Assembly (NCBI RefSeq): GCF_013408655.1
Contig: NZ_JACCBP010000001.1
Location: 3,100,001 to 3,164,000 of the forward strand
DNA: 64,000 nt
DNA from: Pigmentiphaga litoralis
Lineage (GTDB): Bacteria > Pseudomonadota > Gammaproteobacteria > Burkholderiales > Burkholderiaceae_B
Direction: 5' to 3'
In this document: in pieces, positions 1-64,000 of the stretch
How the letters are laid out: every line of letters begins with the position of its first letter
How positions within the stretch are numbered: the first letter of the stretch is position 1
Position numbers and translations under genes: made by a program
Notes under the pieces: generated by a model
What the model was told of the DNA's origin: nothing
Databases searched by the model: none
The model's input: the letters and a program-made list of their open reading frames with translations, nothing else

Positions 1-744
1 GGCGGCGCGGTGCGCGACCGTCTGCCGGTGCTGTGGACCCTGGCCAGCGGCGATACGCAGCGCGACATTGCCGAAGCCGAGTCCCTGCTGGAATCGCGCC
101 GCCACAACACCTTCAAGCTGAAGATCGGCCGCCGCGCCGTGGCCGACGACGTGGCCCACGTGTGCGCCATCAAACGCGCGCTGGGCGACCGCGCCCGCGT
201 CACGGTGGACGTCAACCAGGCCTGGAACGAGGCCGAAGCCGCGGGCGCGATTGCCCAGCTGGAAGCCAATGGCGTCGACCTGATCGAGCAGCCTCTGCCG
301 CGTGCCCATCTGGCTGGCATGGCCCGGCTCGCCGCGCGCTTCGTGGTGCCGATCATGGCGGACGAAGCCGTGCACAGCCCGGAAGACGCGCTGGAAATCG
401 CCCGCCTTGGCGCCGCCGATGTCCTGGCGCTGAAGATCGCCAAGTCCGGCGGCCTGTTCGGCCTGGTGCGCACGGCAGCCGTCGGTGACGCCGCCGGCAT
501 GGCCCTGTACGGCGGCACCATGCTCGAAGGCAGCGTGGGGTCCATAGCATCGGCCCACGTGTTCGCCACCCTGCCCCGCCTGGCCTGGGGCACCGAACTG
601 TTCGGCCCCCTGCTGCTGACCGACGACATTGTCGTCAACCGCCCCGAATTCCGCGATTTTGCACTGACCGTGCCCACCACGCCCGGCCTGGGACTCGAGC
701 TGGACGACGACAAGCTCAAGCACTACCGCCGGCAAGGCACCTGA
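1..744 (+). CDS. catB: muconate cycloisomerase, 5'-truncated by window edge
   Basis: C-terminal 247 codons of an enolase-superfamily enzyme; the reading frame is open from base 1, so the start lies outside. Muconate cycloisomerase converts cis,cis-muconate to muconolactone in the catechol ortho-cleavage branch of the beta-ketoadipate pathway. The frame shows the KxK catalytic pair in LKIGRR, the metal ligands in VDVNQAW, IEQPL and MADEAV, and the opposite-face lysine in LKIAKSGG, all in family order. A muconolactone isomerase gene follows after 11 bases, which favours muconate cycloisomerase over mandelate racemase or dipeptide epimerase. Confidence 0.92.
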   Translation, partial: GGAVRDRLPVLWTLASGDTQRDIAEAESLLESRRHNTFKLKIGRRAVADDVAHVCAIKRALGDRARVTVDVNQAWNEAEAAGAIAQLEANGVDLIEQPLPRAHLAGMARLAARFVVPIMADEAVHSPEDALEIARLGAADVLALKIAKSGGLFGLVRTAAVGDAAGMALYGGTMLEGSVGSIASAHVFATLPRLAWGTELFGPLLLTDDIVVNRPEFRDFALTVPTTPGLGLELDDDKLKHYRRQGT

Positions 745-755
745 GGAGACCCACC

Positions 756-1034
756 ATGATGTTCCTGGTTCGTATGGACGTACGCATTCCGCACGATCTG
801 CCCGCCACCGATGTCGACGCCATCAAGCTGCGCGAAAAGAACTACTCGCAAGACTTGCAGCGTTCGGGCAAATGGCAGGCGATCTATCGCGTGGTCGGCG
901 AATACGCCAACTACAGCCTGTTCGACGTCGAATCGAATGACGAACTGCACACCCTGCTGTCCGGCTTGCCGCTGTTCCCGTACATGGAAATCCACGTGAC
1001 GCCCCTGGCGCAACACCCCTCTTCCATTCGCTGA
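756..1034 (+). CDS. catC: muconolactone delta-isomerase
   Basis: A 92-residue cytoplasmic protein of the usual muconolactone isomerase length. It begins MMFLVRMDVRIPHDLP and holds the family segment EKNYSQDLQRSGKW followed by PLFPYMEIHVTPLA near the C-terminus. It isomerises muconolactone to beta-ketoadipate enol-lactone, the step after CatB. The ATG at 756 follows a GAGGAG ribosome site and lies 11 bases after the catB stop, so the two are almost certainly co-transcribed. No catA is visible; it may lie to the left of the window. Confidence 0.95.
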   Translation: MMFLVRMDVRIPHDLPATDVDAIKLREKNYSQDLQRSGKWQAIYRVVGEYANYSLFDVESNDELHTLLSGLPLFPYMEIHVTPLAQHPSSIR

Positions 1035-1066
1035 ACCGCAAGCTTTTACCTATAACGGAGACTGTT

Positions 1067-2056
1067 TTGACCCTTTTCAACCCGTCGCGCCGAGTCCTCG
1101 GCGCGCTGGCGCTGACGGCGCTCGCCTCGGCCCTGGCCCCCACCGCTTTCGCGCAAACCTATCCCGATCGTCCGGTCCGCTGGGTCGTGCCCTTCCCGCC
1201 CGGCGGCGCCATGGACAACATCGCGCGCACCCTGGGTGAAACCATGGGCGCATCGCTCGGCCAATCCTTCGTGATCGAAAACCGCCCCGGCGCGGGCGGC
1301 AACATCGGCGCAAGCAGCGTGGCCCGCTCGGCGCCCGACGGCTACACCATCATGATCGTCGCCAACGGCATGGCCGTGAACCCGTTCCTGTACCGCAGCA
1401 TGAACTACGATCCGATCGCCGACTTTGCGCCGATCTCGCTGCTGGCCGTGGTGCCCAATGTGCTGGTGACCAATCCCAAGCGCAACGACGTCAAGACCGT
1501 GGCCGAAGTCATCAGCAAGGCCAAGGCTGCGCCCGGCAAATACACCTACGCGTCGGCCGGCGTCGGCACGTCCATCCACCTGGCGGGCGAGCTGTTCGCG
1601 TCCATGACCGGCACCAACCTGCTGCACATCCCATACAAGGGCAGCGGCCCGGCCATTGCCGACATGCTCGGCGGCCAGGTCGACTACATGTTCGACAGCG
1701 TCACGTCGGCCAAGCCGCACATCGACGCCGGCAAGCTGACCGCCATCGCCGTCACCACCAGCAAGCGGTCCGCCGCGTTGCCGAACGTGCCAACGATCGC
1801 CGAAGCGGGCGTGAAGAATTACGAACTGACGCCCTGGTTCGCCGCCTTCGCCCCGGCCGGCACGCCGCAGCCGATCATCGACAAGCTGAACGCAGCCATG
1901 CGCGACGCCTTGAAGAACCCGAAGGTCCAGGCGACCCTGGCCTCGATCGGCGCCGAGCCGATCGGCGGATCGCCCGCGGAACTGAAGACCTATCTGGCCG
2001 AAGAGACCAAGAAGGGCAAGGCGCTGATTACCGAGCGGAACATCAAGGTGGATTGA
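1067..2056 (+). CDS. Bug/TctC-family solute-binding protein
   Basis: A 329-residue periplasmic binding protein of the tripartite tricarboxylate transporter receptor family (Bug), greatly expanded in Bordetella and relatives. The start is TTG at 1067, with AACGGAG about 8 bases upstream and a Sec signal peptide ending AFA/QTYPD. Family marks are YPDRPVRWVVPFPPGG, the ENRPGAGGNIG loop and the DYMFDSV segment. No tctA or tctB membrane gene is present, so it is an orphan receptor. It lies 32 bases after catC and before a terminator, so its ligand may be an aromatic acid or pathway intermediate; that is inference. Confidence 0.9.
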   Translation: MTLFNPSRRVLGALALTALASALAPTAFAQTYPDRPVRWVVPFPPGGAMDNIARTLGETMGASLGQSFVIENRPGAGGNIGASSVARSAPDGYTIMIVANGMAVNPFLYRSMNYDPIADFAPISLLAVVPNVLVTNPKRNDVKTVAEVISKAKAAPGKYTYASAGVGTSIHLAGELFASMTGTNLLHIPYKGSGPAIADMLGGQVDYMFDSVTSAKPHIDAGKLTAIAVTTSKRSAALPNVPTIAEAGVKNYELTPWFAAFAPAGTPQPIIDKLNAAMRDALKNPKVQATLASIGAEPIGGSPAELKTYLAEETKKGKALITERNIKVD

Positions 2057-2100
2057 TGGGGCCGTGAGCCATTGAATCGGATGGCTGTGATTGGCAAGAA

Positions 2101-2125
2101 CGCACCGGTGACGGTGCGTTTTTTT
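2101..2125 (+). terminator. intrinsic terminator after catBC-bug
   Basis: Perfect 7-bp stem CGCACCG / CGGTGCG with loop GTGA (2101-2118), followed directly by a run of seven T. It lies 45 bases after the Bug stop and ends the forward operon. The stop codon of the converging PepSY gene (2124) falls inside the T-run. Confidence 0.9.
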
Positions 2126-3926
2126 ATGGCCGGTGGTTTTTAGTACGCACTGCAAGCGCCGCGAAGATTGCGCCCAGCCCGAGCATTGTCAGGTCGAATC
2201 CTGCCATGACCCAGTCCCCGTCGGTCAGGGTCCGCCCCAGGTGGCGGTGGGTCGTGATGGCGTTCAGCACGGGCAGCAGTCCAAACGCCAGGGCAGCGAT
2301 CAGGGCCTGCTCACACCACAGGCGGCTGACTGGCCGCAGCAACGCATGGACAGCCAGCAGCGACCATGTCACGAATAGCGTGTTGATTTCCATCGCGGCG
2401 CGGGGGGCAGCATCGACCGGAATCAGGCGGTTGGCCCAGAAGTAGGCGGCGATGGCGATGGGCAGTCCGACAATGGCGGCCACGTTGAGGCGTTCGACAC
2501 CTGCCAATCCTGCAAGATGGACCTGCCGGCCGCGTTCGGCGCGTTGGCGTCGTTTGACGGTCCACAGCACCATGCCGGTTGCAATCATGGCGGCGCCGAG
2601 CAGGCCGGACAGCACGTACAGCACACGCAATGCGGGCGGTGCGAACTGCCCTTCGTGCAGGCCCAGCATCAGGTCGCGGAAGGCCTTGGGGCCGGATTGC
2701 CAGGCGCGGCGTTCGGCGAGCAGGTCACCGGTAATGCCGTCGTAAGCCAGGATGTCGGTGGCCCGCATCGGGCCGGCTGAAAAGTCGCCGACCACGGTGA
2801 CGCGGGCGTTGGCATCGAACGGGTTCCGGATATCGAGCGCGGCGATCGGCGCAGTGCCCCAGCGCCGGTGTGCGTCGGACGCGATACGGTCCAAGGGCAA
2901 CGGCGTTGCCACGTGGCCTGACGCGTCGGCGGGCGCCAGAGGCACGAACACGTCATTCAGGAACGCGCTGCGGCCGGCCTCACCCGTTCCGTACCATGGG
3001 GCCACGATCAACGGCATCAACGTGAACATGACGAACACCAATCCGGAATACGTGATCATTACCTGGAAGGGCAATGTCAGGACGCTGACGGCATTGTGCG
3101 CGTCAAGCCAGGACCGCTGGCCCTTGTCAGGACGAAACGTGAAAAAGTCCTTGAAGATCTTTTTGTGCACGACAACGCCGGTGACCAGGCCGATCAGCAT
3201 CATCAACGTGGCGATACCAACGATCCACTCACTGGCCCGCTGCGGCAGATAGTGCAGCCGCCAGTGCATCTGGTAGAGCGTTTGCCCGCCGCCCGTGCGG
3301 CGCGTGGGCAGCTCGGCGCCGGTGGTGGCGTCAAGGTAAGCCGAACCGGAAGTCTCGCCTCCTGGCGATACTCCCGGCGATGCGGCCCGCGGCGCTTGCC
3401 AGGCCACTTCCAGATACGGCGCATTGCGGTCGATCGGCAGCGTGATGGTCCAGCGCCGCGCGCCGTGTGCATGGTCTCTCAGATAAGCCGTCGCCAGGTG
3501 GATAGCCGCGTCGCTCGCCAGCGGCGGGGCCGACACCGTTGCCACCGGCAACTCCGGCCGCATCCACCGATCGATCTCGGTATCCAGATACCCGACCGTC
3601 CCGGTGATGAACATGAAGTACAGCAGCCACCCGACCAGCACGCCCAGCCAGGTGTGCAGCCATGCCATGGACTGGCGAAAGGCGTTCTTCATGGTGCACG
3701 CGCCAAAAGCCCCCATGACGGCGGCGGCATACACCACGAAGCTCAATTGCATGGCGACCAACGCCGCATCCACGCGTTCCAGTCCCCACCCAATGATCAG
3801 CGCCACCGGCACGAAGTTGGCCACCGCATAGCCGCCGGCAACCGCTGCAAGCGCGCGCCACAGGACGTCTCGTCGAGCGGGCGTCATCACATGGAAACCC
3901 TGGCCGATGCGCGATGGGCGGCCCAC
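2124..3926 (-). CDS. DUF3649-PepSY fusion iron-uptake membrane protein
   Basis: A 600-residue inner-membrane protein. Residues 14-78 (ARRDVLWRALAAVAGGYAVA onward, two helices) look like DUF3649. Residue 79 onward begins MKNAFRQSMAWLHTW, the usual start of stand-alone PepSY-associated TM proteins (PiuB/FoxB-like). Further helices lie near residues 90-112, 235-255, 290-315 and 455-475, with four more in the C-terminal 120 residues. FoxB-type proteins are linked to siderophore iron reduction or uptake at the inner membrane. The gene lies 21 bases downstream of the FecA-like receptor, in the same operon. The likely start is Met14 (3887), although 3926 is also open. The DUF3649 and PepSY parts are normally separate genes. 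Confidence 0.85.
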   Translation of the reverse strand: MGRPSRIGQGFHVMTPARRDVLWRALAAVAGGYAVANFVPVALIIGWGLERVDAALVAMQLSFVVYAAAVMGAFGACTMKNAFRQSMAWLHTWLGVLVGWLLYFMFITGTVGYLDTEIDRWMRPELPVATVSAPPLASDAAIHLATAYLRDHAHGARRWTITLPIDRNAPYLEVAWQAPRAASPGVSPGGETSGSAYLDATTGAELPTRRTGGGQTLYQMHWRLHYLPQRASEWIVGIATLMMLIGLVTGVVVHKKIFKDFFTFRPDKGQRSWLDAHNAVSVLTLPFQVMITYSGLVFVMFTLMPLIVAPWYGTGEAGRSAFLNDVFVPLAPADASGHVATPLPLDRIASDAHRRWGTAPIAALDIRNPFDANARVTVVGDFSAGPMRATDILAYDGITGDLLAERRAWQSGPKAFRDLMLGLHEGQFAPPALRVLYVLSGLLGAAMIATGMVLWTVKRRQRAERGRQVHLAGLAGVERLNVAAIVGLPIAIAAYFWANRLIPVDAAPRAAMEINTLFVTWSLLAVHALLRPVSRLWCEQALIAALAFGLLPVLNAITTHRHLGRTLTDGDWVMAGFDLTMLGLGAIFAALAVRTKNHRP

Positions 3927-3947
3927 CTTGCTGCGCTCATGTTGCGC

Positions 3948-6446
3948 TTAGATATCTGCGGACAGCGACAGCAGCAAGGTGCGTGGTGCGCCGATCGTCA
4001 GCCCCTGGCGCGCCGCCGACTGCCAGTAGTTCTTGTCGGCCACGTTTTCGATGGCAGCGCGGATCGTGATGGGCGTCTTGCCCGCCACGAAGCGATAACG
4101 CGCGCCAACGTCAAACCGTGTCCAGCCGGGAATCTGCTGGACGTTCTCGGTATCCACGAATTGCGAGCTGGTCCGTACGGCGCGAGTGGTCAGGGTCAGG
4201 CCCACCAGGAAGGGCGTATCCCATTCGGCGGCGGCGTTGAACTGAAAGCGCGGCACGGCCGGCGCGTTGCGGCCGTCATTCAGCCCGCCTTCGGTGCGCG
4301 TCAGCTTGCCGTCGGTAAACGCGGCACCGGCCAGCAGACGCACGCCGGTTGCCACTTCGCCTTGGGTGACCAGTTCCAGTCCACGATTGCGCTGCTGGCC
4401 GTCCACCCCAAAGACGTTGGTGGCCGGGTTCCGGTAGCCGTTGGCGCGTTCGATCTGGAACGCGCTGAAGGTGGCGGCGAATCGGCCAAAGTCGTATTTG
4501 GTCCCGACCTCCATCTGCTTGGCCTTGGACGGCGGGAACATCTGATTGGCGTTGATGGCGTCGGCAGGCGCGGTGGGGCCTTGGGTCAAGCCTTCGATGT
4601 AATTGCCGTACACGGACAGCACAGGCGTGACTTTGAACACCAATGCGGCAACCGGTGTGATGGCGCTTTTCTTGTAGCTTGGATCGATGCGGTTACTGGT
4701 GACGGCGTCGAAGTTGGACGATTCGACCTGCTGACGCCGTGCGCCCAGTGTCAACTGCAGCCGCTGGTCGGCCATCGAAATGGTGTCAGCCAGCGCGATG
4801 CTGTTCAACCGCGTCTGCCCTGTCTTTGGGACGCCATCGGCAATGGCAATTTCCGGCCGCGCGTTGAACACTGGCGAATACAGATTCGACGAAATCACCG
4901 ACCCGTTCTGGCGGCGCGATCCACTGTTCATGGTCAGGGTACTGACGCTGGCGACCGCCACGTGCTGCAGGCCCCCGGTGGCGAACTTTCCGCGCACGCC
5001 ACCTTCGGCCGTGCGCGTGTCGACATACTGGTTCAGGCGCACCGGCCGTCCGATCAGGCTACCGGCGGGATCCTGCAGCAAGAACGAGGTTTGCAGGCTG
5101 GTGAAGTCATAGTTCATGGCGCCCGCCGCGCCGTACGCCGTCAGGTTGGACGACAGGTCGATTTCGCCGCGCACGGTGGCGGCCAGTTCCTTCACGTCCC
5201 AGTAGGTCCAGTCGGGCAGAAAGTTCGTCTTGTTGTCGGGCGCGCGGCCGATCGCCACGCCACTGTCCGGCAGCAGCAGCCCACTGCGGGCACCCGTGCG
5301 GCGCTTCTGGTAATTCACGTCGGCCTCAAGGCGCACCTTGTCGCCCTGGTAGTCGACACCCAGGGCGACGGCGCTCAGCGCGGCACTGGAATGATCGACC
5401 GGCGTGTCCCCCGACCGGCGGATCGCGTTGAGCCGGACGCCCCATTCCTTGTTCTCACCAAAACGCCGCGCCAGGTCGACGTGCGTGCCGAACTGGCCGC
5501 CCTCCATGTACGACAGCGTGACGCGATTCAGTGGCTCGGGGCCGGCGCGCTTGGGTACCAGGTTGATCGCGCCGCCCACCGAGCCGGCAGGCGCCATGCC
5601 GTTCAGCAGCGCATTGGGGCCGCGCAGCACATCGACCCGTTCCACGCCGATCAGCGAACTGGAATCGCGCGGCGACATGCCGTACAGCCCGTTGAACGAG
5701 ATGTCGTAGTTGAACAGCGTAAATCCGCGAATATTGAATTCGTCGCGGCCGGCATCACGCGAGTAAGTGTTGCGGATGGCGGGATCATTGACCAGGATGT
5801 CGCCCAGGTTCTGCGCCTGCTGGTCTTCGATCAGTTGCGACGTGTATTGCGTGGCGCTGAACGGCGTGTCGAGCATGTCCTTGTTGCCCAGGATGCCCAG
5901 GCGGGATCCGCGCGCCACCTGGCCGCCCGCATAGGGTGCGGGCAGGCCGGACGCGATGGCGTCGGCGGTCACGCTCACGGCGGGCAGGGTCGAAATGGCG
6001 GCCGAGCCGGCCGCCTGGCGTTGGATCGTGATCGTGCCTGGCCCGCTGCGCACCGGCACCAGGCCGCTGCCCCGCAAGGCGGTATCCAGCGCCTGTTGCA
6101 GCGTCAACGATCCTTGCAGCGGCGGCGCGGTTCTTCCCGCCAGCAGGGCGCCATCGGCCCCGATCGCCACACCCGACTGCCGCGACAAGGCGTTCAGGGT
6201 CTGCGCCAGGGGTTGTTCCGGCAACGCGACCGACATCGTGGTGGTGGGCAAAGGGGCATTTTGCGCGGACGCGTACTCGGGCGCTGTTGCCATGCCGAAC
6301 GCGGCGCTGCATGCCAGAGCGATCGCGCACAGCGAATGGGTCGCGACGCGGTCGGCATGCTTGGTTGAAGACGTGGTCGAACGCGGGGTAGCGCGCGGCG
6401 CGCGGCCGGCGTTGGGCAACGCTGCACGGGGGTGTTGTCGGATCAT
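3948..6446 (-). CDS. FecA-type TonB-dependent siderophore receptor with signalling domain
   Basis: An 832-residue outer-membrane receptor. A long N-terminal leader (SAAFGMATAPEYASAQ) precedes an STN signalling domain at about residues 70-122 (SVALPEQPLAQTLNALSRQS). Then come a plug domain (DEFNIRGFTLFNYDISFNG, VERVDVLRGPNALLNG) and a 22-strand-type barrel ending LSLSADI. The STN domain marks transducers that signal through FecR to a FecI sigma factor, whose genes lie just upstream. I prefer ATG 6446 (AAGG four bases upstream) over the longer 6506 start because that extension has no ribosome site. The ligand is probably a ferric siderophore of unknown type. Confidence 0.92.
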   Translation of the reverse strand: MIRQHPRAALPNAGRAPRATPRSTTSSTKHADRVATHSLCAIALACSAAFGMATAPEYASAQNAPLPTTTMSVALPEQPLAQTLNALSRQSGVAIGADGALLAGRTAPPLQGSLTLQQALDTALRGSGLVPVRSGPGTITIQRQAAGSAAISTLPAVSVTADAIASGLPAPYAGGQVARGSRLGILGNKDMLDTPFSATQYTSQLIEDQQAQNLGDILVNDPAIRNTYSRDAGRDEFNIRGFTLFNYDISFNGLYGMSPRDSSSLIGVERVDVLRGPNALLNGMAPAGSVGGAINLVPKRAGPEPLNRVTLSYMEGGQFGTHVDLARRFGENKEWGVRLNAIRRSGDTPVDHSSAALSAVALGVDYQGDKVRLEADVNYQKRRTGARSGLLLPDSGVAIGRAPDNKTNFLPDWTYWDVKELAATVRGEIDLSSNLTAYGAAGAMNYDFTSLQTSFLLQDPAGSLIGRPVRLNQYVDTRTAEGGVRGKFATGGLQHVAVASVSTLTMNSGSRRQNGSVISSNLYSPVFNARPEIAIADGVPKTGQTRLNSIALADTISMADQRLQLTLGARRQQVESSNFDAVTSNRIDPSYKKSAITPVAALVFKVTPVLSVYGNYIEGLTQGPTAPADAINANQMFPPSKAKQMEVGTKYDFGRFAATFSAFQIERANGYRNPATNVFGVDGQQRNRGLELVTQGEVATGVRLLAGAAFTDGKLTRTEGGLNDGRNAPAVPRFQFNAAAEWDTPFLVGLTLTTRAVRTSSQFVDTENVQQIPGWTRFDVGARYRFVAGKTPITIRAAIENVADKNYWQSAARQGLTIGAPRTLLLSLSADI

Positions 6447-6515
6447 GGACCTTGTCCTCGGGTGGGTTTCAGGCAGAAGACCAAGAAGTCGCCCGAACCC
6501 TGACAACTATTTTTG

Positions 6516-7523
6516 CTATCGCAGTTCGATAGTCACCGGCTCGCCCGCGGTACGCGTCACGCGCACCGGCAGCATGTCCGGCAGTCCCTGCAGAAATGCC
6601 TGCGGATCGCGCAGCGGGAAACTGCCGCTGACGCGCAGATCGCGCAACCGAGGTTGGTCTCGCAAGCGGAAGGGCTGAGGCACGTAGTCGTTCCAGCGCG
6701 CCAGGGCTTCCACCAGCGGGGTGTTGTCGAAGACCAGCCAGCCTTGGCGCCAGGCGCCGACGTCGTCGGGCGGCAACGTGCGGCGCATGCCAAGGCCTTG
6801 CGCGTCGGCGTCGATCGCCTCGCCCGCCTGCAACACGATCGGAGGAGGGTCTGAAAGGACGCCCGACGATCCTGCTGACGTGTCCGCATCACTGCGCGGC
6901 CAGACACCCACGCGACCGTTGGCCACGGCCACCCGCATATGCCCTTCCCGTGCGCTGACCGTGAATGTCGTTCCAAGCACCCGAACCTGTCCCCACTCGG
7001 TCATGACCATGAACGGCCGATCGGGATCATGGGTGACGTTGAAGCGGACTTCGCCGGCGGCCAACTGCACTTCGCGGCGATTGCGGTAGATCGCGACCGT
7101 ACAGGTCGTCCGGGCGGCAAGACTCAGTTCGGACCGGTCCGACAGCGTGCGATCGAGTTGCTGCGCCCTGCCGGTCGACAGCGCAAGTTGTTCCAGCGGT
7201 TGGAGCCAATAAAACCGGCTGCCGCCCGCCAGCGCCGCGATCACGCCGCCGACGCCCAGCATGCCCAGCGCGCGGCGGCGGCCTTCCTGGGCCGCGGCCT
7301 GGCTGCGCGGCACCGGGACAGTACCCTGCAGCCCACTGGCGTCCGTGCTGTCCCACAGCCGTTCCGCAGCGGCTACGGCCTGGACCTGGGCGGGCGTGCC
7401 GTCACGCCACCGAGCCAACTCGTCCCGCGCAGCCTGCGCCACGTCGGGGCTGCCCTTGTGCGTCCGGCCGACAAGCAGCAGGGCCCTTTCGATCAAGGCG
7501 CGGGAAGGTCGGGTGGACATCAT
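6516..7523 (-). CDS. FecR-type anti-sigma/sigma regulator
   Basis: A 335-residue protein with a cytoplasmic N-terminal helical domain (FecR_N, DUF4880-like; residues 8-50, ending ERLWD). One transmembrane helix (GMLGVGGVIAALAGGSRFYW, about residues 86-105) follows. The periplasmic FecR domain has TCTVAIYRNRREVQLAAGEV and VRVLGTTFTVS, and the C-terminal part (PLVEALARWNDY) contacts the receptor STN domain. It relays receptor occupancy to the FecI sigma factor. It lies between the sigma and receptor genes, 25 bases after fecI and about 70 bases before the chosen receptor start. Confidence 0.92.
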   Translation of the reverse strand: MMSTRPSRALIERALLLVGRTHKGSPDVAQAARDELARWRDGTPAQVQAVAAAERLWDSTDASGLQGTVPVPRSQAAAQEGRRRALGMLGVGGVIAALAGGSRFYWLQPLEQLALSTGRAQQLDRTLSDRSELSLAARTTCTVAIYRNRREVQLAAGEVRFNVTHDPDRPFMVMTEWGQVRVLGTTFTVSAREGHMRVAVANGRVGVWPRSDADTSAGSSGVLSDPPPIVLQAGEAIDADAQGLGMRRTLPPDDVGAWRQGWLVFDNTPLVEALARWNDYVPQPFRLRDQPRLRDLRVSGSFPLRDPQAFLQGLPDMLPVRVTRTAGEPVTIELR

Positions 7524-7548
7524 GGACAGGTCATGGAAAGGGCCGGCG

Positions 7549-8067
7549 TCATGCGCGCGCTGGCGCCAACCCGGCGCAGTCCAGGATGCCCCGCATCACA
7601 TGCCGCTCGATCGCCGTCACGTTCAGTCCCATGCGTTCGCCGGCTTCGGCATAGCTGTAGCCATGCACCCTGACAAGGATGAACACGGCGCGCCGTTTGG
7701 GGGGCATGACGGCCAGGCGCTGCATCAGCCGATCCAGCTGCTGGCGCGCAATCACCTGACCTTCCACCGACGGAACGCTGTCGGCGGACACCAGCCCCAG
7801 CGTATCCAGCACGCGCTGCTCCGCGGCGCGCCGCGCGGCAGCTGTCGCGGCAATGTTGCGGCCCGCGTGATACAGCAACGCCCGAGGTTCCAGGATGGCG
7901 CCGCCTGAGTCCTGCAGCGCGTAGATGCGTGCATAGGCTTCCTGCACCACGTCGGCGGCGGTGTGGCCGTCGCCCGACTTGCGCGTGAAATACCTTAGCA
8001 GTTCTCTGTAGTAACGCTCGGGCAAGGAAGCACCTGGTCGATGGGGTGGCGGCGGCTGCACAGGCAT
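7549..8067 (-). CDS. FecI-family ECF sigma factor
   Basis: An ECF sigma-70 factor of the iron-starvation group. Region 2 is ERYYRELLRYFTRKSGD...ADVVQEAYARIY; region 4 is LAVMPPKRRAVFILVRVHGYSYAEAGERMG with helix-turn-helix. The open frame runs up to 8184 but would cross the lipA terminator and the Fur-box promoter, so the real start must be downstream. ATG 8067 gives 172 residues but lies only a few bases from the predicted transcription start. TTG 8025, preceded by AGGTG, is a serious alternative. It probably directs RNA polymerase to the receptor promoter once freed by FecR. Confidence 0.88.
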   Translation of the reverse strand: MPVQPPPPHRPGASLPERYYRELLRYFTRKSGDGHTAADVVQEAYARIYALQDSGGAILEPRALLYHAGRNIAATAAARRAAEQRVLDTLGLVSADSVPSVEGQVIARQQLDRLMQRLAVMPPKRRAVFILVRVHGYSYAEAGERMGLNVTAIERHVMRGILDCAGLAPARA

Positions 8068-8082
8068 GCACAAGGACGCAAG

Positions 8083-8106
8083 TGTATAGCAATGATTCTC
8101 ATTCTT
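8083..8106 (-). promoter_or_regulatory. Fur box over extended -10 promoter of fecI
   Basis: On the minus strand the core AATGAGAATCATT matches 12 of 13 positions of the Fur core AATGATAATCATT (whole box 8088-8106). It runs directly into TGCTATACA, an extended -10 element (TATACA at 8088-8083). No good -35 is seen, as is common with extended -10 promoters. Iron-loaded Fur bound here would cover the promoter and repress the sigma operon. Confidence 0.82.
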
Positions 8107-8147
8107 CATCATCCGGACGTTGTGCACGCCACAACTCGCAGGGCAAT

Positions 8148-8174
8148 AAAAAAGCGGCCCGAAGGCCGCTTTTC
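8148..8174 (-). terminator. terminator downstream of lipA
   Basis: AGCGGCC / GGCCGCT 7-bp stem with a CGAA tetraloop (8153-8170). A-runs on the left give a U-run in the leftward lipA transcript, and T-runs on the right allow some bidirectional function. It lies 19 bases after the lipA stop and separates it from the fecI promoter. Confidence 0.85.
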
Positions 8175-8192
8175 TGCAAACCACAGCGCAGA

Positions 8193-9221
8193 TCAGTTCA
8201 ACGAATCCGCCACGCCAGCCGCGTGGGCCTGTTCGTCGGCGTGGTACGACGAGCGGACCATGGCGCCCACTGCCGCATGGGTAAAGCCCATGGCGTAGGC
8301 TTCGCGTTCGAACATCTTGAACGTGTCGGGGTGGACATAACGCAGCACCGGCAGGTGATGCTCGGACGGCTGCAGGTACTGGCCGATCGTCAGCATGTCG
8401 ACGTTGTGCGCACGCATGTCGCGCATGACTTCCAGGATCTCTTCGTCGGTCTCGCCCAGGCCCAGCATCAGGCCGGACTTGGTCGGCACGTTCGGGTGCA
8501 GCGCCTTGAAGTCGGCCAGCAGCTTGAGCGAGTGCTTGTAGTCCGAGCCCGGACGGGCCTGTTTGTACAGGCGCGGCACGGTTTCCAGGTTGTGGTTCAT
8601 GACATCGGGCGGGCCGGCGTTCAGGATCGCCAGGGCGCGGTCCAGGCGGCCGCGGAAGTCGGGCACCAGCACTTCGATGCGGGTGTTCGGCGACAATTCA
8701 CGCGTCTTCTGGATGCACTCGACAAAGTGGGCCGCGCCGCCGTCGCGCAGGTCGTCGCGGTCGACCGACGTGATCACGACGTAGTTCAGCTTCATGGCGC
8801 CGATGGTGCGCGCAAGGTTGAGCGGCTCGTTGGTGTCGAGCGGGTCGGGGCGGCCGTGGCCGACATCACAGAAGGGGCAGCGGCGGGTGCACTTGTCGCC
8901 CATGATCATGAACGTGGCGGTGCCCTTGCCGAAGCATTCACCGATGTTCGGGCAGGACGCTTCTTCGCACACGGTGTGCAGCTTGTGTTCGCGCAGGATC
9001 TGCTTGATTTCGTAGAAGCGCGAACCCGGCGAGGCGGCGCGCACGCGGATCCAGTCCGGCTTCTTCAGCTTTTCGGCTGCGACAACCTTGACGGGAATGC
9101 GGGAGATCTTGGCCTCCGACTTCTGCTTTTTTAGCGGGTCGTAGGACTTGTTGATGATGACGGGTTCGGCGGGGGTGGCCGCGCTGGCCGCATCAACCGA
9201 CGTATCGACTACAGAGCTCAT
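8193..9221 (-). CDS. lipA: lipoyl synthase
   Basis: A 342-residue radical-SAM enzyme that inserts two sulfurs into protein-bound octanoyl groups to make lipoyl cofactors of 2-oxoacid dehydrogenases and the glycine cleavage H protein. Both iron-sulfur sites are present: the auxiliary cluster [12 protein letters not shown] (Cys85, 90, 96) and the radical-[11 protein letters not shown] (Cys111, 115, 118). The ATG at 9221 is the only sensible start. It follows lipB on the same strand with a 62-base gap, so the two lipoate genes probably form an operon. Confidence 0.97.
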
Positions 9222-9283
9222 GGCTAGTATTCCTGAACAGCGGGGCCGGGGTAGAACCGGGGGCTGTGATTGGTGATAACCCC

Positions 9284-10063
9284 CTATTCTACCGCCGCTG
9301 AGGGGTCTCGCGTTGTTGCACTGCGGGACGCGCCGCCCGCCGGTGCCAGCAGTTGCGCGGTCAGGTGGGCGGCCAGTCGGTCGCCCGCGGTGACCAGGTC
9401 CACGTGGATGCCGCAGGCGGCCAGGTCCACCGTACGCAGGCCCGCGTAGCCGCAGGGGTTGATGCCGTCAAAGGGCGACAGGTCCATCGCCACGTTCAGG
9501 GCCAGGCCATGATAGGTACAGTGCTTATGGACCTTGATGCCCAGGGCGGCGATTTTCGCAAGCTCCACGGGGTAAACGGCGGCCGCCGCGCCGAGGGGAT
9601 GCTCCCTACCTGCACGTTGCTCGCCATGCACCTTGTCGCCAGGGTCTCGAGGCAATCCCGCCGCCGGCCGTGGCCACGGCACATAGACCCCCGGCGCGCC
9701 GTCTTTGCGCTGCGCGTCATTCACGCCAAATTCGGCCAGGGTATCGATCAGCGCCTGTTCCACGCGCGACACGTATTCCTTCACGAAATAGCCCACGCGC
9801 CGCAAGTCCAGCAGCACATAGGCCACCACCTGCCCGGGCCCGTGATAGGTCACCTGGCCGCCCCGATCGCTTTGTACGACCGGAATGTGGCTGGGCGCCA
9901 GCAGGTGTTCGGGCTTGCCGGCCAGGCCTTGCGTGTAGACAGGGGAATGCTCGACCAGCCACATTTCGTCGGGCGTGTCGGGAGTACGCGCCGCCGTGAA
10001 GGCGCGCATGGCTTCCCAGGTGGTCTGGTAGTCAGACGGGCGCGGCAGCCAGCGGATCAGCAT
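9284..10063 (-). CDS. lipB: octanoyl-[ACP]:protein N-octanoyltransferase
   Basis: A 259-residue enzyme that moves octanoate from acyl carrier protein to lipoyl domains before LipA acts. It shows the family signature [20 protein letters not shown], the catalytic Lys170 in AKIAALG and the acyl-accepting Cys204 in INPCGYAGL. It is longer than the usual ~215-230 residues. About 35 residues (133-167, rich in Gly/Pro/Ala) sit between GVYVPWP and AKIAALG, at the lip of the active site. ATG 10063 begins [12 protein letters not shown], as in homologues. Confidence 0.95.
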
Positions 10064-10094
10064 GGCGGCACCGGCGGCCGCCCCACCGCAGCCA

Positions 10095-10379
10095 TCACAG
10101 GACGATCTTGACCATCGGGTGGCCGCTCAGCTCTTGATAGAGCGCATCGAGCTGTTCGCGCGACGTGGCGCGCACGGTAAAGGTCAGGCCCAGGTAATTG
10201 CCGCCCTTGCTGGGCCGCATTTCCACCGTTGCCGGGTCGAATACCGGGTCGTAGCGCAGCACGAGTTCGGTCAGCGTGGCCGCGAATTCGGGGTGGTGCT
10301 GACCCATCACCTTGATGGGAAAGTCCGACGGATACTCGATCAACGAGGTCCGTTCGTCAGGGGATTCGATTTTTTCCAT
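10095..10379 (-). CDS. ybeD: DUF493/YbeD-family protein
   Basis: A 94-residue protein of the UPF0250/YbeD family, a small ferredoxin-like alpha/beta fold usually encoded next to lipB. It contains the typical [12 protein letters not shown] and [28 protein letters not shown]. Its molecular role is unsettled; the fold resembles ACT-like regulatory domains. I choose ATG 10379 (MEKIESPDE). A GTG at 10385 overlaps the aminotransferase stop and is also possible. It lies between the aminotransferase and lipB and is surely co-transcribed with both. Confidence 0.92.
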
Positions 10380-10381
10380 GA

Positions 10382-11248
10382 TCACAACGCCGCAATGGCC
10401 TCGTCGTATTCCTTGCGCAGCCGCGCGTAGACCGGTCCGGGTTTCCCGGCGCCGACCGGTTGGCCGTTGTAGGACACGATAGGCAGGATTTCCTTGGTGG
10501 CCGACGACAACATCAATTCGTCGGCCGCTTGCACTTCGGCTTCGGTAACTGGGCGGATCTCGATGGGCAGGCCGCGCGCGGCGGCCAGGCCTTCGATGAA
10601 TCCGTAACGGATGCCTTCAAGAATCAAGTGGTTCTTGAGCGGCGCGATGATCGCACCGTCTTTGACCACCCAGATATTGCTCGACGACCCTTCCGACAGG
10701 AACCCGTCGCGGAACATCACGACTTCCTGCGCCTGATGATCCACAGCGTACTGCTTGGCCAGCACATTGCCCAGCAGCGACGTGGACTTGATCTCGCAAT
10801 GCAGCCAGCGTTCGTCGGGCATGCTGACGACGCTGACGCCGTGGTCGCGTTGCCGCGCGTCGGGCCGCGTGAACGGCGACGTCATGCCGAACACGGTGGG
10901 CGTCACGTCATTGGTCGGGAAGGCGTGATCGCGCTTGGCCACCCCGCGCGTCACCTGCAGGTAGACGAATTGATCGTCGGCGGGCGAACTGTCGATCAGT
11001 TGCCGAACCAGGTCTTCCCACTCCACCAGCGTATGCGGATTGCGGATGCGCAGCGCGCCCAGGCTGCGTTCCAGGCGAGCCAGGTGATGGCTCATGCGGA
11101 ACGGCTTGCGGTGGTAGACCGGCACGACTTCATAGATGCCGTCGCCAAAAATGAAGCCCCGGTCGAGCACCGAGATCTTGGCTTCCGACAGCGGCGACCA
11201 CGCGCCATTCAGATAGACCAGTGGGTCGCCCGTGATCCCGTCGATCAT
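10382..11248 (-). CDS. class IV aminotransferase, D-amino acid transaminase-like
   Basis: A 288-residue PLP enzyme of fold type IV (branched-chain or D-amino acid transaminase, aminodeoxychorismate lyase group). It starts MIDGITGDPLVYLNGAWSPL and holds LDRGFIFGDGIYEVVPVYH near residue 30, the PLP lysine in SLLGNVLAKQYAVD, and the SEGSSSNIWVV phosphate-binding segment. ATG 11248 is preceded by AAGGAA; the frame is open to 11305, but that would run into dacC. Neighbouring dacC suits a role in D-alanine or D-glutamate exchange, but a branched-chain role cannot be excluded. Confidence 0.85.
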   Translation of the reverse strand: MIDGITGDPLVYLNGAWSPLSEAKISVLDRGFIFGDGIYEVVPVYHRKPFRMSHHLARLERSLGALRIRNPHTLVEWEDLVRQLIDSSPADDQFVYLQVTRGVAKRDHAFPTNDVTPTVFGMTSPFTRPDARQRDHGVSVVSMPDERWLHCEIKSTSLLGNVLAKQYAVDHQAQEVVMFRDGFLSEGSSSNIWVVKDGAIIAPLKNHLILEGIRYGFIEGLAAARGLPIEIRPVTEAEVQAADELMLSSATKEILPIVSYNGQPVGAGKPGPVYARLRKEYDEAIAAL

Positions 11249-11264
11249 CCCGTTTCCTTGAAGA

Positions 11265-12554
11265 TTATTTGAACCAGAGACGCATGGCGTCGAACGCGCG
11301 GCCAAAGATGCCGGCCAGTTCGACCGGCTCCAGCACCACCAGCGGCACTTCGCGCACCGGCTTGTCGTTCAGCGTGAGCTTGAGCGTACCGACTTGCTGG
11401 CCCGGGAGCAACGGGGCCACCAGCGGATCGGTGCGTTCGATGCCCGACTTGATGTTGCCGGCCTGGCCACGCGGCACCGTCACCCAGATCGGCTGCGGCG
11501 AACCCAGCTTGGCGGTCTTGGCGCTGCCCTTCCACACAGGCGGTTCGGCAACGGCCTGGTTGGCCGCGTACACACGCACGGTGTCGAAGTTCTGGAAGCT
11601 CCAGTTCATCAGCTTCAGGCTTTCCTGCGAACGTGAGTGCTCGCTGGAAGCACCCACCATCACGGTCAGGATGCGGCGATCGCCGCGCATGGCCGACGCG
11701 ATCAGGCAGTAGCCGGCGGCATCGGTGTGACCCGTCTTCATGCCATCGACCGACGGATCCAGGAACAGCAGGCGGTTGCGGTTCGGCTGCGAAATCTTGT
11801 TGTACGTGAACTGGCGTTCCTTGTAGTACGTCGAGTAGTACGCAGGGTGATCCTGGATCAGGCGCTTGGCCAGCAGCGCCAGGTCGCGCGCGGTGGTCAC
11901 GTGCGTCGGATCGGGCAGGCCCGTCGAATTCACGAAGTGCGTGTTGTTCAAGCCCAGGCGCAGCGCTTCCTGGTTCATGAGCGTGGCAAAGGCTTCTTCG
12001 GTGCCCGACACGGCTTCGGCCAGGGCCACCGTGGCATCGTTGCCCGACTGGATGATCATGCCGCGGATCAGTTCGTCGACCGTGACCGGCTTGCGCGGTT
12101 CGATGAACATGCGCGAGCCGCCGGTGCGCCAGGCTTTTTGCGACACGTTGATCGTCTGGTCCAGCGTCAGGCGTTTTTCCTTGAGCGCGTTGAAGACCAG
12201 GTAGGCGGACATCACCTTGGTCAGCGACGCAGGTTCCACTCGTTCGTCGGCACGGTCCTCGGCCAGCACCTGGTCGCTGGTCACGTCGATCGTCACCCAC
12301 GAACGGGCTGCGATGGCCGGCGCCGGAATGGCCGACAGCAGGCCCACCGACGACATCGACGGCGCGCTGGGCTGGGCCGACGACGTGGTGGCGGCCGGCG
12401 CAGCGGCAGGGCCGGCAGCCGTGGCAGGGGCCGTGGGCGTCGGCGCTGCGGCGAATGCGGCAGGCAGTGCGGTGGACGTGACGAGCATGGCCGAAGCCAG
12501 GGCGGTCAGGGCGTATCGACGACCTGTAGCACCCAGAGTGGAACGCAGATTCAT
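11265..12554 (-). CDS. dacC: D-alanyl-D-alanine carboxypeptidase (PBP5/6 family)
   Basis: A 429-residue low-molecular-weight penicillin-binding protein that trims the terminal D-alanine of peptidoglycan pentapeptides in the periplasm. From the chosen ATG 12554 the signal peptide runs to about residue 35 (LPAAFA), followed by an Ala/Pro/Thr-rich linker to about 80. Catalytic motifs are Ser110-Leu-Thr-Lys113, SGN at 170 and KTG at 273, then the PBP5 C-terminal beta domain and a membrane-anchoring tail (GIFGRAFDAMRLWFK). The start lacks a clear ribosome site; Met codons 24 and 54 bases upstream are alternatives. Confidence 0.93.
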   Translation of the reverse strand: MNLRSTLGATGRRYALTALASAMLVTSTALPAAFAAAPTPTAPATAAGPAAAPAATTSSAQPSAPSMSSVGLLSAIPAPAIAARSWVTIDVTSDQVLAEDRADERVEPASLTKVMSAYLVFNALKEKRLTLDQTINVSQKAWRTGGSRMFIEPRKPVTVDELIRGMIIQSGNDATVALAEAVSGTEEAFATLMNQEALRLGLNNTHFVNSTGLPDPTHVTTARDLALLAKRLIQDHPAYYSTYYKERQFTYNKISQPNRNRLLFLDPSVDGMKTGHTDAAGYCLIASAMRGDRRILTVMVGASSEHSRSQESLKLMNWSFQNFDTVRVYAANQAVAEPPVWKGSAKTAKLGSPQPIWVTVPRGQAGNIKSGIERTDPLVAPLLPGQQVGTLKLTLNDKPVREVPLVVLEPVELAGIFGRAFDAMRLWFK

Positions 12555-12658
12555 GGGGGGAGAATTCGAGTCGTGCATGCGGGACTGGGCGCCGGCCGGC
12601 GGTACCACGCCAGGGACGACGGGATCGCTTGACCCGGCATGCGAGATGGAAAAGACCG

Positions 12659-12664
12659 ATTATA
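12659..12664 (-). promoter_or_regulatory. perfect -10 hexamer upstream of dacC
   Basis: The minus strand reads TATAAT exactly, about 105 bases before the dacC ATG, in otherwise GC-rich DNA. No good -35 lies 16-18 bases upstream. A CCCCGG-CCAG-CCGGGG hairpin (12669-12684) occupies that space and may act on read-through from the upstream hydrolase gene. Confidence 0.45.
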
Positions 12665-12734
12665 GGCACCCCGGCCAGCCGGGGCCCGGCGCGGGTCCGG
12701 CCGGGGAATGCAACGGATTGCTACTGTTGCCAAA

Positions 12735-13388
12735 TCAGGGGCGTGTCAGGTGCGCCAGCACCAGGCGTTTGACGATGGTCAGGTTGCCGTGGAAGAAATG
12801 GCCCGCGCCCGGGATGACGGTCACGGGCAATGACTGCGGCCGCGCCCAGTCCATGACCGACGACAGCGACACCGTGTCGTCCTGCTCGCCATGGATCACC
12901 AGGGTGTCTTCCGGCACGGTGGCCACCTGGAAGCGGCTGGCCGCGGTGCCTAGCAGCATCAGCGACGACACAGGCAGGCCGCGCGGGCTGTCAGGGCCGC
13001 ACGCCGCAAACACCTGGCTTGCCACGGCGCTGCCGAATGAAAAGCCGGACAGCACGAAACGCCCCGTGGCCAGCGCCGGATACCGTTCGCGAAACTGGTC
13101 CACCAGGTCGGCCATGTCCAGGGCTTCACCGATGCCGTTGTCGAACACGCCTTCGGATTTGCCTATGCCGCGGAAATTGGGCCGCACCGTCACATAGCCT
13201 TCCTGCACGCAGGCGCGCGATAGCGTCGTCACCACCTTGTTGTCGCGGGTGCCGCCAAACAGCGGGTGGGGGTGCAGCACCAGCGCCCAGCCGATCGCGC
13301 CGTCGATGCCGCCCTCGGGAATGTCCAGCGCGCAGTCGATAAGGCCGGCCTGGCCGGTAAAGGTGATGGTCTCGGTAGAAGCTGCCAT
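12735..13388 (-). CDS. alpha/beta hydrolase (dienelactone hydrolase-like)
   Basis: A 217-residue single-domain alpha/beta hydrolase. It has the oxyanion segment LHPHPLFGGTRDNKVV, the nucleophile elbow GFSFGS at about residue 117, an acid residue in VIHGEQDDTV and the catalytic His in PGAGHFFHG. This matches the widespread family of about 210-residue cytoplasmic hydrolases with unknown substrate (the HPHP.GG motif is typical). It sits downstream of the ferredoxin and VanZ genes on the same strand, probably as their last operon member. Confidence 0.85.
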   Translation of the reverse strand: MAASTETITFTGQAGLIDCALDIPEGGIDGAIGWALVLHPHPLFGGTRDNKVVTTLSRACVQEGYVTVRPNFRGIGKSEGVFDNGIGEALDMADLVDQFRERYPALATGRFVLSGFSFGSAVASQVFAACGPDSPRGLPVSSLMLLGTAASRFQVATVPEDTLVIHGEQDDTVSLSSVMDWARPQSLPVTVIPGAGHFFHGNLTIVKRLVLAHLTRP

Positions 13389-13419
13389 GCGTATCCGGAA
13401 AACGTGATTGAAAGGGGTG

Positions 13420-13737
13420 TTAGATCATCAGCCGTTCGACCGGCTGACCCTTGACGAAGTGCGAATCGATGATTTCGTCGATGTCGCTTTTGTCGATGTA
13501 CGTATACCAGATGCCTTCGGGGTAGACGACCAGCACCGGCGCTTCTTCGCAGCGGTCCAGACAGCCCGCCTTGTTGATACGGACTTCACCCTTGCCCGAC
13601 AGGCCGAGCGACTTGATGCGTTTCTTGGCGTATTCCTGCATGGCTTGCGCATCGCGGCGGGCGCAGCTCGGGCGCGAGGCTTTTTCCTCGCGCTCGTTCA
13701 GACAGAAAAACACATGATGTTTGTAGTAGGAACTCAT
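13420..13737 (-). CDS. thioredoxin-like [2Fe-2S] ferredoxin
   Basis: A 105-residue protein of the thioredoxin-like 2Fe-2S ferredoxin family. Four candidate cluster cysteines appear in order: FFCLNERE, PSCARRDA, KAGCLDRCEEAPVLVVYPEG. ATG 13737 is preceded by AAGGA; the frame is open further up to 13770 but that would overlap the VanZ gene end. It follows the VanZ gene by 13 bases. The partner enzyme is not evident from the sequence. Confidence 0.9.
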   Translation of the reverse strand: MSSYYKHHVFFCLNEREEKASRPSCARRDAQAMQEYAKKRIKSLGLSGKGEVRINKAGCLDRCEEAPVLVVYPEGIWYTYIDKSDIDEIIDSHFVKGQPVERLMI

Positions 13738-13750
13738 GGACAGGCGTCCT

Positions 13751-14881
13751 TCAAGGAGGGGGAGCGGCAACGATGGGGGCCCGACGCGGACGCGTCAGCC
13801 AGACCAGCGCCGCAACGGGCCAGATCACCGACAGGCCAAGCGTGAGCGATTCCAGATGCAGCCATCCGGCGCGGAACACGGTCGACATGCCGAAGTACTG
13901 GTCGGCCGGAAACAGGTTGACGATCGCAAGTTGCATGACCAGCGCGGCAATCCCCAGGCCACGCTGGACGCCGTTCGGCACATACGACAACAGTACCGCG
14001 AAAGCCACGCCGACGCAGCCGCCCACCACCGCGCCTTCGGTCAGCCAGATGGCCGGATCGAGTCCCGGAATGGCCAGCGGCTGCAGCAGCACCTTGATGG
14101 TCAGCGCCAGCACCACCAGGGCCACCGGCAGCACGCCGCGCGCGGCCACGGGCTTGGCGCTGTGCAGCAGCAGCATGGCGGCGCCCACGGTGGCGACCGC
14201 GGTGCAGATCTGTTCGGCCCACACGCGGTGCACGGGTTCGGGCGCCCAGAACTCGGCCACCAGCTCGGCCGGGAAAGCGGCCCAGTCCCCCAGCAGCAAC
14301 CAGAATTCGCCGGTCCCAAACAGCATGGGCTGGCGCGGCACCTGCACAATCACCCACAGCGCGGCCAGGATCAGGGCCGGGCCGGCGTCGGGCAGGAACC
14401 AGCGCAGGCGCCATTTGAGCAGCGCGCTGCGGCCGATCAGCCGGCGGGCGGTGGCCACGCCCACCAGTGCGCCCAGGAAGGCGCCGGCGGCGTTGGCCGC
14501 CAGGTCGACATTGGACGAGATGCGATCGGGCAGGAAGGTCTGCAGCGCTTCCAGGCCGCCAGACACGCCGCCGCACAGCAGCACGGCCAGCAGCACCGCC
14601 AGCGCTCCCCGGCAGTGGGGGTAGACGGCCCAGACAAAGAGAGCGCCCGCCGGGAAGTAGGCAGCCACGTTGGCGGCGATTTCGGAGCCGACCCAGTACC
14701 TTGGCCACGGCGCCTTCAGATAGGCGAACGCGGGCACCCCGACGTCCATCCAGTCGGTGAAGGGATACAGGCTGGCGTAGGCGACCAGCAGCAGCACGAT
14801 CAACAGCGCCAGCCGGGCCAGCGGCGCGGCGTGGCCGAGTGCCGGAGGAGCCGGCTCGGCCGCGGGGCCAACGATGCTCAT
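13751..14881 (-). CDS. VanZ-family membrane protein
   Basis: A 376-residue polytopic inner-membrane protein with about ten hydrophobic helices. The first half carries the VanZ-like core: YASLYPFTDW, ANVAAYFPAGALFVW and the helix-end GGLEALQTFLPDRISSNVDL, where the E...Q..LP.R..s..D motif is typical. Some VanZ proteins confer teicoplanin resistance, but most long proteobacterial members have no known function. The second half is membrane-spanning and less conserved. It heads a leftward transcript with the ferredoxin and hydrolase. Confidence 0.85.
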   Translation of the reverse strand: MSIVGPAAEPAPPALGHAAPLARLALLIVLLLVAYASLYPFTDWMDVGVPAFAYLKAPWPRYWVGSEIAANVAAYFPAGALFVWAVYPHCRGALAVLLAVLLCGGVSGGLEALQTFLPDRISSNVDLAANAAGAFLGALVGVATARRLIGRSALLKWRLRWFLPDAGPALILAALWVIVQVPRQPMLFGTGEFWLLLGDWAAFPAELVAEFWAPEPVHRVWAEQICTAVATVGAAMLLLHSAKPVAARGVLPVALVVLALTIKVLLQPLAIPGLDPAIWLTEGAVVGGCVGVAFAVLLSYVPNGVQRGLGIAALVMQLAIVNLFPADQYFGMSTVFRAGWLHLESLTLGLSVIWPVAALVWLTRPRRAPIVAAPPP

Positions 14882-15012
14882 GAAAGATAAATGACATGCA
14901 TTTGCGACATGCCCCCAAGTTTACGTGGAGTCGGCGTGTCGTTCTTGCCCAACCGGGGCTACCCGGGGGAAAAACCGGGTCCTGCCCGGCGTTGCGGCCT
15001 ACAATCCCGCCC

Positions 15013-15870
15013 ATGTTCGCGTCTTCCGCCTCTGGCCGGGACCCTGCGTCCCCCGCCCCGAACCCCTTCGCCGACCGCGTCGCCCGGCTGCTGCCCGACT
15101 GGCACGACGTCAGCTGGGTGACTGAAACCGCGTCGACCAACGCCGATCTGCAACGCGCCACGCGCGCCGCCCTGGCCGACTGGCGCGGTCCGCTGCTTCG
15201 CGGCGCCGACCTGCAGACCGCCGGCCGCGGCCGGGCTGGCCGCCCCTGGCGCACCCAGGCAGGCGACGCCCTGCTGTTTTCCTGCGGCCTGCAGACCCGG
15301 CTGCCGCCTGCGCAATTGCCGCCGCTGTCGGTGGTGGCGGGCGTGGCGGCGTGCGAGGCGCTGAACCGCTTCCTGCCCGCCGCCGCCCAGCCCGTCACGG
15401 TCAAGTGGCCCAATGATCTGCAGTGGGGCAGCGCCAAGCTGGCCGGCATCCTGCCAGAAACCGTCAGCCTGCCGGCCGGACTGCGCACGGCGCAGCACCA
15501 GATCGGCCTGGTGCTGGGCATTGGCGTGAACCTGCGCGGCGGCGCGGCGCTATCCACCCATCTGGGCCGGGCGGTGGCGGATTGGTCGATGACTGGCGGC
15601 CGCGCCGATCCGGCCGACCTGGTGGCGGCCATTGCCGAGGCCTGGCGCACCGCGATCGATGTCTATGCGGCCGAGGGCTTTGCGCCGTTCGTGGCCCGAT
15701 TTGCCCGGCACGATGCGCTGGCCGGCCACACCGTGCGGGTGCTGGATGGGGATCGGGTGCTGTTCGAAGGCATTGCCAGCGGGGTCGACGCGACCGGCCG
15801 TCTGCAGGTCTCGACCACGGAAGGCTTGCGGGCAGTGACGGTGGGCGATGTGTCGGTGCGCAGCGCATGA
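15013..15870 (+). CDS. birA: biotin--[acetyl-CoA-carboxylase] ligase, monofunctional
   Basis: A 285-residue biotin protein ligase that attaches biotin to the carboxylase BCCP subunit. It has TETASTNADL, the biotinyl-AMP loop GRGRAGRPW, the substrate lysine in VKWPNDL, and the small C-terminal SH3-like domain. The N-terminal DNA-binding domain of bifunctional BirA is absent, so it should not repress biotin genes. The chosen ATG is 15013; a TACAAT (15000-15005) just ahead could be a -10, implying a very short leader. The stop overlaps the next start as ATGA. Confidence 0.94.
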   Translation: MFASSASGRDPASPAPNPFADRVARLLPDWHDVSWVTETASTNADLQRATRAALADWRGPLLRGADLQTAGRGRAGRPWRTQAGDALLFSCGLQTRLPPAQLPPLSVVAGVAACEALNRFLPAAAQPVTVKWPNDLQWGSAKLAGILPETVSLPAGLRTAQHQIGLVLGIGVNLRGGAALSTHLGRAVADWSMTGGRADPADLVAAIAEAWRTAIDVYAAEGFAPFVARFARHDALAGHTVRVLDGDRVLFEGIASGVDATGRLQVSTTEGLRAVTVGDVSVRSA

Positions 15871-16724
15871 CGACCTTGCTGATCGATGCGGGCAATACCC
15901 GCGTCAAGTTCGGGCTGCGGCGCGATCGCGATTACTCGGCCCTGCCCGCGCCCCGTGAAACGATGCAGATGGCGTTCGGCTATGACGAGGCCGAGGCCAT
16001 CGCGGTCTGGCTGGATGGGATGATGGTTGCGGAAGCTGCCCCCGGCATCCCTGGCGTGCTGGGCACCAACGTTGCCGGCGCCGCCGTGCAGCGCATGCTG
16101 GACGATCTGCTGGCCGCGCGCGGCGCGGTGATCCAGTGGCAGACCGCCACGGCATCGCGGCTCGGCCTGGTCAACGGATATCGCGAACCGACGCGCCTGG
16201 GACCGGACCGGTGGCTGGGCATGGTCGGCATCTGGGCCTGTGCGCAGCGCGCCGCCTTCCTGACGACCTCCCCCCTGCCCACCGAACACCTGCTGGCCCA
16301 CTTTGGCACGGCCACCACGCTCGACACCATCGACGCGACCGGCCATTTCGTGGGGGGCATGATCCTGCCAGGCCGCGAGATGATGCGGCGATCCCTGGCG
16401 ACCGGCACCGCCAACCTGCCCGCGGCGGAAGGCCATATCCAGCCCTTCCCCGGCGACACGCACGACGCCATTGCGTCCGGCGTGGCCGCGGCACAGGCCG
16501 GCGCGGTGGCGCGGCAGTGGCTGGCCGTGCGTGACCGGTACGGCCGGCCGCCGCTGCTGCACGTCAGTGGCGGGGCGTGGCTATCAATTGCGACGGAAGT
16601 ACAACACTTGCTGGGCGCCATTGGATCGACGCAGATCATCCGTGTGGTCGATAATCCGGTGTTGGACGGTCTGGCCTGCGTGGCCGAGGCCGACGCGCAT
16701 TCCCTGTCTTCCCACCGTTCGTGA
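15867..16724 (+). CDS. coaX: type III pantothenate kinase
   Basis: A 285-residue ASKHA-fold kinase for the first step of coenzyme A synthesis, known in Bordetella as Baf (Bvg accessory factor). Motifs are LLIDAGNTRVKFG (phosphate 1), the pantothenate region RLGPDRWLGMVG, FGTATTLDTID (phosphate 2) and LLHVSGGAW near the C-terminus. ATG 15867 overlaps the birA stop by four bases, indicating translational coupling. A longer upstream frame exists but lies inside birA and is spurious. Confidence 0.95.
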   Translation: MTTLLIDAGNTRVKFGLRRDRDYSALPAPRETMQMAFGYDEAEAIAVWLDGMMVAEAAPGIPGVLGTNVAGAAVQRMLDDLLAARGAVIQWQTATASRLGLVNGYREPTRLGPDRWLGMVGIWACAQRAAFLTTSPLPTEHLLAHFGTATTLDTIDATGHFVGGMILPGREMMRRSLATGTANLPAAEGHIQPFPGDTHDAIASGVAAAQAGAVARQWLAVRDRYGRPPLLHVSGGAWLSIATEVQHLLGAIGSTQIIRVVDNPVLDGLACVAEADAHSLSSHRS

Positions 16725-16736
16725 AATCTGCCCGCC

Positions 16737-17552
16737 ATGCGTAGTGTGTTCGTCGTGTTGCTCCTCGCCAACCTGGCCCTGTTCGGTATCGGCCACGGCT
16801 GGTTTGGCCAGGCCAAATCGCAACGCGGGCGCGAGCCGGCGCGGCTGAACCAGCAGATCCGCGAAGAAGCGATCGAAGTGCCCCGCATGCCGGGCGTGAA
16901 TGAAACGGGGCCGCGGTCGTCGGAATCGGCAACGCCGGCCGCACCGACAACCGCAAGCTCGGCAACCGCTGCACCCGCGGGCGGAACCGCCGCGGCCGCG
17001 GGTTCGGGCGCCGCCGCCGTGCTGGTGCCCGCCATCGGCCCACAGGCCGCGAGCACGCCGGCCACGCCCACTCCCGCCACCCCGGCAGCCAACGCCGCCC
17101 TGGCCTGCCTCGAATGGGGCAGCTTCACCGACGCCGAACTCCCTGCCGCGCAGCGCTGGGCCGAAGAACGCCTGACGGGCGCCAGAGCAGAAATCCGCCG
17201 CATTGGCGACCGCCCCAACTGGATGGTGATCGTGCCAGCCTTTGCCGATGCCGATGCCGCCCAGGCAGCCGCGATCCAGCTCAACCGGCGCGGCGTGAAG
17301 GACCTGTTCGTGATCCAGGAAGCCGGTCCGTACCAGAATGCGATTTCGCTGGGCGTCTTCCGCAATGAAGACAGCGCGCATCGTCAGGTCGACATGTTGC
17401 AAGGCCAGGGCGTGCGCAACGCCAAGGTCGTGACGCGGCCCGGCGGCATCATCCGTTCATGGTTGGTCGTGCGCAATGCCACCGCCGATCAGCAGCAGGC
17501 GCTGCAGGCCGCCCGCGCCACGTTCACGCGGCAGAACGTCGGAAGCTGCTGA
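16737..17552 (+). CDS. SPOR-domain membrane-anchored protein
   Basis: A 271-residue protein with one N-terminal helix (SVFVVLLLANLALFGIGHGW), a low-complexity Ala/Thr/Pro linker at about residues 60-120, and a C-terminal SPOR-like repeat region (WMVIVPAFADADAAQAAAIQ...AKVVTRPGG). SPOR domains bind denuded septal glycan strands, so a periplasmic role at the division site is likely. It follows coaX by 12 bases, an order kept in Bordetella. A lone Cys107 precedes the domain. Confidence 0.8.
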   Translation: MRSVFVVLLLANLALFGIGHGWFGQAKSQRGREPARLNQQIREEAIEVPRMPGVNETGPRSSESATPAAPTTASSATAAPAGGTAAAAGSGAAAVLVPAIGPQAASTPATPTPATPAANAALACLEWGSFTDAELPAAQRWAEERLTGARAEIRRIGDRPNWMVIVPAFADADAAQAAAIQLNRRGVKDLFVIQEAGPYQNAISLGVFRNEDSAHRQVDMLQGQGVRNAKVVTRPGGIIRSWLVVRNATADQQQALQAARATFTRQNVGSC

Positions 17553-17558
17553 CAGCGG

Positions 17559-18074
17559 TCATTCGCCCCGGATCTTCTTGACCAGCCGCGTCGTCGACCG
17601 GTCATGTTCGAAGTCGATCGCAACGGCATCCCCGCCCCAACTGCGCACCAGATGCGTCTCGGGCAGCTTTTCCATGTCGTAGTCACCCCCCTTCACGATC
17701 AGGTCCGGCCGCAGCAGCGCGATCAGCGCTTCGGGCGTGTCTTCGTCGAACCACGTCACGGCATCCACACACGCCAGCGCGGCCAGCAAGGCGGCGCGAT
17801 CGGCTTCGGTATTCAGCGGGCGGTCAGGTCCCTTGCCCAGCCGGCGCGCCGACGCATCGGTGTTGATCGCAACAATCAGTGCACTGCCTAACTGCGCGGC
17901 GGCGTCCAGATAGGTCACGTGACCGCGATGCAGAATGTCGAACACGCCGTTGGTGAACACCAGCGGGCGCGGCCAGCGCTGCTGCGCGATGGCATCGGCG
18001 CAGGCCTGGGGGGTCAGGATCTTGGATTCATAACGGGCCGGCACGGGCAAAGTCCCTGAAACAAAAGCGTACAT
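17559..18074 (-). CDS. rfaE2: D-glycero-beta-D-manno-heptose 1-phosphate adenylyltransferase
   Basis: A 171-residue nucleotidyltransferase of the cytidylyltransferase-like fold, equal to the C-terminal half of HldE. It activates heptose-1-phosphate to ADP-heptose for the LPS inner core. It shows [18 protein letters not shown] with HxGH at 49-52, the [12 protein letters not shown] loop and the DLIVKGGDY region. The separate kinase half is not in the window, as expected for species with split HldE. ATG 18074 overlaps the first bases of the forward MFS frame, but the MFS start is further in. Confidence 0.93.
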
Positions 18075-18092
18075 GGCGAAAGGAAGCCGCCA

Positions 18093-18120
18093 TTGTAGTG
18101 CCGCCCCCGGCGGGTACTAT
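18093..18120 (+). promoter_or_regulatory. sigma-70 promoter for the MFS gene
   Basis: TTGTAG (18093-18098), 16-base spacer, TACTAT (18115-18120). This places the transcript start near 18127 and supports the MFS start at 18175 rather than at 18073. Confidence 0.6.
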
Positions 18121-18174
18121 GGCGCTGCATCCCTCCTTGTGCCCCCTCCCCTGCCCCCACGCGCGTCCCCGTCC

Positions 18175-19377
18175 ATGTCCTCTCCCCTGTCCAGTCCCGC
18201 CGTGCCCGCCGTTCGCCCCATGTCGGGGTGGACCACGCTATTGCTGGCCGTTGCCTGCGGCATCATCGTCGCCAACCTGTATTACGCGCAGCCGCTGATC
18301 GGTCCCATCAGCGGCGACCTGAAACTGGCGCCCGAAGTGGCCGGTGTGATCGTCACGTTGACGCAGATCGGCTATGTGCTGGGCCTGCTGTTCCTGGTGC
18401 CCCTGGGCGACCGCCTGGAAAACCGCAAGCTGGTCGTGGGGGTGCTGATGCTGACCGCAGGCGCACTGGCCGTCACCGCCTTCGCGCGTTCCACGCCCGT
18501 ATTCCTGGCCGCGTCGGTGTGCGTGGGACTCGGGTCCGTCGTCGCGCAGATCCTGGTGCCGTTCGCGGCCAACCTGGCGCCGGAGGCCACCCGCGGGCGC
18601 GTGGTGGGCAACGTCATGAGCGGCCTGTTTGCCGGCATCATGCTGGCCCGGCCCATCGCCAGCCTGGTCGCCGACGTGTTCGGCTGGCACGCCGTGTTCG
18701 CCGGGTCGGCCGTGGCCAATCTGTTGCTGGCGGGTTTTCTGATGCGCACCCTGCCGCGCCGCCAGCCGCAATCCAGCATGGCCTACCTGGCCCTGCTGCG
18801 GTCAATGTGGGACCTGCTGTGCACGTCCAAGCTGCTGCGCCGCCGCGCCGTCTATCACGTGTTTGCGTTCGGCACCTTCAGCCTGTTCTGGACCACCGTG
18901 CCCTTGCTGCTGGCCAGCCCGGCCTTCGGCATGTCGCAGTCGCAGATCGCATTGTTTGCGTTGGCCGGCGTGGCCGGTGCCGTGGCGGCGCCAGTAGCCG
19001 GACGCATGGCCGATCGCGGCCTGGTTCGCTCGGGCACCTTCCTGGCCCTTGGCCTGGTGGCGGCTGCCTTGGTGCTGGCGATCCTGGTTCCTCCGGCCAT
19101 GTCGGGCGCGCTGGCCGCCCTGGTCGTCACCGCCATCGTCATCGATATGGGCGTGTCCGCGAACTTGATCCTCAGTCAGCGTGTCATATTCTCCATCGGC
19201 GCCGATGTGCGCAGCCGGGTCAACGGCGTTTTCATGGCGCTGTTCTTTGCAGGCGGCGCAGCCGGTTCCACCCTGGGCGTATGGACCTATGCCCATGGGG
19301 GATGGATGACAACCTTATGGGTGGCCCTGGCCTTGCCGGTGCTGGCCCTGCTGTACGCTTTTACGGACAAACGATAG
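18175..19377 (+). CDS. MFS transporter, drug/sugar efflux type
   Basis: A 400-residue twelve-helix permease of the major facilitator superfamily. After helix 1 ([20 protein letters not shown]) comes the typical YYAQPLI.PI motif of DHA-type exporters; the 2-3 loop reads [13 protein letters not shown]. The substrate cannot be told. ATG 18175 is chosen from the upstream promoter; the frame is open to 18073 but with unlikely Pro/Arg-rich sequence. It is followed after 13 bases by a response regulator gene and may be co-transcribed with it. Confidence 0.87.
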
Positions 19378-19390
19378 GACTCCCCTGCCC

Positions 19391-20062
19391 ATGCGCATCC
19401 TGCTGGTTGAAGACGACATCATGATCGGCGAGACCGTGCTGGATGTGCTGCGCGCGGAGCACTATGCGGTGGACTGGGTCAAGCGCGCGGCCCAGGCCGA
19501 TACGGCGCTGCGCACCGAGCAATACGACCTGGTCTTGCTGGACCTGGGCCTGCCCGATCGGGATGGCCTGAGCGTGCTGCGCGATCTGCGCGCGCGGCAG
19601 GAACGCTTGCCCGTGCTGATCGCCACGGCGCGCGATGCGGTCGAACAGCGCATTGCCGGACTCGATGCCGGCGCCGACGATTACGTCGTCAAACCGTATG
19701 ACGTCGATGAACTGCTGGCCCGGATCCGCGCGCTGGTCCGGCGCAGCGCGGGCCGCGCCGAACCGGTCTATGTCCATGGCGATGTCAGCATCCATCCGGC
19801 CACGCGCGAAGTGCTGGTGGCCGGGCAGCCCGTGACCCTGACTGCGCGGGAATGGGCCGTACTTGAACCGCTGCTGGCGCGCCCGGGCATGATCCTGTCG
19901 CGCGCGCAGCTTGAAGAAAAACTGTACAGCTGGAAAGACGACATCAGCAGCAATGCGGTCGAAGTGTATGTGCATGGATTGCGCAAGAAGCTGGGCAACG
20001 ACCTGATCCAGAACGTGCGTGGGGTGGGCTATCTGGTGCCCCGGACCGGAACGGCGGCATGA
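19391..20062 (+). CDS. OmpR-family response regulator (QseB/TctD-like)
   Basis: A 223-residue two-component regulator. The receiver domain has acidic pocket LLVEDD, phosphoacceptor Asp51 in LVLLDLGLP and Lys101 in VVKPYD. The winged-helix output domain spans about residues 125-220 (LTAREWAVLEPLLARPG, SNAVEVYVHGLRKKLG, VRGVGYLV). The closest-looking groups are QseB, TctD and PmrA. The stop overlaps the kinase start as ATGA, so the pair is coupled. The target genes are unknown; the MFS exporter directly upstream is an obvious candidate. Confidence 0.93.
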   Translation: MRILLVEDDIMIGETVLDVLRAEHYAVDWVKRAAQADTALRTEQYDLVLLDLGLPDRDGLSVLRDLRARQERLPVLIATARDAVEQRIAGLDAGADDYVVKPYDVDELLARIRALVRRSAGRAEPVYVHGDVSIHPATREVLVAGQPVTLTAREWAVLEPLLARPGMILSRAQLEEKLYSWKDDISSNAVEVYVHGLRKKLGNDLIQNVRGVGYLVPRTGTAA

Positions 20063-21411
20063 ACCTGTCCATCCTCCATTCCCTGCGCGCGCGGCTGCTG
20101 TTTTTCCTGCTCGCTGCGATCCTGCTGACCGCGGTGGTGCAAGGCGGCGTCGCCTATCGCGGCGCGCTGGCGCAGGCCGACGAGATCTTCGACTACCACT
20201 TGCAGCGCACGGCGTTTTCCTTGAGCGCGGGCAATCCCATCGCCAACATGCCGGGCAATGGAGAAACCGGCGACATCCCCGAAGACCGCGATCTGGTCAT
20301 CCAGGTCTGGACACCCGACGGGGTGCGCGTGTTCCGGTCCGCGCCGCGCCTGCCCTTGCCGGATCGCACGGTGCTCGGCTTTTCGGACATGGAATGGCAT
20401 GGCGCCACGTACCGCGTGTTCTCGTTGCAGACGCGATCGCAAGTGATCCAGGTCGCGCAGGACATGGCCGTGCGCACAGGCATGGCCAGTACCCTGGCCT
20501 TGCGCGCCGTGTGGCCGATCGCCGCGCTGGCGCCCTTGTTGATGCTGGTGGTGTGGTGGGTGATCAGCGTATCGCTGCGACCGGTCGATCGCGCGCGCAG
20601 GCAGGTGGCGACCCGTCAAGCCAATGACCTGTCGCCCATTGGCGACCAGGGCCTGCCCGATGAAGTGCGGCCGCTGGTGCATGAATTGAACCTGCTCTTG
20701 TCGCGGGTGCAGGACGCCTTCGCGACGCAGAAGCGGTTCGTGGGCGACGCCGCGCACGAACTGCGGTCGCCGCTCGCCGCGCTCAAGTTGCAGATCCAGT
20801 CGTTGCAGCGCGCAACCGACGACACCACGCGCGAGACGGCCACGCGCCGGCTGGCGGCCGGCATCGATCGTGCGACGCACCTGGTCGAACAACTGCTGCT
20901 CCTGGCGCGGCAGGAAGGCGGCGGGGCGCCGGCACCCTCGCAGCCCGTGCCTGCCACGTCCTTGCGCGATGCCGTGGGCGTCGCCATCGCCGATGTGTTG
21001 CCCCTGGCGCAGGCCCGCGAGATCAATCTTGGCGCGGTGCATGCAGACGGCGACGACGATGTGCTGCTGCCCCTTGCGCGTGATGAATCGGTCGTGCTGG
21101 TGCGCAACCTGATCGACAACGCAGTGAAGTACACGCCAGGCCCGGGACGCGTGGACGTCGCCATCCACCGCAACGCAGCCGACCGCCGCGCGACCCTGAC
21201 GGTCGACGACAGCGGCCCCGGCATTCCCGACGCCGAACGCGAACGGGTCTTTGACCGCTTCTATCGGTCGTCGGACGCGACCGGGGTCGGCAGTGGCCTG
21301 GGCCTGGCGATCGTCAAGGCGATCGCCGACAGACATGGCGCGACGATCGTGCTCGATCGATCGCCCACCCTTGGCGGGTTGCGCGCGCAGGTGACCTTCC
21401 CGCTCGCGTGA
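20059..21411 (+). CDS. sensor histidine kinase (QseC/TctE-like)
   Basis: A 450-residue inner-membrane kinase. Helices at about 13-33 and 150-172 flank a periplasmic sensor of about 115 residues. Then come a HAMP-like linker, the H-box VGDAAHELRSPLAAL with His233, an N-box NLIDNAVKYTPG, a G1 box VDDSGPGIP and G2 SGLGLAIVKAIADRHG. The sensor is of the 2CSK_N/TctE_N type. It forms an operon with the response regulator, overlapping it by four bases. Confidence 0.93.
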   Translation: MNLSILHSLRARLLFFLLAAILLTAVVQGGVAYRGALAQADEIFDYHLQRTAFSLSAGNPIANMPGNGETGDIPEDRDLVIQVWTPDGVRVFRSAPRLPLPDRTVLGFSDMEWHGATYRVFSLQTRSQVIQVAQDMAVRTGMASTLALRAVWPIAALAPLLMLVVWWVISVSLRPVDRARRQVATRQANDLSPIGDQGLPDEVRPLVHELNLLLSRVQDAFATQKRFVGDAAHELRSPLAALKLQIQSLQRATDDTTRETATRRLAAGIDRATHLVEQLLLLARQEGGGAPAPSQPVPATSLRDAVGVAIADVLPLAQAREINLGAVHADGDDDVLLPLARDESVVLVRNLIDNAVKYTPGPGRVDVAIHRNAADRRATLTVDDSGPGIPDAERERVFDRFYRSSDATGVGSGLGLAIVKAIADRHGATIVLDRSPTLGGLRAQVTFPLA

Positions 21412-21480
21412 CCCGCCCCCAATGACAGCACGACCCGGGGCGCGCGACATCCGCGGCGCCTCACCCTTGGAGACTTTGGC

Positions 21481-22140
21481 ATGACCCTTTCAGCAAGCAG
21501 CGGCCGTACGGTGTTGGGCCTCTTGCTCGCCGGCGGACGCGGCACCCGTTTTTCGCCCGACGCCAGCCGCAACAAATTGCTCGCGCGCATCGACGGCCAG
21601 GCCGTCTGTGTCGGCGCGGCCCAGTCCCTGAAGAACGCGCAACTGCGCGTGCTCGCGGCCACGTCGCCGCATTCGCCTGATGTCGGCAAGGCCCTGGCCG
21701 CGGCCGGCTGTGAAGTGCTGGTGTGCGATCGCGCGTCCGAAGGCATGGGCGTGACGCTTGCCCAGGCCGTGATGCAGGCCACCGCGCGCGAAGCCGCCGC
21801 CGGCAACGAGCCGCCCTGCTGGTGCGTCATGCCCGCCGACATGCCGCGCATTTCCACCGCCACCATCGTGCGATTGCTGGACGTGTGGCGCAAGCTGCCC
21901 GCCGCCACCCGCCGCAAATGCGTGCTGGCGCCGGCCTATCACGGCGTGCGCGGCCACCCGGTGCTGTTCGGGTCGGACTGGAGCGCGTCGCTGGCCACGC
22001 TCGAAGGCGATGAAGGCGCGCGATCGTTGATCCGCGGCCGGCTCACGCTGATCGAAGTGGACGACCCCGGCTGCCTGTTCGATGTGGATACGCCCGACGC
22101 ACTGACCACGCCGCGGGTCGGGCGCACTGCAATGGGGTGA
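21481..22140 (+). CDS. MobA-like NTP transferase (molybdenum cofactor cytidylyltransferase type)
   Basis: A 219-residue protein with the GT-A-like nucleotidyltransferase signature LLLAGGRGTRFSPD...NKLLARIDG, followed by MPADMPRI and a C-terminal FDVDTPDAL. This is the MocA/CoxI-type family that makes molybdopterin cytosine dinucleotide for xanthine-dehydrogenase-type enzymes. No such enzyme is in the window, so the assignment is by family only; other small-molecule nucleotidyl transfers are possible. ATG 21481 follows GGAGACTTTGGC. Confidence 0.8.
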   Translation: MTLSASSGRTVLGLLLAGGRGTRFSPDASRNKLLARIDGQAVCVGAAQSLKNAQLRVLAATSPHSPDVGKALAAAGCEVLVCDRASEGMGVTLAQAVMQATAREAAAGNEPPCWCVMPADMPRISTATIVRLLDVWRKLPAATRRKCVLAPAYHGVRGHPVLFGSDWSASLATLEGDEGARSLIRGRLTLIEVDDPGCLFDVDTPDALTTPRVGRTAMG

Positions 22141-22206
22141 TGGCGCGATTCGATCCCGCCGGCCGCTTGCCCTAACATATCGTCATCTTCACGGAACCCG
22201 ACTTCG

Positions 22207-23991
22207 ATGACCGACTCCTCGATGCACGACGCGATCACCTATCAGCTTTCTCCGTCCGACCCCGCCGGCCACCGTTGCACCGTGGTGCTGACCGTGCCGC
22301 ATCCGGACCCCGCGGGCCAGACGCTGAGCCTGCCGGCCTGGATCCCGGGCAGCTACATGATCCGTGACTTCGCGCGCAACATCGAGACCATCGACGCCCG
22401 CGCCGGCGGCCGCCGCGTGCCGCTCGACAAGCTGGACAAGCACACCTGGAAAGCCGCGCCCTGCCGCGGCCCGCTGGTCATCACCTGCGTCATCTACGCG
22501 TGGGACCTGTCGGTGCGCGCCGCGCATCTGGACGACACGCACGGCTTCTTCAACGGCACCAGCGTCTTTCTGCGCGTACATGGGCAGGAACGCCAGCCCT
22601 GCCTGCTCGACCTGCAGCCGCCGCGCGATGCCCTGCAACTGCCCTGGCGCGTCTACACCAGCCTGCCCGAAGCCAAGGGCCATGCGCAGGCGGCGCCGCG
22701 CCATGGCTTTGGCATGTACCGCGCGCCCGATTACGACGCCCTGCTGGATCACCCGATCGAAATGGGCACGCCCCAGGTCGCCACGTTCACCGCGCACGGC
22801 GCGACGCACGAACTGGTATTCACGGGCGCCATGCCCAACCTGGATCTGGAACGGCTGTCGGACGACGTCCAACGCATTTGCGATGCGCAGATTGCCTTTT
22901 TCGAACCCCGCACGCGACAGGCCCCTTTCCTGGACAGCGCCAACCGTTACGTGTTCATGACCATGGTCACGGGCGATGGCTATGGTGGTCTCGAACACCG
23001 TGCATCGACCGCGCTGATGACGGCGCGGGGCGACCTGCCCGTGCGCGGCGTGCCCGGGCAGACCGACGGCTATCGCAACTTCCTGGGGCTGGTCAGCCAC
23101 GAATACTTCCACACGTGGAACGTCAAGCGCATCAAGCCGGCCGTGTTCGCGCCCTACGACCTCGACAAGGAAAATCCGACCCGCCTGCTGTGGCTGTTCG
23201 AAGGCTTTACGTCCTACTACGACGACCTGTTCCTGGTGCGCACGCAGGTGATCGGCATGAGCGACTACCTGCGCACGCTGGGCAAGACGATCACGTCGGT
23301 GCTGGGATCGCCCGGCCGGCTCAAGCAGTCGGTGGCCGACAGTTCTTTCGATGCCTGGACCAAGTACTACCGGCAGGACGAAAATTCGGTCAACGCCATC
23401 GTCAGCTACTACACCAAGGGGTCGTTGGTGGCCCTGGCCCTGGACCTGACGATCCGCAGCGAAACGCGCAACCGCCGCAGCCTGGATGACCTGATGCGTC
23501 TGTTGTGGGACCGGTATGGCCGCGACTTCTACCAGGGCGCTGGCCTGGGCGTACCCGAAGACGCGATTGGCGAACTGGTCAAGGAAGCGACCGGTGTCGA
23601 CATTACCGACTTCCTGGCCCGCTATGTGGATGGCCGCGAAGACCCGCCGCTCGAAGCGTTGCTGGCGCGCCAGGGCATCACCGTGCAATGGAAGGCGGCA
23701 TCCACGCTGCCGTCGATCGGCGCGCGCACCGGCAAGCAAGGCGATGACTTGCGTTTGTCGGCAGTGATCGAAAAAGGCCCGGCGCACAAGGCGGGGCTGT
23801 CGGCCCACGACGTGATCGTGGCAATCGACGGCGTGCGTGTCTCGGCCACCAATCTGGACAAGGTGCTGGGGCGCTATCGGGCGGGCGACACGGTGGTGGT
23901 GCATGCCTTCCGCCGCGATGAACTGCGCAGCGTCAGGCTGAAGCTGGCCGCGCCGCCCGCAACGGATTGCGTGCTGACGGCAGCGGTGTAG
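22207..23991 (+). CDS. M61-family metallopeptidase with PDZ domain
   Basis: A 594-residue zinc peptidase of the glycyl-aminopeptidase family M61. The N-terminal beta domain starts with ITYQLSPSDPAGHRCTVVLT. The catalytic helix is SHEYFHTWNVKRIKP (His298, Glu299, His302), with the third ligand Glu in WLFEGFTSYYDD. A PDZ domain occupies about residues 500-585 (SAVIEKGPAHKAGLSAHDVI). There is no signal peptide, so it is probably cytoplasmic. The physiological substrate is unknown. A TAACAT about 30 bases upstream could be its -10. Confidence 0.92.
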   Translation: MTDSSMHDAITYQLSPSDPAGHRCTVVLTVPHPDPAGQTLSLPAWIPGSYMIRDFARNIETIDARAGGRRVPLDKLDKHTWKAAPCRGPLVITCVIYAWDLSVRAAHLDDTHGFFNGTSVFLRVHGQERQPCLLDLQPPRDALQLPWRVYTSLPEAKGHAQAAPRHGFGMYRAPDYDALLDHPIEMGTPQVATFTAHGATHELVFTGAMPNLDLERLSDDVQRICDAQIAFFEPRTRQAPFLDSANRYVFMTMVTGDGYGGLEHRASTALMTARGDLPVRGVPGQTDGYRNFLGLVSHEYFHTWNVKRIKPAVFAPYDLDKENPTRLLWLFEGFTSYYDDLFLVRTQVIGMSDYLRTLGKTITSVLGSPGRLKQSVADSSFDAWTKYYRQDENSVNAIVSYYTKGSLVALALDLTIRSETRNRRSLDDLMRLLWDRYGRDFYQGAGLGVPEDAIGELVKEATGVDITDFLARYVDGREDPPLEALLARQGITVQWKAASTLPSIGARTGKQGDDLRLSAVIEKGPAHKAGLSAHDVIVAIDGVRVSATNLDKVLGRYRAGDTVVVHAFRRDELRSVRLKLAAPPATDCVLTAAV

Positions 23992-23998
23992 GGGAACG

Positions 23999-24793
23999 CT
24001 AGCGCCAGTCGATCGGCGCCAAGCCCTGTTCCTGCAGCCACGCATTGGCCTTGGCAAAATGCCCGCAGCCCACGAAGGGCACGGGCGGCCGCGTGGCGGA
24101 CAGGGGCGACGGGTGATTCGACATCAGCACCAGGTGTCCGCTGTTGGCAGGCAGCAAGGCCTGCTTGGCCTGTGCATGGGATCCCCACAGCATGAACACC
24201 TTGGGCTCCGGTTCCCGCGCGACCTGCGCGATCACCTCGTCCGTGAAGGCTTCCCAGCCGTGCTTGGCATGTGACGCCGGCTGGCCATCTTCCACCGTCA
24301 GCACGGTGTTGAGCAGCAACACACCCTGCTCGGCCCACCGGGTCAGATCGTTGTTGAAAGCAACCGGATTGCCGCCAAAGTCGGCCGCGACTTCCTTGAA
24401 GATATTGCGCAGACTGGGCGGCCGTTTGAAGCCCATCGGGACCGAGAACGACAGGCCTTGTGCCTGGCCCGGACCGTGATAGGGATCCTGGCCCAGGATC
24501 ACGACGCGGGTCGTGGCGGGCGTCGCCAGGTCCAGCGCGCGGAAGGGCCGTGACGGATAGATCACCGCGCCGGCTTCTCGACGGGCATCCACGAAATGCG
24601 CGAGGGCATCGAAGGTGGACGAGGTCAGCACGTCCGACAGCAACGCCCGCCAGGATGGCGGCAAGGTCGCCAACTGGTCGCGGAGCGGGGTATCCAGGGT
24701 GTTGCCGGCGGCGGACGCAGAGGATGCAGGAATGACGCGCTGCGCAGCGCCCTCGTCGTCGGGCGCCTCCAGGTCCGAAAACAGGTCCCTCAC
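23999..24793 (-). CDS. ung: uracil-DNA glycosylase, family 1
   Basis: A 264-residue base-excision repair enzyme that removes uracil from DNA. It has the water-activating motif [19 protein letters not shown] (Asp103), LLLNTVLTV and the His-loop [12 protein letters not shown]. The N-terminus is about 40 residues longer than E. coli Ung. The start is GTG 24793, sharing GTGA with the trpC stop, so ung is the last gene of the leftward trpGDC transcript. Confidence 0.96.
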
Positions 24794-25578
24794 GCGAACA
24801 ACCGCGCCAGTTCGACACCGGGGTCCGGCGCGCGCATGAAGGCCTCGCCCACCAGGAAGGCATGCACATCGTGCTCGCGCATGAAGCGCACATCGTCCGG
24901 CGTGGCGATCGCGCTTTCGGTCACGACCCGCTTGCCTTCCGGAATGCGCGGCAGCAGATCGATCGTGTTCTGCAAGGACGTCTCGAAGGTGCGCAGGTTG
25001 CGGTTGTTCACGCCCAGCAGCGTGGTGCGCAGGTCCAGCGCGACGTCCAGTTCGGCCGCGTCGTGCACTTCCACCAGCACATCCATGCCCAGTTCCATGG
25101 CCAGCGCTTCATAGTCCCGCAACTGCGACGGCGACAGCGCCGCCACGATCAGCAGGATGCAATCGGCGCCGCGCGCACGCGCTTCAACGATCTGGTAGGT
25201 ATCGACAATGAAGTCCTTGCGCAGCACCGGCAAGGCGCACGCCGCACGGGCCTGGCGCAAGTAGTCCATCGACCCCTGGAAGAACTGCATGTCGGTCAGC
25301 ACCGACAGGCAGGCCGCCCCATGCGCGGCGTAGGACACGGCAATCTCGGCCGGCTGGAAGTTCTCGCGGATCACGCCCTTGGAAGGCGACGCCTTCTTGA
25401 TCTCGGCGATCACGCCTGCCCTGCCGCCTTCGATGCGGCGTTCGATCGCGGCCGCAAAACCGCGCACGTCCTGGCGCGCCTCGGCCTCGCGGCGCAGTTC
25501 GGATTCGCTGCGCATGCGCCGCGCCGCGGCCACTTCCTCTGCCTTGACGTCAAGGATACGTTTCAGAATGTCGTTCAT
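24790..25578 (-). CDS. trpC: indole-3-glycerol phosphate synthase
   Basis: A 262-residue (beta/alpha)8 enzyme of tryptophan synthesis. It starts [19 protein letters not shown] and shows [45 protein letters not shown] and [10 protein letters not shown]. The longer open frame (to 25719) lies inside trpD and is not the start. It follows trpD by seven bases. Confidence 0.97.
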
Positions 25579-25585
25579 GAAAAAA

Positions 25586-26662
25586 CTACCTAGGGGTACG
25601 TGAAGCGGACTGCGTGAACTGGACGAAGGCGTCGAGCTTGGCCCGCGCCTGACCGCTCGCAATGATCTCGAAGGCCCGCTGAATACCGTCGGCAATCGAC
25701 GGGACGACATTGCCCGCATACAGCGCGAGCCCCCCGTTCAACGCCACGATGTCACGCGCCGCGCCGGGCACATTGCCGAGCGCTTCCAGCACCATGTCGC
25801 GCGACTCATCGCGATTGCCGACCTTCAGGCTCCGGTTCGACACCATCTGCAGACCGAAGTCTTCCGGATGGATCTCGTACTCGTGCACTTCGCCATCACG
25901 CAGTTCACCCACCAGGGTGGCCGCGCCCAGCGACGCTTCATCCATGCCGTCCTTGCCGTACACGACCAGCACATGGCGCGAGCCCAGACGCTGCAGGACC
26001 CGGACCTGGATGCCGACCAGGTCCTGGTGGAACACGCCCATCAGCTGGTTCGCCGCGTTGGCGGGGTTAGTCAAGGGACCGAGCAGATTGAAGATGGTTC
26101 GCACGCCCAGCTCCTTGCGGATCGGCGCGATGTTCTTCATGGCGCTGTGGTGGGACGGCGCGAACATGAAACCAATTCCCGTGGCGTCGATACAGTCGGC
26201 CACCGCGTCGGACGGCAGCATGACGTTCACGCCCAGCGCTTCGAGCACATCGGCACTGCCCGACGACGACGACACGCTGCGGTTGCCGTGCTTGGCGATT
26301 CGCGCGCCGCCCGCCGCCGCCACGAACATGGCGGCCGTGGAAATGTTGAAGGTGTGGGCGGCGTCGCCCCCCGTGCCGGCCAGGTCGACCAGGCTGCTGG
26401 TGTCGGGCACATCGACGCGGGTCGCGAATTCGCGCATGACCTGCGCGGCCGCGGTGATTTCGCCGATCGTCTCTTTCTTGACGCGCAACCCCATGATCAG
26501 GGCCGAGGCCGTCGCGGGCGCCATCTCGCCGCGCATCAGCATGCGCATCAGAGACAGCATCTCGTCGTGAAAGATTTCCCGATGTTCGATGCAACGCACC
26601 AGTGCTTCGTTGGGGGTGATGGGCAACACGGTCTCCTTGGGGAATCGTTGCGCGTGGTTCAT
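25586..26662 (-). CDS. trpD: anthranilate phosphoribosyltransferase
   Basis: A 358-residue enzyme transferring phosphoribose to anthranilate. Key segments are [53 protein letters not shown] and [13 protein letters not shown]. The N-terminal 15 residues ([15 protein letters not shown]) are a slight extension over E. coli TrpD. ATG 26662 overlaps the trpG stop by four bases. Confidence 0.97.
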
Positions 26663-27228
26663 GCGGCCAGCGTCAGGAAATTGCGCAGCAGCGCATGACC
26701 ATGTTCGCTCAGGATGGATTCGGGGTGGAACTGCACGCCCACCACCGGCAGCGTGCGATGCCGCACGCCCATGATCTCGCCGTCCAGCGTCTGCGCCGTC
26801 ACATCAAGGCAGTCCGGCACCTCGTCGCGGTCGATCGCCAGCGAATGGTAACGGATCACGGTGTAAGGCGACGGCAGATCGCGGAACACATCGGTGCCAC
26901 GGTGGGTAATCACCGACGTTTTGCCATGCATCAACTGCTGTGCGCGCACGATTTTGCCACCGAACGCGGCGCCGATGGCCTGATGCCCCAGGCACACGCC
27001 CAGGATCGGCACCTGCCCGGCAAACCTCTGGATCAGCGGCACCGAGATGCCGGCTTCCGCCGGGGAGCACGGCCCGGGCGACACGCAGATCCGGTCGGGC
27101 GCCAGGCGTTCGACCTCGTCCAGGGTGATCTCATCGTTGCGATACACGCGCACGTCTTCGCCGAGTTCGCCGAAGTACTGCACCAGGTTGTAGGTAAAGG
27201 AATCGTAATTGTCGAGCATGAGCAGCAT
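26659..27228 (-). CDS. trpG: anthranilate synthase component II (glutamine amidotransferase)
   Basis: A 189-residue class I amidotransferase: [19 protein letters not shown], the oxyanion strand [11 protein letters not shown], the nucleophile in [10 protein letters not shown], and His/Glu in [10 protein letters not shown]. It supplies ammonia to TrpE for anthranilate and may also serve p-aminobenzoate synthase. Unlike in Bordetella-type gene orders, trpE is not directly upstream. It is 9.5 kb away with unrelated genes between, so trpGDC-ung needs its own promoter. Confidence 0.96.
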
Positions 27229-27757
27229 GGGGCACCTGTCGTTCGCGAATCAGTCGCGATCAATGAAAAGTCGATGTGGCGCGGAAGGATCCGCGCGGGC
27301 AAGGGCTAATCGACAGGGCGCCATCGTCCGGCCGCGGCGGGACGGCGGGGTGCGTGGGGCGTATGAGCGCGAGTCAACGGCTGCCGGGGCAGGCGGTGCG
27401 CGAACGTCGGTAAAACGGAAGGGGGATACGTGCTGGGCATCGATCGGTCTCTGGAGTGAGCCGCCGCGCCTGGAGAGAGGATTCCGATACCTTGCCTGTC
27501 CGGGAACGGCGGCAAGGTGCGGATTCGTACCGCGTAAGCATGCCGCTTCTTAGAAGAAGCGCCACCACCACTTGGCAATACGAATCGGCGTCATCGACAT
27601 CATTTCTGGAATGCTTGAGAGATCGGTCTGGGACGCGCCGGGCGTAGGCACACGGCGCGTTGGCAAGAATACCAGCAACTGCGGGGAAGCGCCACGCGGA
27701 GACTTCGTGCCGTATCCTCTACATGCAACCGTCAATTACCTGCACCGAGGGGATGCA
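27229..27757. other. intergenic stretch at the split trp locus
   Basis: About 530 bases without a convincing gene. Small frames on both strands are Arg/Pro-rich and lack ribosome sites. It contains the trpG leader hairpin and a 7-bp inverted repeat CGCTTCT-TAGA-AGAAGCG (27544-27561) with no T-run. It must hold the trpGDC promoter, but I cannot point to convincing -35/-10 boxes. Confidence 0.5.
27279..27296 (-). other. hairpin in the trpG leader
   Basis: Perfect 7-bp stem GCGCGGA / TCCGCGC with a four-base loop, ending 51 bases before the trpG start. In the leftward transcript it is followed about 10 bases later by TTTT. It could be a weak terminator or leader structure; there is no Trp-rich leader ORF here. 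Confidence 0.35.
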
Positions 27758-28048
27758 ATGAACGAAGTCGACAACACATCGACCTGCGAGGGAGGTCAGC
27801 GAAAACGTGAATATCTACATCTGAAACTGATCGATGATGCTGAAAAAGGACTCGCGGACGTCGCGGCGGGAAAAGTAAAACCTGCAGCACCACATTGGCC
27901 GACATCACACGACGGCGCGAAAGCGAAGCGCGCCTTAATTCCACCGGGTCACCTGCGACTTGATATGTCGGTGCACCGACTTCTTCGCCGTCAGAATCAG
28001 AACGTGTATGCCATCCCGACCTGGACGGTGCGCGGCGCGCCCGGGTAG
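27758..28048 (+). CDS. small hypothetical protein, possible antitoxin remnant
   Basis: A 96-residue frame starting MNEVDNTSTCEGGQRKRE after a GAGGGG ribosome site. It lies in DNA clearly less GC-rich and with different codon use from its neighbours. The segment KLIDDAEKGLADVAAGKVKPA resembles the C-terminal part of RelB/Phd-type antitoxins. No toxin gene follows. The 3' end overlaps the last 52 bases of the converging TonB receptor gene, so the native end may be lost. The resemblance is suggestive only. Confidence 0.35.
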   Translation: MNEVDNTSTCEGGQRKREYLHLKLIDDAEKGLADVAAGKVKPAAPHWPTSHDGAKAKRALIPPGHLRLDMSVHRLLRRQNQNVYAIPTWTVRGAPG

Positions 28049-30114
28049 ACGTAGGACTGGAACGCGCCCTCGTCATAATCCTTGTTGAACAGGTTCCTGA
28101 CGTCCAGGTTGACGCGCAGTTTCCTGTTCACCTGGTAGAAGGCCAGCAGGTCGACCACGGTGTAGCGCTTCATGGTGTAGGCCCCCGTTCCGGTAGAGGC
28201 CGGGCGATCCGCCGTGTGTTTGATGCCGGCGCCCAGGCCCAGCCCGCGGGCCGGTCCTTCCTGAAAGGTGTACACGTTCAGCAAGCTCGCCATGGTGCGC
28301 GGAATGTTTGCCAGCCGCGTGCCTGCCGGCGCAACGTTGTCTTTGGTCACTTCGGCATCCACCAACGCGTAGCCGGCGATCACACGCCAGGCGGGGGTGA
28401 TGTTGCCCACCACGTTCAGGTCCAGTCCCTGGCTGCGCACTTCGCCCGTTGCAATGCGATAGCTGGAATCGACCGGGTCGACGGTCTGCACGTTCTGTTT
28501 GACCGTGTGGTACAGCGCGCCATTGACGCTAAGGGTGCGATCCAGCGCTTCCCATTTCACGCCGACCTCATTGGACCGGCCCTTCTCAGGGTCAAAGCCG
28601 CCCCCCAGCCGCTGTGCGCCTGTGTTGGGCTTGTAGGATCGCGCCGTGTTGGCGTACACCGCGACGGTGGGCGTCACGTCATACATCAGCCCAAAGCGCG
28701 GGGTGACAGCCGTATCGGATTTGGCAAAGCTGCGCGCGGCGGGTGACAGGTCGGTGTAGTCATGCTTGAAGCGCTCGAGCCGCACGCCCACCAGGGCCTT
28801 GAGCTTGTCGGTCAGGCTGATCTGGTCCTGCACGAACGCAGCCCAGGTGTTGAGCGATTCGCGGTCGTGGGTGGTGGTGCGGGTCAACGCAGGCCAGGGC
28901 TGGCCCACGGCCGGATTGAAGATATCGATCGGATAGGCGGTCGCCCCGGCGGCAGAGCGCTGGATGATCGACGCGTAGTCGTAGTTGTCGTATTCGACGC
29001 CTGTGAACAGCGTGTGCCGGATGCCCCAGGTGTCGACCTTGCCGGTCAGGTTCAATTGAACGGTGCGGTCCGTCCAGTCCAGCCTGCGGTAGTTGGCATT
29101 GCGCCCCAGCGTGCGGCCATCGCCTTGCAGGCCATTGGCTTCGACGGCATTGCCCTTGAGGGACCCATCCATCCATTGCACACCGCCCGCCAGCGTCCAG
29201 TCGTCATTGATGGCGTGATCGAAGCGCACCTGGGCCATGGCATTGTCGCTGTGCAGAAGATTGCCATTGCCCATCTCCCACAAGTTGACGCTGCGCGAGG
29301 ATCGTCCCTGCTGCGTCGTATAGGCGGTACGCCCGCGATCCAGCGGGGCGTTGTTGCGCATCAGGTCGGCTTCAAAAATGATCCGGGTCGCCTCGGTCAA
29401 TTGCCAGCTGATAACTGGAGAGACGCCGTACCGTTCGGTGTCTGCGCCATCACGGAACGTCTTGCCGCCCTCGGCCACCGCGTTCAGCCGATAGGCCAGC
29501 TTGCCTTCGGTGTCCAACGGACCGGTCGCATCGACTGTTGCGCGCCGCAGGCCTTGATCGCTCAGCTGGCTGCCGACCGTGACCGCGGGCCGCGACAGGG
29601 GCTGCTTGGACACGATGTTGAAGGTGCCGCCCGGATCGCCGCGTCCGTACAGGGCTGCCGACGGGCCGCGCACGACTTCCAGCCGCTCGATGGTGGACGC
29701 ATCGGGCGCCGTGGGGTAACCGCGATTGATCGGGAAACCGTTGCGATAGAACTCGCCACTGGTAAAGCCGCGCGTGCTGAAGAGCGCCAGCCCCTGCCCG
29801 CCAAAATTGTTGACGCGGCCCACGCCGCCCGCGTAATCGAGCACGTCGATCAGCCGCGTGGCGGCGGTGTCCTCCACGACATCGCGCGGCAGCACCGTGA
29901 CCGACTGGGGGGTGTCATGCAGCGGCGTATCGGTGCGCGTGGCGCTGGCCGACCGGGTGGCCCGGTAGCCAACGACGGGGCCTTCCGCCGTTTCGCCGGG
30001 TGCGTAGACCGTCACGGCATCCAGTTGGACGGCTGAAGGGGCACCCGGGGGCTGTTGTGCCCAGGCAAGCGATGAGGCGTTGAGAACGCACACCGAAACG
30101 ACGAGACGACGCAT
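27997..30114 (-). CDS. TonB-dependent siderophore receptor (FhuE/FpvA-like)
   Basis: A 705-residue outer-membrane receptor. The signal peptide ends SLAWA/QQPPG. The plug has DTPQSVTVLPRDVV, LFSTRGFTSGEFYRNGFP and ERLEVVRGPSAALYGRGDPGG; the barrel ends LFNKDYDEGAFQ...VQVGMAYTF with terminal Phe. It lacks the STN domain of the receptor at 3948-6446, so it is a transporter without sigma signalling. A Fur-type palindrome lies 27 bases upstream. The siderophore is probably hydroxamate- or ferrichrome-like, but this is weakly supported. Confidence 0.92.
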   Translation of the reverse strand: MRRLVVSVCVLNASSLAWAQQPPGAPSAVQLDAVTVYAPGETAEGPVVGYRATRSASATRTDTPLHDTPQSVTVLPRDVVEDTAATRLIDVLDYAGGVGRVNNFGGQGLALFSTRGFTSGEFYRNGFPINRGYPTAPDASTIERLEVVRGPSAALYGRGDPGGTFNIVSKQPLSRPAVTVGSQLSDQGLRRATVDATGPLDTEGKLAYRLNAVAEGGKTFRDGADTERYGVSPVISWQLTEATRIIFEADLMRNNAPLDRGRTAYTTQQGRSSRSVNLWEMGNGNLLHSDNAMAQVRFDHAINDDWTLAGGVQWMDGSLKGNAVEANGLQGDGRTLGRNANYRRLDWTDRTVQLNLTGKVDTWGIRHTLFTGVEYDNYDYASIIQRSAAGATAYPIDIFNPAVGQPWPALTRTTTHDRESLNTWAAFVQDQISLTDKLKALVGVRLERFKHDYTDLSPAARSFAKSDTAVTPRFGLMYDVTPTVAVYANTARSYKPNTGAQRLGGGFDPEKGRSNEVGVKWEALDRTLSVNGALYHTVKQNVQTVDPVDSSYRIATGEVRSQGLDLNVVGNITPAWRVIAGYALVDAEVTKDNVAPAGTRLANIPRTMASLLNVYTFQEGPARGLGLGAGIKHTADRPASTGTGAYTMKRYTVVDLLAFYQVNRKLRVNLDVRNLFNKDYDEGAFQSYVYPGAPRTVQVGMAYTF

Positions 30115-30141
30115 GCTGGAAATCCAAAGTTATGTCAGTTT

Positions 30142-30156
30142 TGAGAATATTTCTCA
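30142..30156 (-). promoter_or_regulatory. Fur-type box upstream of TonB receptor
   Basis: TGAGAATATTTCTCA is an inverted repeat with TGAGAA / TTCTCA arms around a 3-base centre, in an AT-rich island 27 bases before the receptor ATG. It fits the 7-1-7 form of Fur boxes and suggests iron repression. Confidence 0.7.
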
Positions 30157-30212
30157 TTCCTAATGTAACCTTTTCTTGCTTCCAGCTCATCCGTAGTGGC
30201 TGCAGTGTGGCC

Positions 30213-31196
30213 TTAGTCCAGCCGGATCCCCTGTGCCTTGATGATCGGGCCCCACCGGTTCGCCTCGCCCCGCGACAGGGCCGCGAACTGTTCGGGCGTG
30301 CCAGGCAGTGCTTCCATGCCGAAGTCGGTAAAGCGCTTTTGCACCGCCGGGTTGCTGAAGGCCTTGTTCAATTCCGCGTTGAGGCGCGACACCACGGCCG
30401 GGGGCATGCCGGCCGGGCCAAGCACGCCCTGGAAGGCGAAGACCTCGGTGTTCGGCACACCGACTTCGGCCAGGGTCGGGATGTCGGGCAGCAGCTTGCT
30501 GCGCTGGGCCGAGCCGATGGCCAGGACGCGCACCTTGCCGGCCTGCATGATCTGCAGGCCCGATGCCAGGTCCAGGAACATGCAGTTCACCTGTCCGCCC
30601 ATCACGTCGGCCATGGCAGGCGCCGCGCCGCGATAGGGAATGTGCGTGATGAAGGTGCCGGTGCGGTTCTTGAACATCTCCATGGCCAGGTGATGCGGCG
30701 AGCCGTTGCCGGGTGACGCGTAGTTCAGCTTGCCGGGATTGGCCTTGGCATAGGCCAGGAAGGCCTTGAAGTCCTTGGCCGGGAATTCGGGATTGACGAC
30801 CAGGGCCAGCGGAAAGCGGCCGATCGCGCCGATGTAGGTGAAGTCTTTTTCGGGATTGAAGGGCAGCTTGCCGAACAGGAATTCGTTGAAGGCGAGCACG
30901 GCGTTGTCGGCCGACATGATGGTGTAGCCGTCGGGCTTGCTCTTGGCGACCAGGTCGGCGCCGATGTTGGTCGATGCGCCCGGGCGGTTGTCGATCACCA
31001 GGGATTGCCCCAGCGCCGGGCGGATGGCGTCGGCCAGGGTGCGCGCGATCACGTCGGTGCCCCCGCCGGCCGGGTAAGGCACGACCCATTTGACGAGTTG
31101 TTCGGGATAGCCTTGGGCGCGGGCCAGGGACGGCAGTGTGGTCGATGCCGCGGCGGCCGCCATGCCGGCCAGGAAGGTTCTGCGTTGCAGTGTCAT
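30213..31196 (-). CDS. Bug/TctC-family solute-binding protein
   Basis: A 327-residue periplasmic receptor. The N-terminus MTLQRRTFLAGMAAAAASTT has a twin-arginine-like RRTFLA motif before the cleavage site SLARA/QGYPE. Family segments are VKWVVPYPAGGGTDVIART, VIDNRPGASTNIG and VNCMFLDLASG. A GGAGA ribosome site precedes ATG 31196. It is the last gene of the hydroxylase operon, 42 bases after the DUF2783 gene, so its ligand may be the operon's aromatic substrate (inference). No tctAB genes are near. Confidence 0.9.
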   Translation of the reverse strand: MTLQRRTFLAGMAAAAASTTLPSLARAQGYPEQLVKWVVPYPAGGGTDVIARTLADAIRPALGQSLVIDNRPGASTNIGADLVAKSKPDGYTIMSADNAVLAFNEFLFGKLPFNPEKDFTYIGAIGRFPLALVVNPEFPAKDFKAFLAYAKANPGKLNYASPGNGSPHHLAMEMFKNRTGTFITHIPYRGAAPAMADVMGGQVNCMFLDLASGLQIMQAGKVRVLAIGSAQRSKLLPDIPTLAEVGVPNTEVFAFQGVLGPAGMPPAVVSRLNAELNKAFSNPAVQKRFTDFGMEALPGTPEQFAALSRGEANRWGPIIKAQGIRLD

Positions 31197-31238
31197 TGTT
31201 GATGTCTCCAGGGGAAATTCGAATCTGGGAAAGCGAAT

Positions 31239-31442
31239 CTAGGAAAGCGAAGGCATGGGCAGGTCCTCCAGCGCGTCGGTTAGCGCCTGGCGGCAGCGCG
31301 CCTCGTCGCCGACCTGCTCGAACAGCAGCAGGGCCAGACGCGCCAGAAACAGGGATTCGCGTTCCGGACCGGCGTCGGTCACGGCGTTGGCGCACGCCGC
31401 GTACAGGCGGTCGCGCGCGTCGGGGGCCAGCGGGGCGCTCAT
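31239..31442 (-). CDS. DUF2783-like small protein
   Basis: A 67-residue protein beginning MSAPLAPDARDRLYAACANA with ARLALLLFEQVGDEARCRQAL. This fits the DUF2783 family of short helical proteins usually encoded directly after an FAD-dependent aromatic hydroxylase. ATG 31442 shares ATGA with the hydroxylase stop, so the two are translationally coupled. The function is unknown; a flavoprotein partner or stabiliser is a guess based on linkage. Confidence 0.75.
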   Translation of the reverse strand: MSAPLAPDARDRLYAACANAVTDAGPERESLFLARLALLLFEQVGDEARCRQALTDALEDLPMPSLS

Positions 31443-33394
31443 GAGGCCTCCAGCGGGGAAGTGGATGATGACAACGTTGACGACGACAACGTTGTGGGCG
31501 GCAACGTTGCGGGTGACAACGTTGCAGGTGACAACCTTTCGGGCGGCAGCGTTGATGCCGGCAAACATAGGGCGCGGGCGAGCGCCTGCGCAAGCACGCC
31601 GTCCGCCAGCCTGCCAGACCAGCGGGCCGCAACGTGGCTGTCGGGCCGCAGCAGATACGTGGCGCCGGTGGCACCAGATGCACCGGTGGCACCAGATGCG
31701 CCGGTTGCCCCGGCGGCGCCAAGTGCGGCAAGCGCAGGTTCGCCAGTGTCCTCACGACGCAGCACGTGAACCGACAGGTGCGGATCCTGCCGCAAACACG
31801 CTTCGATCTCTGCGCTGCCGGGCGGCTCGGTGCCCACCGCCAGCACCACAAACCCCGGCGTCTGCAGCAGGTCACTCAGATGCCTGTCCGGTCCCAGTTT
31901 CAGGTTCGGCATGACCTCGCCCGGCAGGGGTCCGGCTGCCAGGGCATCGCTGTCCGACGACAGCGGCGACGCCGCGTAGCGCACGGCTTGCGTCTGCCGC
32001 GGATTGATCAGATTCGCGATATCCCGATGCCGGCCCGACAAGGACAACGCCGCTTCGCGCAGCAGGTCGAACCCCCGGGACGGCGGCGACATGAACTCGG
32101 TACTGCGCATGGCGTTCTCGGCATTCACATGGAACGCGGCGATCCGTTCACCGGAATAGCTGTCCAGCAATCCCGTGCCAGCCACGCCGCGCGCAACCCT
32201 CGCCAGTTTCCACGCCAGATTGTCGGCGTCGTCAAAGCCCGAGTTCAATCCGCGCACGCCAAAGATCGGCATGGCATGCGCCGCATTGCCCGCGAACAGC
32301 ACACGATCGTGACGGTAGCTGGGCAAGGTCATGGCCCCGGCGCGGTACACCGACGTCCACACCGTGTGCCAGGGCAGGTGCCCCTCGCCAATCGCATCCA
32401 GATGCCGCTGCACGAACTCGGCCACGGCGGCGGGTTGCAGCGCGTCTTCGGTCGATTGCCCTTCCCGCAACTGGTAGTCGATGCGCCAAATGTCGTCGGG
32501 CTGCCGGTGCATCAGCACGGTCGACCCCGGATTCCAGGGCGGATCGAACCAGGCCCGGCGCTCGGTCGGGTGACTGCTGTGCAGTTCGATATCGATGATG
32601 ACGTAGCGGCCTTCATAGGCCGTGCCTTCCAGGCTCAGCCCCAACGATTTGCGCACGAAGCTCTGCCCGCCATCGCAGGCCGCCAGCCACGCGCCGCGCA
32701 ACTGATAGGCCCCTGCAGGCTGGCGCACCGACAGCATCACGTGATCGTCGTGCTGCGTCAGTGCGGTCACTTCGGTGCTCCACCGCACATCAATCAGGCC
32801 TGGTGTCGCGGCGTTGCGGCGCTCGATTTCCTGCAGCAGATAGTGCTCGATGTAGTACTGCTCGAGGTTGATCATGGGCGGCAGCTTTTGCGTGTCGTCG
32901 TGCGGCATCGCAAACCGGAACACCTCGTCCGTCTTGTAATAGCTGCGGCCGCCTGTCCACGGCAGGCCCTTGGCAAGAAACGCCGGCAAGGCGCCCAGGC
33001 GCTCCACGATTTCCAGGCTGCGGCGCGAAATGCAGGCGGCGCGGCTGCCCACGCATACCGTGTCGTCCAGTTCCAGGACCACGCTGCGCACGCCGTGGTT
33101 GGCCAGACCCAGCGCCAGGGCCATGCCGACCGGCCCCCCGCCGGCGATCACCACCGGATGCACGCCCGGCTCGACGCCGTGCACCAATGCAGGCATTGGC
33201 GACGTGTATCGCGTGTAGTGAAAGGCGCCGACCGAAGGCGGCATGTCACCGGCAACAGGCGGCAGGGGCCCGGTGCCAGCGTCGCCAGGGCGTGCCGTGG
33301 GAAAGGGGGATGTCATGCGGGAATTCATGGAGGAAGCCTTTGCACCTTGTACGCCTGCCGACACGGAATGACCATCGGCGGAAACGCGCGTCAT
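31439..33394 (-). CDS. FAD-dependent aromatic hydroxylase (PheA/TfdB group)
   Basis: A 651-residue group A flavoprotein monooxygenase. After about 65 variable residues comes FHYTRYTSP, then the FAD motif PVVIAGGGPVGMALALGL, the GSRAACISRRSLEI segment, WLAACDGGQSFVRKSLG and the second FAD motif VLFAGNAAHAMPIFGVRGLNSG. The thioredoxin-like C-terminal domain ends in Gly/Ala/Ser/Thr and Leu-Ser-Pro-Thr repeat tails encoded by in-frame tandem DNA repeats. ATG 33394 overlaps the hydrolase stop by four bases. It probably hydroxylates a phenolic acid using NAD(P)H. Confidence 0.87.
   Translation of the reverse strand: MTRVSADGHSVSAGVQGAKASSMNSRMTSPFPTARPGDAGTGPLPPVAGDMPPSVGAFHYTRYTSPMPALVHGVEPGVHPVVIAGGGPVGMALALGLANHGVRSVVLELDDTVCVGSRAACISRRSLEIVERLGALPAFLAKGLPWTGGRSYYKTDEVFRFAMPHDDTQKLPPMINLEQYYIEHYLLQEIERRNAATPGLIDVRWSTEVTALTQHDDHVMLSVRQPAGAYQLRGAWLAACDGGQSFVRKSLGLSLEGTAYEGRYVIIDIELHSSHPTERRAWFDPPWNPGSTVLMHRQPDDIWRIDYQLREGQSTEDALQPAAVAEFVQRHLDAIGEGHLPWHTVWTSVYRAGAMTLPSYRHDRVLFAGNAAHAMPIFGVRGLNSGFDDADNLAWKLARVARGVAGTGLLDSYSGERIAAFHVNAENAMRSTEFMSPPSRGFDLLREAALSLSGRHRDIANLINPRQTQAVRYAASPLSSDSDALAAGPLPGEVMPNLKLGPDRHLSDLLQTPGFVVLAVGTEPPGSAEIEACLRQDPHLSVHVLRREDTGEPALAALGAAGATGASGATGASGATGATYLLRPDSHVAARWSGRLADGVLAQALARALCLPASTLPPERLSPATLSPATLPPTTLSSSTLSSSTSPLEAS
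31471..31560 (-). repeat. 15-bp tandem repeat, six copies, coding
   Basis: Units start at 31471, 31486, 31501, 31516, 31531 and 31546 with core ACAACGTTG or close variants. The period is exact and in frame. It encodes the pentapeptide series LSPAT LSPAT LPPTT LSSST LSSST at the C-terminus of the hydroxylase. Confidence 0.9.
31665..31718 (-). repeat. 18-bp tandem repeat, three copies, coding
   Basis: CCGGTGGCACCAGATGCA is repeated at 31665, 31683 and, diverged, 31701. On the minus strand it encodes GATGAS-type hexapeptides in the hydroxylase, about 50 residues before the second repeat tail. Confidence 0.85.
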
Positions 33395-34557
33395 AGCCCG
33401 TCTGCCCAGCCTGCGATGGCGTCCGCTGCCTGCGGCACCAAGGCAGGTTGCCCGGCCAGATAGTGGTTGCCGCCAACGATATCGACATTGCGGATGCGAT
33501 CGCCGCCCGCGGCCATCCACGCATCGCGTGTGCTCGGGAAGGTCGACTGGTCCGCCGTATAGGTCAGCAACAGCACCGGCACCGACGTGCGCGCCAGATT
33601 GGTCGGCCCATCGGCTTGCGACCGGGACGACCACTGCGACAGGAAAGCCGTCAGCGACGTGGTGCGGCCCATCGCATTGGCCGAATAGTTCACCTGCCGC
33701 GCATCGCCCCACACGCTGCCGGGCGCGCGGTCATTTGCGTCGATAGACAGGTCCAGGCAACGCGGGTCGGCATGCGTGCGATACACGATGAAGGCCTGAT
33801 CGCGCGGCGCGCCCGGCGTCGCGCGCAGTGTGCGCAGCCGGTCCATCGCCCACTGTTCGATGCGGTCCAATCGCGCCTGCTGCCCGGCGGAAAATCGCGC
33901 CAGAAAGTCCGCGTCATAACGCACTTCCTGTACACCCTGCACTTCGCGCACACCTTGCACACCCTGCCCGCCATGCCGCGGGTCATACATGTCCAGCGCC
34001 GGGTCGACCGACATTGGATCGTGTTCGTCGGTCACCGACGGATCGATCCAGTCGCGCATCAGGCGGCTGCGGCCCAGGTGCGCCGCACACAGCGCAATGC
34101 CATCGACCGGCGGCAGATCGTCAGCATGCAGATGGGTGGGGTCGCCATCCGGAAACTGCGTTGCGGTCAGCCGCTCGGCCTGGGCCTGGTAGAAACTGGC
34201 CAGGGCCGCGCCGCCCGAATTGCCGATCAGCACCACCTTCTCGTACCCCGCGTCACGCAGGTATTTGACGCCCGCGCCCAGGTCCTGGATCGCCCGTTCC
34301 ATCAGCAGCAACGTGTCGTTGCCCATGTAGCGGGAGTTCAACCCCATGCAGCAGATGCCCCGCTCGGCCAGCGGCTCGATCAGATAGTGCCCCATGAAAT
34401 TGCTGGTCGGGTGCATGACGATGGCAGCCACCTTGCGGCGATCCGCCGGCGCACGGTAGGCGCCAAAGATGCGGGGCCGCAGCATCTGCAGTCCGGACTG
34501 GCTTTCCATCGACGCGCCCGGTTTGACGTCGATCACGGCAATCTTCAGGTCAGACAT
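33391..34557 (-). CDS. alpha/beta hydrolase
   Basis: A 388-residue hydrolase beginning MSDLKIAVIDVKPGA. The nucleophile elbow is VVLIGNSGGAALAS near residue 110, the acid probably Asp in LLLTYTADQSTFP, and the catalytic His in VGGNHYLAG. It has a large cap or insert that includes the repeat GVQGVREVQGVQEV. In operon context it may hydrolyse a ring-cleavage product or an ester precursor. It overlaps the VOC gene upstream by 8 bases and the hydroxylase downstream by four. Confidence 0.82.
   Translation of the reverse strand: MSDLKIAVIDVKPGASMESQSGLQMLRPRIFGAYRAPADRRKVAAIVMHPTSNFMGHYLIEPLAERGICCMGLNSRYMGNDTLLLMERAIQDLGAGVKYLRDAGYEKVVLIGNSGGAALASFYQAQAERLTATQFPDGDPTHLHADDLPPVDGIALCAAHLGRSRLMRDWIDPSVTDEHDPMSVDPALDMYDPRHGGQGVQGVREVQGVQEVRYDADFLARFSAGQQARLDRIEQWAMDRLRTLRATPGAPRDQAFIVYRTHADPRCLDLSIDANDRAPGSVWGDARQVNYSANAMGRTTSLTAFLSQWSSRSQADGPTNLARTSVPVLLLTYTADQSTFPSTRDAWMAAGGDRIRNVDIVGGNHYLAGQPALVPQAADAIAGWADGL
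33919..33963 (-). repeat. 9-bp tandem repeat, five copies, coding
   Basis: Five 9-base units encode GVQ GVR EVQ GVQ EVR in the hydrolase insert. The units differ by one to three bases each. It is in frame. Confidence 0.8.
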
Positions 34558-35119
34558 GGGCGGCCTGCCCTGCCAGCCTGGCGGCTTTGCGCGCGGTCCA
34601 CTCGTCCAGATCGGCGCGTGCATGCAAGGCATGCGCGTCCATCTCGGATTGCGGCACGGTGGGTGTCGTCAGTTCGACCCGAATGCCATTGGGATCAAAG
34701 AAATAGATGGACTCGATGATGTGGTGATCGGTCACGCCCAGCACCTCGACCCCCGCGCCTTCGAGCCGGGCCTTGGCCGCCAGCAGCGCCGCCACCGACT
34801 CCACGCGCAAGGCAATGTGATTGACCCACGACGGCGTGTTCGGCGACGGATCGGCCTTGATGTCGTCGCCCAGGTCGAAGAACGCGATGTAGGAACCATC
34901 GCGCATCTGGAAAAAAATGTGGACGTAGGGGCAGTATTCGCCCGTGCTGGGCACGTGGTCGCTCTTGATGACATGCACCAGCGGCAGGCCCAGCAGGTCT
35001 TCATAAAACCGGCGGGTTTCCTCGCTATCGCGGCAACGCCACGCGAAATGGTGCAAGCCCAGCACCGGCACGGCCTGGGCAGCCGTTGTTGCCGCGCCGC
35101 CAGAAGGTGTCGTGGTCAT
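34550..35119 (-). CDS. VOC-family dioxygenase/glyoxalase-fold protein
   Basis: A 189-residue vicinal-oxygen-chelate protein with likely metal ligands His24 (LHHFAWRC), His101 (WVNHIALRV) and Glu149 (FFDPNGIRVEL). It also has the core YVHIFFQMRDGSYIAFFDLG. Single-module VOC enzymes include extradiol dioxygenases and isomerases. Placement ahead of a hydrolase and a flavin hydroxylase suggests ring cleavage. It starts the leftward operon and faces a divergent LysR gene across 95 bases. Confidence 0.82.
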   Translation of the reverse strand: MTTTPSGGAATTAAQAVPVLGLHHFAWRCRDSEETRRFYEDLLGLPLVHVIKSDHVPSTGEYCPYVHIFFQMRDGSYIAFFDLGDDIKADPSPNTPSWVNHIALRVESVAALLAAKARLEGAGVEVLGVTDHHIIESIYFFDPNGIRVELTTPTVPQSEMDAHALHARADLDEWTARKAARLAGQAAHV

Positions 35120-35214
35120 GTCTCCGCTCCTTCCTGTTATCGATGCAGGTCATTGGAACGCGGCCCAACCTATGATTCAATCGAAATTATTTCATCGACT
35201 CATGAACAGACTGT

Positions 35215-36123
35215 ATGAATCTGACCCTGCGCCAGCTTCGCGCTTTTACCGCCGTGGCCGACACCGGCAGCTTCACGGCGGCGGCGGCGACGCTGCATCT
35301 CACCCAGTCAGCATTGAGCGTGCTCATCCGTGAAATGGAAGCGGACCTGGGCGTCAGGCTCTTCGATCGCCATACGCGGCGCGTGGTGCTGTCCGAGGCC
35401 GGCCGGGAATTCCAGCCGGCGGTGCAGCGCATGCTGGCCGACCTGGCGACGGCAGTGTCCGGGCTGACCGACCTGAGGGACAAGCGGCGTGGGGTGCTGC
35501 GCCTGGCCGCGCCGCAGTTCATGGCCTGCACCTGGATGCCGCCCGTGATCGCAGCCTTTCGCGCGCGTTACCCCGCCATTGAAGTGCGCCTGGCCGATAC
35601 GCCACCCGAGCACTTGCTGGATGGTATTCCGTCGGGGGAAGTTGAACTGGCCATCGGCCAGGACATCGAGGTGGACGACACCTTCGAGCGCCAGACACTG
35701 TTCAAGGACAGGCACTGGCTGGTCTGTCCGGCAGGCCACCCCTTTGCCAAACGCCGCCAGGTGGCGTGGAGCGATCTGGCGGACCAGACCTTCATCGCCC
35801 CCACGCGCGACTTTCTGCGGCGCGTGCTGCCTGAGCTGGATGCCGCCGGGCGCGAGGCCCTGGCGGCGCCAGGAACGCAGTCCGTGTCCTACATCACGAC
35901 AGCGTTAGGCATGACCGAAGCCGGGCTGGGCGTGACAGTGTGCCCGAGCTATGCGGCCCGCACGGTGCAGGCGCATGGGCTGGTCATGGTGCCATTGGTA
36001 AAGCCGGCCTTTCACCGCACGATCTGCGTGTACGGCATGTCGCGCCGCGCGCCTTCGCCCGCCGCGCAAAGTTTTATCGACGTGCTGCACGAGCACGTGG
36101 CGCAGCAGGCAAAGCGGCGCTGA
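35215..36123 (+). CDS. LysR-family transcriptional regulator
   Basis: A 302-residue LTTR. The winged helix is NLTLRQLRAFTAVADTGSFT...LSVLIREMEADLGVRLFDRHTRR and the effector domain starts about residue 90. It is divergent from the VOC-hydrolase-hydroxylase operon, so it very likely controls it. The 95-base gap holds an AT-rich patch (35172-35214) with ATGATTCAATCGAAATTATT, a plausible operator. ATG 35215 has no obvious ribosome site. Confidence 0.92.
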   Translation: MNLTLRQLRAFTAVADTGSFTAAAATLHLTQSALSVLIREMEADLGVRLFDRHTRRVVLSEAGREFQPAVQRMLADLATAVSGLTDLRDKRRGVLRLAAPQFMACTWMPPVIAAFRARYPAIEVRLADTPPEHLLDGIPSGEVELAIGQDIEVDDTFERQTLFKDRHWLVCPAGHPFAKRRQVAWSDLADQTFIAPTRDFLRRVLPELDAAGREALAAPGTQSVSYITTALGMTEAGLGVTVCPSYAARTVQAHGLVMVPLVKPAFHRTICVYGMSRRAPSPAAQSFIDVLHEHVAQQAKRR

Positions 36124-36194
36124 GCCGCGTCAGGCGTTTTCAAGTGCCATCGCGGTCCGCCTGCTGGCACGCTGCGGGGCTTTGATGCAACGCC

Positions 36195-36617
36195 CTACAG
36201 CGCCTCAAGCGCCAGCGCGATCCCCTGCCCGCCGCCAATGCACAGCGTGACGATGCCGCGCCGCAGTCCATCGCGCCGCATGCTGTGCAGCAGCCGCGTC
36301 GTCAGCACCGCGCCGGTCGCGCCAATGGCATGGCCATGGGCGATCGCGCCGCCTTCAATATTGACGATGTCTTCCGGCAAGGACAGCTCCCGCAGGCACG
36401 CCAGCGTGATTGCCGCAAACGCCTCGTTGATCTCGATCCGTTCCACGTCGCCGATCGACCACTTGGCCCGCGCCAGGGCCTGCTGCACCGCGGGAACTGG
36501 CCCGATGCCAAACATGCCGGGCTCGACCGCCGCAATGCCGAACGACACCAGCCGCGCCCAGGGCGTCATGAGCGATCGATCTTTTCCTGTCGGCGATCGT
36601 GGCGGGGCCGGGGGCAA
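36195..36617 (-). pseudogene. 3'-terminal fragment of an acetyl-CoA acetyltransferase (thiolase)
   Basis: About 120 residues match the C-terminal third of thiolases: ARLVSFGIAAVEPGMFGIGP, VERIEINEAFAAI, the active-site His region NIEGGAIAHGHAIGATGA and the catalytic Cys region IVTLCIGGGQGIAL. The N-terminal about 270 residues, including the nucleophilic Cys, are missing; upstream bases (36570-36690) encode nothing thiolase-like in any frame I checked. It is therefore a remnant and cannot be active. It lies at the junction between the accessory block and trpE. Confidence 0.85.
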
Positions 36618-36694
36618 GCGCCGCCCGATAAGGTGTCACACAGGCGGTCCTGGACACCGCAACGGATGCCGATGCGATGTCCACCCTCAAGGAC

Positions 36695-38215
36695 TCAAAT
36701 CGGGTCATCCAGCCCCGACTGCACCTGCTCCGCCGCGCGCAGCACGGCGCGGGCCTTGGCTTCCGTCTCGGCCCATTCCTTTTCAGGCTCCGAATCCGCA
36801 ACGACGCCCGCGGCGGCCTGCACGTACAGCATGCCGTTCTTGATCACGCCCGTGCGGATCGCGATCGCCACGTCCATCTCACCGCCATAGCTCAGGTAGC
36901 CCGCGGCGCCTGCGTAGATGCAGCGGCGCACGGGTTCCAGCTCGTCGATCAGTTCCATGGCGCGGACCTTGGGCGCGCCCGACAGCGTGCCGGCCGGGAA
37001 GGTGGCGCGCAGGACGTCCATCGAACTCATGCCTTCGCGCAGGGTGCCCGTCACGTTGGACACCAGATGCATCACATGCGAATACCGTTCGATGGCCATC
37101 TGGTCGGTTACGACCACCGAGCCGATGTCCGCGATGCGGCCCACGTCGTTGCGGGCCAGGTCGATCAGCATGACGTGCTCGGCAATTTCTTTCGGGTCCG
37201 CGCGCAGCTCCTCGGCCAGGGCGGCGTCTTCTTCGGGCGTCGCGCCGCGCGGGCGGGTGCCGGCCAGCGGGCGGATGGTGACCTTCTGGCGGGTCGCGCC
37301 GCCTTCGGTCACGACTTCCTGCCGCACCAGGATCTCGGGTGACGCGCCCACTACCTGGAAGTCGCCAAAATTCCAGAAGTACATGTAGGGCGACGGGTTC
37401 AGCGACCGCAGTGCGCGGTACAAGGACAGCGGCGAGTCGCGGAAGGGCTTGGCGATCACCTGCCCCACCTGCACCTGCATCAGGTCGCCGGCGGCAATGT
37501 ATTCCTTGGCCTTGACGACCGCGGCCAGGTAGTCAGCCTTGGGGAAGTTGCGCTGGGTTTCGGTGGGCAGGCTGGCCTGGCTGTAGGGAATGTCGACGGA
37601 CTTGCGCAGCTGGGCGCGCAGGTCGCGCAACCGGTTGCGGGCGCGGGGATAGGCTTCGGGCAAGGTCGGGTCGGCATACACGACCAGGTACAGCCGGCCG
37701 GTCAGGTTGTCGACGATGGCGAGTTCATCGATCAAGAGCAGCAGCATGTCGGGCACCGGATCGCCCATGCCGGCGGGGTCGGGCTTGGTGCACGGTCCCA
37801 GCTTTTTTTCGATGTGGCGGACCATGTCGTAGCCGAAGTAGCCGGCCAGCCCACCGATGAAGCGCGGCATGCCCGGCCGCAGTGCGACCTTGAAGCGCTT
37901 CTGGTAGTGGGCCACGAAAGCCAGCGGATCGCCGTCATGCGTTTCGGTCACGACGCCGTCTTCGACGACTTCCGTGACGGTGCCGTGGGTGCGAAGAAAG
38001 GCGCGGGCAGGCAGGCCGATGAAGGAGTAGCGGCCGAAACGCTCGCCGCCCACCACGGACTCAAGCAGGCAGCTCATGGCGCCCTTGGCCGGGCCGGTCT
38101 GGGCGAGCTTCAGGTACAGCGCGAGCGGCGTGTCGAGGTCGGCATAGGTTTCGGCGACCAGCGGGATGCGGTTGTAGCCTTGGGCGGCAAGCGCCTGGAA
38201 TTCGACTTCTGTCAT
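36695..38215 (-). CDS. trpE: anthranilate synthase component I
   Basis: A 506-residue chorismate-utilising enzyme. The N-terminal part has the feedback-site region (VAETYADLDTPLALYLKL); the C-terminal catalytic domain has GDLMQVQVGQVIAKPF, ASPEILVR, IRPLAGTRPRG, DLARNDVGRIAD, SNVTGTLREG, TFPAGTLSGAPKVRAME and YLSYGGEMD. ATG 38215 follows GAGGACACC. It is preceded by a leader-peptide gene and attenuation-type hairpins, but trpG does not follow. Confidence 0.97.
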   Translation of the reverse strand: MTEVEFQALAAQGYNRIPLVAETYADLDTPLALYLKLAQTGPAKGAMSCLLESVVGGERFGRYSFIGLPARAFLRTHGTVTEVVEDGVVTETHDGDPLAFVAHYQKRFKVALRPGMPRFIGGLAGYFGYDMVRHIEKKLGPCTKPDPAGMGDPVPDMLLLLIDELAIVDNLTGRLYLVVYADPTLPEAYPRARNRLRDLRAQLRKSVDIPYSQASLPTETQRNFPKADYLAAVVKAKEYIAAGDLMQVQVGQVIAKPFRDSPLSLYRALRSLNPSPYMYFWNFGDFQVVGASPEILVRQEVVTEGGATRQKVTIRPLAGTRPRGATPEEDAALAEELRADPKEIAEHVMLIDLARNDVGRIADIGSVVVTDQMAIERYSHVMHLVSNVTGTLREGMSSMDVLRATFPAGTLSGAPKVRAMELIDELEPVRRCIYAGAAGYLSYGGEMDVAIAIRTGVIKNGMLYVQAAAGVVADSEPEKEWAETEAKARAVLRAAEQVQSGLDDPI

Positions 38216-38347
38216 GGTGTCCTCGAGAACATGCGGTGTCTGGTGCACCGCCCGCATCTTGGGTACCGGAGTCGGACATGACATGACGACGCCTCCGGTC
38301 CTTCAGGACGCGGGCGGGGTCGATTCGAAAACTTGGGGTCTAACGAT

Positions 38348-38378
38348 GGCCGGACGTTCAGTCGTTGAACGATCGGCC
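38348..38378 (-). promoter_or_regulatory. stem-loop of the trp attenuator region
   Basis: Imperfect hairpin with GGCCG / CGGCC outer and CGTTCA / TGAACG inner stems (loop GTCGT). It begins nine bases after the trpL stop, and a TTTT run lies about 17 bases further along the leftward transcript. A second stem CGCCACC / GGTGGCG (38409-38429) spans the Trp codons themselves. I cannot settle from sight which pairing is terminator and which antiterminator. Confidence 0.6.
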
Positions 38379-38386
38379 GGGAAGAA

Positions 38387-38461
38387 TCACCACCACCCGG
38401 CTGACGAACGCCACCAGCGCCAGGTGGCGCAGGTCGGGATCGCGGGGGTGATGATCAGCAT
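38387..38461 (-). CDS. trpL: trp operon leader peptide
   Basis: A 24-codon frame, MLIITPAIPTCATWRWWR plus SSAGWW, with five Trp codons at 14, 16, 17, 23 and 24. It lies between gph and trpE on the same strand, 170 bases upstream of the trpE ATG, with stem-loops between. Five Trp in 24 residues, two tandem pairs and the position match attenuator leader peptides: ribosomes starved for Trp-tRNA would stall here and favour antitermination. The start has no strong ribosome site, which lowers certainty slightly. Confidence 0.82.
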   Translation of the reverse strand: MLIITPAIPTCATWRWWRSSAGWW

Positions 38462-38496
38462 GCGGATGATTGAATTCGTAAACGATGTTGCCGCGA

Positions 38497-39213
38497 TCAG
38501 TGCATCGTCAGCGGCAGGGGTTCGGATCCGGTGGCTGCCGATGCGGTGCGTGACGCGGTCCACTCGGCGGCTTCCTTGATGCTTGCAACTATACCATCGG
38601 CTTCGATGGATCGGATATCGCGGCCTTCGTTGTAGCCATAGGGCACGAGCAGGACCGTGCAGCCGGCCGCGCGGCCCGACGATGCGTCGTTCATGGAATC
38701 GCCGATCACCAGCGCGTCGGCCGGGGCGACGCCCAGCTGTTCGCACGCGTACAGCATGGGCATGGGATCAGGCTTCTTGCGATCCACCGTGTCGCCGCTG
38801 ACGACCACGTCGAAAAAGGCATGCAGCCCGATATTCTTGAGCAGCGGTCCGGTAAATTCGGCCGCCTTGTTGGTGACCACGGCCAGCTTGAGACCCTGCG
38901 CGCGCATGGCCTGCAGGCCTTCAATGACGCCGTCAAAGATGCGCGTCTTTTCGCCGTTGATCATGTGATACGCGTGGCGGAACGAGGCCAGCGCTTCGGG
39001 GAACCGTTCGTGTTCGGTGGCTTCGTCCATGCTCGCGGCCAGCGCGCGGTGCACCAGGTTTTCGACGCCCTTGCCCACGTAGGTGGCGATGACATCTTCG
39101 CGCAGCGGCGCCATGCCCAGGTCCACGCGCATGGCGTTGACGGCGTAGGCCAGGTCGGGCACCGAGTCGACCAGCGTGCCGTCGAGGTCGAACAATACAG
39201 CGTGCAAGGGCAT
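38497..39213 (-). CDS. gph: phosphoglycolate phosphatase
   Basis: A 238-residue HAD-superfamily phosphatase: nucleophile motif LFDLDGTLVDSVPDL, a helical cap, motif II in AVVTNKAAEF, Lys in RKKPDPMPML and motif IV VIGDSMNDASSGRAAG. It removes 2-phosphoglycolate from DNA repair or oxygenase side reactions. It sits in the common rpe-gph-trpE order. Confidence 0.94.
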   Translation of the reverse strand: MPLHAVLFDLDGTLVDSVPDLAYAVNAMRVDLGMAPLREDVIATYVGKGVENLVHRALAASMDEATEHERFPEALASFRHAYHMINGEKTRIFDGVIEGLQAMRAQGLKLAVVTNKAAEFTGPLLKNIGLHAFFDVVVSGDTVDRKKPDPMPMLYACEQLGVAPADALVIGDSMNDASSGRAAGCTVLLVPYGYNEGRDIRSIEADGIVASIKEAAEWTASRTASAATGSEPLPLTMH

Positions 39214-39327
39214 GGGAATTCCTGGGGTAAGGGAGGTGATGCGAGGTGGCGCGCGGGACCGGCCGAAGACGATGTCAGCGAAGCATACGGCAAGTGCCGT
39301 GCCCGCGGCGTCCGTGCCGGCCCGGCA

Positions 39328-40044
39328 TCACGCTGCCAGCGACGCGCCCTTCGCGATCTGCGCGCGCAGGTCCCGGATGACACCTGCGTAGTCTGGCTTG
39401 CCAAAAATGGCCGAGCCCGCCACGAACGTATCGGCGCCCGCGGCATGAATCTCGGCGATGTTGTCGATCTTGACGCCGCCGTCCACTTCCAGCGCAATGG
39501 TGTGCCCCGTCTCGGCGCGCCACTTGTCAATGCGGGCGCGCGCCTGGCGCAGCTTGGGCAAGGTGCTGGGCAGGAAGCTCTGTCCACCGAAGCCGGGGTT
39601 GACCGACATCAGCAGGACCACGTCGAGCTTGTCCATGACGTAGTCCATGTAATCGAGCGGGGTAGCCGGGTTGAACACCAGCCCCGCATGACAGCCATGA
39701 TCCCGGATTAATGCAAGCGTGCGGTCCACATGACGTGACGCTTCCGGGTGAAAGCTGATAATGTTTGCCCCGGCTTTCGCAAACATCGGCACGAGCGCAT
39801 CCACGGGCTCGACCATCAGGTGCACGTCGATCGGCACCTGCACATGCGGCCGGATCGCTTCGCACACCAGCGGGCCGATCGTCAGGTTCGGCACATAATG
39901 GTTGTCCATGACATCGAAATGGATCCAGTCCGCGCCGGCGCTTACAACGTTACGCACCTCTTCCCCGAGCCGGGCGAAATCGGCGGATAAAATGCTTGGA
40001 GCAATACGGGTGGCGTGCGGGTCGAATGGCGTCAGATCGGTCAT
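39328..40044 (-). CDS. rpe: ribulose-phosphate 3-epimerase
   Basis: A 238-residue (beta/alpha)8 enzyme of the pentose phosphate pathway. Motifs are [57 protein letters not shown] and [11 protein letters not shown], giving the metal and catalytic Asp and His residues. It leads the leftward rpe-gph-trpL-trpE run and faces apaG. Confidence 0.96.
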
Positions 40045-40156
40045 GGAAGCTTCCAGTGCAGAGATGTCAGGCCGGGCGCCTCAGGGGGCTGCGGAAGGAT
40101 CCGCACCGGTCATCCCATGAATTGTATGAAATTTGTCGTATCGATATGGCGCACGC

Positions 40157-40531
40157 ATGAAATCTCACGAATTGTCGGTCACCGTTGAACCGCGCTATCT
40201 CGCCGATCAGTCCGATCCGGCCGAGAATCAGTACATCTTCGCCTACACGATACGCATCACGAATTCCGGTTCGCAGCCCGTGCAGCTGATCAGCCGCCAC
40301 TGGATCATTACCGACGGCAATCAGCAGGAGCAGGAAGTGCGCGGACTGGGCGTGGTGGGTCAGCAACCGCTGCTGCAGCCTGGCCAGAGCTTCGAGTACA
40401 CCAGCGGCTGTCCGCTATCGACCCCGGTCGGCACCATGCGCGGCACCTATCATTGCGTCGGCGACAACGGCAGCCCGTTTGAAGTCGACATTCCCGAATT
40501 CGTGCTGGCCGTGCCTCGCACCCTTCACTGA
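40157..40531 (+). CDS. apaG: ApaG/DUF525 protein
   Basis: A 124-residue fibronectin-III-like protein: YLADQSDPAENQYIFAYTI, LISRHWIITDGNQQEQEVRG, the glycine-rich VVGQQPLLQPGQSFEYTSG and GTMRGTYHCV. The role is not firmly settled; it is linked to divalent metal and Ap4A-related phenotypes in enterobacteria. ATG 40157 is the family start. Confidence 0.94.
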   Translation: MKSHELSVTVEPRYLADQSDPAENQYIFAYTIRITNSGSQPVQLISRHWIITDGNQQEQEVRGLGVVGQQPLLQPGQSFEYTSGCPLSTPVGTMRGTYHCVGDNGSPFEVDIPEFVLAVPRTLH

Positions 40532-40701
40532 CCGCGCGGATCGCGCGTCGGATCCTGCTTCGTGCCGGGATCGGCGGCGTCCGCAGCCGGCGGCTTGCGC
40601 ATCTCGTTACCGAGCTGCTTGCGCTTCGGCCACACGGTCCACATCACGATGAATACCAGCAAGGCAAGCGCCAATGCCGCTTCCAGAAGGAGCAACCACA
40701 T
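40525..40701 (-). CDS. possible 58-residue single-helix membrane protein
   Basis: The frame starts MWLLLLEAALALALLVFIVM, a clear transmembrane helix, then a charged C-terminal tail (WPKRKQLGNEMRKP...DPGTKQDPTRDPRGQ) in the cytoplasm. A GGA lies five bases before the ATG. Its start codon is one base from the mltA start on the other strand, and its gene covers the mltA ribosome site. That is an awkward arrangement, so it could be an antisense frame. The helix-plus-tail design still looks protein-like. Confidence 0.42.
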   Translation of the reverse strand: MWLLLLEAALALALLVFIVMWTVWPKRKQLGNEMRKPPAADAADPGTKQDPTRDPRGQ

Positions 40702-40702
40702 A

Positions 40703-42199
40703 ATGTCCGTTCGCAAGGTCACTGCGAAAAAGTCTGTCTTGTCCCACTGTAACCGCTTGCGCCCCGCGGCGCTGACGCTGGCCGCGGCGCTTGCGCTGGC
40801 GGGCTGTGGCGGCGCGCCCGTGACCGTGCTGCCCGACTCGGGTGGCGATGCCGGCCCGTCGGGGTCGTCCGGCACATCGGGCGCCTACGGATCGCCCGGC
40901 TCGGCCTGGCCGGGGTCATCGTCGCCCGGCTCGTCGGGCGGCACGGCGGGGTCCGCCGACCCGGTACATCCGGCGCCCACCACCACACCCGGCGGCATCG
41001 CGGTGCCCCCGTCCACCGCTCGCCCCCCTGCCGCCCCGGTCGCCCGTCCGGCCAGCAAACCCGCCCTGCAGGCCAGCAAGCACTTCGTGCGCAGCGGGTG
41101 GGCGTCGGTCAGTGGCTGGCAGGCCGACACCGTGGAAAGCGCCTGGACGACCTTCCAGGACAATTGCCGGTCCATCATGCTGCGCACCGGCCGGCCTGTG
41201 TCGCTCGCCGCCCCGCAAACCGTGGATCCCTATGCATGGCAACAGGTGTGCGCCGCGGCGCGCGATCCGTCGCTGCGCAATCCCAGCCCGGCCCAGGCAC
41301 GCGCCTTTCTTGAAAAATGGCTGGAACCCTGGACTGTCCGCACGCCCACAGGCGAGGCCGCGACCGGCCTGGCCACCGCCTATTACGAGCCCCTGGTGCG
41401 TGCGTCCCGCGTGCGCGGCGGCCCGTACCAGTGGCCGCTGTACGCCGTGCCGAATGATCTACTGGTGCTCGACATGGGGTCTCTGTATCCGGAGCTGGCG
41501 GGCAAGCGCGTGCGCGGCAAGCTCGACGGCAAACGGGTAGTGCCCTACGACAGCCGCGCCGAACTGGAACGCGCGGGCCGCGAGCCGGCTGCCATCGTGT
41601 GGGTCAGCGATCCGGTCGATGCGTTCTTCCTGCAGGTACAGGGCACCGGGCGCGCGTCGCTGGACGACGGTCCAGGCAAGGGCAGCGTGATTCGCGTGGC
41701 CTATGCCGAGCACAACGGCCACCCCTATGTGTCGATCGGCCGCTGGCTGGTGGACCAGGGGGAGCTGACGCTGGATCAGGCGTCGATGCAGAGCATCAAG
41801 GCATGGGCCAAGACGCATCCGACCCGCGTGAAGGAAATGCTGAACGCCAATCCGGCCGTGGTGTTTTTCCGCGAAGAACCCGTGGTGAATGCGGAAGAAG
41901 GCCCCAAGGGCGCCTTCGGCATGCCGCTGACCGCGCAGCGGTCGATCGCGGTGGACCCGGCCATCGTTCCGCTGGGCACACCGGCGTTCCTTTCCACGAC
42001 CATGCCCAATTCCAAGGTGCCGTTGCAGAAGATGGTGTTTGCGCAGGACACCGGCAGCGCCATCAAGGGCCCGGCCCGCGCGGACGTGTTCTGGGGCTAT
42101 GGCGAGGAAGCCGGCGAGCAGGCCGGCCGCATGAAGCAGCCCAGCAAGATGTGGGTGCTGTGGCCCAAGGGCGAAGGCGCGCCGGCGCCGGCTCGGTGA
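40703..42199 (+). CDS. mltA: membrane-bound lytic murein transglycosylase A
   Basis: A 498-residue outer-membrane lipoprotein that cleaves glycan strands to 1,6-anhydromuropeptides. It has lipobox LALAGC (Cys at about 34), a Gly/Ser/Pro-rich linker to about residue 135, the MltA beta domain (ATGLATAYYEPLVRASRVRG), FFLQVQGTGRASL and the 3D-type barrel IVPLGTPAFLSTTMP...FAQDTGSAIKGPARADVFWG with catalytic Asp. ATG 40703 follows GAAGGAG at 40685-40691. Confidence 0.95.
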   Translation: MSVRKVTAKKSVLSHCNRLRPAALTLAAALALAGCGGAPVTVLPDSGGDAGPSGSSGTSGAYGSPGSAWPGSSSPGSSGGTAGSADPVHPAPTTTPGGIAVPPSTARPPAAPVARPASKPALQASKHFVRSGWASVSGWQADTVESAWTTFQDNCRSIMLRTGRPVSLAAPQTVDPYAWQQVCAAARDPSLRNPSPAQARAFLEKWLEPWTVRTPTGEAATGLATAYYEPLVRASRVRGGPYQWPLYAVPNDLLVLDMGSLYPELAGKRVRGKLDGKRVVPYDSRAELERAGREPAAIVWVSDPVDAFFLQVQGTGRASLDDGPGKGSVIRVAYAEHNGHPYVSIGRWLVDQGELTLDQASMQSIKAWAKTHPTRVKEMLNANPAVVFFREEPVVNAEEGPKGAFGMPLTAQRSIAVDPAIVPLGTPAFLSTTMPNSKVPLQKMVFAQDTGSAIKGPARADVFWGYGEEAGEQAGRMKQPSKMWVLWPKGEGAPAPAR

Positions 42200-42233
42200 T
42201 ACGGCGGGGCCTGGATACCCGGCCTCGACGCAA

Positions 42234-42270
42234 CAAAAAAAAACGCGCCGGACTTACGGCGCGTTTTTTC
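42234..42270. terminator. bidirectional terminator between mltA and dsbC
   Basis: 8-bp stem ACGCGCCG / CGGCGCGT with loop GACTTA (42243-42264), a run of A before it and a run of T after it. It therefore serves both converging genes. Confidence 0.92.
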
Positions 42271-42283
42271 TTTCAAGGCTGGG

Positions 42284-43066
42284 TCAGCCCTTGCCCATCG
42301 AGTCCAGCTTGGCCTTCAGCTGATCCGGAGGCATTGCGCCGCCGACTCGCGTGTTGTCGCCAAAAAAGATGGTCGGCGTGCCGGTGATCTGCAGCTTCTT
42401 GCCCAGCGCCACGACCTTCTCGATCGGGGTGTCGCACGTGCCCGCGCCGGTGGGCGTCTTGCCATTGAGCATCCAGTCATCCCAGGTCTTGGCCCGGTCC
42501 GCGGAACACCACACCGCTCGCGACTTGGTGGTCGAATCGGGCGCCAGGATCGGGTACAGGAAGGTGTACACGGTCACGTTGTCGATGCCGGTCATGGACT
42601 TGCGCAACTGTTTGCAATAGCCGCAGTTCGGGTCTTCAAACAGCGCAATGCGGCGCGATCCATTGCCCCGCACCTGCTTGATCGCCAGGTCCAGCGGCAG
42701 CTCGTCAAAGTTGACCGCCAGCAGCTTTTCGACCCGTTCGCGCGTCACGTTGCGTTTGGTCGCGGCGTCGATCAGCGTGCCGTCCAGCACGAAGCTGACC
42801 TTGTCGTCGGTGTAAAGCAGGTCCGACCCGATGCGCACTTCGTAAAGCCCATAGGGCGTGCGGGTCACGCTGTCGATCGCGACCGCGCCAAACCGATCGG
42901 AAAACAGTTTCTTGACCGTGTTTTCGGCAGCCGTCGGCGCGGCGGCTGGGGCCGTTGCAGCAGCGGCAGGCGCCGATCTGGCGGGCGAGACCTGGGCCGA
43001 TACGGCGGCAGGCAGGGCCAGGGACAACATCAGGGCGGACAGGCAGCCCGCTACGGTTCGCTTCAT
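42284..43066 (-). CDS. dsbC: thiol:disulfide interchange protein DsbC
   Basis: A 260-residue periplasmic disulfide isomerase. The signal peptide ends AVSAQ, followed by an Ala/Pro-rich stretch to residue 45. An N-terminal dimerisation domain (VKKLFSDRFGAVAIDSVTRTPYG) and a thioredoxin-fold domain with active-site C148GYC151 follow. A second Cys pair lies near WCSADRAKTW and GAGTCD. The conserved cis-Pro is in ITGTPTIFFGD. ATG 43066 follows AAGGAAG. Confidence 0.95.
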   Translation of the reverse strand: MKRTVAGCLSALMLSLALPAAVSAQVSPARSAPAAAATAPAAAPTAAENTVKKLFSDRFGAVAIDSVTRTPYGLYEVRIGSDLLYTDDKVSFVLDGTLIDAATKRNVTRERVEKLLAVNFDELPLDLAIKQVRGNGSRRIALFEDPNCGYCKQLRKSMTGIDNVTVYTFLYPILAPDSTTKSRAVWCSADRAKTWDDWMLNGKTPTGAGTCDTPIEKVVALGKKLQITGTPTIFFGDNTRVGGAMPPDQLKAKLDSMGKG

Positions 43067-43114
43067 AGTCTTCCTTTCTTGATCGCCCAATGATAGCGCG
43101 TGGGTGTGCCCCGC

Positions 43115-44368
43115 CTACAGGCCGGACGCGCCCTGCACCAACAGGCGCTTCAATGGCGGCAGGCGATCCACCACATTCATGCCCGCGTTGCGCAGCCAAT
43201 TGACAGGGGCCAGCGGCGAATCGAACAGGCGGTACAGGCCGTCGGTCGCCAGCCGCATCGCCAGCAGCGGCTCGGCCCGCGCGCGCTGGTACCGGCGCAG
43301 CACGCGCAGGTCATACACGTTGCGGTAGGCCTCGCGCGTGGCCAGGGTGTCGGCCAGCGCCTTGGCATCGCCCAGGCCCAGGTTCAGGCCCTGCCCGGCC
43401 AGCGGGTGCACCAGGTGGGCCGCGTCGCCCACCAGCGCCACGCCGGGCGCAACCATCTGGCTGGCGGATTGCAAGGCCAGCGGGAAGCCCACAAGCGACG
43501 TACGGGCCGTCAGCGCGCCCAGCACGCCCCCGGTGGCCTCGAACAGGCGCTCGCCCATGGCGACGCGCTGCGTGGCCGCGTCCATGGCCAGCAAGGCATC
43601 GGCCTTGGCAGTGCGCATCGACCAGACCATGGACACCTGCGGTTGCCCGTCGGCATCGGGCATGGGCAGCAGCGCCAGCACGCCATCGGGCGTGAACCAT
43701 TGCCGCGCGCGGCCCTGATGCGGCAAGGCCACCGACAGGTGCATGACCAGCCCGGTGGCATCGTAGGTGGAACGCGTCACCGGCAGGCCGATCGATTCGC
43801 GCAGGGGCGAGTCGGCGCCATCCGCCCCCACAGCCAGGCCGCAGGGCAGACCGGCATGGTTGGCGGTCCGCAGCATCAACGGGGCATCGGGCGCATGGCG
43901 CTCCAGGCCCGCGTAGCGATCGGCGATCCACCGGATATTGAACATCTGCACGGCCTGGCGCAGCGCCCGTTCCAGCTCGCGTGATTCGACGATCCACGCC
44001 ATGGCCGCCAGCCCGCCCTGCCATGCGGACAGTTCCACCCGGCCGGTGGACGGCGCAGGCATGCGGCGCACGGCATCGGCAGGTGGCGAGGCGGCGTCGC
44101 CGAAGACTTCCATGGCTTCCACCGGCATGACCCGGTCGGCGGGCAGCAGGTCCCAGATGCCAAGCTCGACCAGGAACTGCTGGCTGGCGGGCGAAATGGC
44201 ATAAACGCGCGGGTCGAACTCGTCCGCGCGGGCCGGCGGCAGCGGCGCCTTGGGACCAAGCAGCGCCACATCCTGGTCTTTGCGGGCCAGCGCCAGCGCG
44301 CTGGCCAGGCCGGCAATGCCGGTCCCGATGACGATGATGGTCGAGGCGGAAGAGCGGGAAGAGTTCAT
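43115..44368 (-). CDS. UbiH/Coq6-family FAD-dependent hydroxylase
   Basis: A 417-residue group A flavin hydroxylase of ubiquinone ring modification. It has dinucleotide motif VIGTGIAGLASALAL, ISPASQQFLVELGIW, GADGADSPLRESIG and FAD motif VALVGDAAHLVHPLAGQGLNLGLGDAKAL, with the UbiH-type C-terminus. Which ring position it hydroxylates (UbiH, UbiI, UbiF or UbiM) cannot be told. It sits 48 bases upstream of dsbC on the same strand. Confidence 0.9.
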   Translation of the reverse strand: MNSSRSSASTIIVIGTGIAGLASALALARKDQDVALLGPKAPLPPARADEFDPRVYAISPASQQFLVELGIWDLLPADRVMPVEAMEVFGDAASPPADAVRRMPAPSTGRVELSAWQGGLAAMAWIVESRELERALRQAVQMFNIRWIADRYAGLERHAPDAPLMLRTANHAGLPCGLAVGADGADSPLRESIGLPVTRSTYDATGLVMHLSVALPHQGRARQWFTPDGVLALLPMPDADGQPQVSMVWSMRTAKADALLAMDAATQRVAMGERLFEATGGVLGALTARTSLVGFPLALQSASQMVAPGVALVGDAAHLVHPLAGQGLNLGLGDAKALADTLATREAYRNVYDLRVLRRYQRARAEPLLAMRLATDGLYRLFDSPLAPVNWLRNAGMNVVDRLPPLKRLLVQGASGL

Positions 44369-44639
44369 GGCGCGGCTCGAAGAAATGACGCTGGGCGACG
44401 CGGCCGCCCGGCAGGGGATGGTTGAGTTTACCGTTCATGACCCGGACAGTCAGCGGCAGCGCAGGGCGGCCGCCGTCGCCGCCGTCACACAATCTTCACC
44501 CGTGCGGCCCGGACATCTGCGACAGTGGCGGCTGACGGACGGGCCCGCGCCGATGCGGCCCCTGCCGGTCGTTGCACGGCGGCCCCTGCCGCCAGGGTGG
44601 ATCGGCGGCCCTTCACGCCGGCATGCGCAGGCGACCCCC
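44369..44639. other. gap between Ubi-type hydroxylase and methyltransferase
   Basis: 271 bases between divergent genes. A forward frame stays open across it, but its Arg/Pro/Ala-rich sequence and lack of a ribosome site argue against an earlier methyltransferase start. No promoter is clearly recognisable. Confidence 0.5.
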
Positions 44640-46322
44640 ATGCCTTCTCATCTTGCTCCGTCTGTCGATCACCTGCTGGCCCAGGCGCGCGACACCGCGG
44701 CGTCCGGCCAGTACCGGCACGCCTTCGACGCCCTGTATGCGGCCATTGCCCTTGCACCCGAATCGGCGCGCGCCCGCGCGGCGCTGGGCCAGTTCCTGGT
44801 GGCGCACTGCCCTGCCCGGCGCCATGCGGACGTCGACCGGGTGCTGTGCCTGGCGCTCGACCAGGCCTGGGTGCGGCCCAGCGACCTGGCCCCCGCGGTG
44901 CTGGCCTACCTGGCCGCCGAGCCGGCCGTGGCGCAGGCATTGATGCCGTCGACCGGCGCCCCCACGCACGAGGCGCCCTCGGCCCGCCAGCTGTTGACCG
45001 CGGCCGGACACCTGGAAAGTCAGCCCGTGTTCTGCGCGTTGGCGAGTGTGGCGATCCTTGCCGATGCCGACTGGCAGACCTTGCTGGCCCGGCTGCGCGA
45101 CCTGCTGCTGGCGCGCCGTCATGAAGGCAAGCGCGATACGCCACTGCGGCTGACCCTGGCGATGGCCTTGCAGAATGACCTGACCGAAGGCATCGAGCCG
45201 CCCTCCGCCGAAACGCTGGCCCGTGCCCAGGCGCTGGAAGCCGGCCTGCTGGCCCGCCACCAGATCGGCACTGCCGTCAACGCCGCCGACATTGCGCTGG
45301 TGGCCACGGCCGTGCCGCTGGCCGGCAGTGCACTGGGGGCCTTGCTGCGGTCGTCCCATGCCCAGCGCGAATGGCCCGGCCTGGCGCCGTTGATCGAACG
45401 GGTGCAGGCGGCGGCGCGGGAAGCGGTGGTACGCGACCGGCTGATCGCGGATGCCGCGCGCCTGTCGGAGGATCCCGTCCGCGATCACTACGATGCGCAT
45501 CCCTACCCTCGTTGGGTGCGCGAACCGCTGGGCATGCCGGCCCACCTGCCGGCGCGGGTGGCGCGCCGGGTGTCGGCCTGGCCTGCGACCGGTGCGCAGG
45601 TGCTGGTCGCGGGCTGCGGCACGGGTCAGCAAATCTTTGTGGCGCACGACCGGTATCCCCTGGCGCGGATCGTCGCGATCGATTTCAGCGTCAACGCCCT
45701 GGCGCATGCCGCGCACAAATGCGCGGAAGCCGGGCTGGACGACGTGACCTTCCACGCCATGGATCTGCATCAGGCTGCGACCTTGGGGCAGACCTTTCGT
45801 GCGGTCGAGTGTGTCGGCGTGCTGCCGCATCTGCCGGATCCGGAGGCCGGCTTTGCGGCGCTGTCCAAGGTCATGGCGCCCGATGCGGTCCTGTATGCGG
45901 CCGTCTACAGCGCCCGGGCCCGCGCGCCGTTCGAGGCCTTGCGACGCCGTATCCATGCCGAAGGATGGACCGATGATGCCGACGGCCGGCTGGCCTTTCG
46001 CCGCATGCTGATCCAGGAAGGCGGCGCTTCATTGCCCGATGGCGTGGCGCGATCGCCGGACTTCCATGCAGCGGGCGGACTGCGCGACCTGCTGTTCCAT
46101 GTGCGTGAACGCGCGTTGCCCATGACCGAATGGGTGGCCATGGCGCAACGGCAGGGACTGACACTGCTGGCAGTCGACGCGCCCCTGGCCACCGCCGCGA
46201 TGGCGCGCAGCGTCGTGGCTCAGGACCCGGACACGCTCACACCGGATCAATGGGACGAAGTGGAACAGGCTTATCCGGCGGCGTTTGCGGGGCTGTATAG
46301 GTTGTGGCTGGCGAAGGCGTGA
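44640..46322 (+). CDS. TPR-like plus SAM-dependent methyltransferase protein
   Basis: A 560-residue protein. Residues 1-100 form TPR-like helices (HLLAQARDTAASGQYRHAFD). A central helical region precedes the junction motif DHYDAHPYPRWV near residue 285, typical of this family. The Rossmann methyltransferase follows with VLVAGCGTGQQIF (SAM motif I), IVAIDFSVNAL and VECVGVLPHL. The C-terminal helical part ends GLYRLWLAKA. The substrate is unknown. The last 86 bases overlap the converging mechanosensitive channel gene. Confidence 0.85.
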   Translation: MPSHLAPSVDHLLAQARDTAASGQYRHAFDALYAAIALAPESARARAALGQFLVAHCPARRHADVDRVLCLALDQAWVRPSDLAPAVLAYLAAEPAVAQALMPSTGAPTHEAPSARQLLTAAGHLESQPVFCALASVAILADADWQTLLARLRDLLLARRHEGKRDTPLRLTLAMALQNDLTEGIEPPSAETLARAQALEAGLLARHQIGTAVNAADIALVATAVPLAGSALGALLRSSHAQREWPGLAPLIERVQAAAREAVVRDRLIADAARLSEDPVRDHYDAHPYPRWVREPLGMPAHLPARVARRVSAWPATGAQVLVAGCGTGQQIFVAHDRYPLARIVAIDFSVNALAHAAHKCAEAGLDDVTFHAMDLHQAATLGQTFRAVECVGVLPHLPDPEAGFAALSKVMAPDAVLYAAVYSARARAPFEALRRRIHAEGWTDDADGRLAFRRMLIQEGGASLPDGVARSPDFHAAGGLRDLLFHVRERALPMTEWVAMAQRQGLTLLAVDAPLATAAMARSVVAQDPDTLTPDQWDEVEQAYPAAFAGLYRLWLAKA

Positions 46323-47250
46323 CGCTCGCGGCGCCGGGCGAGGCGGAACCCGCCGCCTTGTCCGCCGCCTTGCCCGGCGCCGCCGCGTTGGCCGCCGACC
46401 GCGCCTTTCTTTCTTCGCGGATCATCGCGTAGTAGCCGTTCAGGATCTGCTGCCCCACCGCCATCCGCCGATTGCTCGGGCACGGAAAGCGCACGACCAC
46501 ATCGACCCGCTTGGCATCCACCGGTTCGATCAACGCCACGGGCCGGCTTTCCGGCAAGGCCACCAGATACGCGCCTTCGATCCGGCGAAAGTGCGCATCG
46601 GCCTGTTGCACCCAGGGCTCGCACACGACCACTGCCGATTGCAGCAGACGCTGTTCAGCGGACACCACATCGTCAGCGGGGTCGAGCGGCACCCGCACCG
46701 CTTCCAGCACGAAGCTGCCCATGGTCGACGACTTGCGCACCGGATTCAGCAGCAACAGCATGTTGGGGAATTGATAGGTGCGGCCCGTCACATAGCCGGA
46801 CTGCGCTTCTTCGAGCAGCGTCGTGCTGAACAGATCGATGATGAGCACTTCGCCCTTCATGCCGTTGATCTCGATGATGTCGCCCACCGCATAGGGCCGC
46901 TGCGTGGCGCGCATCAACGAACCCAATGCGCTCATCACGAACTCTTTGCTGGCGATGGCGACGGCGGCTGCCAGCGCGGCGACCGACAGCGCGAAGTGCC
47001 GCAACTGGCCGCCCCACAGGAACAACAGCAGGATCAGCACGACCACCGCGACGCCATTGCGCACGGCGGTGTAGGCGGTGCGGCGTTCGCCGGTCGAACC
47101 GGAATCCTTGCCCCGGTAGTACTTGGCGGCGGACCGCGTGACCATCATGGCGGCGACCAGCACCACCACCGTGGCAAACAGCTGGCTGAGCGTGCTCGAT
47201 GCCGAAACGCTGTCGCGGACATCGGTAAAAAACGAAAGAATGGCTTGCAT
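46237..47250 (-). CDS. MscS-family mechanosensitive ion channel
   Basis: A 337-residue inner-membrane channel. Helices lie at about 18-37 and 68-84, and a pore-lining TM3 at FALSVAALAAAVAIASKEFV. The MscS beta domain has RPYAVGDIIEINGMKGEVL, FPNMLLLLNPVRKSS and the alpha/beta vestibule. The C-terminus is a Lys/Ala/Pro-rich tail. It protects against hypo-osmotic shock. The tail overlaps the methyltransferase 3' end antisense. Confidence 0.9.
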   Translation of the reverse strand: MQAILSFFTDVRDSVSASSTLSQLFATVVVLVAAMMVTRSAAKYYRGKDSGSTGERRTAYTAVRNGVAVVVLILLLFLWGGQLRHFALSVAALAAAVAIASKEFVMSALGSLMRATQRPYAVGDIIEINGMKGEVLIIDLFSTTLLEEAQSGYVTGRTYQFPNMLLLLNPVRKSSTMGSFVLEAVRVPLDPADDVVSAEQRLLQSAVVVCEPWVQQADAHFRRIEGAYLVALPESRPVALIEPVDAKRVDVVVRFPCPSNRRMAVGQQILNGYYAMIREERKARSAANAAAPGKAADKAAGSASPGAASVTPSPATTYTAPQTPPDKPVPLRPIDPV

Positions 47251-47564
47251 GGAGGGGAAGGAAAACGCCGGCGTATCTGCACGTAACAGGTGTATGGGTC
47301 GATGACGAGCCCGGAACCCGGGGTTCGCGCATCGCGATGCACAGTGTAGTCTTCAAGGCTCATGCATTCCACGGCGCGCCTGCGCGTCGTTCGTACAGGC
47401 GCCGCCATGCCTCATGGCGCGTGTCCACCGCCGCCGCACGCCTGCGCGCGCTGCATCATCGTCACCTTGAATGCCTTCCCTGTCTGCCGGGCACCCTGCT
47501 GTCCGGCTCGACGCCATTGTCGCAGCGCGCACCGTCGCCTGCCGTCCCCCAGGAGAACCCACCG
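47251..47564. other. gap between mscS and DUF481 gene
   Basis: 314 bases upstream of two divergent genes. It contains the 12-bp palindrome GCATCGCGATGC (47329-47340). A forward frame crosses it but is Arg/Ala-rich with no ribosome site. Promoter elements are not clear. Confidence 0.5.
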
Positions 47565-48311
47565 ATGCCAGTCAAAAAACGTCTCGTCCCTCTGATCGCC
47601 CTGTTCGCTGCCGGTTCCGCGCTTGCGCAAGCCCCCGTCAAGCAGGACAACCAATGGCGCGGCGCCATCAACGCCGGCGCCAGTGTCGCCTCGGGCAACA
47701 CGGACGCGACGTCGTTCAACATCTCGGCCAACGCCGCCAAGGCCAGCCAGGACGACAAGCTCAATTTCTACCTGACGACCCTGTACGGCACGAAGAAGAA
47801 TGACGGCAACCGCGAAGAGACCGCGAACCTGTTCCGCGCCGGCGCCAAGTACGACCGCAACCTGAACGAAAACGTGTTTGCGTTCGGCTCGCTCGATACG
47901 GAACACGACAAGCTGCAGGAACTGGATCTGCGGGCCGTGACGGCAGGCGGCGTGGGTTATCACCTGATCAAGAACGACAACACGATCTTCGACGTGTTTT
48001 CGGGTCTGACCTACAACCATGAGCGCTTCACGAGCGAAACGCGCAACAGCATGGAATTTCTGATCGGCGAAGAATCGCAGCATCGGATCACCGACACGAC
48101 GTCGCTCAACCAGCGTTTTGCGCTCTACCCGAACCTGACGGACAGCGGCCTGCGGGCGCAGTTCGACGCGGGTCTGGCAACGTCGATCACCAAGAAGATC
48201 GAACTGAAGCTGACCTTGTCGAACCGTTTCCAGAGCAATCCGCGTCCGGGCATCAAGAAGACCGACACGCTGTTCCTGACCAGCATCGGGTACCGCTTCG
48301 GCGCCGACTGA
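47565..48311 (+). CDS. DUF481-family outer-membrane/salt-induced protein
   Basis: A 248-residue secreted beta-barrel-like protein. The signal peptide MPVKKRLVPLIALFAAGSALA/QAP is followed by the DUF481/YdiY-type core GAINAGASVASGNTDATSFN with alternating strands and the C-terminal LTSIGYRFGAD. Most members are outer-membrane proteins of unknown role. ATG 47565 follows AGGAG by nine bases; the longer frame to 47337 has no ribosome site. Confidence 0.87.
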   Translation: MPVKKRLVPLIALFAAGSALAQAPVKQDNQWRGAINAGASVASGNTDATSFNISANAAKASQDDKLNFYLTTLYGTKKNDGNREETANLFRAGAKYDRNLNENVFAFGSLDTEHDKLQELDLRAVTAGGVGYHLIKNDNTIFDVFSGLTYNHERFTSETRNSMEFLIGEESQHRITDTTSLNQRFALYPNLTDSGLRAQFDAGLATSITKKIELKLTLSNRFQSNPRPGIKKTDTLFLTSIGYRFGAD

Positions 48312-48333
48312 GTTCAGTCAGCCGCTGCAGCAT

Positions 48334-48373
48334 GAACAAAGGCCGCCGGAGTCGATCCAGGCGGCCTTCGTTC
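48334..48373. terminator. long hairpin between converging genes
   Basis: 14-bp stem GAACAAAGGCCGCC / GGCGGCCTTCGTTC with one mismatch and a 12-base loop. It sits between the DUF481 stop (48311) and the CzcE-like stop (48390). No long T-run is present, but the position favours a shared terminator. Confidence 0.65.
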
Positions 48374-48389
48374 GATGGGACGGCAGCAA

Positions 48390-48722
48390 TCAATGGCTGT
48401 TGTCGGCATCGGGCTCGACATAGACACGCACCACGTGATCGAGCGCACCGACGGGCGAGAACGTGTTCAGAGAAAAGGTGTCGCGCACCCCATCGAACTT
48501 GACGGCAAAGGGCTCGCCCGCACCGTCGAAGCGGACCACTTCGCCATACTGAACGTTGACGTAGTCCGTGGTGGGCGCAAGCGAGATCGAACGCGTCGCC
48601 TGCGACACCGGCACCGCAGCGCCAAGCAGGCTGTTGTTCAACGGGGCAGCGTTGGCTGCCATGCTGGCAGCGGCAAGGAAACTGGCGGCCATGACACGAT
48701 GGCTGAGTGAGAAGGTTTGCAT
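48390..48722 (-). CDS. CzcE-like small periplasmic protein
   Basis: A 110-residue protein with a signal peptide (MQTFSLSHRVMAASFLAAAS...ANA/APL). The compact beta domain has ATRSISLAPTTDYVNVQYGE, FAVKFDGVRDTFSLNTFSP and GALDHVVRVYVEPDADN. The pattern resembles CzcE, a periplasmic copper-binding protein of Cupriavidus metal resistance. No metal efflux genes are near and Cys/Met residues are few, so metal binding is uncertain. ATG 48722 follows AGGAG. Confidence 0.65.
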   Translation of the reverse strand: MQTFSLSHRVMAASFLAAASMAANAAPLNNSLLGAAVPVSQATRSISLAPTTDYVNVQYGEVVRFDGAGEPFAVKFDGVRDTFSLNTFSPVGALDHVVRVYVEPDADNSH

Positions 48723-48900
48723 GATTGACTCCTGATGTGGGTCGGCGCCTGGAACGGCAAGGGCGGGATGGGTTGCAGTGCCGCTTGTCGTGACGTCTTG
48801 GAATTCATGCTGCGCCTGCCTCGGCAATCACGCAAATCGATACGTGGTATCGCTGGTATATTTCCCTTTTATACCGAACCGTTGCCCGCAACGCGCCGCC

Positions 48901-49857
48901 ATGACCCGCAAGCTCGATCTGAATCTGCTGTTGGCGCTTGATGCGCTGATGACCGAACGCAATGTGACCCGGGCCGCCGCGCGCCTGCAGACCAGCCAGC
49001 CCGCGCTCTCGGCGCAGCTGGTGCGGCTGCGCGCCATGTTCGACGACCCCTTGCTGGTGGCGGGATCGCGGGGCATGACGCCGACCCCGCGCGCACTCGA
49101 AATCGCGCCGCGCCTGTCCGAGTTGATCGGCGAGTTCCGCGCCATCGTGCAGCCCGACCACTTCGATCCGCTCACGTCCGAAGCCACCATCCAGATCGGC
49201 AGCCCCGATGCCATGCACAACGGCCTGGCCGCGTCCTTCGCGACCTGGGCCGAACGGGCGCCCAACATCCGGCTGGCCTTCATTCCATTGACCCGCCTGA
49301 ACAAGCCCGACATCGATCAACGCATGGCCACTGGCCAGCTGGACCTGCTGCTGACGGTGCTGTCGATGATGCCCGAGCGCCTGCATACCCGGCATGTGTC
49401 GACCGAGTCGTTCGTCTGCGCGCTGCGCGGCGATCATCCCTTCAACAAACGCGTCATGTCGATGGAAGACCTGTGCGCGTTGACCCATGTGATCGTGTCG
49501 CCGATGGGGGGCAGTTTTGTCGGGGACATTGACGCGGCGCTGGCCGAACACGGCATGGCGCGCAAGGTCGTGGCCTCGGTGCCGAGCTTCATGCTGGCGA
49601 CCAACATCCTGTACGAAAGCGATTTTGCCGCGGTCTTTCCACGCACGCTGGCATTGAGCCTGGGCAGCACGCTCAAGCTGTTCGAATTGCCCGTGCCGAT
49701 CCCGACCGGCAAGATCGCGGTCGGCTGGCATGAACGCACCCATCGCAGTCCGCCGCACAAGTGGTTCCGCGAACAATTGATCGACGTGTTCCTGCAACGC
49801 AAACGGGCGGATGAACCCGCCAAGGTGATCCCTGGCGCGCGCATCCGCCCGCGTTGA
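48901..49857 (+). CDS. LysR-family regulator (NodD-type group)
   Basis: A 318-residue LTTR. The DNA-binding domain is LDLNLLLALDALMTERNVTRA...QPALSAQLVRLRAMFDDPLLV, typical of the NodD/PA2877-like subfamily. The effector domain runs from about residue 95. ATG 48901 fits the family start; the frame upstream (to 48778) is implausible. It converges on the FAH gene, and its target could be that cluster or the divergent CzcE-like gene. Confidence 0.9.
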   Translation: MTRKLDLNLLLALDALMTERNVTRAAARLQTSQPALSAQLVRLRAMFDDPLLVAGSRGMTPTPRALEIAPRLSELIGEFRAIVQPDHFDPLTSEATIQIGSPDAMHNGLAASFATWAERAPNIRLAFIPLTRLNKPDIDQRMATGQLDLLLTVLSMMPERLHTRHVSTESFVCALRGDHPFNKRVMSMEDLCALTHVIVSPMGGSFVGDIDAALAEHGMARKVVASVPSFMLATNILYESDFAAVFPRTLALSLGSTLKLFELPVPIPTGKIAVGWHERTHRSPPHKWFREQLIDVFLQRKRADEPAKVIPGARIRPR

Positions 49858-49873
49858 TGGCCCGCGGTGATCA

Positions 49874-49901
49874 GCCTGCCGTCAGCACACTGACGGCAGG
49901 C
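49874..49901. terminator. strong hairpin between LysR and FAH genes
   Basis: Perfect 12-bp stem GCCTGCCGTCAG / CTGACGGCAGGC with loop CACA, lying between converging stops. The TTTTT on the right is 13 bases away, so it is not a textbook intrinsic terminator, but the stem is very stable. Confidence 0.65.
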
Positions 49902-49908
49902 CAGCCAC

Positions 49909-50754
49909 TCAGGCTTTTTCGGCCTTGATGGTGTTCACCAGCGTGCCGACCTTGCCCACTTCGATTTCCACCGTGTCGCCTTCCTTCATCCAGACCGGCG
50001 GATTGCGCTTGGCGCCCACACCGCCCGGCGTGCCGGTCACGATCACGTCGCCGGCCTTCAGGGTGGTGAAGGTCGAGATGTAATTGATCTGGCGCGGGAT
50101 GTCGAAAATCATCATGTCGGTCGACGACTTCTGCATGACCTGACCGTTCAGGCGGGTTTCGAGCGACAGCGATTCGCCGTCGGCGATCTCGTCGCGCGTG
50201 ACCATCCACGGGCCGAAGCCACCGGTTTCATTGAAGTTCTTGCCTGCCGTGAACTGGATGGTGTGACGCTGCCAGTCGCGGATCGATCCGTCGTTGTACG
50301 GCGCGTAGCCGGCAATGTGATCCCAGGCGTCGGCTTCGGCGATGCGGCGTCCGCCCTTGCCGATGATGATGGCGATCTCGCCTTCGTAGTCCAGCTCATG
50401 CGATTCCGGCGGCAGCAGGATGGGCTTGTTGTGCCCGGTCTGCGACTCGGCCACGCGCAGGAACATGGTGGGGTTTTCGGTCTTGTCGCGCTTGGTCTCT
50501 TTGACGTGATCGTCATAGTTCAGGCCCACGCAAACGATCTTGCCGGGATCGGGAATCACCGGCAGGTAGTCGAGCGTGTCCAGCGAAGCCACCGGCTTGG
50601 ACTGCTGCGCGCCCTGGCCCAGGCGTTGCAGCGCATCGGCTTCGATCGCCGACTTCAGCGTCGGGAATTCGGCCGAGGTCAGGTCGACCACACCGTCGCC
50701 GACTACCGTGCCCCAACTGGCTTTGCCGTTGTGGACGAAGCTGAGGAATTTCAT
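49909..50754 (-). CDS. fumarylacetoacetate hydrolase-family protein
   Basis: A 281-residue FAH-fold hydrolase or hydratase. It has KIVCVGLNYDDHVKETKRD, the metal-ligand segment ELDYEGEIAIIIGKGGRRI, a later acid in KNFNETGGFGPW, and VIVTGTPGGVGAKRNPP. Family members hydrolyse fumarylpyruvate or acylpyruvates or hydrate 2-oxopentenoates. The operon position after an MhpA-like hydroxylase and near an extradiol dioxygenase supports a meta-cleavage or related step. ATG 50754 overlaps the hydroxylase stop. Confidence 0.88.
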   Translation of the reverse strand: MKFLSFVHNGKASWGTVVGDGVVDLTSAEFPTLKSAIEADALQRLGQGAQQSKPVASLDTLDYLPVIPDPGKIVCVGLNYDDHVKETKRDKTENPTMFLRVAESQTGHNKPILLPPESHELDYEGEIAIIIGKGGRRIAEADAWDHIAGYAPYNDGSIRDWQRHTIQFTAGKNFNETGGFGPWMVTRDEIADGESLSLETRLNGQVMQKSSTDMMIFDIPRQINYISTFTTLKAGDVIVTGTPGGVGAKRNPPVWMKEGDTVEIEVGKVGTLVNTIKAEKA

Positions 50755-52484
50755 GCATGTTCTCCGGTGATGACAGCCCTGGCGTTTGCAGGACCTGTTG
50801 CTGTAAGGGGTTCGTGTCGTTCGATGCGCCGCCCTGCAGTCTGCGGCGAATCGTTGCCAAATTCAACTACTGCGTCGGTCGTGATGGCGTGGCGCTGGTA
50901 CAGCGCGCGCACCGCGGTCACGGTGGACGGATGCGAAGGTCCGTCGTCATCCGCAATGAAAGCCATGACGTACCGGTCGGGGCGCAGCACCATGGCGCGG
51001 GCCTGCGCACGGCGCAGGATGCCGGCCAGCACGCCATCGCAGTCGCGCGCCACAAGGTCGCCATCACGAATGCCCAACGGAAAGTCTTCGTCCTGGCGCA
51101 CCAGGCGCACCGTGCGGCACGGCAGTCCGCCGATCGACGGCCACGATACCGGCGCGGCGTCGTCATGCCAGTTGACGCAGGCAAAGCCGGCGCCCAGCCA
51201 GTCATCCAGCAGCACGCGGCGCCCGCCCGGCAGTTCGACCTGCGGCTGCGCCATCAACTGGCCCGACCGGATGGGCGCATCGAGCGCGCCGTCGGGCACG
51301 AAGAAGCCTTCCAGAAAGCGCGGCTTGGACTTGAATTTCAGCTGCAGCACGTAGTCGCGGGCAGGCGGATACAGGCTGATGGCCTTGAGCGCGAATTGCG
51401 CCGCCATCGCCCCCATGACCGACTTGGGCTGCATGTATTTGCCGATCAGCATGGCCATCTTGATCAGTGCCCACGCATGCGGCTTGCGCTCGGACGCATA
51501 GGTGTCGAGCAGGCTGGCATCGGCGCCACCCCGCACCACGGCCGCCAGCTTCCACGCCAGATTGGTGGCGTCGCGCACGCCGCTGTTCATGCCCTGCCCC
51601 GCGAACGGCGGCGTCAGGTGGGCGGCGTCACCGGCCAGCAGCACCCTGCCGTCGCGCCACCGTTCAGCGATCCGCGAATGGAAGGTGTAGACGACCTTGC
51701 GGGCAATCGTCAGGTTGGCGTCGCGCGGTTCGCGGTGGGCAATCCAGCTGCGCAACCGGGCATCATCCAGCACGTCGTCGGCGGTCTCGTCACCCTTCAA
51801 CATGAATTCGTAGCGCACGGTGCCGTCGGGCCCGGGCAGCCGGATGGCGGGCCGCGACGGATCGCAATAGGTGCGGGTGTGACGAAAGGGGTCGGGCCGA
51901 TCCAGCAGGTCGACGATCAGCCACTTTTCGGCAAAGGTATTCCCCGTCAGCGGGATGCCCAGGCGTTCGCGTGTCGCACTGCGCCCGCCGTCGCAACCGA
52001 TCAGCCAGTCACAGGTGATGACCGTTGGCGCGCCCTCGGCCTCGACCTCCAGCCGCACGCCGTCGGCGGTCTGCGAAAAGGACGTGACCTCGTGCCGGAA
52101 GCACACGTCGATGTGTGGAAACCGCCGCAGTCCTTCCCGCAACTGCGCGCACAGCACGGCCTGCCGGAATGCATTGCGTTTGGTGTAGCCGTATTCACGC
52201 GACGTAGGTTCCACCTTCGCAAAGGGCTTGCCCGACCACGAAAAGTAGTGGACGCCATAGCCCTGCACGATCTGCGTCAACGCCTCGTCCACCAGCCCGG
52301 CCGTCTGCAGCGTGCGCAGGCTTTCGTCATCGATGGACACGGCGCGCGGCTCGTCCACCGTGGAAGGATTTCGGTCCAGCACCATCGCCGGCACGCCATA
52401 GGTGCCCAGCAGATTGGCCAGCACGAGACCGGTGGGGCCGGCGCCCAGGATCACGATCGGGGTATGGCGGGGGGTCGGAGTCAT
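50751..52484 (-). CDS. MhpA-like FAD-dependent aromatic hydroxylase
   Basis: A 577-residue group A flavin monooxygenase, close in layout to 3-(3-hydroxyphenyl)propionate hydroxylase. It has FAD motif IVILGAGPTGLVLANLLG, LDRNPSTVDEPRAVSIDDES, WLIGCDGGRSATRERLG, VLLAGDAAHLTPPFAGQGMN and a thioredoxin-like C-terminal domain. ATG 52484 overlaps the IclR stop as ATGA; the longer frame lies in that gene and is spurious. It probably hydroxylates a phenolic acid at the position ortho to a hydroxyl. Confidence 0.88.
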   Translation of the reverse strand: MTPTPRHTPIVILGAGPTGLVLANLLGTYGVPAMVLDRNPSTVDEPRAVSIDDESLRTLQTAGLVDEALTQIVQGYGVHYFSWSGKPFAKVEPTSREYGYTKRNAFRQAVLCAQLREGLRRFPHIDVCFRHEVTSFSQTADGVRLEVEAEGAPTVITCDWLIGCDGGRSATRERLGIPLTGNTFAEKWLIVDLLDRPDPFRHTRTYCDPSRPAIRLPGPDGTVRYEFMLKGDETADDVLDDARLRSWIAHREPRDANLTIARKVVYTFHSRIAERWRDGRVLLAGDAAHLTPPFAGQGMNSGVRDATNLAWKLAAVVRGGADASLLDTYASERKPHAWALIKMAMLIGKYMQPKSVMGAMAAQFALKAISLYPPARDYVLQLKFKSKPRFLEGFFVPDGALDAPIRSGQLMAQPQVELPGGRRVLLDDWLGAGFACVNWHDDAAPVSWPSIGGLPCRTVRLVRQDEDFPLGIRDGDLVARDCDGVLAGILRRAQARAMVLRPDRYVMAFIADDDGPSHPSTVTAVRALYQRHAITTDAVVEFGNDSPQTAGRRIERHEPLTATGPANARAVITGEHA

Positions 52485-53260
52485 CGTTGTCTGCCTTTCT
52501 TGTTGCGCGCTTTCAGGCGCTCTTCCTCGATGCGCGACTCGATGGTCGCGGCCGCTGTCACCACCCGCGTCAGCACCGACTTGCGGCGTGCGTCGGTCAG
52601 GTCCTGCGCGGGGGTCACGACACTCAGGCTGCCCAGTACCCGCACACCATCCATCAGCGGCGCGGCAAACCCTGCCAGGCCGCGATCCAGTTCGCTTTCC
52701 GTGACGTAGTAGCCATCGTTGCGGATGGCCTGCATTGCGTCCCGCAGACCGTCGTAGGTCGGCGGCAATCCGGCCGCCTCCATCTCGTCGGCATCGCGTT
52801 CCCACAAGGCGGCCAGCGCGCTGTCTTGCAGGTGCGCCAGGATGATCTTGGACGTGGCCCCGCGGTACAGCGGCATGGCGCGCCCGCGTTCATAGCTGAC
52901 CGGCGTCTGCCCCGCCTGCGTGGCTTCCTGATGGATGCAGAGCACCTTGGCGCCATGCACCCGGCACAGCAATACCGTCCCGCCTGTCTCGTCGGCCAGC
53001 TTGCGCAGCAGGGTGCCGGATGCATTCAGCAGCGGGTCGGCCAGCCGGATCTGCCGGTCCAGTTCCACGATCAGCGACCCCAGTGCATAGCCGCGGTCGG
53101 CCACGCGTTCCAGCAGTCCCGCGTGTTCCAGGTCGGCCAGGTCGCGATAGATGCTGGCGCGCGAGACGCCCAGCTCGTCCATCAATTCGGCGGGCTTGAG
53201 CACGGGACGCGACAGGTCGAACGAGGCCAGGATGCGCAACAGGCGGCTACGTCCCCCCAT
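52481..53260 (-). CDS. IclR-family transcriptional regulator
   Basis: A 259-residue regulator. The winged helix is SRLLRILASFDLSRPVLKPAELMDELGVSRASIYRDL, followed by an effector domain with ETGGTVLLCRVHGAKVLCI and SELDRGLAGFAAPLMDGVRV. ATG 53260 lies two bases after the VOC stop. It is embedded inside the catabolic operon (VOC - IclR - hydroxylase - FAH), an uncommon place for the controller, and probably acts on that operon and perhaps on the divergent Bug-uxaA pair. Confidence 0.9.
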   Translation of the reverse strand: MGGRSRLLRILASFDLSRPVLKPAELMDELGVSRASIYRDLADLEHAGLLERVADRGYALGSLIVELDRQIRLADPLLNASGTLLRKLADETGGTVLLCRVHGAKVLCIHQEATQAGQTPVSYERGRAMPLYRGATSKIILAHLQDSALAALWERDADEMEAAGLPPTYDGLRDAMQAIRNDGYYVTESELDRGLAGFAAPLMDGVRVLGSLSVVTPAQDLTDARRKSVLTRVVTAAATIESRIEEERLKARNKKGRQR

Positions 53261-53262
53261 GG

Positions 53263-54135
53263 TCAATCGCGCATGATGGCTTTGCCCCACAGGTTCAGGG
53301 TGCGCTCTTCATGCACCCAGACCCCGGCCGGCCGCTCCGATTCACAGACTTCGATCTCTGCCGAAATTTCGGCCAGGTTGCCATCCGGATCGCGCACCAT
53401 GAAAAACACGTCGTTGCCTGGACCATGGCGGCCGATGCCCCACACGATAGGCACGCGCAGCTCGGCCATCCGGTCGCCCCACACGCGCATGTCGGCCCAG
53501 GTGTCCGTCTCGAAGGACTGATGGTCAAAGCCCGCCGCGGGTGCGCCGAACAAAGCCAGGGAATGATGCAGATGTTCGGTGCGCAAGAAGCACGCGCGCA
53601 CGGCGCCGGTCGGGTCGTGCACTTCGTCGGACAGGACAAAGCCCAGAGTCTGGTAGAAGGCGAGCATGGCTTGCGGTTGCGTGGTGCGCAGCGCGAAGTG
53701 CTGGAGGATGGCCTGGGGCATGCCGCCCGTGTCTGCCGCGCCGAGAGCGCCGTGGCCGCCATGGTCCCGGAAACCGGACGCCTCATCGGCCCCCGCGCCA
53801 GGCGCCGAGAACACGATCACGTTGCCATCCGGATCCCGGATGGCGATGGCGTCGGACGCGGGCCGGGCCAGCGCCGGCACATCGATCTGCGCCGCGCCGG
53901 GTACCCGGTCCCGGAAGGCAAGCCAGGCCGGGGTGTCGTTGAAGGTGTAGTGGGCGTAGGCCAGCTTGTTGGCGGCGCCGCGGGTCAAGGCCACTACGCG
54001 GCCCGGTCCGCTGCAGACAATCGCGTCGCCGGCCTGCGCCTGCGTCATGCCATAGGTGCTGCAGTAGAAGGCGGCCATGGCCGCGGGATCGGGGGTGGTC
54101 ACGTTCAGGTGATTCAAAGAGGCGCGCAGTTCCAT
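53263..54135 (-). CDS. two-domain VOC extradiol dioxygenase
   Basis: A 290-residue type I extradiol dioxygenase-like protein with two VOC modules. Probable iron ligands are His146 (ILQHFALRT), His205 (GFDHQSFET) and Glu257 (DPDGNLAEISAE), with the active-site pair HLHHSLALFG near 190. The order and spacing match BphC-type enzymes that open catechol rings next to the hydroxyls. ATG 54135 begins MELRASLNHLNV; the upstream frame to 54195 is unlikely. It leads the catabolic operon. Confidence 0.85.
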   Translation of the reverse strand: MELRASLNHLNVTTPDPAAMAAFYCSTYGMTQAQAGDAIVCSGPGRVVALTRGAANKLAYAHYTFNDTPAWLAFRDRVPGAAQIDVPALARPASDAIAIRDPDGNVIVFSAPGAGADEASGFRDHGGHGALGAADTGGMPQAILQHFALRTTQPQAMLAFYQTLGFVLSDEVHDPTGAVRACFLRTEHLHHSLALFGAPAAGFDHQSFETDTWADMRVWGDRMAELRVPIVWGIGRHGPGNDVFFMVRDPDGNLAEISAEIEVCESERPAGVWVHEERTLNLWGKAIMRD

Positions 54136-54274
54136 GGTCGTTTCCGCTGATTGCTGCAATGCCCGCACTATCTGGCCGGACGCCAACAGCGTCAACGAAA
54201 TTTCTCACCGGCTGAGACGAATCGGGAAAACCCTGGTCATCCAGACGGCCGTCATGCCAACGTCACACCGCCGC

Positions 54275-54299
54275 CAGACACAAAAATCTTTGTTGTCTG
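54275..54299. promoter_or_regulatory. inverted repeat in divergent promoter region
   Basis: CAGACA-N13-TGTCTG with further near-symmetric inner bases (ACAAA / TTTGT). It lies in an AT-rich patch between the VOC start (54135) and the Bug start (54413). It is a plausible operator for the neighbouring IclR regulator. The rest of this 277-base gap shows no gene. Confidence 0.5.
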
Positions 54300-54412
54300 A
54301 ACACAGGGCAACGACATTGTTCTTTGCATCCCACGCGACCAGAATGAGCGCCTGCTTACCGGTGATGGCCTCGCTGCTGCCACCGTCCTCATACCAATCG
54401 CTGGAGACACGC

Positions 54413-55447
54413 ATGACTTTCCACTTCACCCCCTGTCCGTCCGTCCGCACTGCGCCTGCCCGCTCGGCATGGCGCCTGAGCGCCGTCGTCGGCGCTGCCG
54501 TGGTCGGCCTGGCCGCTGCCAACGCCGCCCACGCCGATGCCGGCGCTTTTCCCAACAAGCCGGTGCGGATGGTCGTGGGCTTTGCTGCCGGTGGCGGCGC
54601 CGACGTGGTGGCGCGCCTGGTCGGGGCCAAGATGTCGGAAAGCATGGGCCAGCAGGTGGTCGTGGAAAACCGTCCGGGCGCCACCGGCACCATTGCAGCC
54701 GACAGCGTGGCGCGTTCGCCGGCCGACGGGTATTCGCTGTTCCTGGGGTCGCAGTCCACCATGGTGATCGCGCCCAACATCTATCCCAAGCTGCCGTTCG
54801 ATCCGCTCAAGAGCTTTACGCCCGTGTCGCAACTGGTGTCGATGCCGCTGCTGCTGGTCGTCAACCCGGCCAAGGTCAGCGCCAAGACGGTGGAAGAACT
54901 GACCAAGCAGATCAAGGCGAATCCGAATGCGATGTCGTATGCATCGTCGGGCGCGGGCGGTCCGCAGCACATCGCGGGCGAACTCTACAAACACCTGCTG
55001 CGCGCCGATGTGACGCACGTGCCGTACTCGGGCGAGTCGGGCGCGATTGCCGACGTGCTGGGCGGCCACATCCCGTACATGTTCGCCAATCTGCCGGTCG
55101 CGATGCCGCACATCCAGGCCGGCAAGTTGCGCGCGCTGGCCATTACCAGCCTGCAACGCAATCCGACCGCGCCGGACATTCCGACCATGGTCGAAGCCGG
55201 CATGAAGGACTTTGAAGTGCTGACCTGGTACGGTGTGTTCGCCCCGGCCAAGACACCCGCGCCCGTCGTGCAGAAGCTCTATACCGAAATGCAGCAAGCC
55301 CTGGCCAAGCCCGACCTGAAAGCCAAGCTGGCCGATCAGGGTCTGACAACCGTGGCCAGCAATCCCGCCGACTTCAGCCGCTTCGTGCAGAACGAAGTGC
55401 CGAAGTGGTCCACGCTGATCAAGGAGTTCGGCATCAAGGCCGAATGA
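54413..55447 (+). CDS. Bug/TctC-family solute-binding protein
   Basis: A 344-residue periplasmic receptor with a long signal region ending AANAAHA/DAGAF. Family marks are FPNKPVRMVVGFAAGGGADV, VENRPGATGTIAAD, PYMFANLPVAMPHI and EFGIKAE. ATG 54413 follows CTGGAGAC. It is divergent from the VOC-hydroxylase cluster and 32 bases ahead of the uxaA-like gene. The ligand could be a sugar acid or aromatic acid. Confidence 0.9.
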   Translation: MTFHFTPCPSVRTAPARSAWRLSAVVGAAVVGLAAANAAHADAGAFPNKPVRMVVGFAAGGGADVVARLVGAKMSESMGQQVVVENRPGATGTIAADSVARSPADGYSLFLGSQSTMVIAPNIYPKLPFDPLKSFTPVSQLVSMPLLLVVNPAKVSAKTVEELTKQIKANPNAMSYASSGAGGPQHIAGELYKHLLRADVTHVPYSGESGAIADVLGGHIPYMFANLPVAMPHIQAGKLRALAITSLQRNPTAPDIPTMVEAGMKDFEVLTWYGVFAPAKTPAPVVQKLYTEMQQALAKPDLKAKLADQGLTTVASNPADFSRFVQNEVPKWSTLIKEFGIKAE

Positions 55448-55479
55448 TCCTGCGCGTTCCCCCTTCATTCGAGGCATTC

Positions 55480-57027
55480 ATGATCGACATTTCCGAAAAA
55501 CAAGTCACCGGACCCGTGATCCGCCTGCACCACGCCGACAATGTGGTGGTGGCGCGCGTGCCGCTGGGTATCGGCACCGCCGTTCCGTCCGAGGGCATCA
55601 CCGCCCGCAGCCAGGTGCCCGCCGGGCACAAGATCGCTGCGCGGGCGCTGGTCGCCGGTGAACCCATCCTGAAATACAACGTTTGTATCGGCTTTGCCGC
55701 GACCGACATTCCGGCCGGCACCTACCTGCATTCGCACAACACCGTCTTTCGCGAGTTTGACCGCGACTACGCCTACAGCCGCGACTACGTCGAAACGCCG
55801 GTGCTGCCGCCCGAACAACGCGCGACCTTCCAGGGCATCGTGCGCGCCGACGGACAAGTTGCCACCCGCAACTACATTGGCATCCTGTCGACCGTGAACT
55901 GTTCGGCGACCGTGGTCCACCACATTGCCGAAGCCTTCAATGACCGCCGGCTGGCCGACTTCCCGAATGTGGACGGCGTGGTCGCCCTCAGCCATGGCCT
56001 GGGCTGCGGCATGGAGATGTCGGGCGAACCGATGGACCTGCTTCGCCGCACCATTGGCGGCTTTGCGCATCATCCGAACTTTGCCGCGGTGCTGATCGTG
56101 GGCCTGGGTTGCGAACGCAACCAGTTGAACCTGCTCATGAAAGACCAGGGCCTGAGCGACGGCGCGCGTCTGCACACCTTCGTGATGCAGGACACCGGCG
56201 GCACCCGCAAGACCATCGAAGCCGGCATTGCCGCGATCGAAAAACTGCTGCCCGACGCCAACAACGTCAAGCGCGAAACAGTCAGCGCCAGCCACCTGAA
56301 GATCGGCCTGCAATGCGGCGGATCGGACGGCTTTTCGTCGATCACCGCGAACCCGGCGCTGGGCGCGGCCATGGACATCCTGGTGCGCCATGGCGGCACC
56401 GCCATCCTGTCGGAAACGCCTGAAATCTATGGCGTTGAGCACACCCTGACCAGCCGCGCCCGCACCCGCGAAGTCGGCGAAAAACTGGTCGAACGCATTC
56501 GCTGGTGGAAAGAGGAATACTCGCCCGGCCGCGACGTGCAGATCAACGGCGCCGTCAGCCCGGGCAACCAGATGGGCGGCCTGGCCAATATCTTTGAAAA
56601 GTCGCTGGGTTCATCCATGAAGGGCGGCACGACCGGCCTGATGGAGGTGTATCGCTACGCCGAACGCGTGACGCAACCGGGCTTCGTGTTCATGGACACC
56701 CCGGGCTTCGATCCCGTCTCGGCCACCGGCCAGATCGCGGGCGGCGCCAACCTGATCTGCTTCACGACCGGCCGGGGGTCGATGTTCGGCGCCAAGCCGG
56801 TGCCGTCGATCAAGCTGGCGACTAACACGCCGATGTACGAACGCCTGACCGAAGACATGGACGTGAACTGCGGCGACATCGTCGACGGGACGGCCACGCT
56901 GCAGGAAGTCGGCCAACGCATCTTTGAGCAGATCCTGCGCACGGCGTCGGGCGAGCGCAGCAAGAGCGAATTGCTCGGGCTGGGCAACCACGAATTCGTG
57001 CCATGGAACATCGGCGTGGTCAGCTGA
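55480..57027 (+). CDS. UxaA-family dehydratase (altronate/galactarate type)
   Basis: A 515-residue protein. The N-terminal SAF domain is at about 15-95 (VIRLHHADNVVVARVPLGIG), followed by the UxaA/GarD core: RADGQVATRNYIGILSTVNC, LSHGLGCGMEM, LQCGGSDGFSSITANPALG and FMDTPGFDPVSATGQ. The conserved cysteines would hold the Fe site of altronate and galactarate dehydratases. The substrate is probably an aldarate or similar hydroxy acid. It forms a two-gene operon with the Bug receptor and overlaps the converging LysR gene by 8 bases. Confidence 0.87.
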   Translation: MIDISEKQVTGPVIRLHHADNVVVARVPLGIGTAVPSEGITARSQVPAGHKIAARALVAGEPILKYNVCIGFAATDIPAGTYLHSHNTVFREFDRDYAYSRDYVETPVLPPEQRATFQGIVRADGQVATRNYIGILSTVNCSATVVHHIAEAFNDRRLADFPNVDGVVALSHGLGCGMEMSGEPMDLLRRTIGGFAHHPNFAAVLIVGLGCERNQLNLLMKDQGLSDGARLHTFVMQDTGGTRKTIEAGIAAIEKLLPDANNVKRETVSASHLKIGLQCGGSDGFSSITANPALGAAMDILVRHGGTAILSETPEIYGVEHTLTSRARTREVGEKLVERIRWWKEEYSPGRDVQINGAVSPGNQMGGLANIFEKSLGSSMKGGTTGLMEVYRYAERVTQPGFVFMDTPGFDPVSATGQIAGGANLICFTTGRGSMFGAKPVPSIKLATNTPMYERLTEDMDVNCGDIVDGTATLQEVGQRIFEQILRTASGERSKSELLGLGNHEFVPWNIGVVS

Positions 57028-57889
57028 TTCTTGCGGACCCGCCGTCCAGCAGCCAGGCACGGAACACGTCCATGGCCTGCGTGACCGGCCGGGACTTGAG
57101 GCGCGTCAGCCAATAGCCCCCGGTCGTGATTTCCAGATCGAAGGGCCGCACCAGGCGGCCCTGCTGCAGGTCCCGCGTGAACATGCGTGTGGGCAACAGG
57201 GCGACCCCTTCGCCCTGTGCAGCGGCCTCGGCCAGGGTCAGCGACGAATCAAAGACCGTGCCGCGCAGCACCGGACACGGCACCCCCGCCTGATCGAACC
57301 ATCGCGACCATTCATCGGACCGGTACGACCGCAGCAGGACCTCGCGCGCCAGGTCGGCCGGACCGCGCACTCGCTCGGCAATCGAGGGCGCGCAGGCCGG
57401 TGACAACGGCGCATCGAACACATAGTCGGCCTCCGTTCCATGCCATGCGCCGTCCCCGAATCGGATCGCATAGTCCAACCCTTCCCCCGCCAGGTCGACA
57501 CGATTGTTGTTGGTGAACAGGCGAAAATCCACGAAAGGGTGCGCTTGCTGAAAGGCCCGCAAGCGTGGCAACAGCCAGCCGATCGCAAAAGTCCCGACCG
57601 CGCCTACCGTCAGCACTTCGCGGGCGCGCTGGTCGCTGCATTGCTCCAGCAGACTGGCGATACGCCCGAAGGCGTCGGTCAGCCCTGGCAACATGGCCAG
57701 CCCTTCATCCGTCAGGGCCAGCCCCCGGGGCAGGCGCCGGAACAGGGGCGCCCCCACCCGGTCTTCCAGATTCTTGACGTGCTGGCTGATGGCCGTCTGC
57801 GTCACGTTCAGTTCGGCCGCGGCGCGGGTAAAGCTCAGGTTGCGCGCGGAGGCTTCAAAGGCGCGCAAGGCATTGAGTGGCAAGTGCAT
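57020..57889 (-). CDS. AmpR/GcvA-type LysR regulator
   Basis: A 289-residue LTTR with MHLPLNALRAFEASARNLSF, RAAAELNVTQTAISQHVKNL, an arrangement typical of AmpR and GcvA. The effector domain begins near residue 90. It is divergent from a class A beta-lactamase gene across 132 bases, the classic AmpR-type layout, so it probably induces the lactamase in response to cell-wall fragments. ATG 57889 is the family start. Confidence 0.88.
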   Translation of the reverse strand: MHLPLNALRAFEASARNLSFTRAAAELNVTQTAISQHVKNLEDRVGAPLFRRLPRGLALTDEGLAMLPGLTDAFGRIASLLEQCSDQRAREVLTVGAVGTFAIGWLLPRLRAFQQAHPFVDFRLFTNNNRVDLAGEGLDYAIRFGDGAWHGTEADYVFDAPLSPACAPSIAERVRGPADLAREVLLRSYRSDEWSRWFDQAGVPCPVLRGTVFDSSLTLAEAAAQGEGVALLPTRMFTRDLQQGRLVRPFDLEITTGGYWLTRLKSRPVTQAMDVFRAWLLDGGSARIS

Positions 57890-58021
57890 GGTGGCGATGC
57901 CCCAGTTTTTCTTGGGTGTGGGCGAGATTATCGTTGATTGTGGCGGGCGGCAGCGGGCGCTATCTTTCGGCTCCGGGCAATGTTTTGCCTCGCACTCTTG
58001 CAAGTACAACGGAGACAACCT
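57890..58021. promoter_or_regulatory. ampR-like/bla divergent promoter region
   Basis: 132 bases between the two start codons. It contains an AT-rich segment GATTATCGTTGATTGTGG (57926-57943) that could be the LysR operator, and ACGGAGACAACCT just before the lactamase ATG as ribosome site. No convincing -35/-10 pair is seen. Confidence 0.45.
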
Positions 58022-58972
58022 ATGGATCGACGTCATTTTGCCCTGACCGCCGGCGCGGCGCTGCTGGGCCTGGCCACGACGGGATGCACCCAGAAAATAT
58101 GGGCCAACGGGGCCCCGCGATCGGACAAGTCAGAGGCCGACGCACCTTATGCCCAGGATCCACGCGCGGCCGACGCCGCACGGCGCTTTGCCGCCATCGA
58201 ACAGACCGCCCAATGCCGCCTGGGCGTCGGCGTGATCGACACCCACACCGGCACACGCTATGGCTACCGCGAGAATGAACGCTTCCCGATGTGCAGCACC
58301 TTCAAGGCCGTTGCGTCGGGATTCGTGCTGCATCGGGTGGATCAGGGGAAGGAGCAATTGGACCGGCGCGTGCGCTTTGCCAAGACGGACCTGGTCGACT
58401 ATTCGCCCGGCACCGAAAAACACGTGGGCGGCAACGGGATGACGGTCGCTGACCTTTGTACGGCCATGACGACGCTGAGCGACAACACTGCCGCCAACCT
58501 GATGCTGGCCAGCTTTGGCGGCCCGGCCGGCCTGACGGCCTGGCTGCGGTCGATCGGCGACGCCACGACCCGCCTGGACCGCAACGAGCCCGCGCTGAAC
58601 AGCGCGATCCCGGGCGACCCGCGCGACACGACGACCCCGGCCGCCATGGCCGCGACCTTGCGGGCATTGGCGCTGGGATCGGTGCTGTCGCCCGCATCAC
58701 GCAAGCAATTCGTGGCGTGGCTGGTGGATAACCGGACGGGCGACACGCGCTTGCGCGCCGGCGTACCGGCAGGGTGGACGGTGGGCGACAAGACGGGAAC
58801 GGGCACCAACGGCACCCATAACGACATTGCAGTGATCTGGCCGGCCGGGGCGGCGGGCAGAGGTCCGCTGATCGTAACGACCTATTTGACCGAAGCGGCC
58901 GCCACGGCCCCGAAGCTCAGGGACGCGGCCATTGTCGAGGTCGCCCGCTGGGTGGCGGCCTCGGTAGGGTGA
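58022..58972 (+). CDS. class A beta-lactamase, Tat lipoprotein-like leader
   Basis: A 316-residue serine beta-lactamase. The leader MDRRHFALTAGAALLGLATT ends at a lipobox Cys22, so twin-arginine export and lipidation are likely. Active-site motifs are Ser92-Thr-Phe-Lys95 (Ambler 70-73), SDN at 153 (130), Glu189 in EPALN (166) and KTG at 257 (234). Arg243 sits where Ambler 220 falls, as in L2 and KPC-type enzymes. Cys91 precedes the nucleophile (Ambler 69), but the partner Cys238 of carbapenemases is replaced (KTGTGTNG). The nearest look is the L2/inducible chromosomal group. Confidence 0.93.
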   Translation: MDRRHFALTAGAALLGLATTGCTQKIWANGAPRSDKSEADAPYAQDPRAADAARRFAAIEQTAQCRLGVGVIDTHTGTRYGYRENERFPMCSTFKAVASGFVLHRVDQGKEQLDRRVRFAKTDLVDYSPGTEKHVGGNGMTVADLCTAMTTLSDNTAANLMLASFGGPAGLTAWLRSIGDATTRLDRNEPALNSAIPGDPRDTTTPAAMAATLRALALGSVLSPASRKQFVAWLVDNRTGDTRLRAGVPAGWTVGDKTGTGTNGTHNDIAVIWPAGAAGRGPLIVTTYLTEAAATAPKLRDAAIVEVARWVAASVG

Positions 58973-59185
58973 TCAGGCGGGGAAGGAATGACCGGGCGGA
59001 TTAGTCCGGCGGGAATCGCCAGCCGGGACGTGGTCAGCGGCTACGCGCTGATCCGCCGGGGGGTGTTCCGCCGAGGCGTGGGGGTCGAGCACCCGGACGC
59101 CCCGGGCAATGCCCACACCCAGGAATACCAGCGTGCCCACGCACACCACCGCCATCAGGATCCACAAGCTGTCCGACATCGTCAT
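58973..59185 (-). CDS. small single-helix membrane protein
   Basis: A 70-residue frame: MTMSDSLWILMAVVCVGTLV plus further hydrophobic residues form one helix (4-27), then a hydrophilic tail rich in His, Pro and Asp. GGA lies seven bases before ATG 59185. Its stop abuts the lactamase stop. There is no recognised family; it could be a small regulatory or chaperone-like membrane protein, or a species-specific gene. Confidence 0.5.
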   Translation of the reverse strand: MTMSDSLWILMAVVCVGTLVFLGVGIARGVRVLDPHASAEHPPADQRVAADHVPAGDSRRTNPPGHSFPA

Positions 59186-59376
59186 TTTCTTATCCAGTGG
59201 GGAAGAGCCTTTTGAGGCTCGTTGTCCATATCCCAGCTTTTATCGACCAAATTGACTACAACGTTAGAGTTAGTTACGAATTAGTCTGGTTCGACTGTAG
59301 CGCTTACTATCGGCGCGCGCCACATAGGCAAACCCGGTATCGTTGGACCCCTTGTTTTTTGTCCCGCGGACGGCCG

Positions 59377-60255
59377 ATGGATACCCGATATGTGCAAAGC
59401 TTCGTGACCGTGGTGGAGTGCGGTTCGCTGGCCGAGGCCGCTCGGCGGCTTGACCTGACGCCGGCCGCGATCGCCGCGCGGGTCAAGTCGCTGGAAGAAG
59501 ACCTGGGCGTCGCGCTGGTCAAACGGGCGGGCCGCAATGTGAAAGCGACCGAGGCCGGACTCAAGGTGATGGAGCGCGCGCGCCAGGTGCTGCGGGAAGT
59601 GCGCGACCTGCATGCCGCCGCCACCGACGACACGCCGCTTGGCGAATTCCGCCTGGGCGCATCCACTTCCGCCCTGATCGGCCTGCTGCCGCCGGTGCTG
59701 CGCCGGGTGTACGACACCCATCCCAAACTGGCCATCTATGTCGAACCGGGCACGTCCCGCGACCTGTATCACCGCACGACGGCGGGCGATCTGGACGCCA
59801 CGATCATCGTCGAACCGCAGTTCGCGATTCCCAAGGAATACGAATGGCGCCTGCTGGCGGAGGAACCCTTGGTGGTGCTGGCGCCGGCGCATCTGGCCGA
59901 GCACGACGCCCACGCCGTCATGGCGAGCGAGCCTTTCATTCGTTACGACCGGTCGGTGTGGGGCGGCCGGATGGCCGACCGTTACCTGCGCCAGCATGGC
60001 ATCCGGCCGCATGAACGGCTAGAGATCGATGGGCTGATGGCGATTTCGTCGATGGTGGCGCAGGGCCTGGGCGTGTCGCTGGTGCCGGACTGGGCCCCGG
60101 CCTGGCTGGACACCCTGCCGCTGGTCAAGCTGCGCCTGCCCGATCCGGCGCCGGTGCGGCGTATGGGCTTGTTATGGCCCGGCCGCGCGCCGCACGCGCA
60201 ACTGGCGCGGCTGTTCCATGCCTGCGCGCAGGCGGAACTGGAATTGCCGGGCTGA
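59377..60255 (+). CDS. LysR-family transcriptional regulator
   Basis: A 292-residue LTTR: MDTRYVQSFVTVVECGSLAE, RRLDLTPAAIAARVKSLEEDLGVALVKRAGR, effector domain from about 90. ATG 59377 is the family start. The 190 bases upstream are AT-rich and contain TTGACT (59252) and TACTAT (59307), possible promoter parts. No adjacent target gene is obvious; it converges on a membrane protein gene. Confidence 0.9.
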   Translation: MDTRYVQSFVTVVECGSLAEAARRLDLTPAAIAARVKSLEEDLGVALVKRAGRNVKATEAGLKVMERARQVLREVRDLHAAATDDTPLGEFRLGASTSALIGLLPPVLRRVYDTHPKLAIYVEPGTSRDLYHRTTAGDLDATIIVEPQFAIPKEYEWRLLAEEPLVVLAPAHLAEHDAHAVMASEPFIRYDRSVWGGRMADRYLRQHGIRPHERLEIDGLMAISSMVAQGLGVSLVPDWAPAWLDTLPLVKLRLPDPAPVRRMGLLWPGRAPHAQLARLFHACAQAELELPG

Positions 60256-60286
60256 CATCGCGCCAACCGCGACCAGCCCTGGCGGC

Positions 60287-60985
60287 CTACCAGCCTCGCT
60301 TGCGCAGGCCGTCGGCCGTGGCCGCATCCGCCGGTTTTGCCAGCAAGCCGCCCCGCCCGTTGAACAGCACCGTGTACTGCGCGTTGTCGAACATGGGCAT
60401 CCAGGTGGCGCTGCCGAACTGCGCGTCGACAAAGGGCAGCCAGGTCGGGAATCGTTTCTTGAGCGACCACAGGTCGGGCGCGCCGGCGTCGCCCAGGTCG
60501 TACGCGCTGCGGGGCGCGGTGCGTTCCTGCTCGATCGCGTCATAGCGGCCCGACAGGCGTTCCAGCCGGTACAAGGAAGGGACGCCCGCCAGGGCGGCGG
60601 GCAGCTGCCAGCGCAGCACGCGGGCGTCGATCATCCAGGCGTCGCCGTTGATCGTGAATTCATGCACGGCCGGCGGCGCGCCGATGATGTCGTGGCTGTT
60701 GAGCGTGACTGTGGCCAGGAACTGCTGCGGCGACTGCTGCTTGAGCGTGATCACCGCAACGGGTTCGTCGTCGAACAGCTGCAGATAGCGGTAGACGGTA
60801 AAGCCCAGGAAGGCGGACAAGAGGCCCGTCAGCAAGACCAGCAAGCCGATGAATCGCCGCACTGGCTTCAGGCGCGGACCGGCATCCCGGCGGGGACGCC
60901 GGCCGCCGAACAGCCACATCGAGCCGATCAGGATCAGCACCAGGGCGACTGCGGCGAAGGCGAAAAACGGAGAGATCTCTGGCAT
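60287..60985 (-). CDS. conserved inner-membrane protein of unknown function
   Basis: A 232-residue protein with two N-terminal helices (about 5-26 and 43-65) and a periplasmic beta-rich domain (EPVAVITLKQQSPQQFLATV, FTINGDAWMIDARVLRWQLP, SAYDLGDAG). Similar proteins are often labelled cation/multidrug efflux pump without support; the topology does not fit a pump. It is monocistronic. Confidence 0.75.
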   Translation of the reverse strand: MPEISPFFAFAAVALVLILIGSMWLFGGRRPRRDAGPRLKPVRRFIGLLVLLTGLLSAFLGFTVYRYLQLFDDEPVAVITLKQQSPQQFLATVTLNSHDIIGAPPAVHEFTINGDAWMIDARVLRWQLPAALAGVPSLYRLERLSGRYDAIEQERTAPRSAYDLGDAGAPDLWSLKKRFPTWLPFVDAQFGSATWMPMFDNAQYTVLFNGRGGLLAKPADAATADGLRKRGW

Positions 60986-61069
60986 GGGCTCGCTCTAGGG
61001 ATTCAGGAAGGTCATCAAGAACGGTAATGCCGGGCGAGCAGGTTTTGGTTCACCCTGTCTCCGGCATCC

Positions 61070-61831
61070 TCATTGCGCCGAGTCCGGCAACAGCGACGGC
61101 GCCGCCACCGCGCGGCCGATGCGGCGTCCGGCATCGATCACCAGGTCATTCAGCTGGGCCTTGTTGACCAGGTCGTAACGCTGCTTGCGCAGCACTGCGG
61201 CAACCGCGGCCAGGATGGCGCCTTCGGCATCGAACACCGGCGCGGCGACAGCGACGACACCCGGATCGAGTTCGCCAATCGACACCGCGAACCCCTGCTT
61301 GCGGATGGTGGTCCAGCTTGCGCGGCGCTCGGCCAGGTCGTCGGGCGACAGGTCCTGGTCCGCGATGCCGCGTTGATAGATACGTTGCTGCTGCGCGCGC
61401 GGCAGCCAGGCCAGCAGGCATTTGGACAGCGCGCCGCGCAGCAAGGGCATGGGCCGGCCGCGGCCGTAGCTCAGGCTCATGCCTTCCGGCCCGGCATGGT
61501 GGTGCGTCGTCACGAAGTGGTCACCGTAACAGGCGGCCAGTGTCGCGTCGCCGCCGGTGGCCAGGACCAGGTCGGCCATGACCGGCTTGGCGGCGCCCAG
61601 CACCGGGTCCGCTTCGCGCATCGAATAATCCAGTTCGATGATGCGCGGGCCCAGCCCGTACGCGCCGACGCCGATACGCGCGATCAGCCCCGCGCGCACC
61701 AGCTCTGCAATGTAGCGATAGCCGGTCGGCTGGGAGTACCCCAGGCGCGCGCAGATGGTGTCGGCATCCAGCGTCGGCACGTTCTTTTCAAACAGGGTCA
61801 GCACGGCAAGCATGCGGGTCAGGCTGGACAT
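61070..61831 (-). CDS. IclR-family transcriptional regulator
   Basis: A 253-residue regulator: SSLTRMLAVLTLFEKNVPTL, helix-turn-helix ICARLGYSQPTGYRYIAELV, effector domain with DATLAACYGDHFVTTHHH and SIGELDPGVVAVAAPVF. It lies six bases after a small hypothetical gene, and across 381 bases faces the fourth Bug gene, which it may control. Confidence 0.9.
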   Translation of the reverse strand: MSSLTRMLAVLTLFEKNVPTLDADTICARLGYSQPTGYRYIAELVRAGLIARIGVGAYGLGPRIIELDYSMREADPVLGAAKPVMADLVLATGGDATLAACYGDHFVTTHHHAGPEGMSLSYGRGRPMPLLRGALSKCLLAWLPRAQQQRIYQRGIADQDLSPDDLAERRASWTTIRKQGFAVSIGELDPGVVAVAAPVFDAEGAILAAVAAVLRKQRYDLVNKAQLNDLVIDAGRRIGRAVAAPSLLPDSAQ

Positions 61832-61837
61832 GGCGGA

Positions 61838-62197
61838 TCACTGATCCAGCTTGTGTTCGACCAGCAGCTGCGTGCAGTCGGACATCAGTTGTTCGGCCAG
61901 CGGCGGACGCTCGCCCCCTTCAAAGGCCTGGCGCAGCGCCGCGCACAGGATCGCGATATGTTCCGGCGCCTGGGTGCGGATCAGCTGTTTGTAGAAGCGG
62001 CTGGAATAACTGAGGAAGCGCGCCCGCGTGATCAGGCTGACCTTGCGGTCGTTCTTTTCCAGCCAGCGTGACAGCACGCTTGCATGATCGTCATCGGGCA
62101 TGTCGCGGCCGGTGCGTTGCCGGTCCAGCAAGGGCGCGGCCACGAGGACGAACATCAGGAGCCGTCGGTCCTGGGGCGTTAGGGTGGTCGTAAACAT
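61838..62197 (-). CDS. hypothetical 119-residue protein
   Basis: Mostly helical, soluble, beginning MFTTTLTPQDRRLLMFVLVA, with KNDRKVSLITRARFLSYSSRF and EHIAILCAALRQAFEGGERPP. No domain is recognised. Codon use matches neighbours and it sits six bases upstream of the IclR gene, so it is probably a real operon partner. The sequence hints at a gluconate-dehydrogenase-small-subunit-like helical protein only vaguely. Confidence 0.55.
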   Translation of the reverse strand: MFTTTLTPQDRRLLMFVLVAAPLLDRQRTGRDMPDDDHASVLSRWLEKNDRKVSLITRARFLSYSSRFYKQLIRTQAPEHIAILCAALRQAFEGGERPPLAEQLMSDCTQLLVEHKLDQ

Positions 62198-62456
62198 GCA
62201 GCAGGGGCCTCATTCGACGCGGCGGCACGTCCGCTGCGTGGAGTGACACTGTAACCCTTGCCAGTTGGCGCATCCGGCGGACGCCCAGGGCGTCTGGTCC
62301 CCGCGCCTCGTTTAAATCACTAAACGGTTAACTAATGACGAAGTGCTTGCTTGCCGCCGCTGTCCATCACCCACCTGGATGAACTCGACGCCACAGCGCA
62401 TTCCACGCAGCGTGACCCTTAAGGGTATCTCCCGATCCAGGACCCGGAAGAACGCA
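62198..62456. promoter_or_regulatory. regulatory gap with operator-like palindromes
   Basis: Non-coding. It contains GTTTA-AATCAC-TAAAC (62310-62325) followed by GGTTAACT, and the perfect 12-bp palindrome ACCCTTAAGGGT (62415-62426) upstream of the Bug promoter. These are possible IclR operators. Confidence 0.5.
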
Positions 62457-62485
62457 TTGACGCGATCCGCCTCGCTGCTGATAAT
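62457..62485 (+). promoter_or_regulatory. near-consensus sigma-70 promoter for Bug gene
   Basis: TTGACG (62457-62462), 17-base spacer, GATAAT (62480-62485); five of six matches in each box. The transcript start would fall near 62492 in TTAACTTAACGGTGAATTAA. Confidence 0.8.
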
Positions 62486-62578
62486 TAACTTAACGGTGAA
62501 TTAAAAGACAAGACAGTGAGGCTTCCGCCCGGCGGAACGCCTCTGGCAACGCCGTAGCACCCATCCACAGGAGACAGC

Positions 62579-63553
62579 ATGAACCTCATCCGTGCCACCG
62601 TCGGCGCGCTGGCGTGCCTGACGGCCGCTCTGCCGTTTGCCGCGAGCGCCCAAGGCGACTACCCCAACAAACCCGTGCGTGTCATCGTGCCCTTCACGGC
62701 CGGCAGCACCACCGACATCATCGCCCGCGCCATTACCGACAAGCTGGGCGCCAGCATGGGCCAGACCTTCGTGATCGACAATCGCGGTGGCGCCAGCGGG
62801 ACGATCGGGCAGGCAGCAGTGGCCAGTGCCCCGGCTGACGGCTACACGATCATGATTCATTCGTCGTCGCACACGGTGAACCCGTCCACCTTTGCCAAGC
62901 TGCCGTTCGATACGACTCGCGACTTTGCGGCCGTCACGCCGATCTCGTCGTTGCCGAACGCACTGGTGATCTCGCCCACCAAGAACATCAAGACCCTGCA
63001 GGACCTGGTGGCCACCGCGCGCGCCAAGCCAGGCAGCCTGAATTTTGCGTCGGCAGGCCAGGGCAGCGCCACGCACCTGAACGCCGAAAAGTTCAAGATG
63101 GCGGCCAAGATCGATGCCACCAACATTCCGTTCAAGGGATCGGCCGAAGCCGTCAGCGAAGTGCTGGCCGGCCGCGTCGACTACTACTTTTCGCCGATCG
63201 CCCCGGTCATTGGCCAGATTAAGGAAGGGCATCTGCTGGCCTTGGCGGTCGGTTCGCCCAAACGGTCGGCTGCGTTGCCCGACGTGCCGACCACCGCCGA
63301 AGCCGGCGTGCCCGGATCGGAATTCAACTTCTGGATCGGCATGATGGTCCCGGCCAAGACGCCGCGCGAGATCGTCAACCGCCTGAATGACGAAGTCGTG
63401 AAAGCGCTGGCCTCGCCGGAAGTGAAGGAACGGTTCGCCAAGCTGGGCGCCGATGCCTGGACGATGAAGCCGGAAGCGTTCGATGCCTACATCAAGGAAG
63501 AGATCGACGCGAACGCCAAGCTGGTGAAAGCGGCAGGGATCGCGCAGATGTAG
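62579..63553 (+). CDS. Bug/TctC-family solute-binding protein
   Basis: A 324-residue periplasmic receptor. The signal peptide MNLIRATVGALACLTAALPF ends ASA/QGDYP. Family marks are YPNKPVRVIVPFTAGSTTDI, VIDNRGGASGTIGQA, VDYYFSPIAPVIGQ and LVKAAGIAQM. ATG 62579 follows CAGGAGACAGC. It is a single gene between its own promoter and terminator, with no TctAB nearby. A FCD-type GntR regulator gene converges on it. Confidence 0.92.
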   Translation: MNLIRATVGALACLTAALPFAASAQGDYPNKPVRVIVPFTAGSTTDIIARAITDKLGASMGQTFVIDNRGGASGTIGQAAVASAPADGYTIMIHSSSHTVNPSTFAKLPFDTTRDFAAVTPISSLPNALVISPTKNIKTLQDLVATARAKPGSLNFASAGQGSATHLNAEKFKMAAKIDATNIPFKGSAEAVSEVLAGRVDYYFSPIAPVIGQIKEGHLLALAVGSPKRSAALPDVPTTAEAGVPGSEFNFWIGMMVPAKTPREIVNRLNDEVVKALASPEVKERFAKLGADAWTMKPEAFDAYIKEEIDANAKLVKAAGIAQM

Positions 63554-63570
63554 TTGCGGATGGCAACTTG

Positions 63571-63642
63571 CTGGCGGAATGAAGCTGGTGGAACGAAGCT
63601 GGCGGAATGAAGCGGGCAACGCCGAAGCTGGCAACAATGAAG
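63571..63642 (+). repeat. 14/15-bp degenerate tandem repeat
   Basis: Five units, CTGGCGGAATGAAG and variants, start at 63571, 63585, 63599, 63613 and 63628. A sixth would begin with the first stem arm of the terminator (CGGGCAG). It is non-coding, in the 3' untranslated region of the Bug gene. Confidence 0.85.
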
Positions 63643-63675
63643 CGGGCAGATCGACTTTCGACTGCCCGTTTTTTT
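63643..63675 (+). terminator. intrinsic terminator after Bug gene
   Basis: 7-bp stem CGGGCAG / CTGCCCG with an inner TCGA-CTT-TCGA helix, followed by a run of seven T (63669-63675). Confidence 0.9.
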
Positions 63676-63701
63676 GCGTCCCGCTGTCAGGCAACCCGCT
63701 G

Positions 63702-64000
63702 TCAGGCCACCTCGGCCGACGGCTCCACATCCTGCTGCCAGCCCGAGGCGCTCATCACGTTGCGGCCCACGTCCAGCATGTGCGCGCGCATGGCCGCGAA
63801 CACGCCCGGCGCATCGCCCTGCTCCATCAAGGCAAGCAGTTCATCGTGATGCCGTCCGGTGTCTTTGGTGAACGGCAGACTGCGATAGGTGGCGTGACGC
63901 ACTCGATGCACGTGCCACATCAGGTGTTCATGGATGTCGATCAGCGCCGGGTTGGCCGACTCGATCACGATGCGCCGGTGGAATTCGTCATTCACCTTGA
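63702..64000 (-). CDS. GntR/FCD-family regulator, C-terminal part
   Basis: C-terminal about 99 residues of an FCD (FadR C-terminal) effector domain; the gene continues past the right edge. It shows MNDEFHRRIVIESANPALID, RVRHATYRSLP, DTGRHHDELLALMEQGDAPG and AMRAHMLDVGRNV, with His residues placed as in metal-binding FCD domains. The N-terminal winged helix is outside the window, so GntR membership is inferred from the domain. Confidence 0.85.
   Translation of the reverse strand, partial: KVNDEFHRRIVIESANPALIDIHEHLMWHVHRVRHATYRSLPFTKDTGRHHDELLALMEQGDAPGVFAAMRAHMLDVGRNVMSASGWQQDVEPSAEVA

Follow-up and report, generated by a model that had tools for sequence, protein, structure and literature searches.

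A conserved Trp-rich leader ahead of trpE in Pigmentiphaga litoralis and its relatives: a probable attenuator in a genus without a recognisable intrinsic terminator

Background

Attenuation of trp operons is a textbook RNA switch, and the attenuator of the Escherichia coli trp operon is represented in Rfam as Trp_leader. The short Trp-rich reading frame located between gph and trpE in the window (i.e., the whole stretch of 64,000 nucleotides analysed here) raises two questions, namely whether trpE is controlled at this locus by a ribosome translating a leader peptide and, if so, through which step such a switch would lower trpE expression. A scan of the window against Rfam (including Trp_leader and T-box; gathering score) yielded no matches. 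We addressed these questions by comparing the locus with trpE upstream regions from the same family and from other betaproteobacterial families.

A 24-codon leader ORF with five Trp codons

An earlier note on this DNA had claimed a 24-codon leader peptide with five Trp codons upstream of trpE. This ORF, here designated trpL, is present on the minus strand (38461-38387), starts with ATG at 38461, ends with TGA at 38389-38387, lacks a Shine-Dalgarno motif and encodes the peptide MLIITPAIPTCATWRWWRSSAGWW, in which five TGG codons specify Trp. The main Trp cluster, TGG CGC TGG TGG (W14 R W16 W17; 38411-38422, minus strand), corresponds to a WRWW-type cluster found across the family loci and is the presumed stall site; a second pair of Trp codons, TGG TGG (38390-38395, minus strand), is located directly ahead of the stop codon. 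The locus thus shows a hallmark of attenuators, i.e., a small ORF upstream of a trp gene in which Trp codons are clustered.

The downstream gene, trpE (36695-38215, minus strand; Pfam Anth_synt_I_N and Chorismate_bind), most likely starts at ATG 38215 (MTEVEFQ) rather than at ATG 38284, because a start of the type MTE(V/I/L)EF is common to the relatives; with this start, the gap between leader and trpE amounts to 171 nt. The upstream neighbour is gph (38497-39213, minus strand), which encodes a HAD phosphatase (Pfam HAD_2). The nearest named locus is that of P. litoralis KCTC 22165 (L093), with a TrpE 98.8 percent identical to the TrpE of the window. The genes trpG and trpD (27228-25607, minus strand) are located approx. 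9.5 kb downstream of trpE, and the interval between trpE and trpG (27228-36695) contains a thiolase C-terminal ORF, a LysR regulator, a glyoxalase/dioxygenase-like protein and a FAD-binding hydroxylase; in P. humi (L104) and in L011, trpG is located close behind trpE.

Conservation of the leader in the family

Among the 61 genomes searched, 60 contained trpE. The upstream regions of the 30 best trpE loci, i.e., the window's own and 29 others, all from the window's family, were read, and an ORF of 22-29 codons with a WRWW-type Trp-rich end was found in 30 of 30, with the variants WRYWR in L024 and WRWWY in L013. Seven more distant family loci showed WRWW in four cases (L182, L183, L185 and L186) and WRWC in one (L184); a Trp leader was absent from the upstream regions read for the remaining two (L187 and L282). 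When genome contigs were scanned with a pattern, 102 stretches were obtained (this number, like the counts of 127, 106 and 21 loci used below, includes some genomes twice, under two handles), 93 of which had trpE 134-208 nt downstream of the Trp core. The genera represented include Achromobacter, Bordetella, Alcaligenes, Pusillimonas, Paenalcaligenes, Pelistega, Zwartia, Pigmentiphaga and Verticiella. Five of the pattern matches (L043, L048, L057, L085 and L121) were without trpE and were dropped as chance matches, and four (L032, L055, L067 and L099) were kept though a trpE match is absent from the available stretch. In one metagenome bin titled Bordetella parapertussis (L110), the leader is almost the same as in L054 and Zwartia hollandica (L122) and differs from the Bordetella leaders seen; the title of this bin may be wrong.

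Overall, the Trp leader ahead of trpE is real, and these loci indicate many short leader genes of the sort that gene callers tend to miss. The expectation that Trp codons and stems should recur in relatives was borne out, for the Trp codons by the 30 leaders and for the stems by the comparison of helices presented below.

Transcription and translation start signals

A TATAGT hexamer inside the 3' end of gph (38588-38593, minus strand) was present in 29 of the 30 loci and, 34-188 nt upstream of the leader ATG, in 119 of 127 family loci. This hexamer may represent a -10 element, which in the window would be positioned approx. 126 nt ahead of the leader. A promoter scan of the window did not detect a full promoter consensus. 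Within gph, the hexamer includes ATA, an Ile codon that is typically rare in genomes of high GC content. TATAGT was also observed in the gph end of L174 and L175 (families f12 and f20), where a Trp leader was not found and trpE is located close behind gph.

The earlier note had regarded the missing ribosome-binding site as the weak point of the leader call. The absence itself was confirmed, but it is the rule in the family, as only 1 of 127 family leaders is preceded by a Shine-Dalgarno-like motif; it therefore provides no evidence against the leader. These counts vary with the motif list used: with a looser list (AGAG/GAGA added), a Shine-Dalgarno motif was found at 8 of 127 leaders as compared to 113 of 126 trpE genes. 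In four loci (L226, L227, L243 and L281), the leader ATG is located a few bases after a TGA that may be the gph stop codon (frame assumed), an arrangement that would point to translational coupling and might account for the absence of a Shine-Dalgarno motif.

Alternative helices at the window locus

Two mutually exclusive helices are predicted at the locus, on the basis of both comparison and predicted energy. In the first (1:2), region 1 in the 5' part of the leader ORF (38441-38457, minus strand) pairs with region 2, the 3' end of the ORF including the second Trp pair and the stop codon (GCCGGGTGGTGGTGATTC; 38383-38404, minus strand); the duplex of 38457-38441 with 38402-38384 has a predicted energy of -22.8 kcal/mol. 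When 49 dissimilar family sequences (Pigmentiphaga included) were compared to permuted pairings, the mean energy of own 1:2 helices was -18.0 kcal/mol as compared to -15.3 kcal/mol for permuted ones, and none of 5000 permutations was as low. In the second (2:3), region 2 (38404-38383) pairs with region 3 (CGAATCGACCCCGCCCGCGTCCTGAA; 38302-38327, minus strand), which overlaps a 3:4 hairpin (38287-38322, minus strand) predicted by folding at the place of the relatives' terminator, with no contiguous U-tract after it. The support for helix 1:2 is stronger than for helix 2:3, which in the window's genus rests mainly on a common GAATC motif in region 3. Row by row, the energy of helix 2:3 is hardly better than that of shuffles, of which 3 of 100 were as good in the window and up to 34 of 100 in other rows; in L010 and L011, the best 2:3 duplex is located elsewhere than at GAATC.

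The two stems proposed in the earlier note are present in the sequence, but their role as the switch was not supported, the relevant hairpin being that at 38322-38287. The first, GGCC...GGCC (38348-38378, minus strand), is also found by folding, is located in the spacer and falls outside the predicted switch; the second, CGCCACC/GGTGGCG across the Trp codons (38409-38429, minus strand), is nested inside helix 1:2, and a similar nested hairpin was obtained in the fold.

A terminator-type attenuator in most Alcaligenaceae

In the family outside Pigmentiphaga and Verticiella, a GC-rich hairpin followed by a U-run is located approx. 97-142 nt past the Trp core. This pattern fits 102 of 106 loci, which represent 52 distinct sequences once identical ones are merged; the four exceptions are L032, which ends early, and L052, L101 and L126, which show variant hairpins. 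A general terminator rule was satisfied by 80 of the 106 loci and by 2 of the 21 Pigmentiphaga/Verticiella loci. The 5' arm of the terminator (GCCCGGAA) can alternatively pair with a stretch close to the 3' end of the leader ORF (UUCCGGGU), which would form an antiterminator. Two positions before the conserved core of this 2:3 helix, the 52 sequences showed T-A in 33, G-C in 5 and A-T in 2 cases, i.e., 40 of 52 were paired as compared to a mean of 27.0 in shuffled data (0 of 2000 shuffles as high), which represents compensatory change at this position. The other flank positions in this sister clade (-1, -3 and -4) showed no excess over shuffles. Overall, these sequence patterns point, for most Alcaligenaceae, to a classical textbook attenuator with helices 1:2, 2:3 and 3:4 and the main Trp cluster between regions 1 and 2.

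Two Rfam families, Bp2_287 (RF02424) and anti-hemB, gave weak sub-threshold matches in one relative and were rejected as leader homologues, because the terminator hairpin accounts for most of these matches. Across 120 genomes, RF02424 gave one match over the cut-off, on contig 1 of G153; the trpE gene of this genome is on contig 14.

Pigmentiphaga and Verticiella keep the predicted helices without a contiguous U-tract

A contiguous U-tract after the hairpin, and hence a 3:4 hairpin with U-tract, was found in none of the 12 genomes (11 Pigmentiphaga and one Verticiella). L004, seen again as L106, passes a looser terminator rule by virtue of an interrupted U-rich tail (TGTTTGCT). Two weak T4 calls were not counted as terminators: in L002, four U follow a short hairpin (-8.8 kcal/mol), and in L010 the run is located 169 nt away from the core. 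Intrinsic termination of the classical type is therefore not predicted at 38300-38380. The proposal in the earlier note that trpE is controlled by ribosome-mediated attenuation is thus partly supported, whereas the specific stems and a terminator are not.

Pigmentiphaga and Verticiella keep helix 1:2 and show hardly any variation in region 2 (GGGTGGTGGTGATTC). Nearly identical leader cores were observed across the 11 Pigmentiphaga, with TrpE identities down to 81 percent. GAATC is the single 5-mer common to all 12 spacers; it is the complement of GATTC at the leader stop in region 2, and the C-rich stretch after GAATC is complementary to a further part of region 2. Among the other family spacers, GAATC was found in 6 of 106. 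When the spacers of five divergent rows were shuffled, GAATC was common to them in 0 of 1000 trials; as such shuffles contained 0.40 common 5-mers on average, one common 5-mer is unusual mainly for being GAATC.

In a TrpE tree with 38 rows, the terminator-bearing genera formed one clade (support 100/98) and Pigmentiphaga another (96/94), with Verticiella beside both clades at an unresolved fork. This topology would be compatible with either loss or gain of the U-tract.

Trp leaders in other betaproteobacterial families

Upstream regions from other families were represented by 124 loci, i.e., 100 hand-picked among the matches listed so as to spread over families and 24 added; the set includes L282, a remote representative of the window's own family, and trpE starts could be assigned for 123 loci. 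A locus was counted if a Trp leader ended no more than 100 nt from trpE, a rule drawn up after part of the loci had been read. By this rule, a Trp leader was present in 55 of the 123 loci, representing 24 of 47 family labels (some loci within one family being near copies), as compared to 20 of 2460 dinucleotide shuffles and none of the 123 reverse complements. No leader was found under the 100-nt rule for 23 family labels. Trp-rich ORFs further upstream of trpE, beyond the rule, were observed in f38 and f49; those of L205, L206 and L287 (family f38) are short ORFs with two Trp pairs (e.g., MFKPFGRWWQGGWWR) that end 115-257 nt before trpE.

A terminator-like site before trpE was absent in 48 of these 55 leaders and present by the general rule in 7, of which the two of f7 are convincing; a T5 run in the spacer was found for 15 of 55. 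We compared the pairing of the 60 nt upstream of the first Trp codon with the trpE site (-28 to +5). The mean energy of pairing with the own site was -23.2 kcal/mol as compared to -16.9 kcal/mol with permuted sites from other families; in 20 draws of 2000, no permutation was as low, and family-mean z was negative in 23 of 24 families. Control windows from +30 and +50 gave no signal (13 of 24 each). Compared to shuffles of the same stretch, own-site pairing was in the lowest 5 percent for 35 of 55 leaders and in the lowest 1 percent for 27 of 55, with negative family means in 21 of 24. As a control, the 3' end of the leader was in the lowest 5 percent for 8 of 52 (approx. 3 expected; family-mean z -0.07). 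In the terminator-bearing members of the window's family, such pairing of the leader 5' part with the trpE site was absent (mean z +0.70; negative in 12 of 99). This pairing beyond chance with the own ribosome-binding site suggests that many other families may use translational attenuation, where a stalled ribosome would keep the masking strand busy. In one locus (L162), the start of the leader and the start region of trpE are the two arms of a long, nearly perfect inverted repeat composed of a CACAGAGACACAGAGG-type unit; here, the masking helix looks as though it had been derived from a repeat.

Proposed mechanism and alternative explanations

For the family, the comparative evidence supports ribosome-mediated attenuation of trpE well; for the window, such control is likely, and we consider it probable that the window locus is a Trp attenuator of this kind. 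The comparison documents the leader and its conservation, helix 1:2, the common 2:3 partner and the absence of a contiguous U-tract; we infer leader translation, stalling and the way in which the 3:4 state lowers expression. Transcription would start in the 3' end of gph, as indicated by TATAGT, and the leader would be translated by a ribosome. With enough Trp, the ribosome would reach the stop codon and cover region 2, region 3 would fold with region 4 and trpE expression would be reduced. With little Trp, the ribosome would stall at WRWW and block helix 1:2, region 2 would pair with region 3 and trpE would be expressed.

The likeliest last step may be Rho-dependent termination in the C-rich spacer, which helix 2:3 would shield; this is a guess, offered tentatively and with somewhat less than even confidence. 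The C/G ratio of the spacer, a Rho signature, was 1.25-1.49 in the 12 rows and 1.14-1.92 in 21 relatives; as it is not raised above the relatives, it provides no positive sign of Rho. In a variant of the same mechanism, which we regard as unlikely, the 3:4 hairpin would terminate transcription without a U-tract through NusA/NusG or pausing, so that Rho would not be needed. This variant is consistent with the interrupted U-rich tail of L004 and with the folding predicted at the equivalent place, which ranges from -18 to -33 kcal/mol and was found in all 12 rows; in 5 of these (L005, L008, L009, L011 and L017), however, the best fold there differs from the 3:4 hairpin.

We also regard it as unlikely that the 5' end of the leader pairs with the trpE ribosome-binding site and that a stalled ribosome frees the site, i.e., that control in the window is translational. 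Such pairing exists in other betaproteobacterial families, some full folds of Pigmentiphaga pair the leader start with the trpE start region, and Verticiella showed a z of -2.35 against the sites of other families. Against shuffles, however, Verticiella showed a z of -0.09 and 0 of 12 Pigmentiphaga/Verticiella rows were significant; in the window, z was +0.61 against other families' sites and -0.53 against shuffles, i.e., the leader 5' part did not pair with its own trpE site beyond chance. Another choice of segment gave a mean z of -0.86 over the 12 rows, with 1 of 12 in the lowest 5 percent, and did not hold up. Moreover, the predicted accessibility of the site showed no consistent difference between a stalled and a finished ribosome, being higher with the former in 6 of 12 rows. 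As accessibility shows no dependence on state and pairing is at background level, site masking is unsupported in Pigmentiphaga. Finally, it is improbable that the leader is a relic and the remaining helices functionless leftovers in Pigmentiphaga, as the absence of a contiguous U-tract in 12 of 12 genomes and of a recognised output step would allow, because the leader core has stayed nearly identical despite TrpE identities down to 81 percent and GAATC has been retained by all 12 spacers despite its rarity elsewhere in the family.

A joint reading of these data, which in our view could equally well hold or fail, is that many betaproteobacterial families mask the trpE site (translational attenuation), that Alcaligenaceae use a transcription attenuator, and that Pigmentiphaga and Verticiella, with helices 1:2 and 2:3 but without an intrinsic terminator and beside the terminator-bearing clade, represent a possible intermediate. 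The output of trp attenuation would then seem to have been rebuilt within one bacterial order: most Alcaligenaceae have an intrinsic terminator, Pigmentiphaga shows none, and many other families would mask the ribosome-binding site. If true, the change between kinds of attenuation becomes testable with reporters; the leaders also provide a hypothesis for trpE regulation in these bacteria.

Comparison with known systems

Among the papers listed by a literature search on trp leaders or attenuation in Bordetella, Achromobacter, Alcaligenes, Pigmentiphaga and Betaproteobacteria and on translational attenuation of trpE (titles and abstract starts, with most subscription journals outside its scope), none was found to describe the arrangements reported here. 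Vitreschak and colleagues reportedly surveyed proteobacterial attenuators in 2004. For the betaproteobacterial leader that would mask the trpE site, no earlier report was found within this scope, and an earlier mention may exist.

In the tnaC and mgtA leaders, a leader peptide is coupled to Rho-dependent termination, which is like the output guessed for the window in that no intrinsic terminator is involved. The tnaC leader controls catabolism and detects free Trp by arrest of the nascent chain. Another amino-acid leader, also without an obvious intrinsic terminator, can be set beside the window by description, and differs in amino acid, genes and phylum. In the LEU element of Actinobacteria (PMC1262725), leader codons pair with the Shine-Dalgarno sequence of a biosynthetic gene, in what is described as a pseudoknot before leuA with a run of Leu codons in the stem. 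This element resembles the betaproteobacterial pairing observed outside the window, except that in the latter the pairing stretch precedes the Trp codons.

The E. coli trp attenuator and S. meliloti trpL-trpE(G), the latter as described in PMC7298713, share with the window a Trp-rich leader ORF ahead of trpE and, as proposed here for the window, alternative helices and stalling at Trp codons as the sensor. According to PMC7298713, S. meliloti trpL is a leaderless mRNA, as opposed to the possible -10 element approx. 126 nt upstream of the leader in the window. Unlike in both systems, an intrinsic terminator was not seen in the window's genus, and the main Trp cluster of the window separates region 1, within the 5' part of the leader ORF, from region 2 at the 3' end of this ORF.
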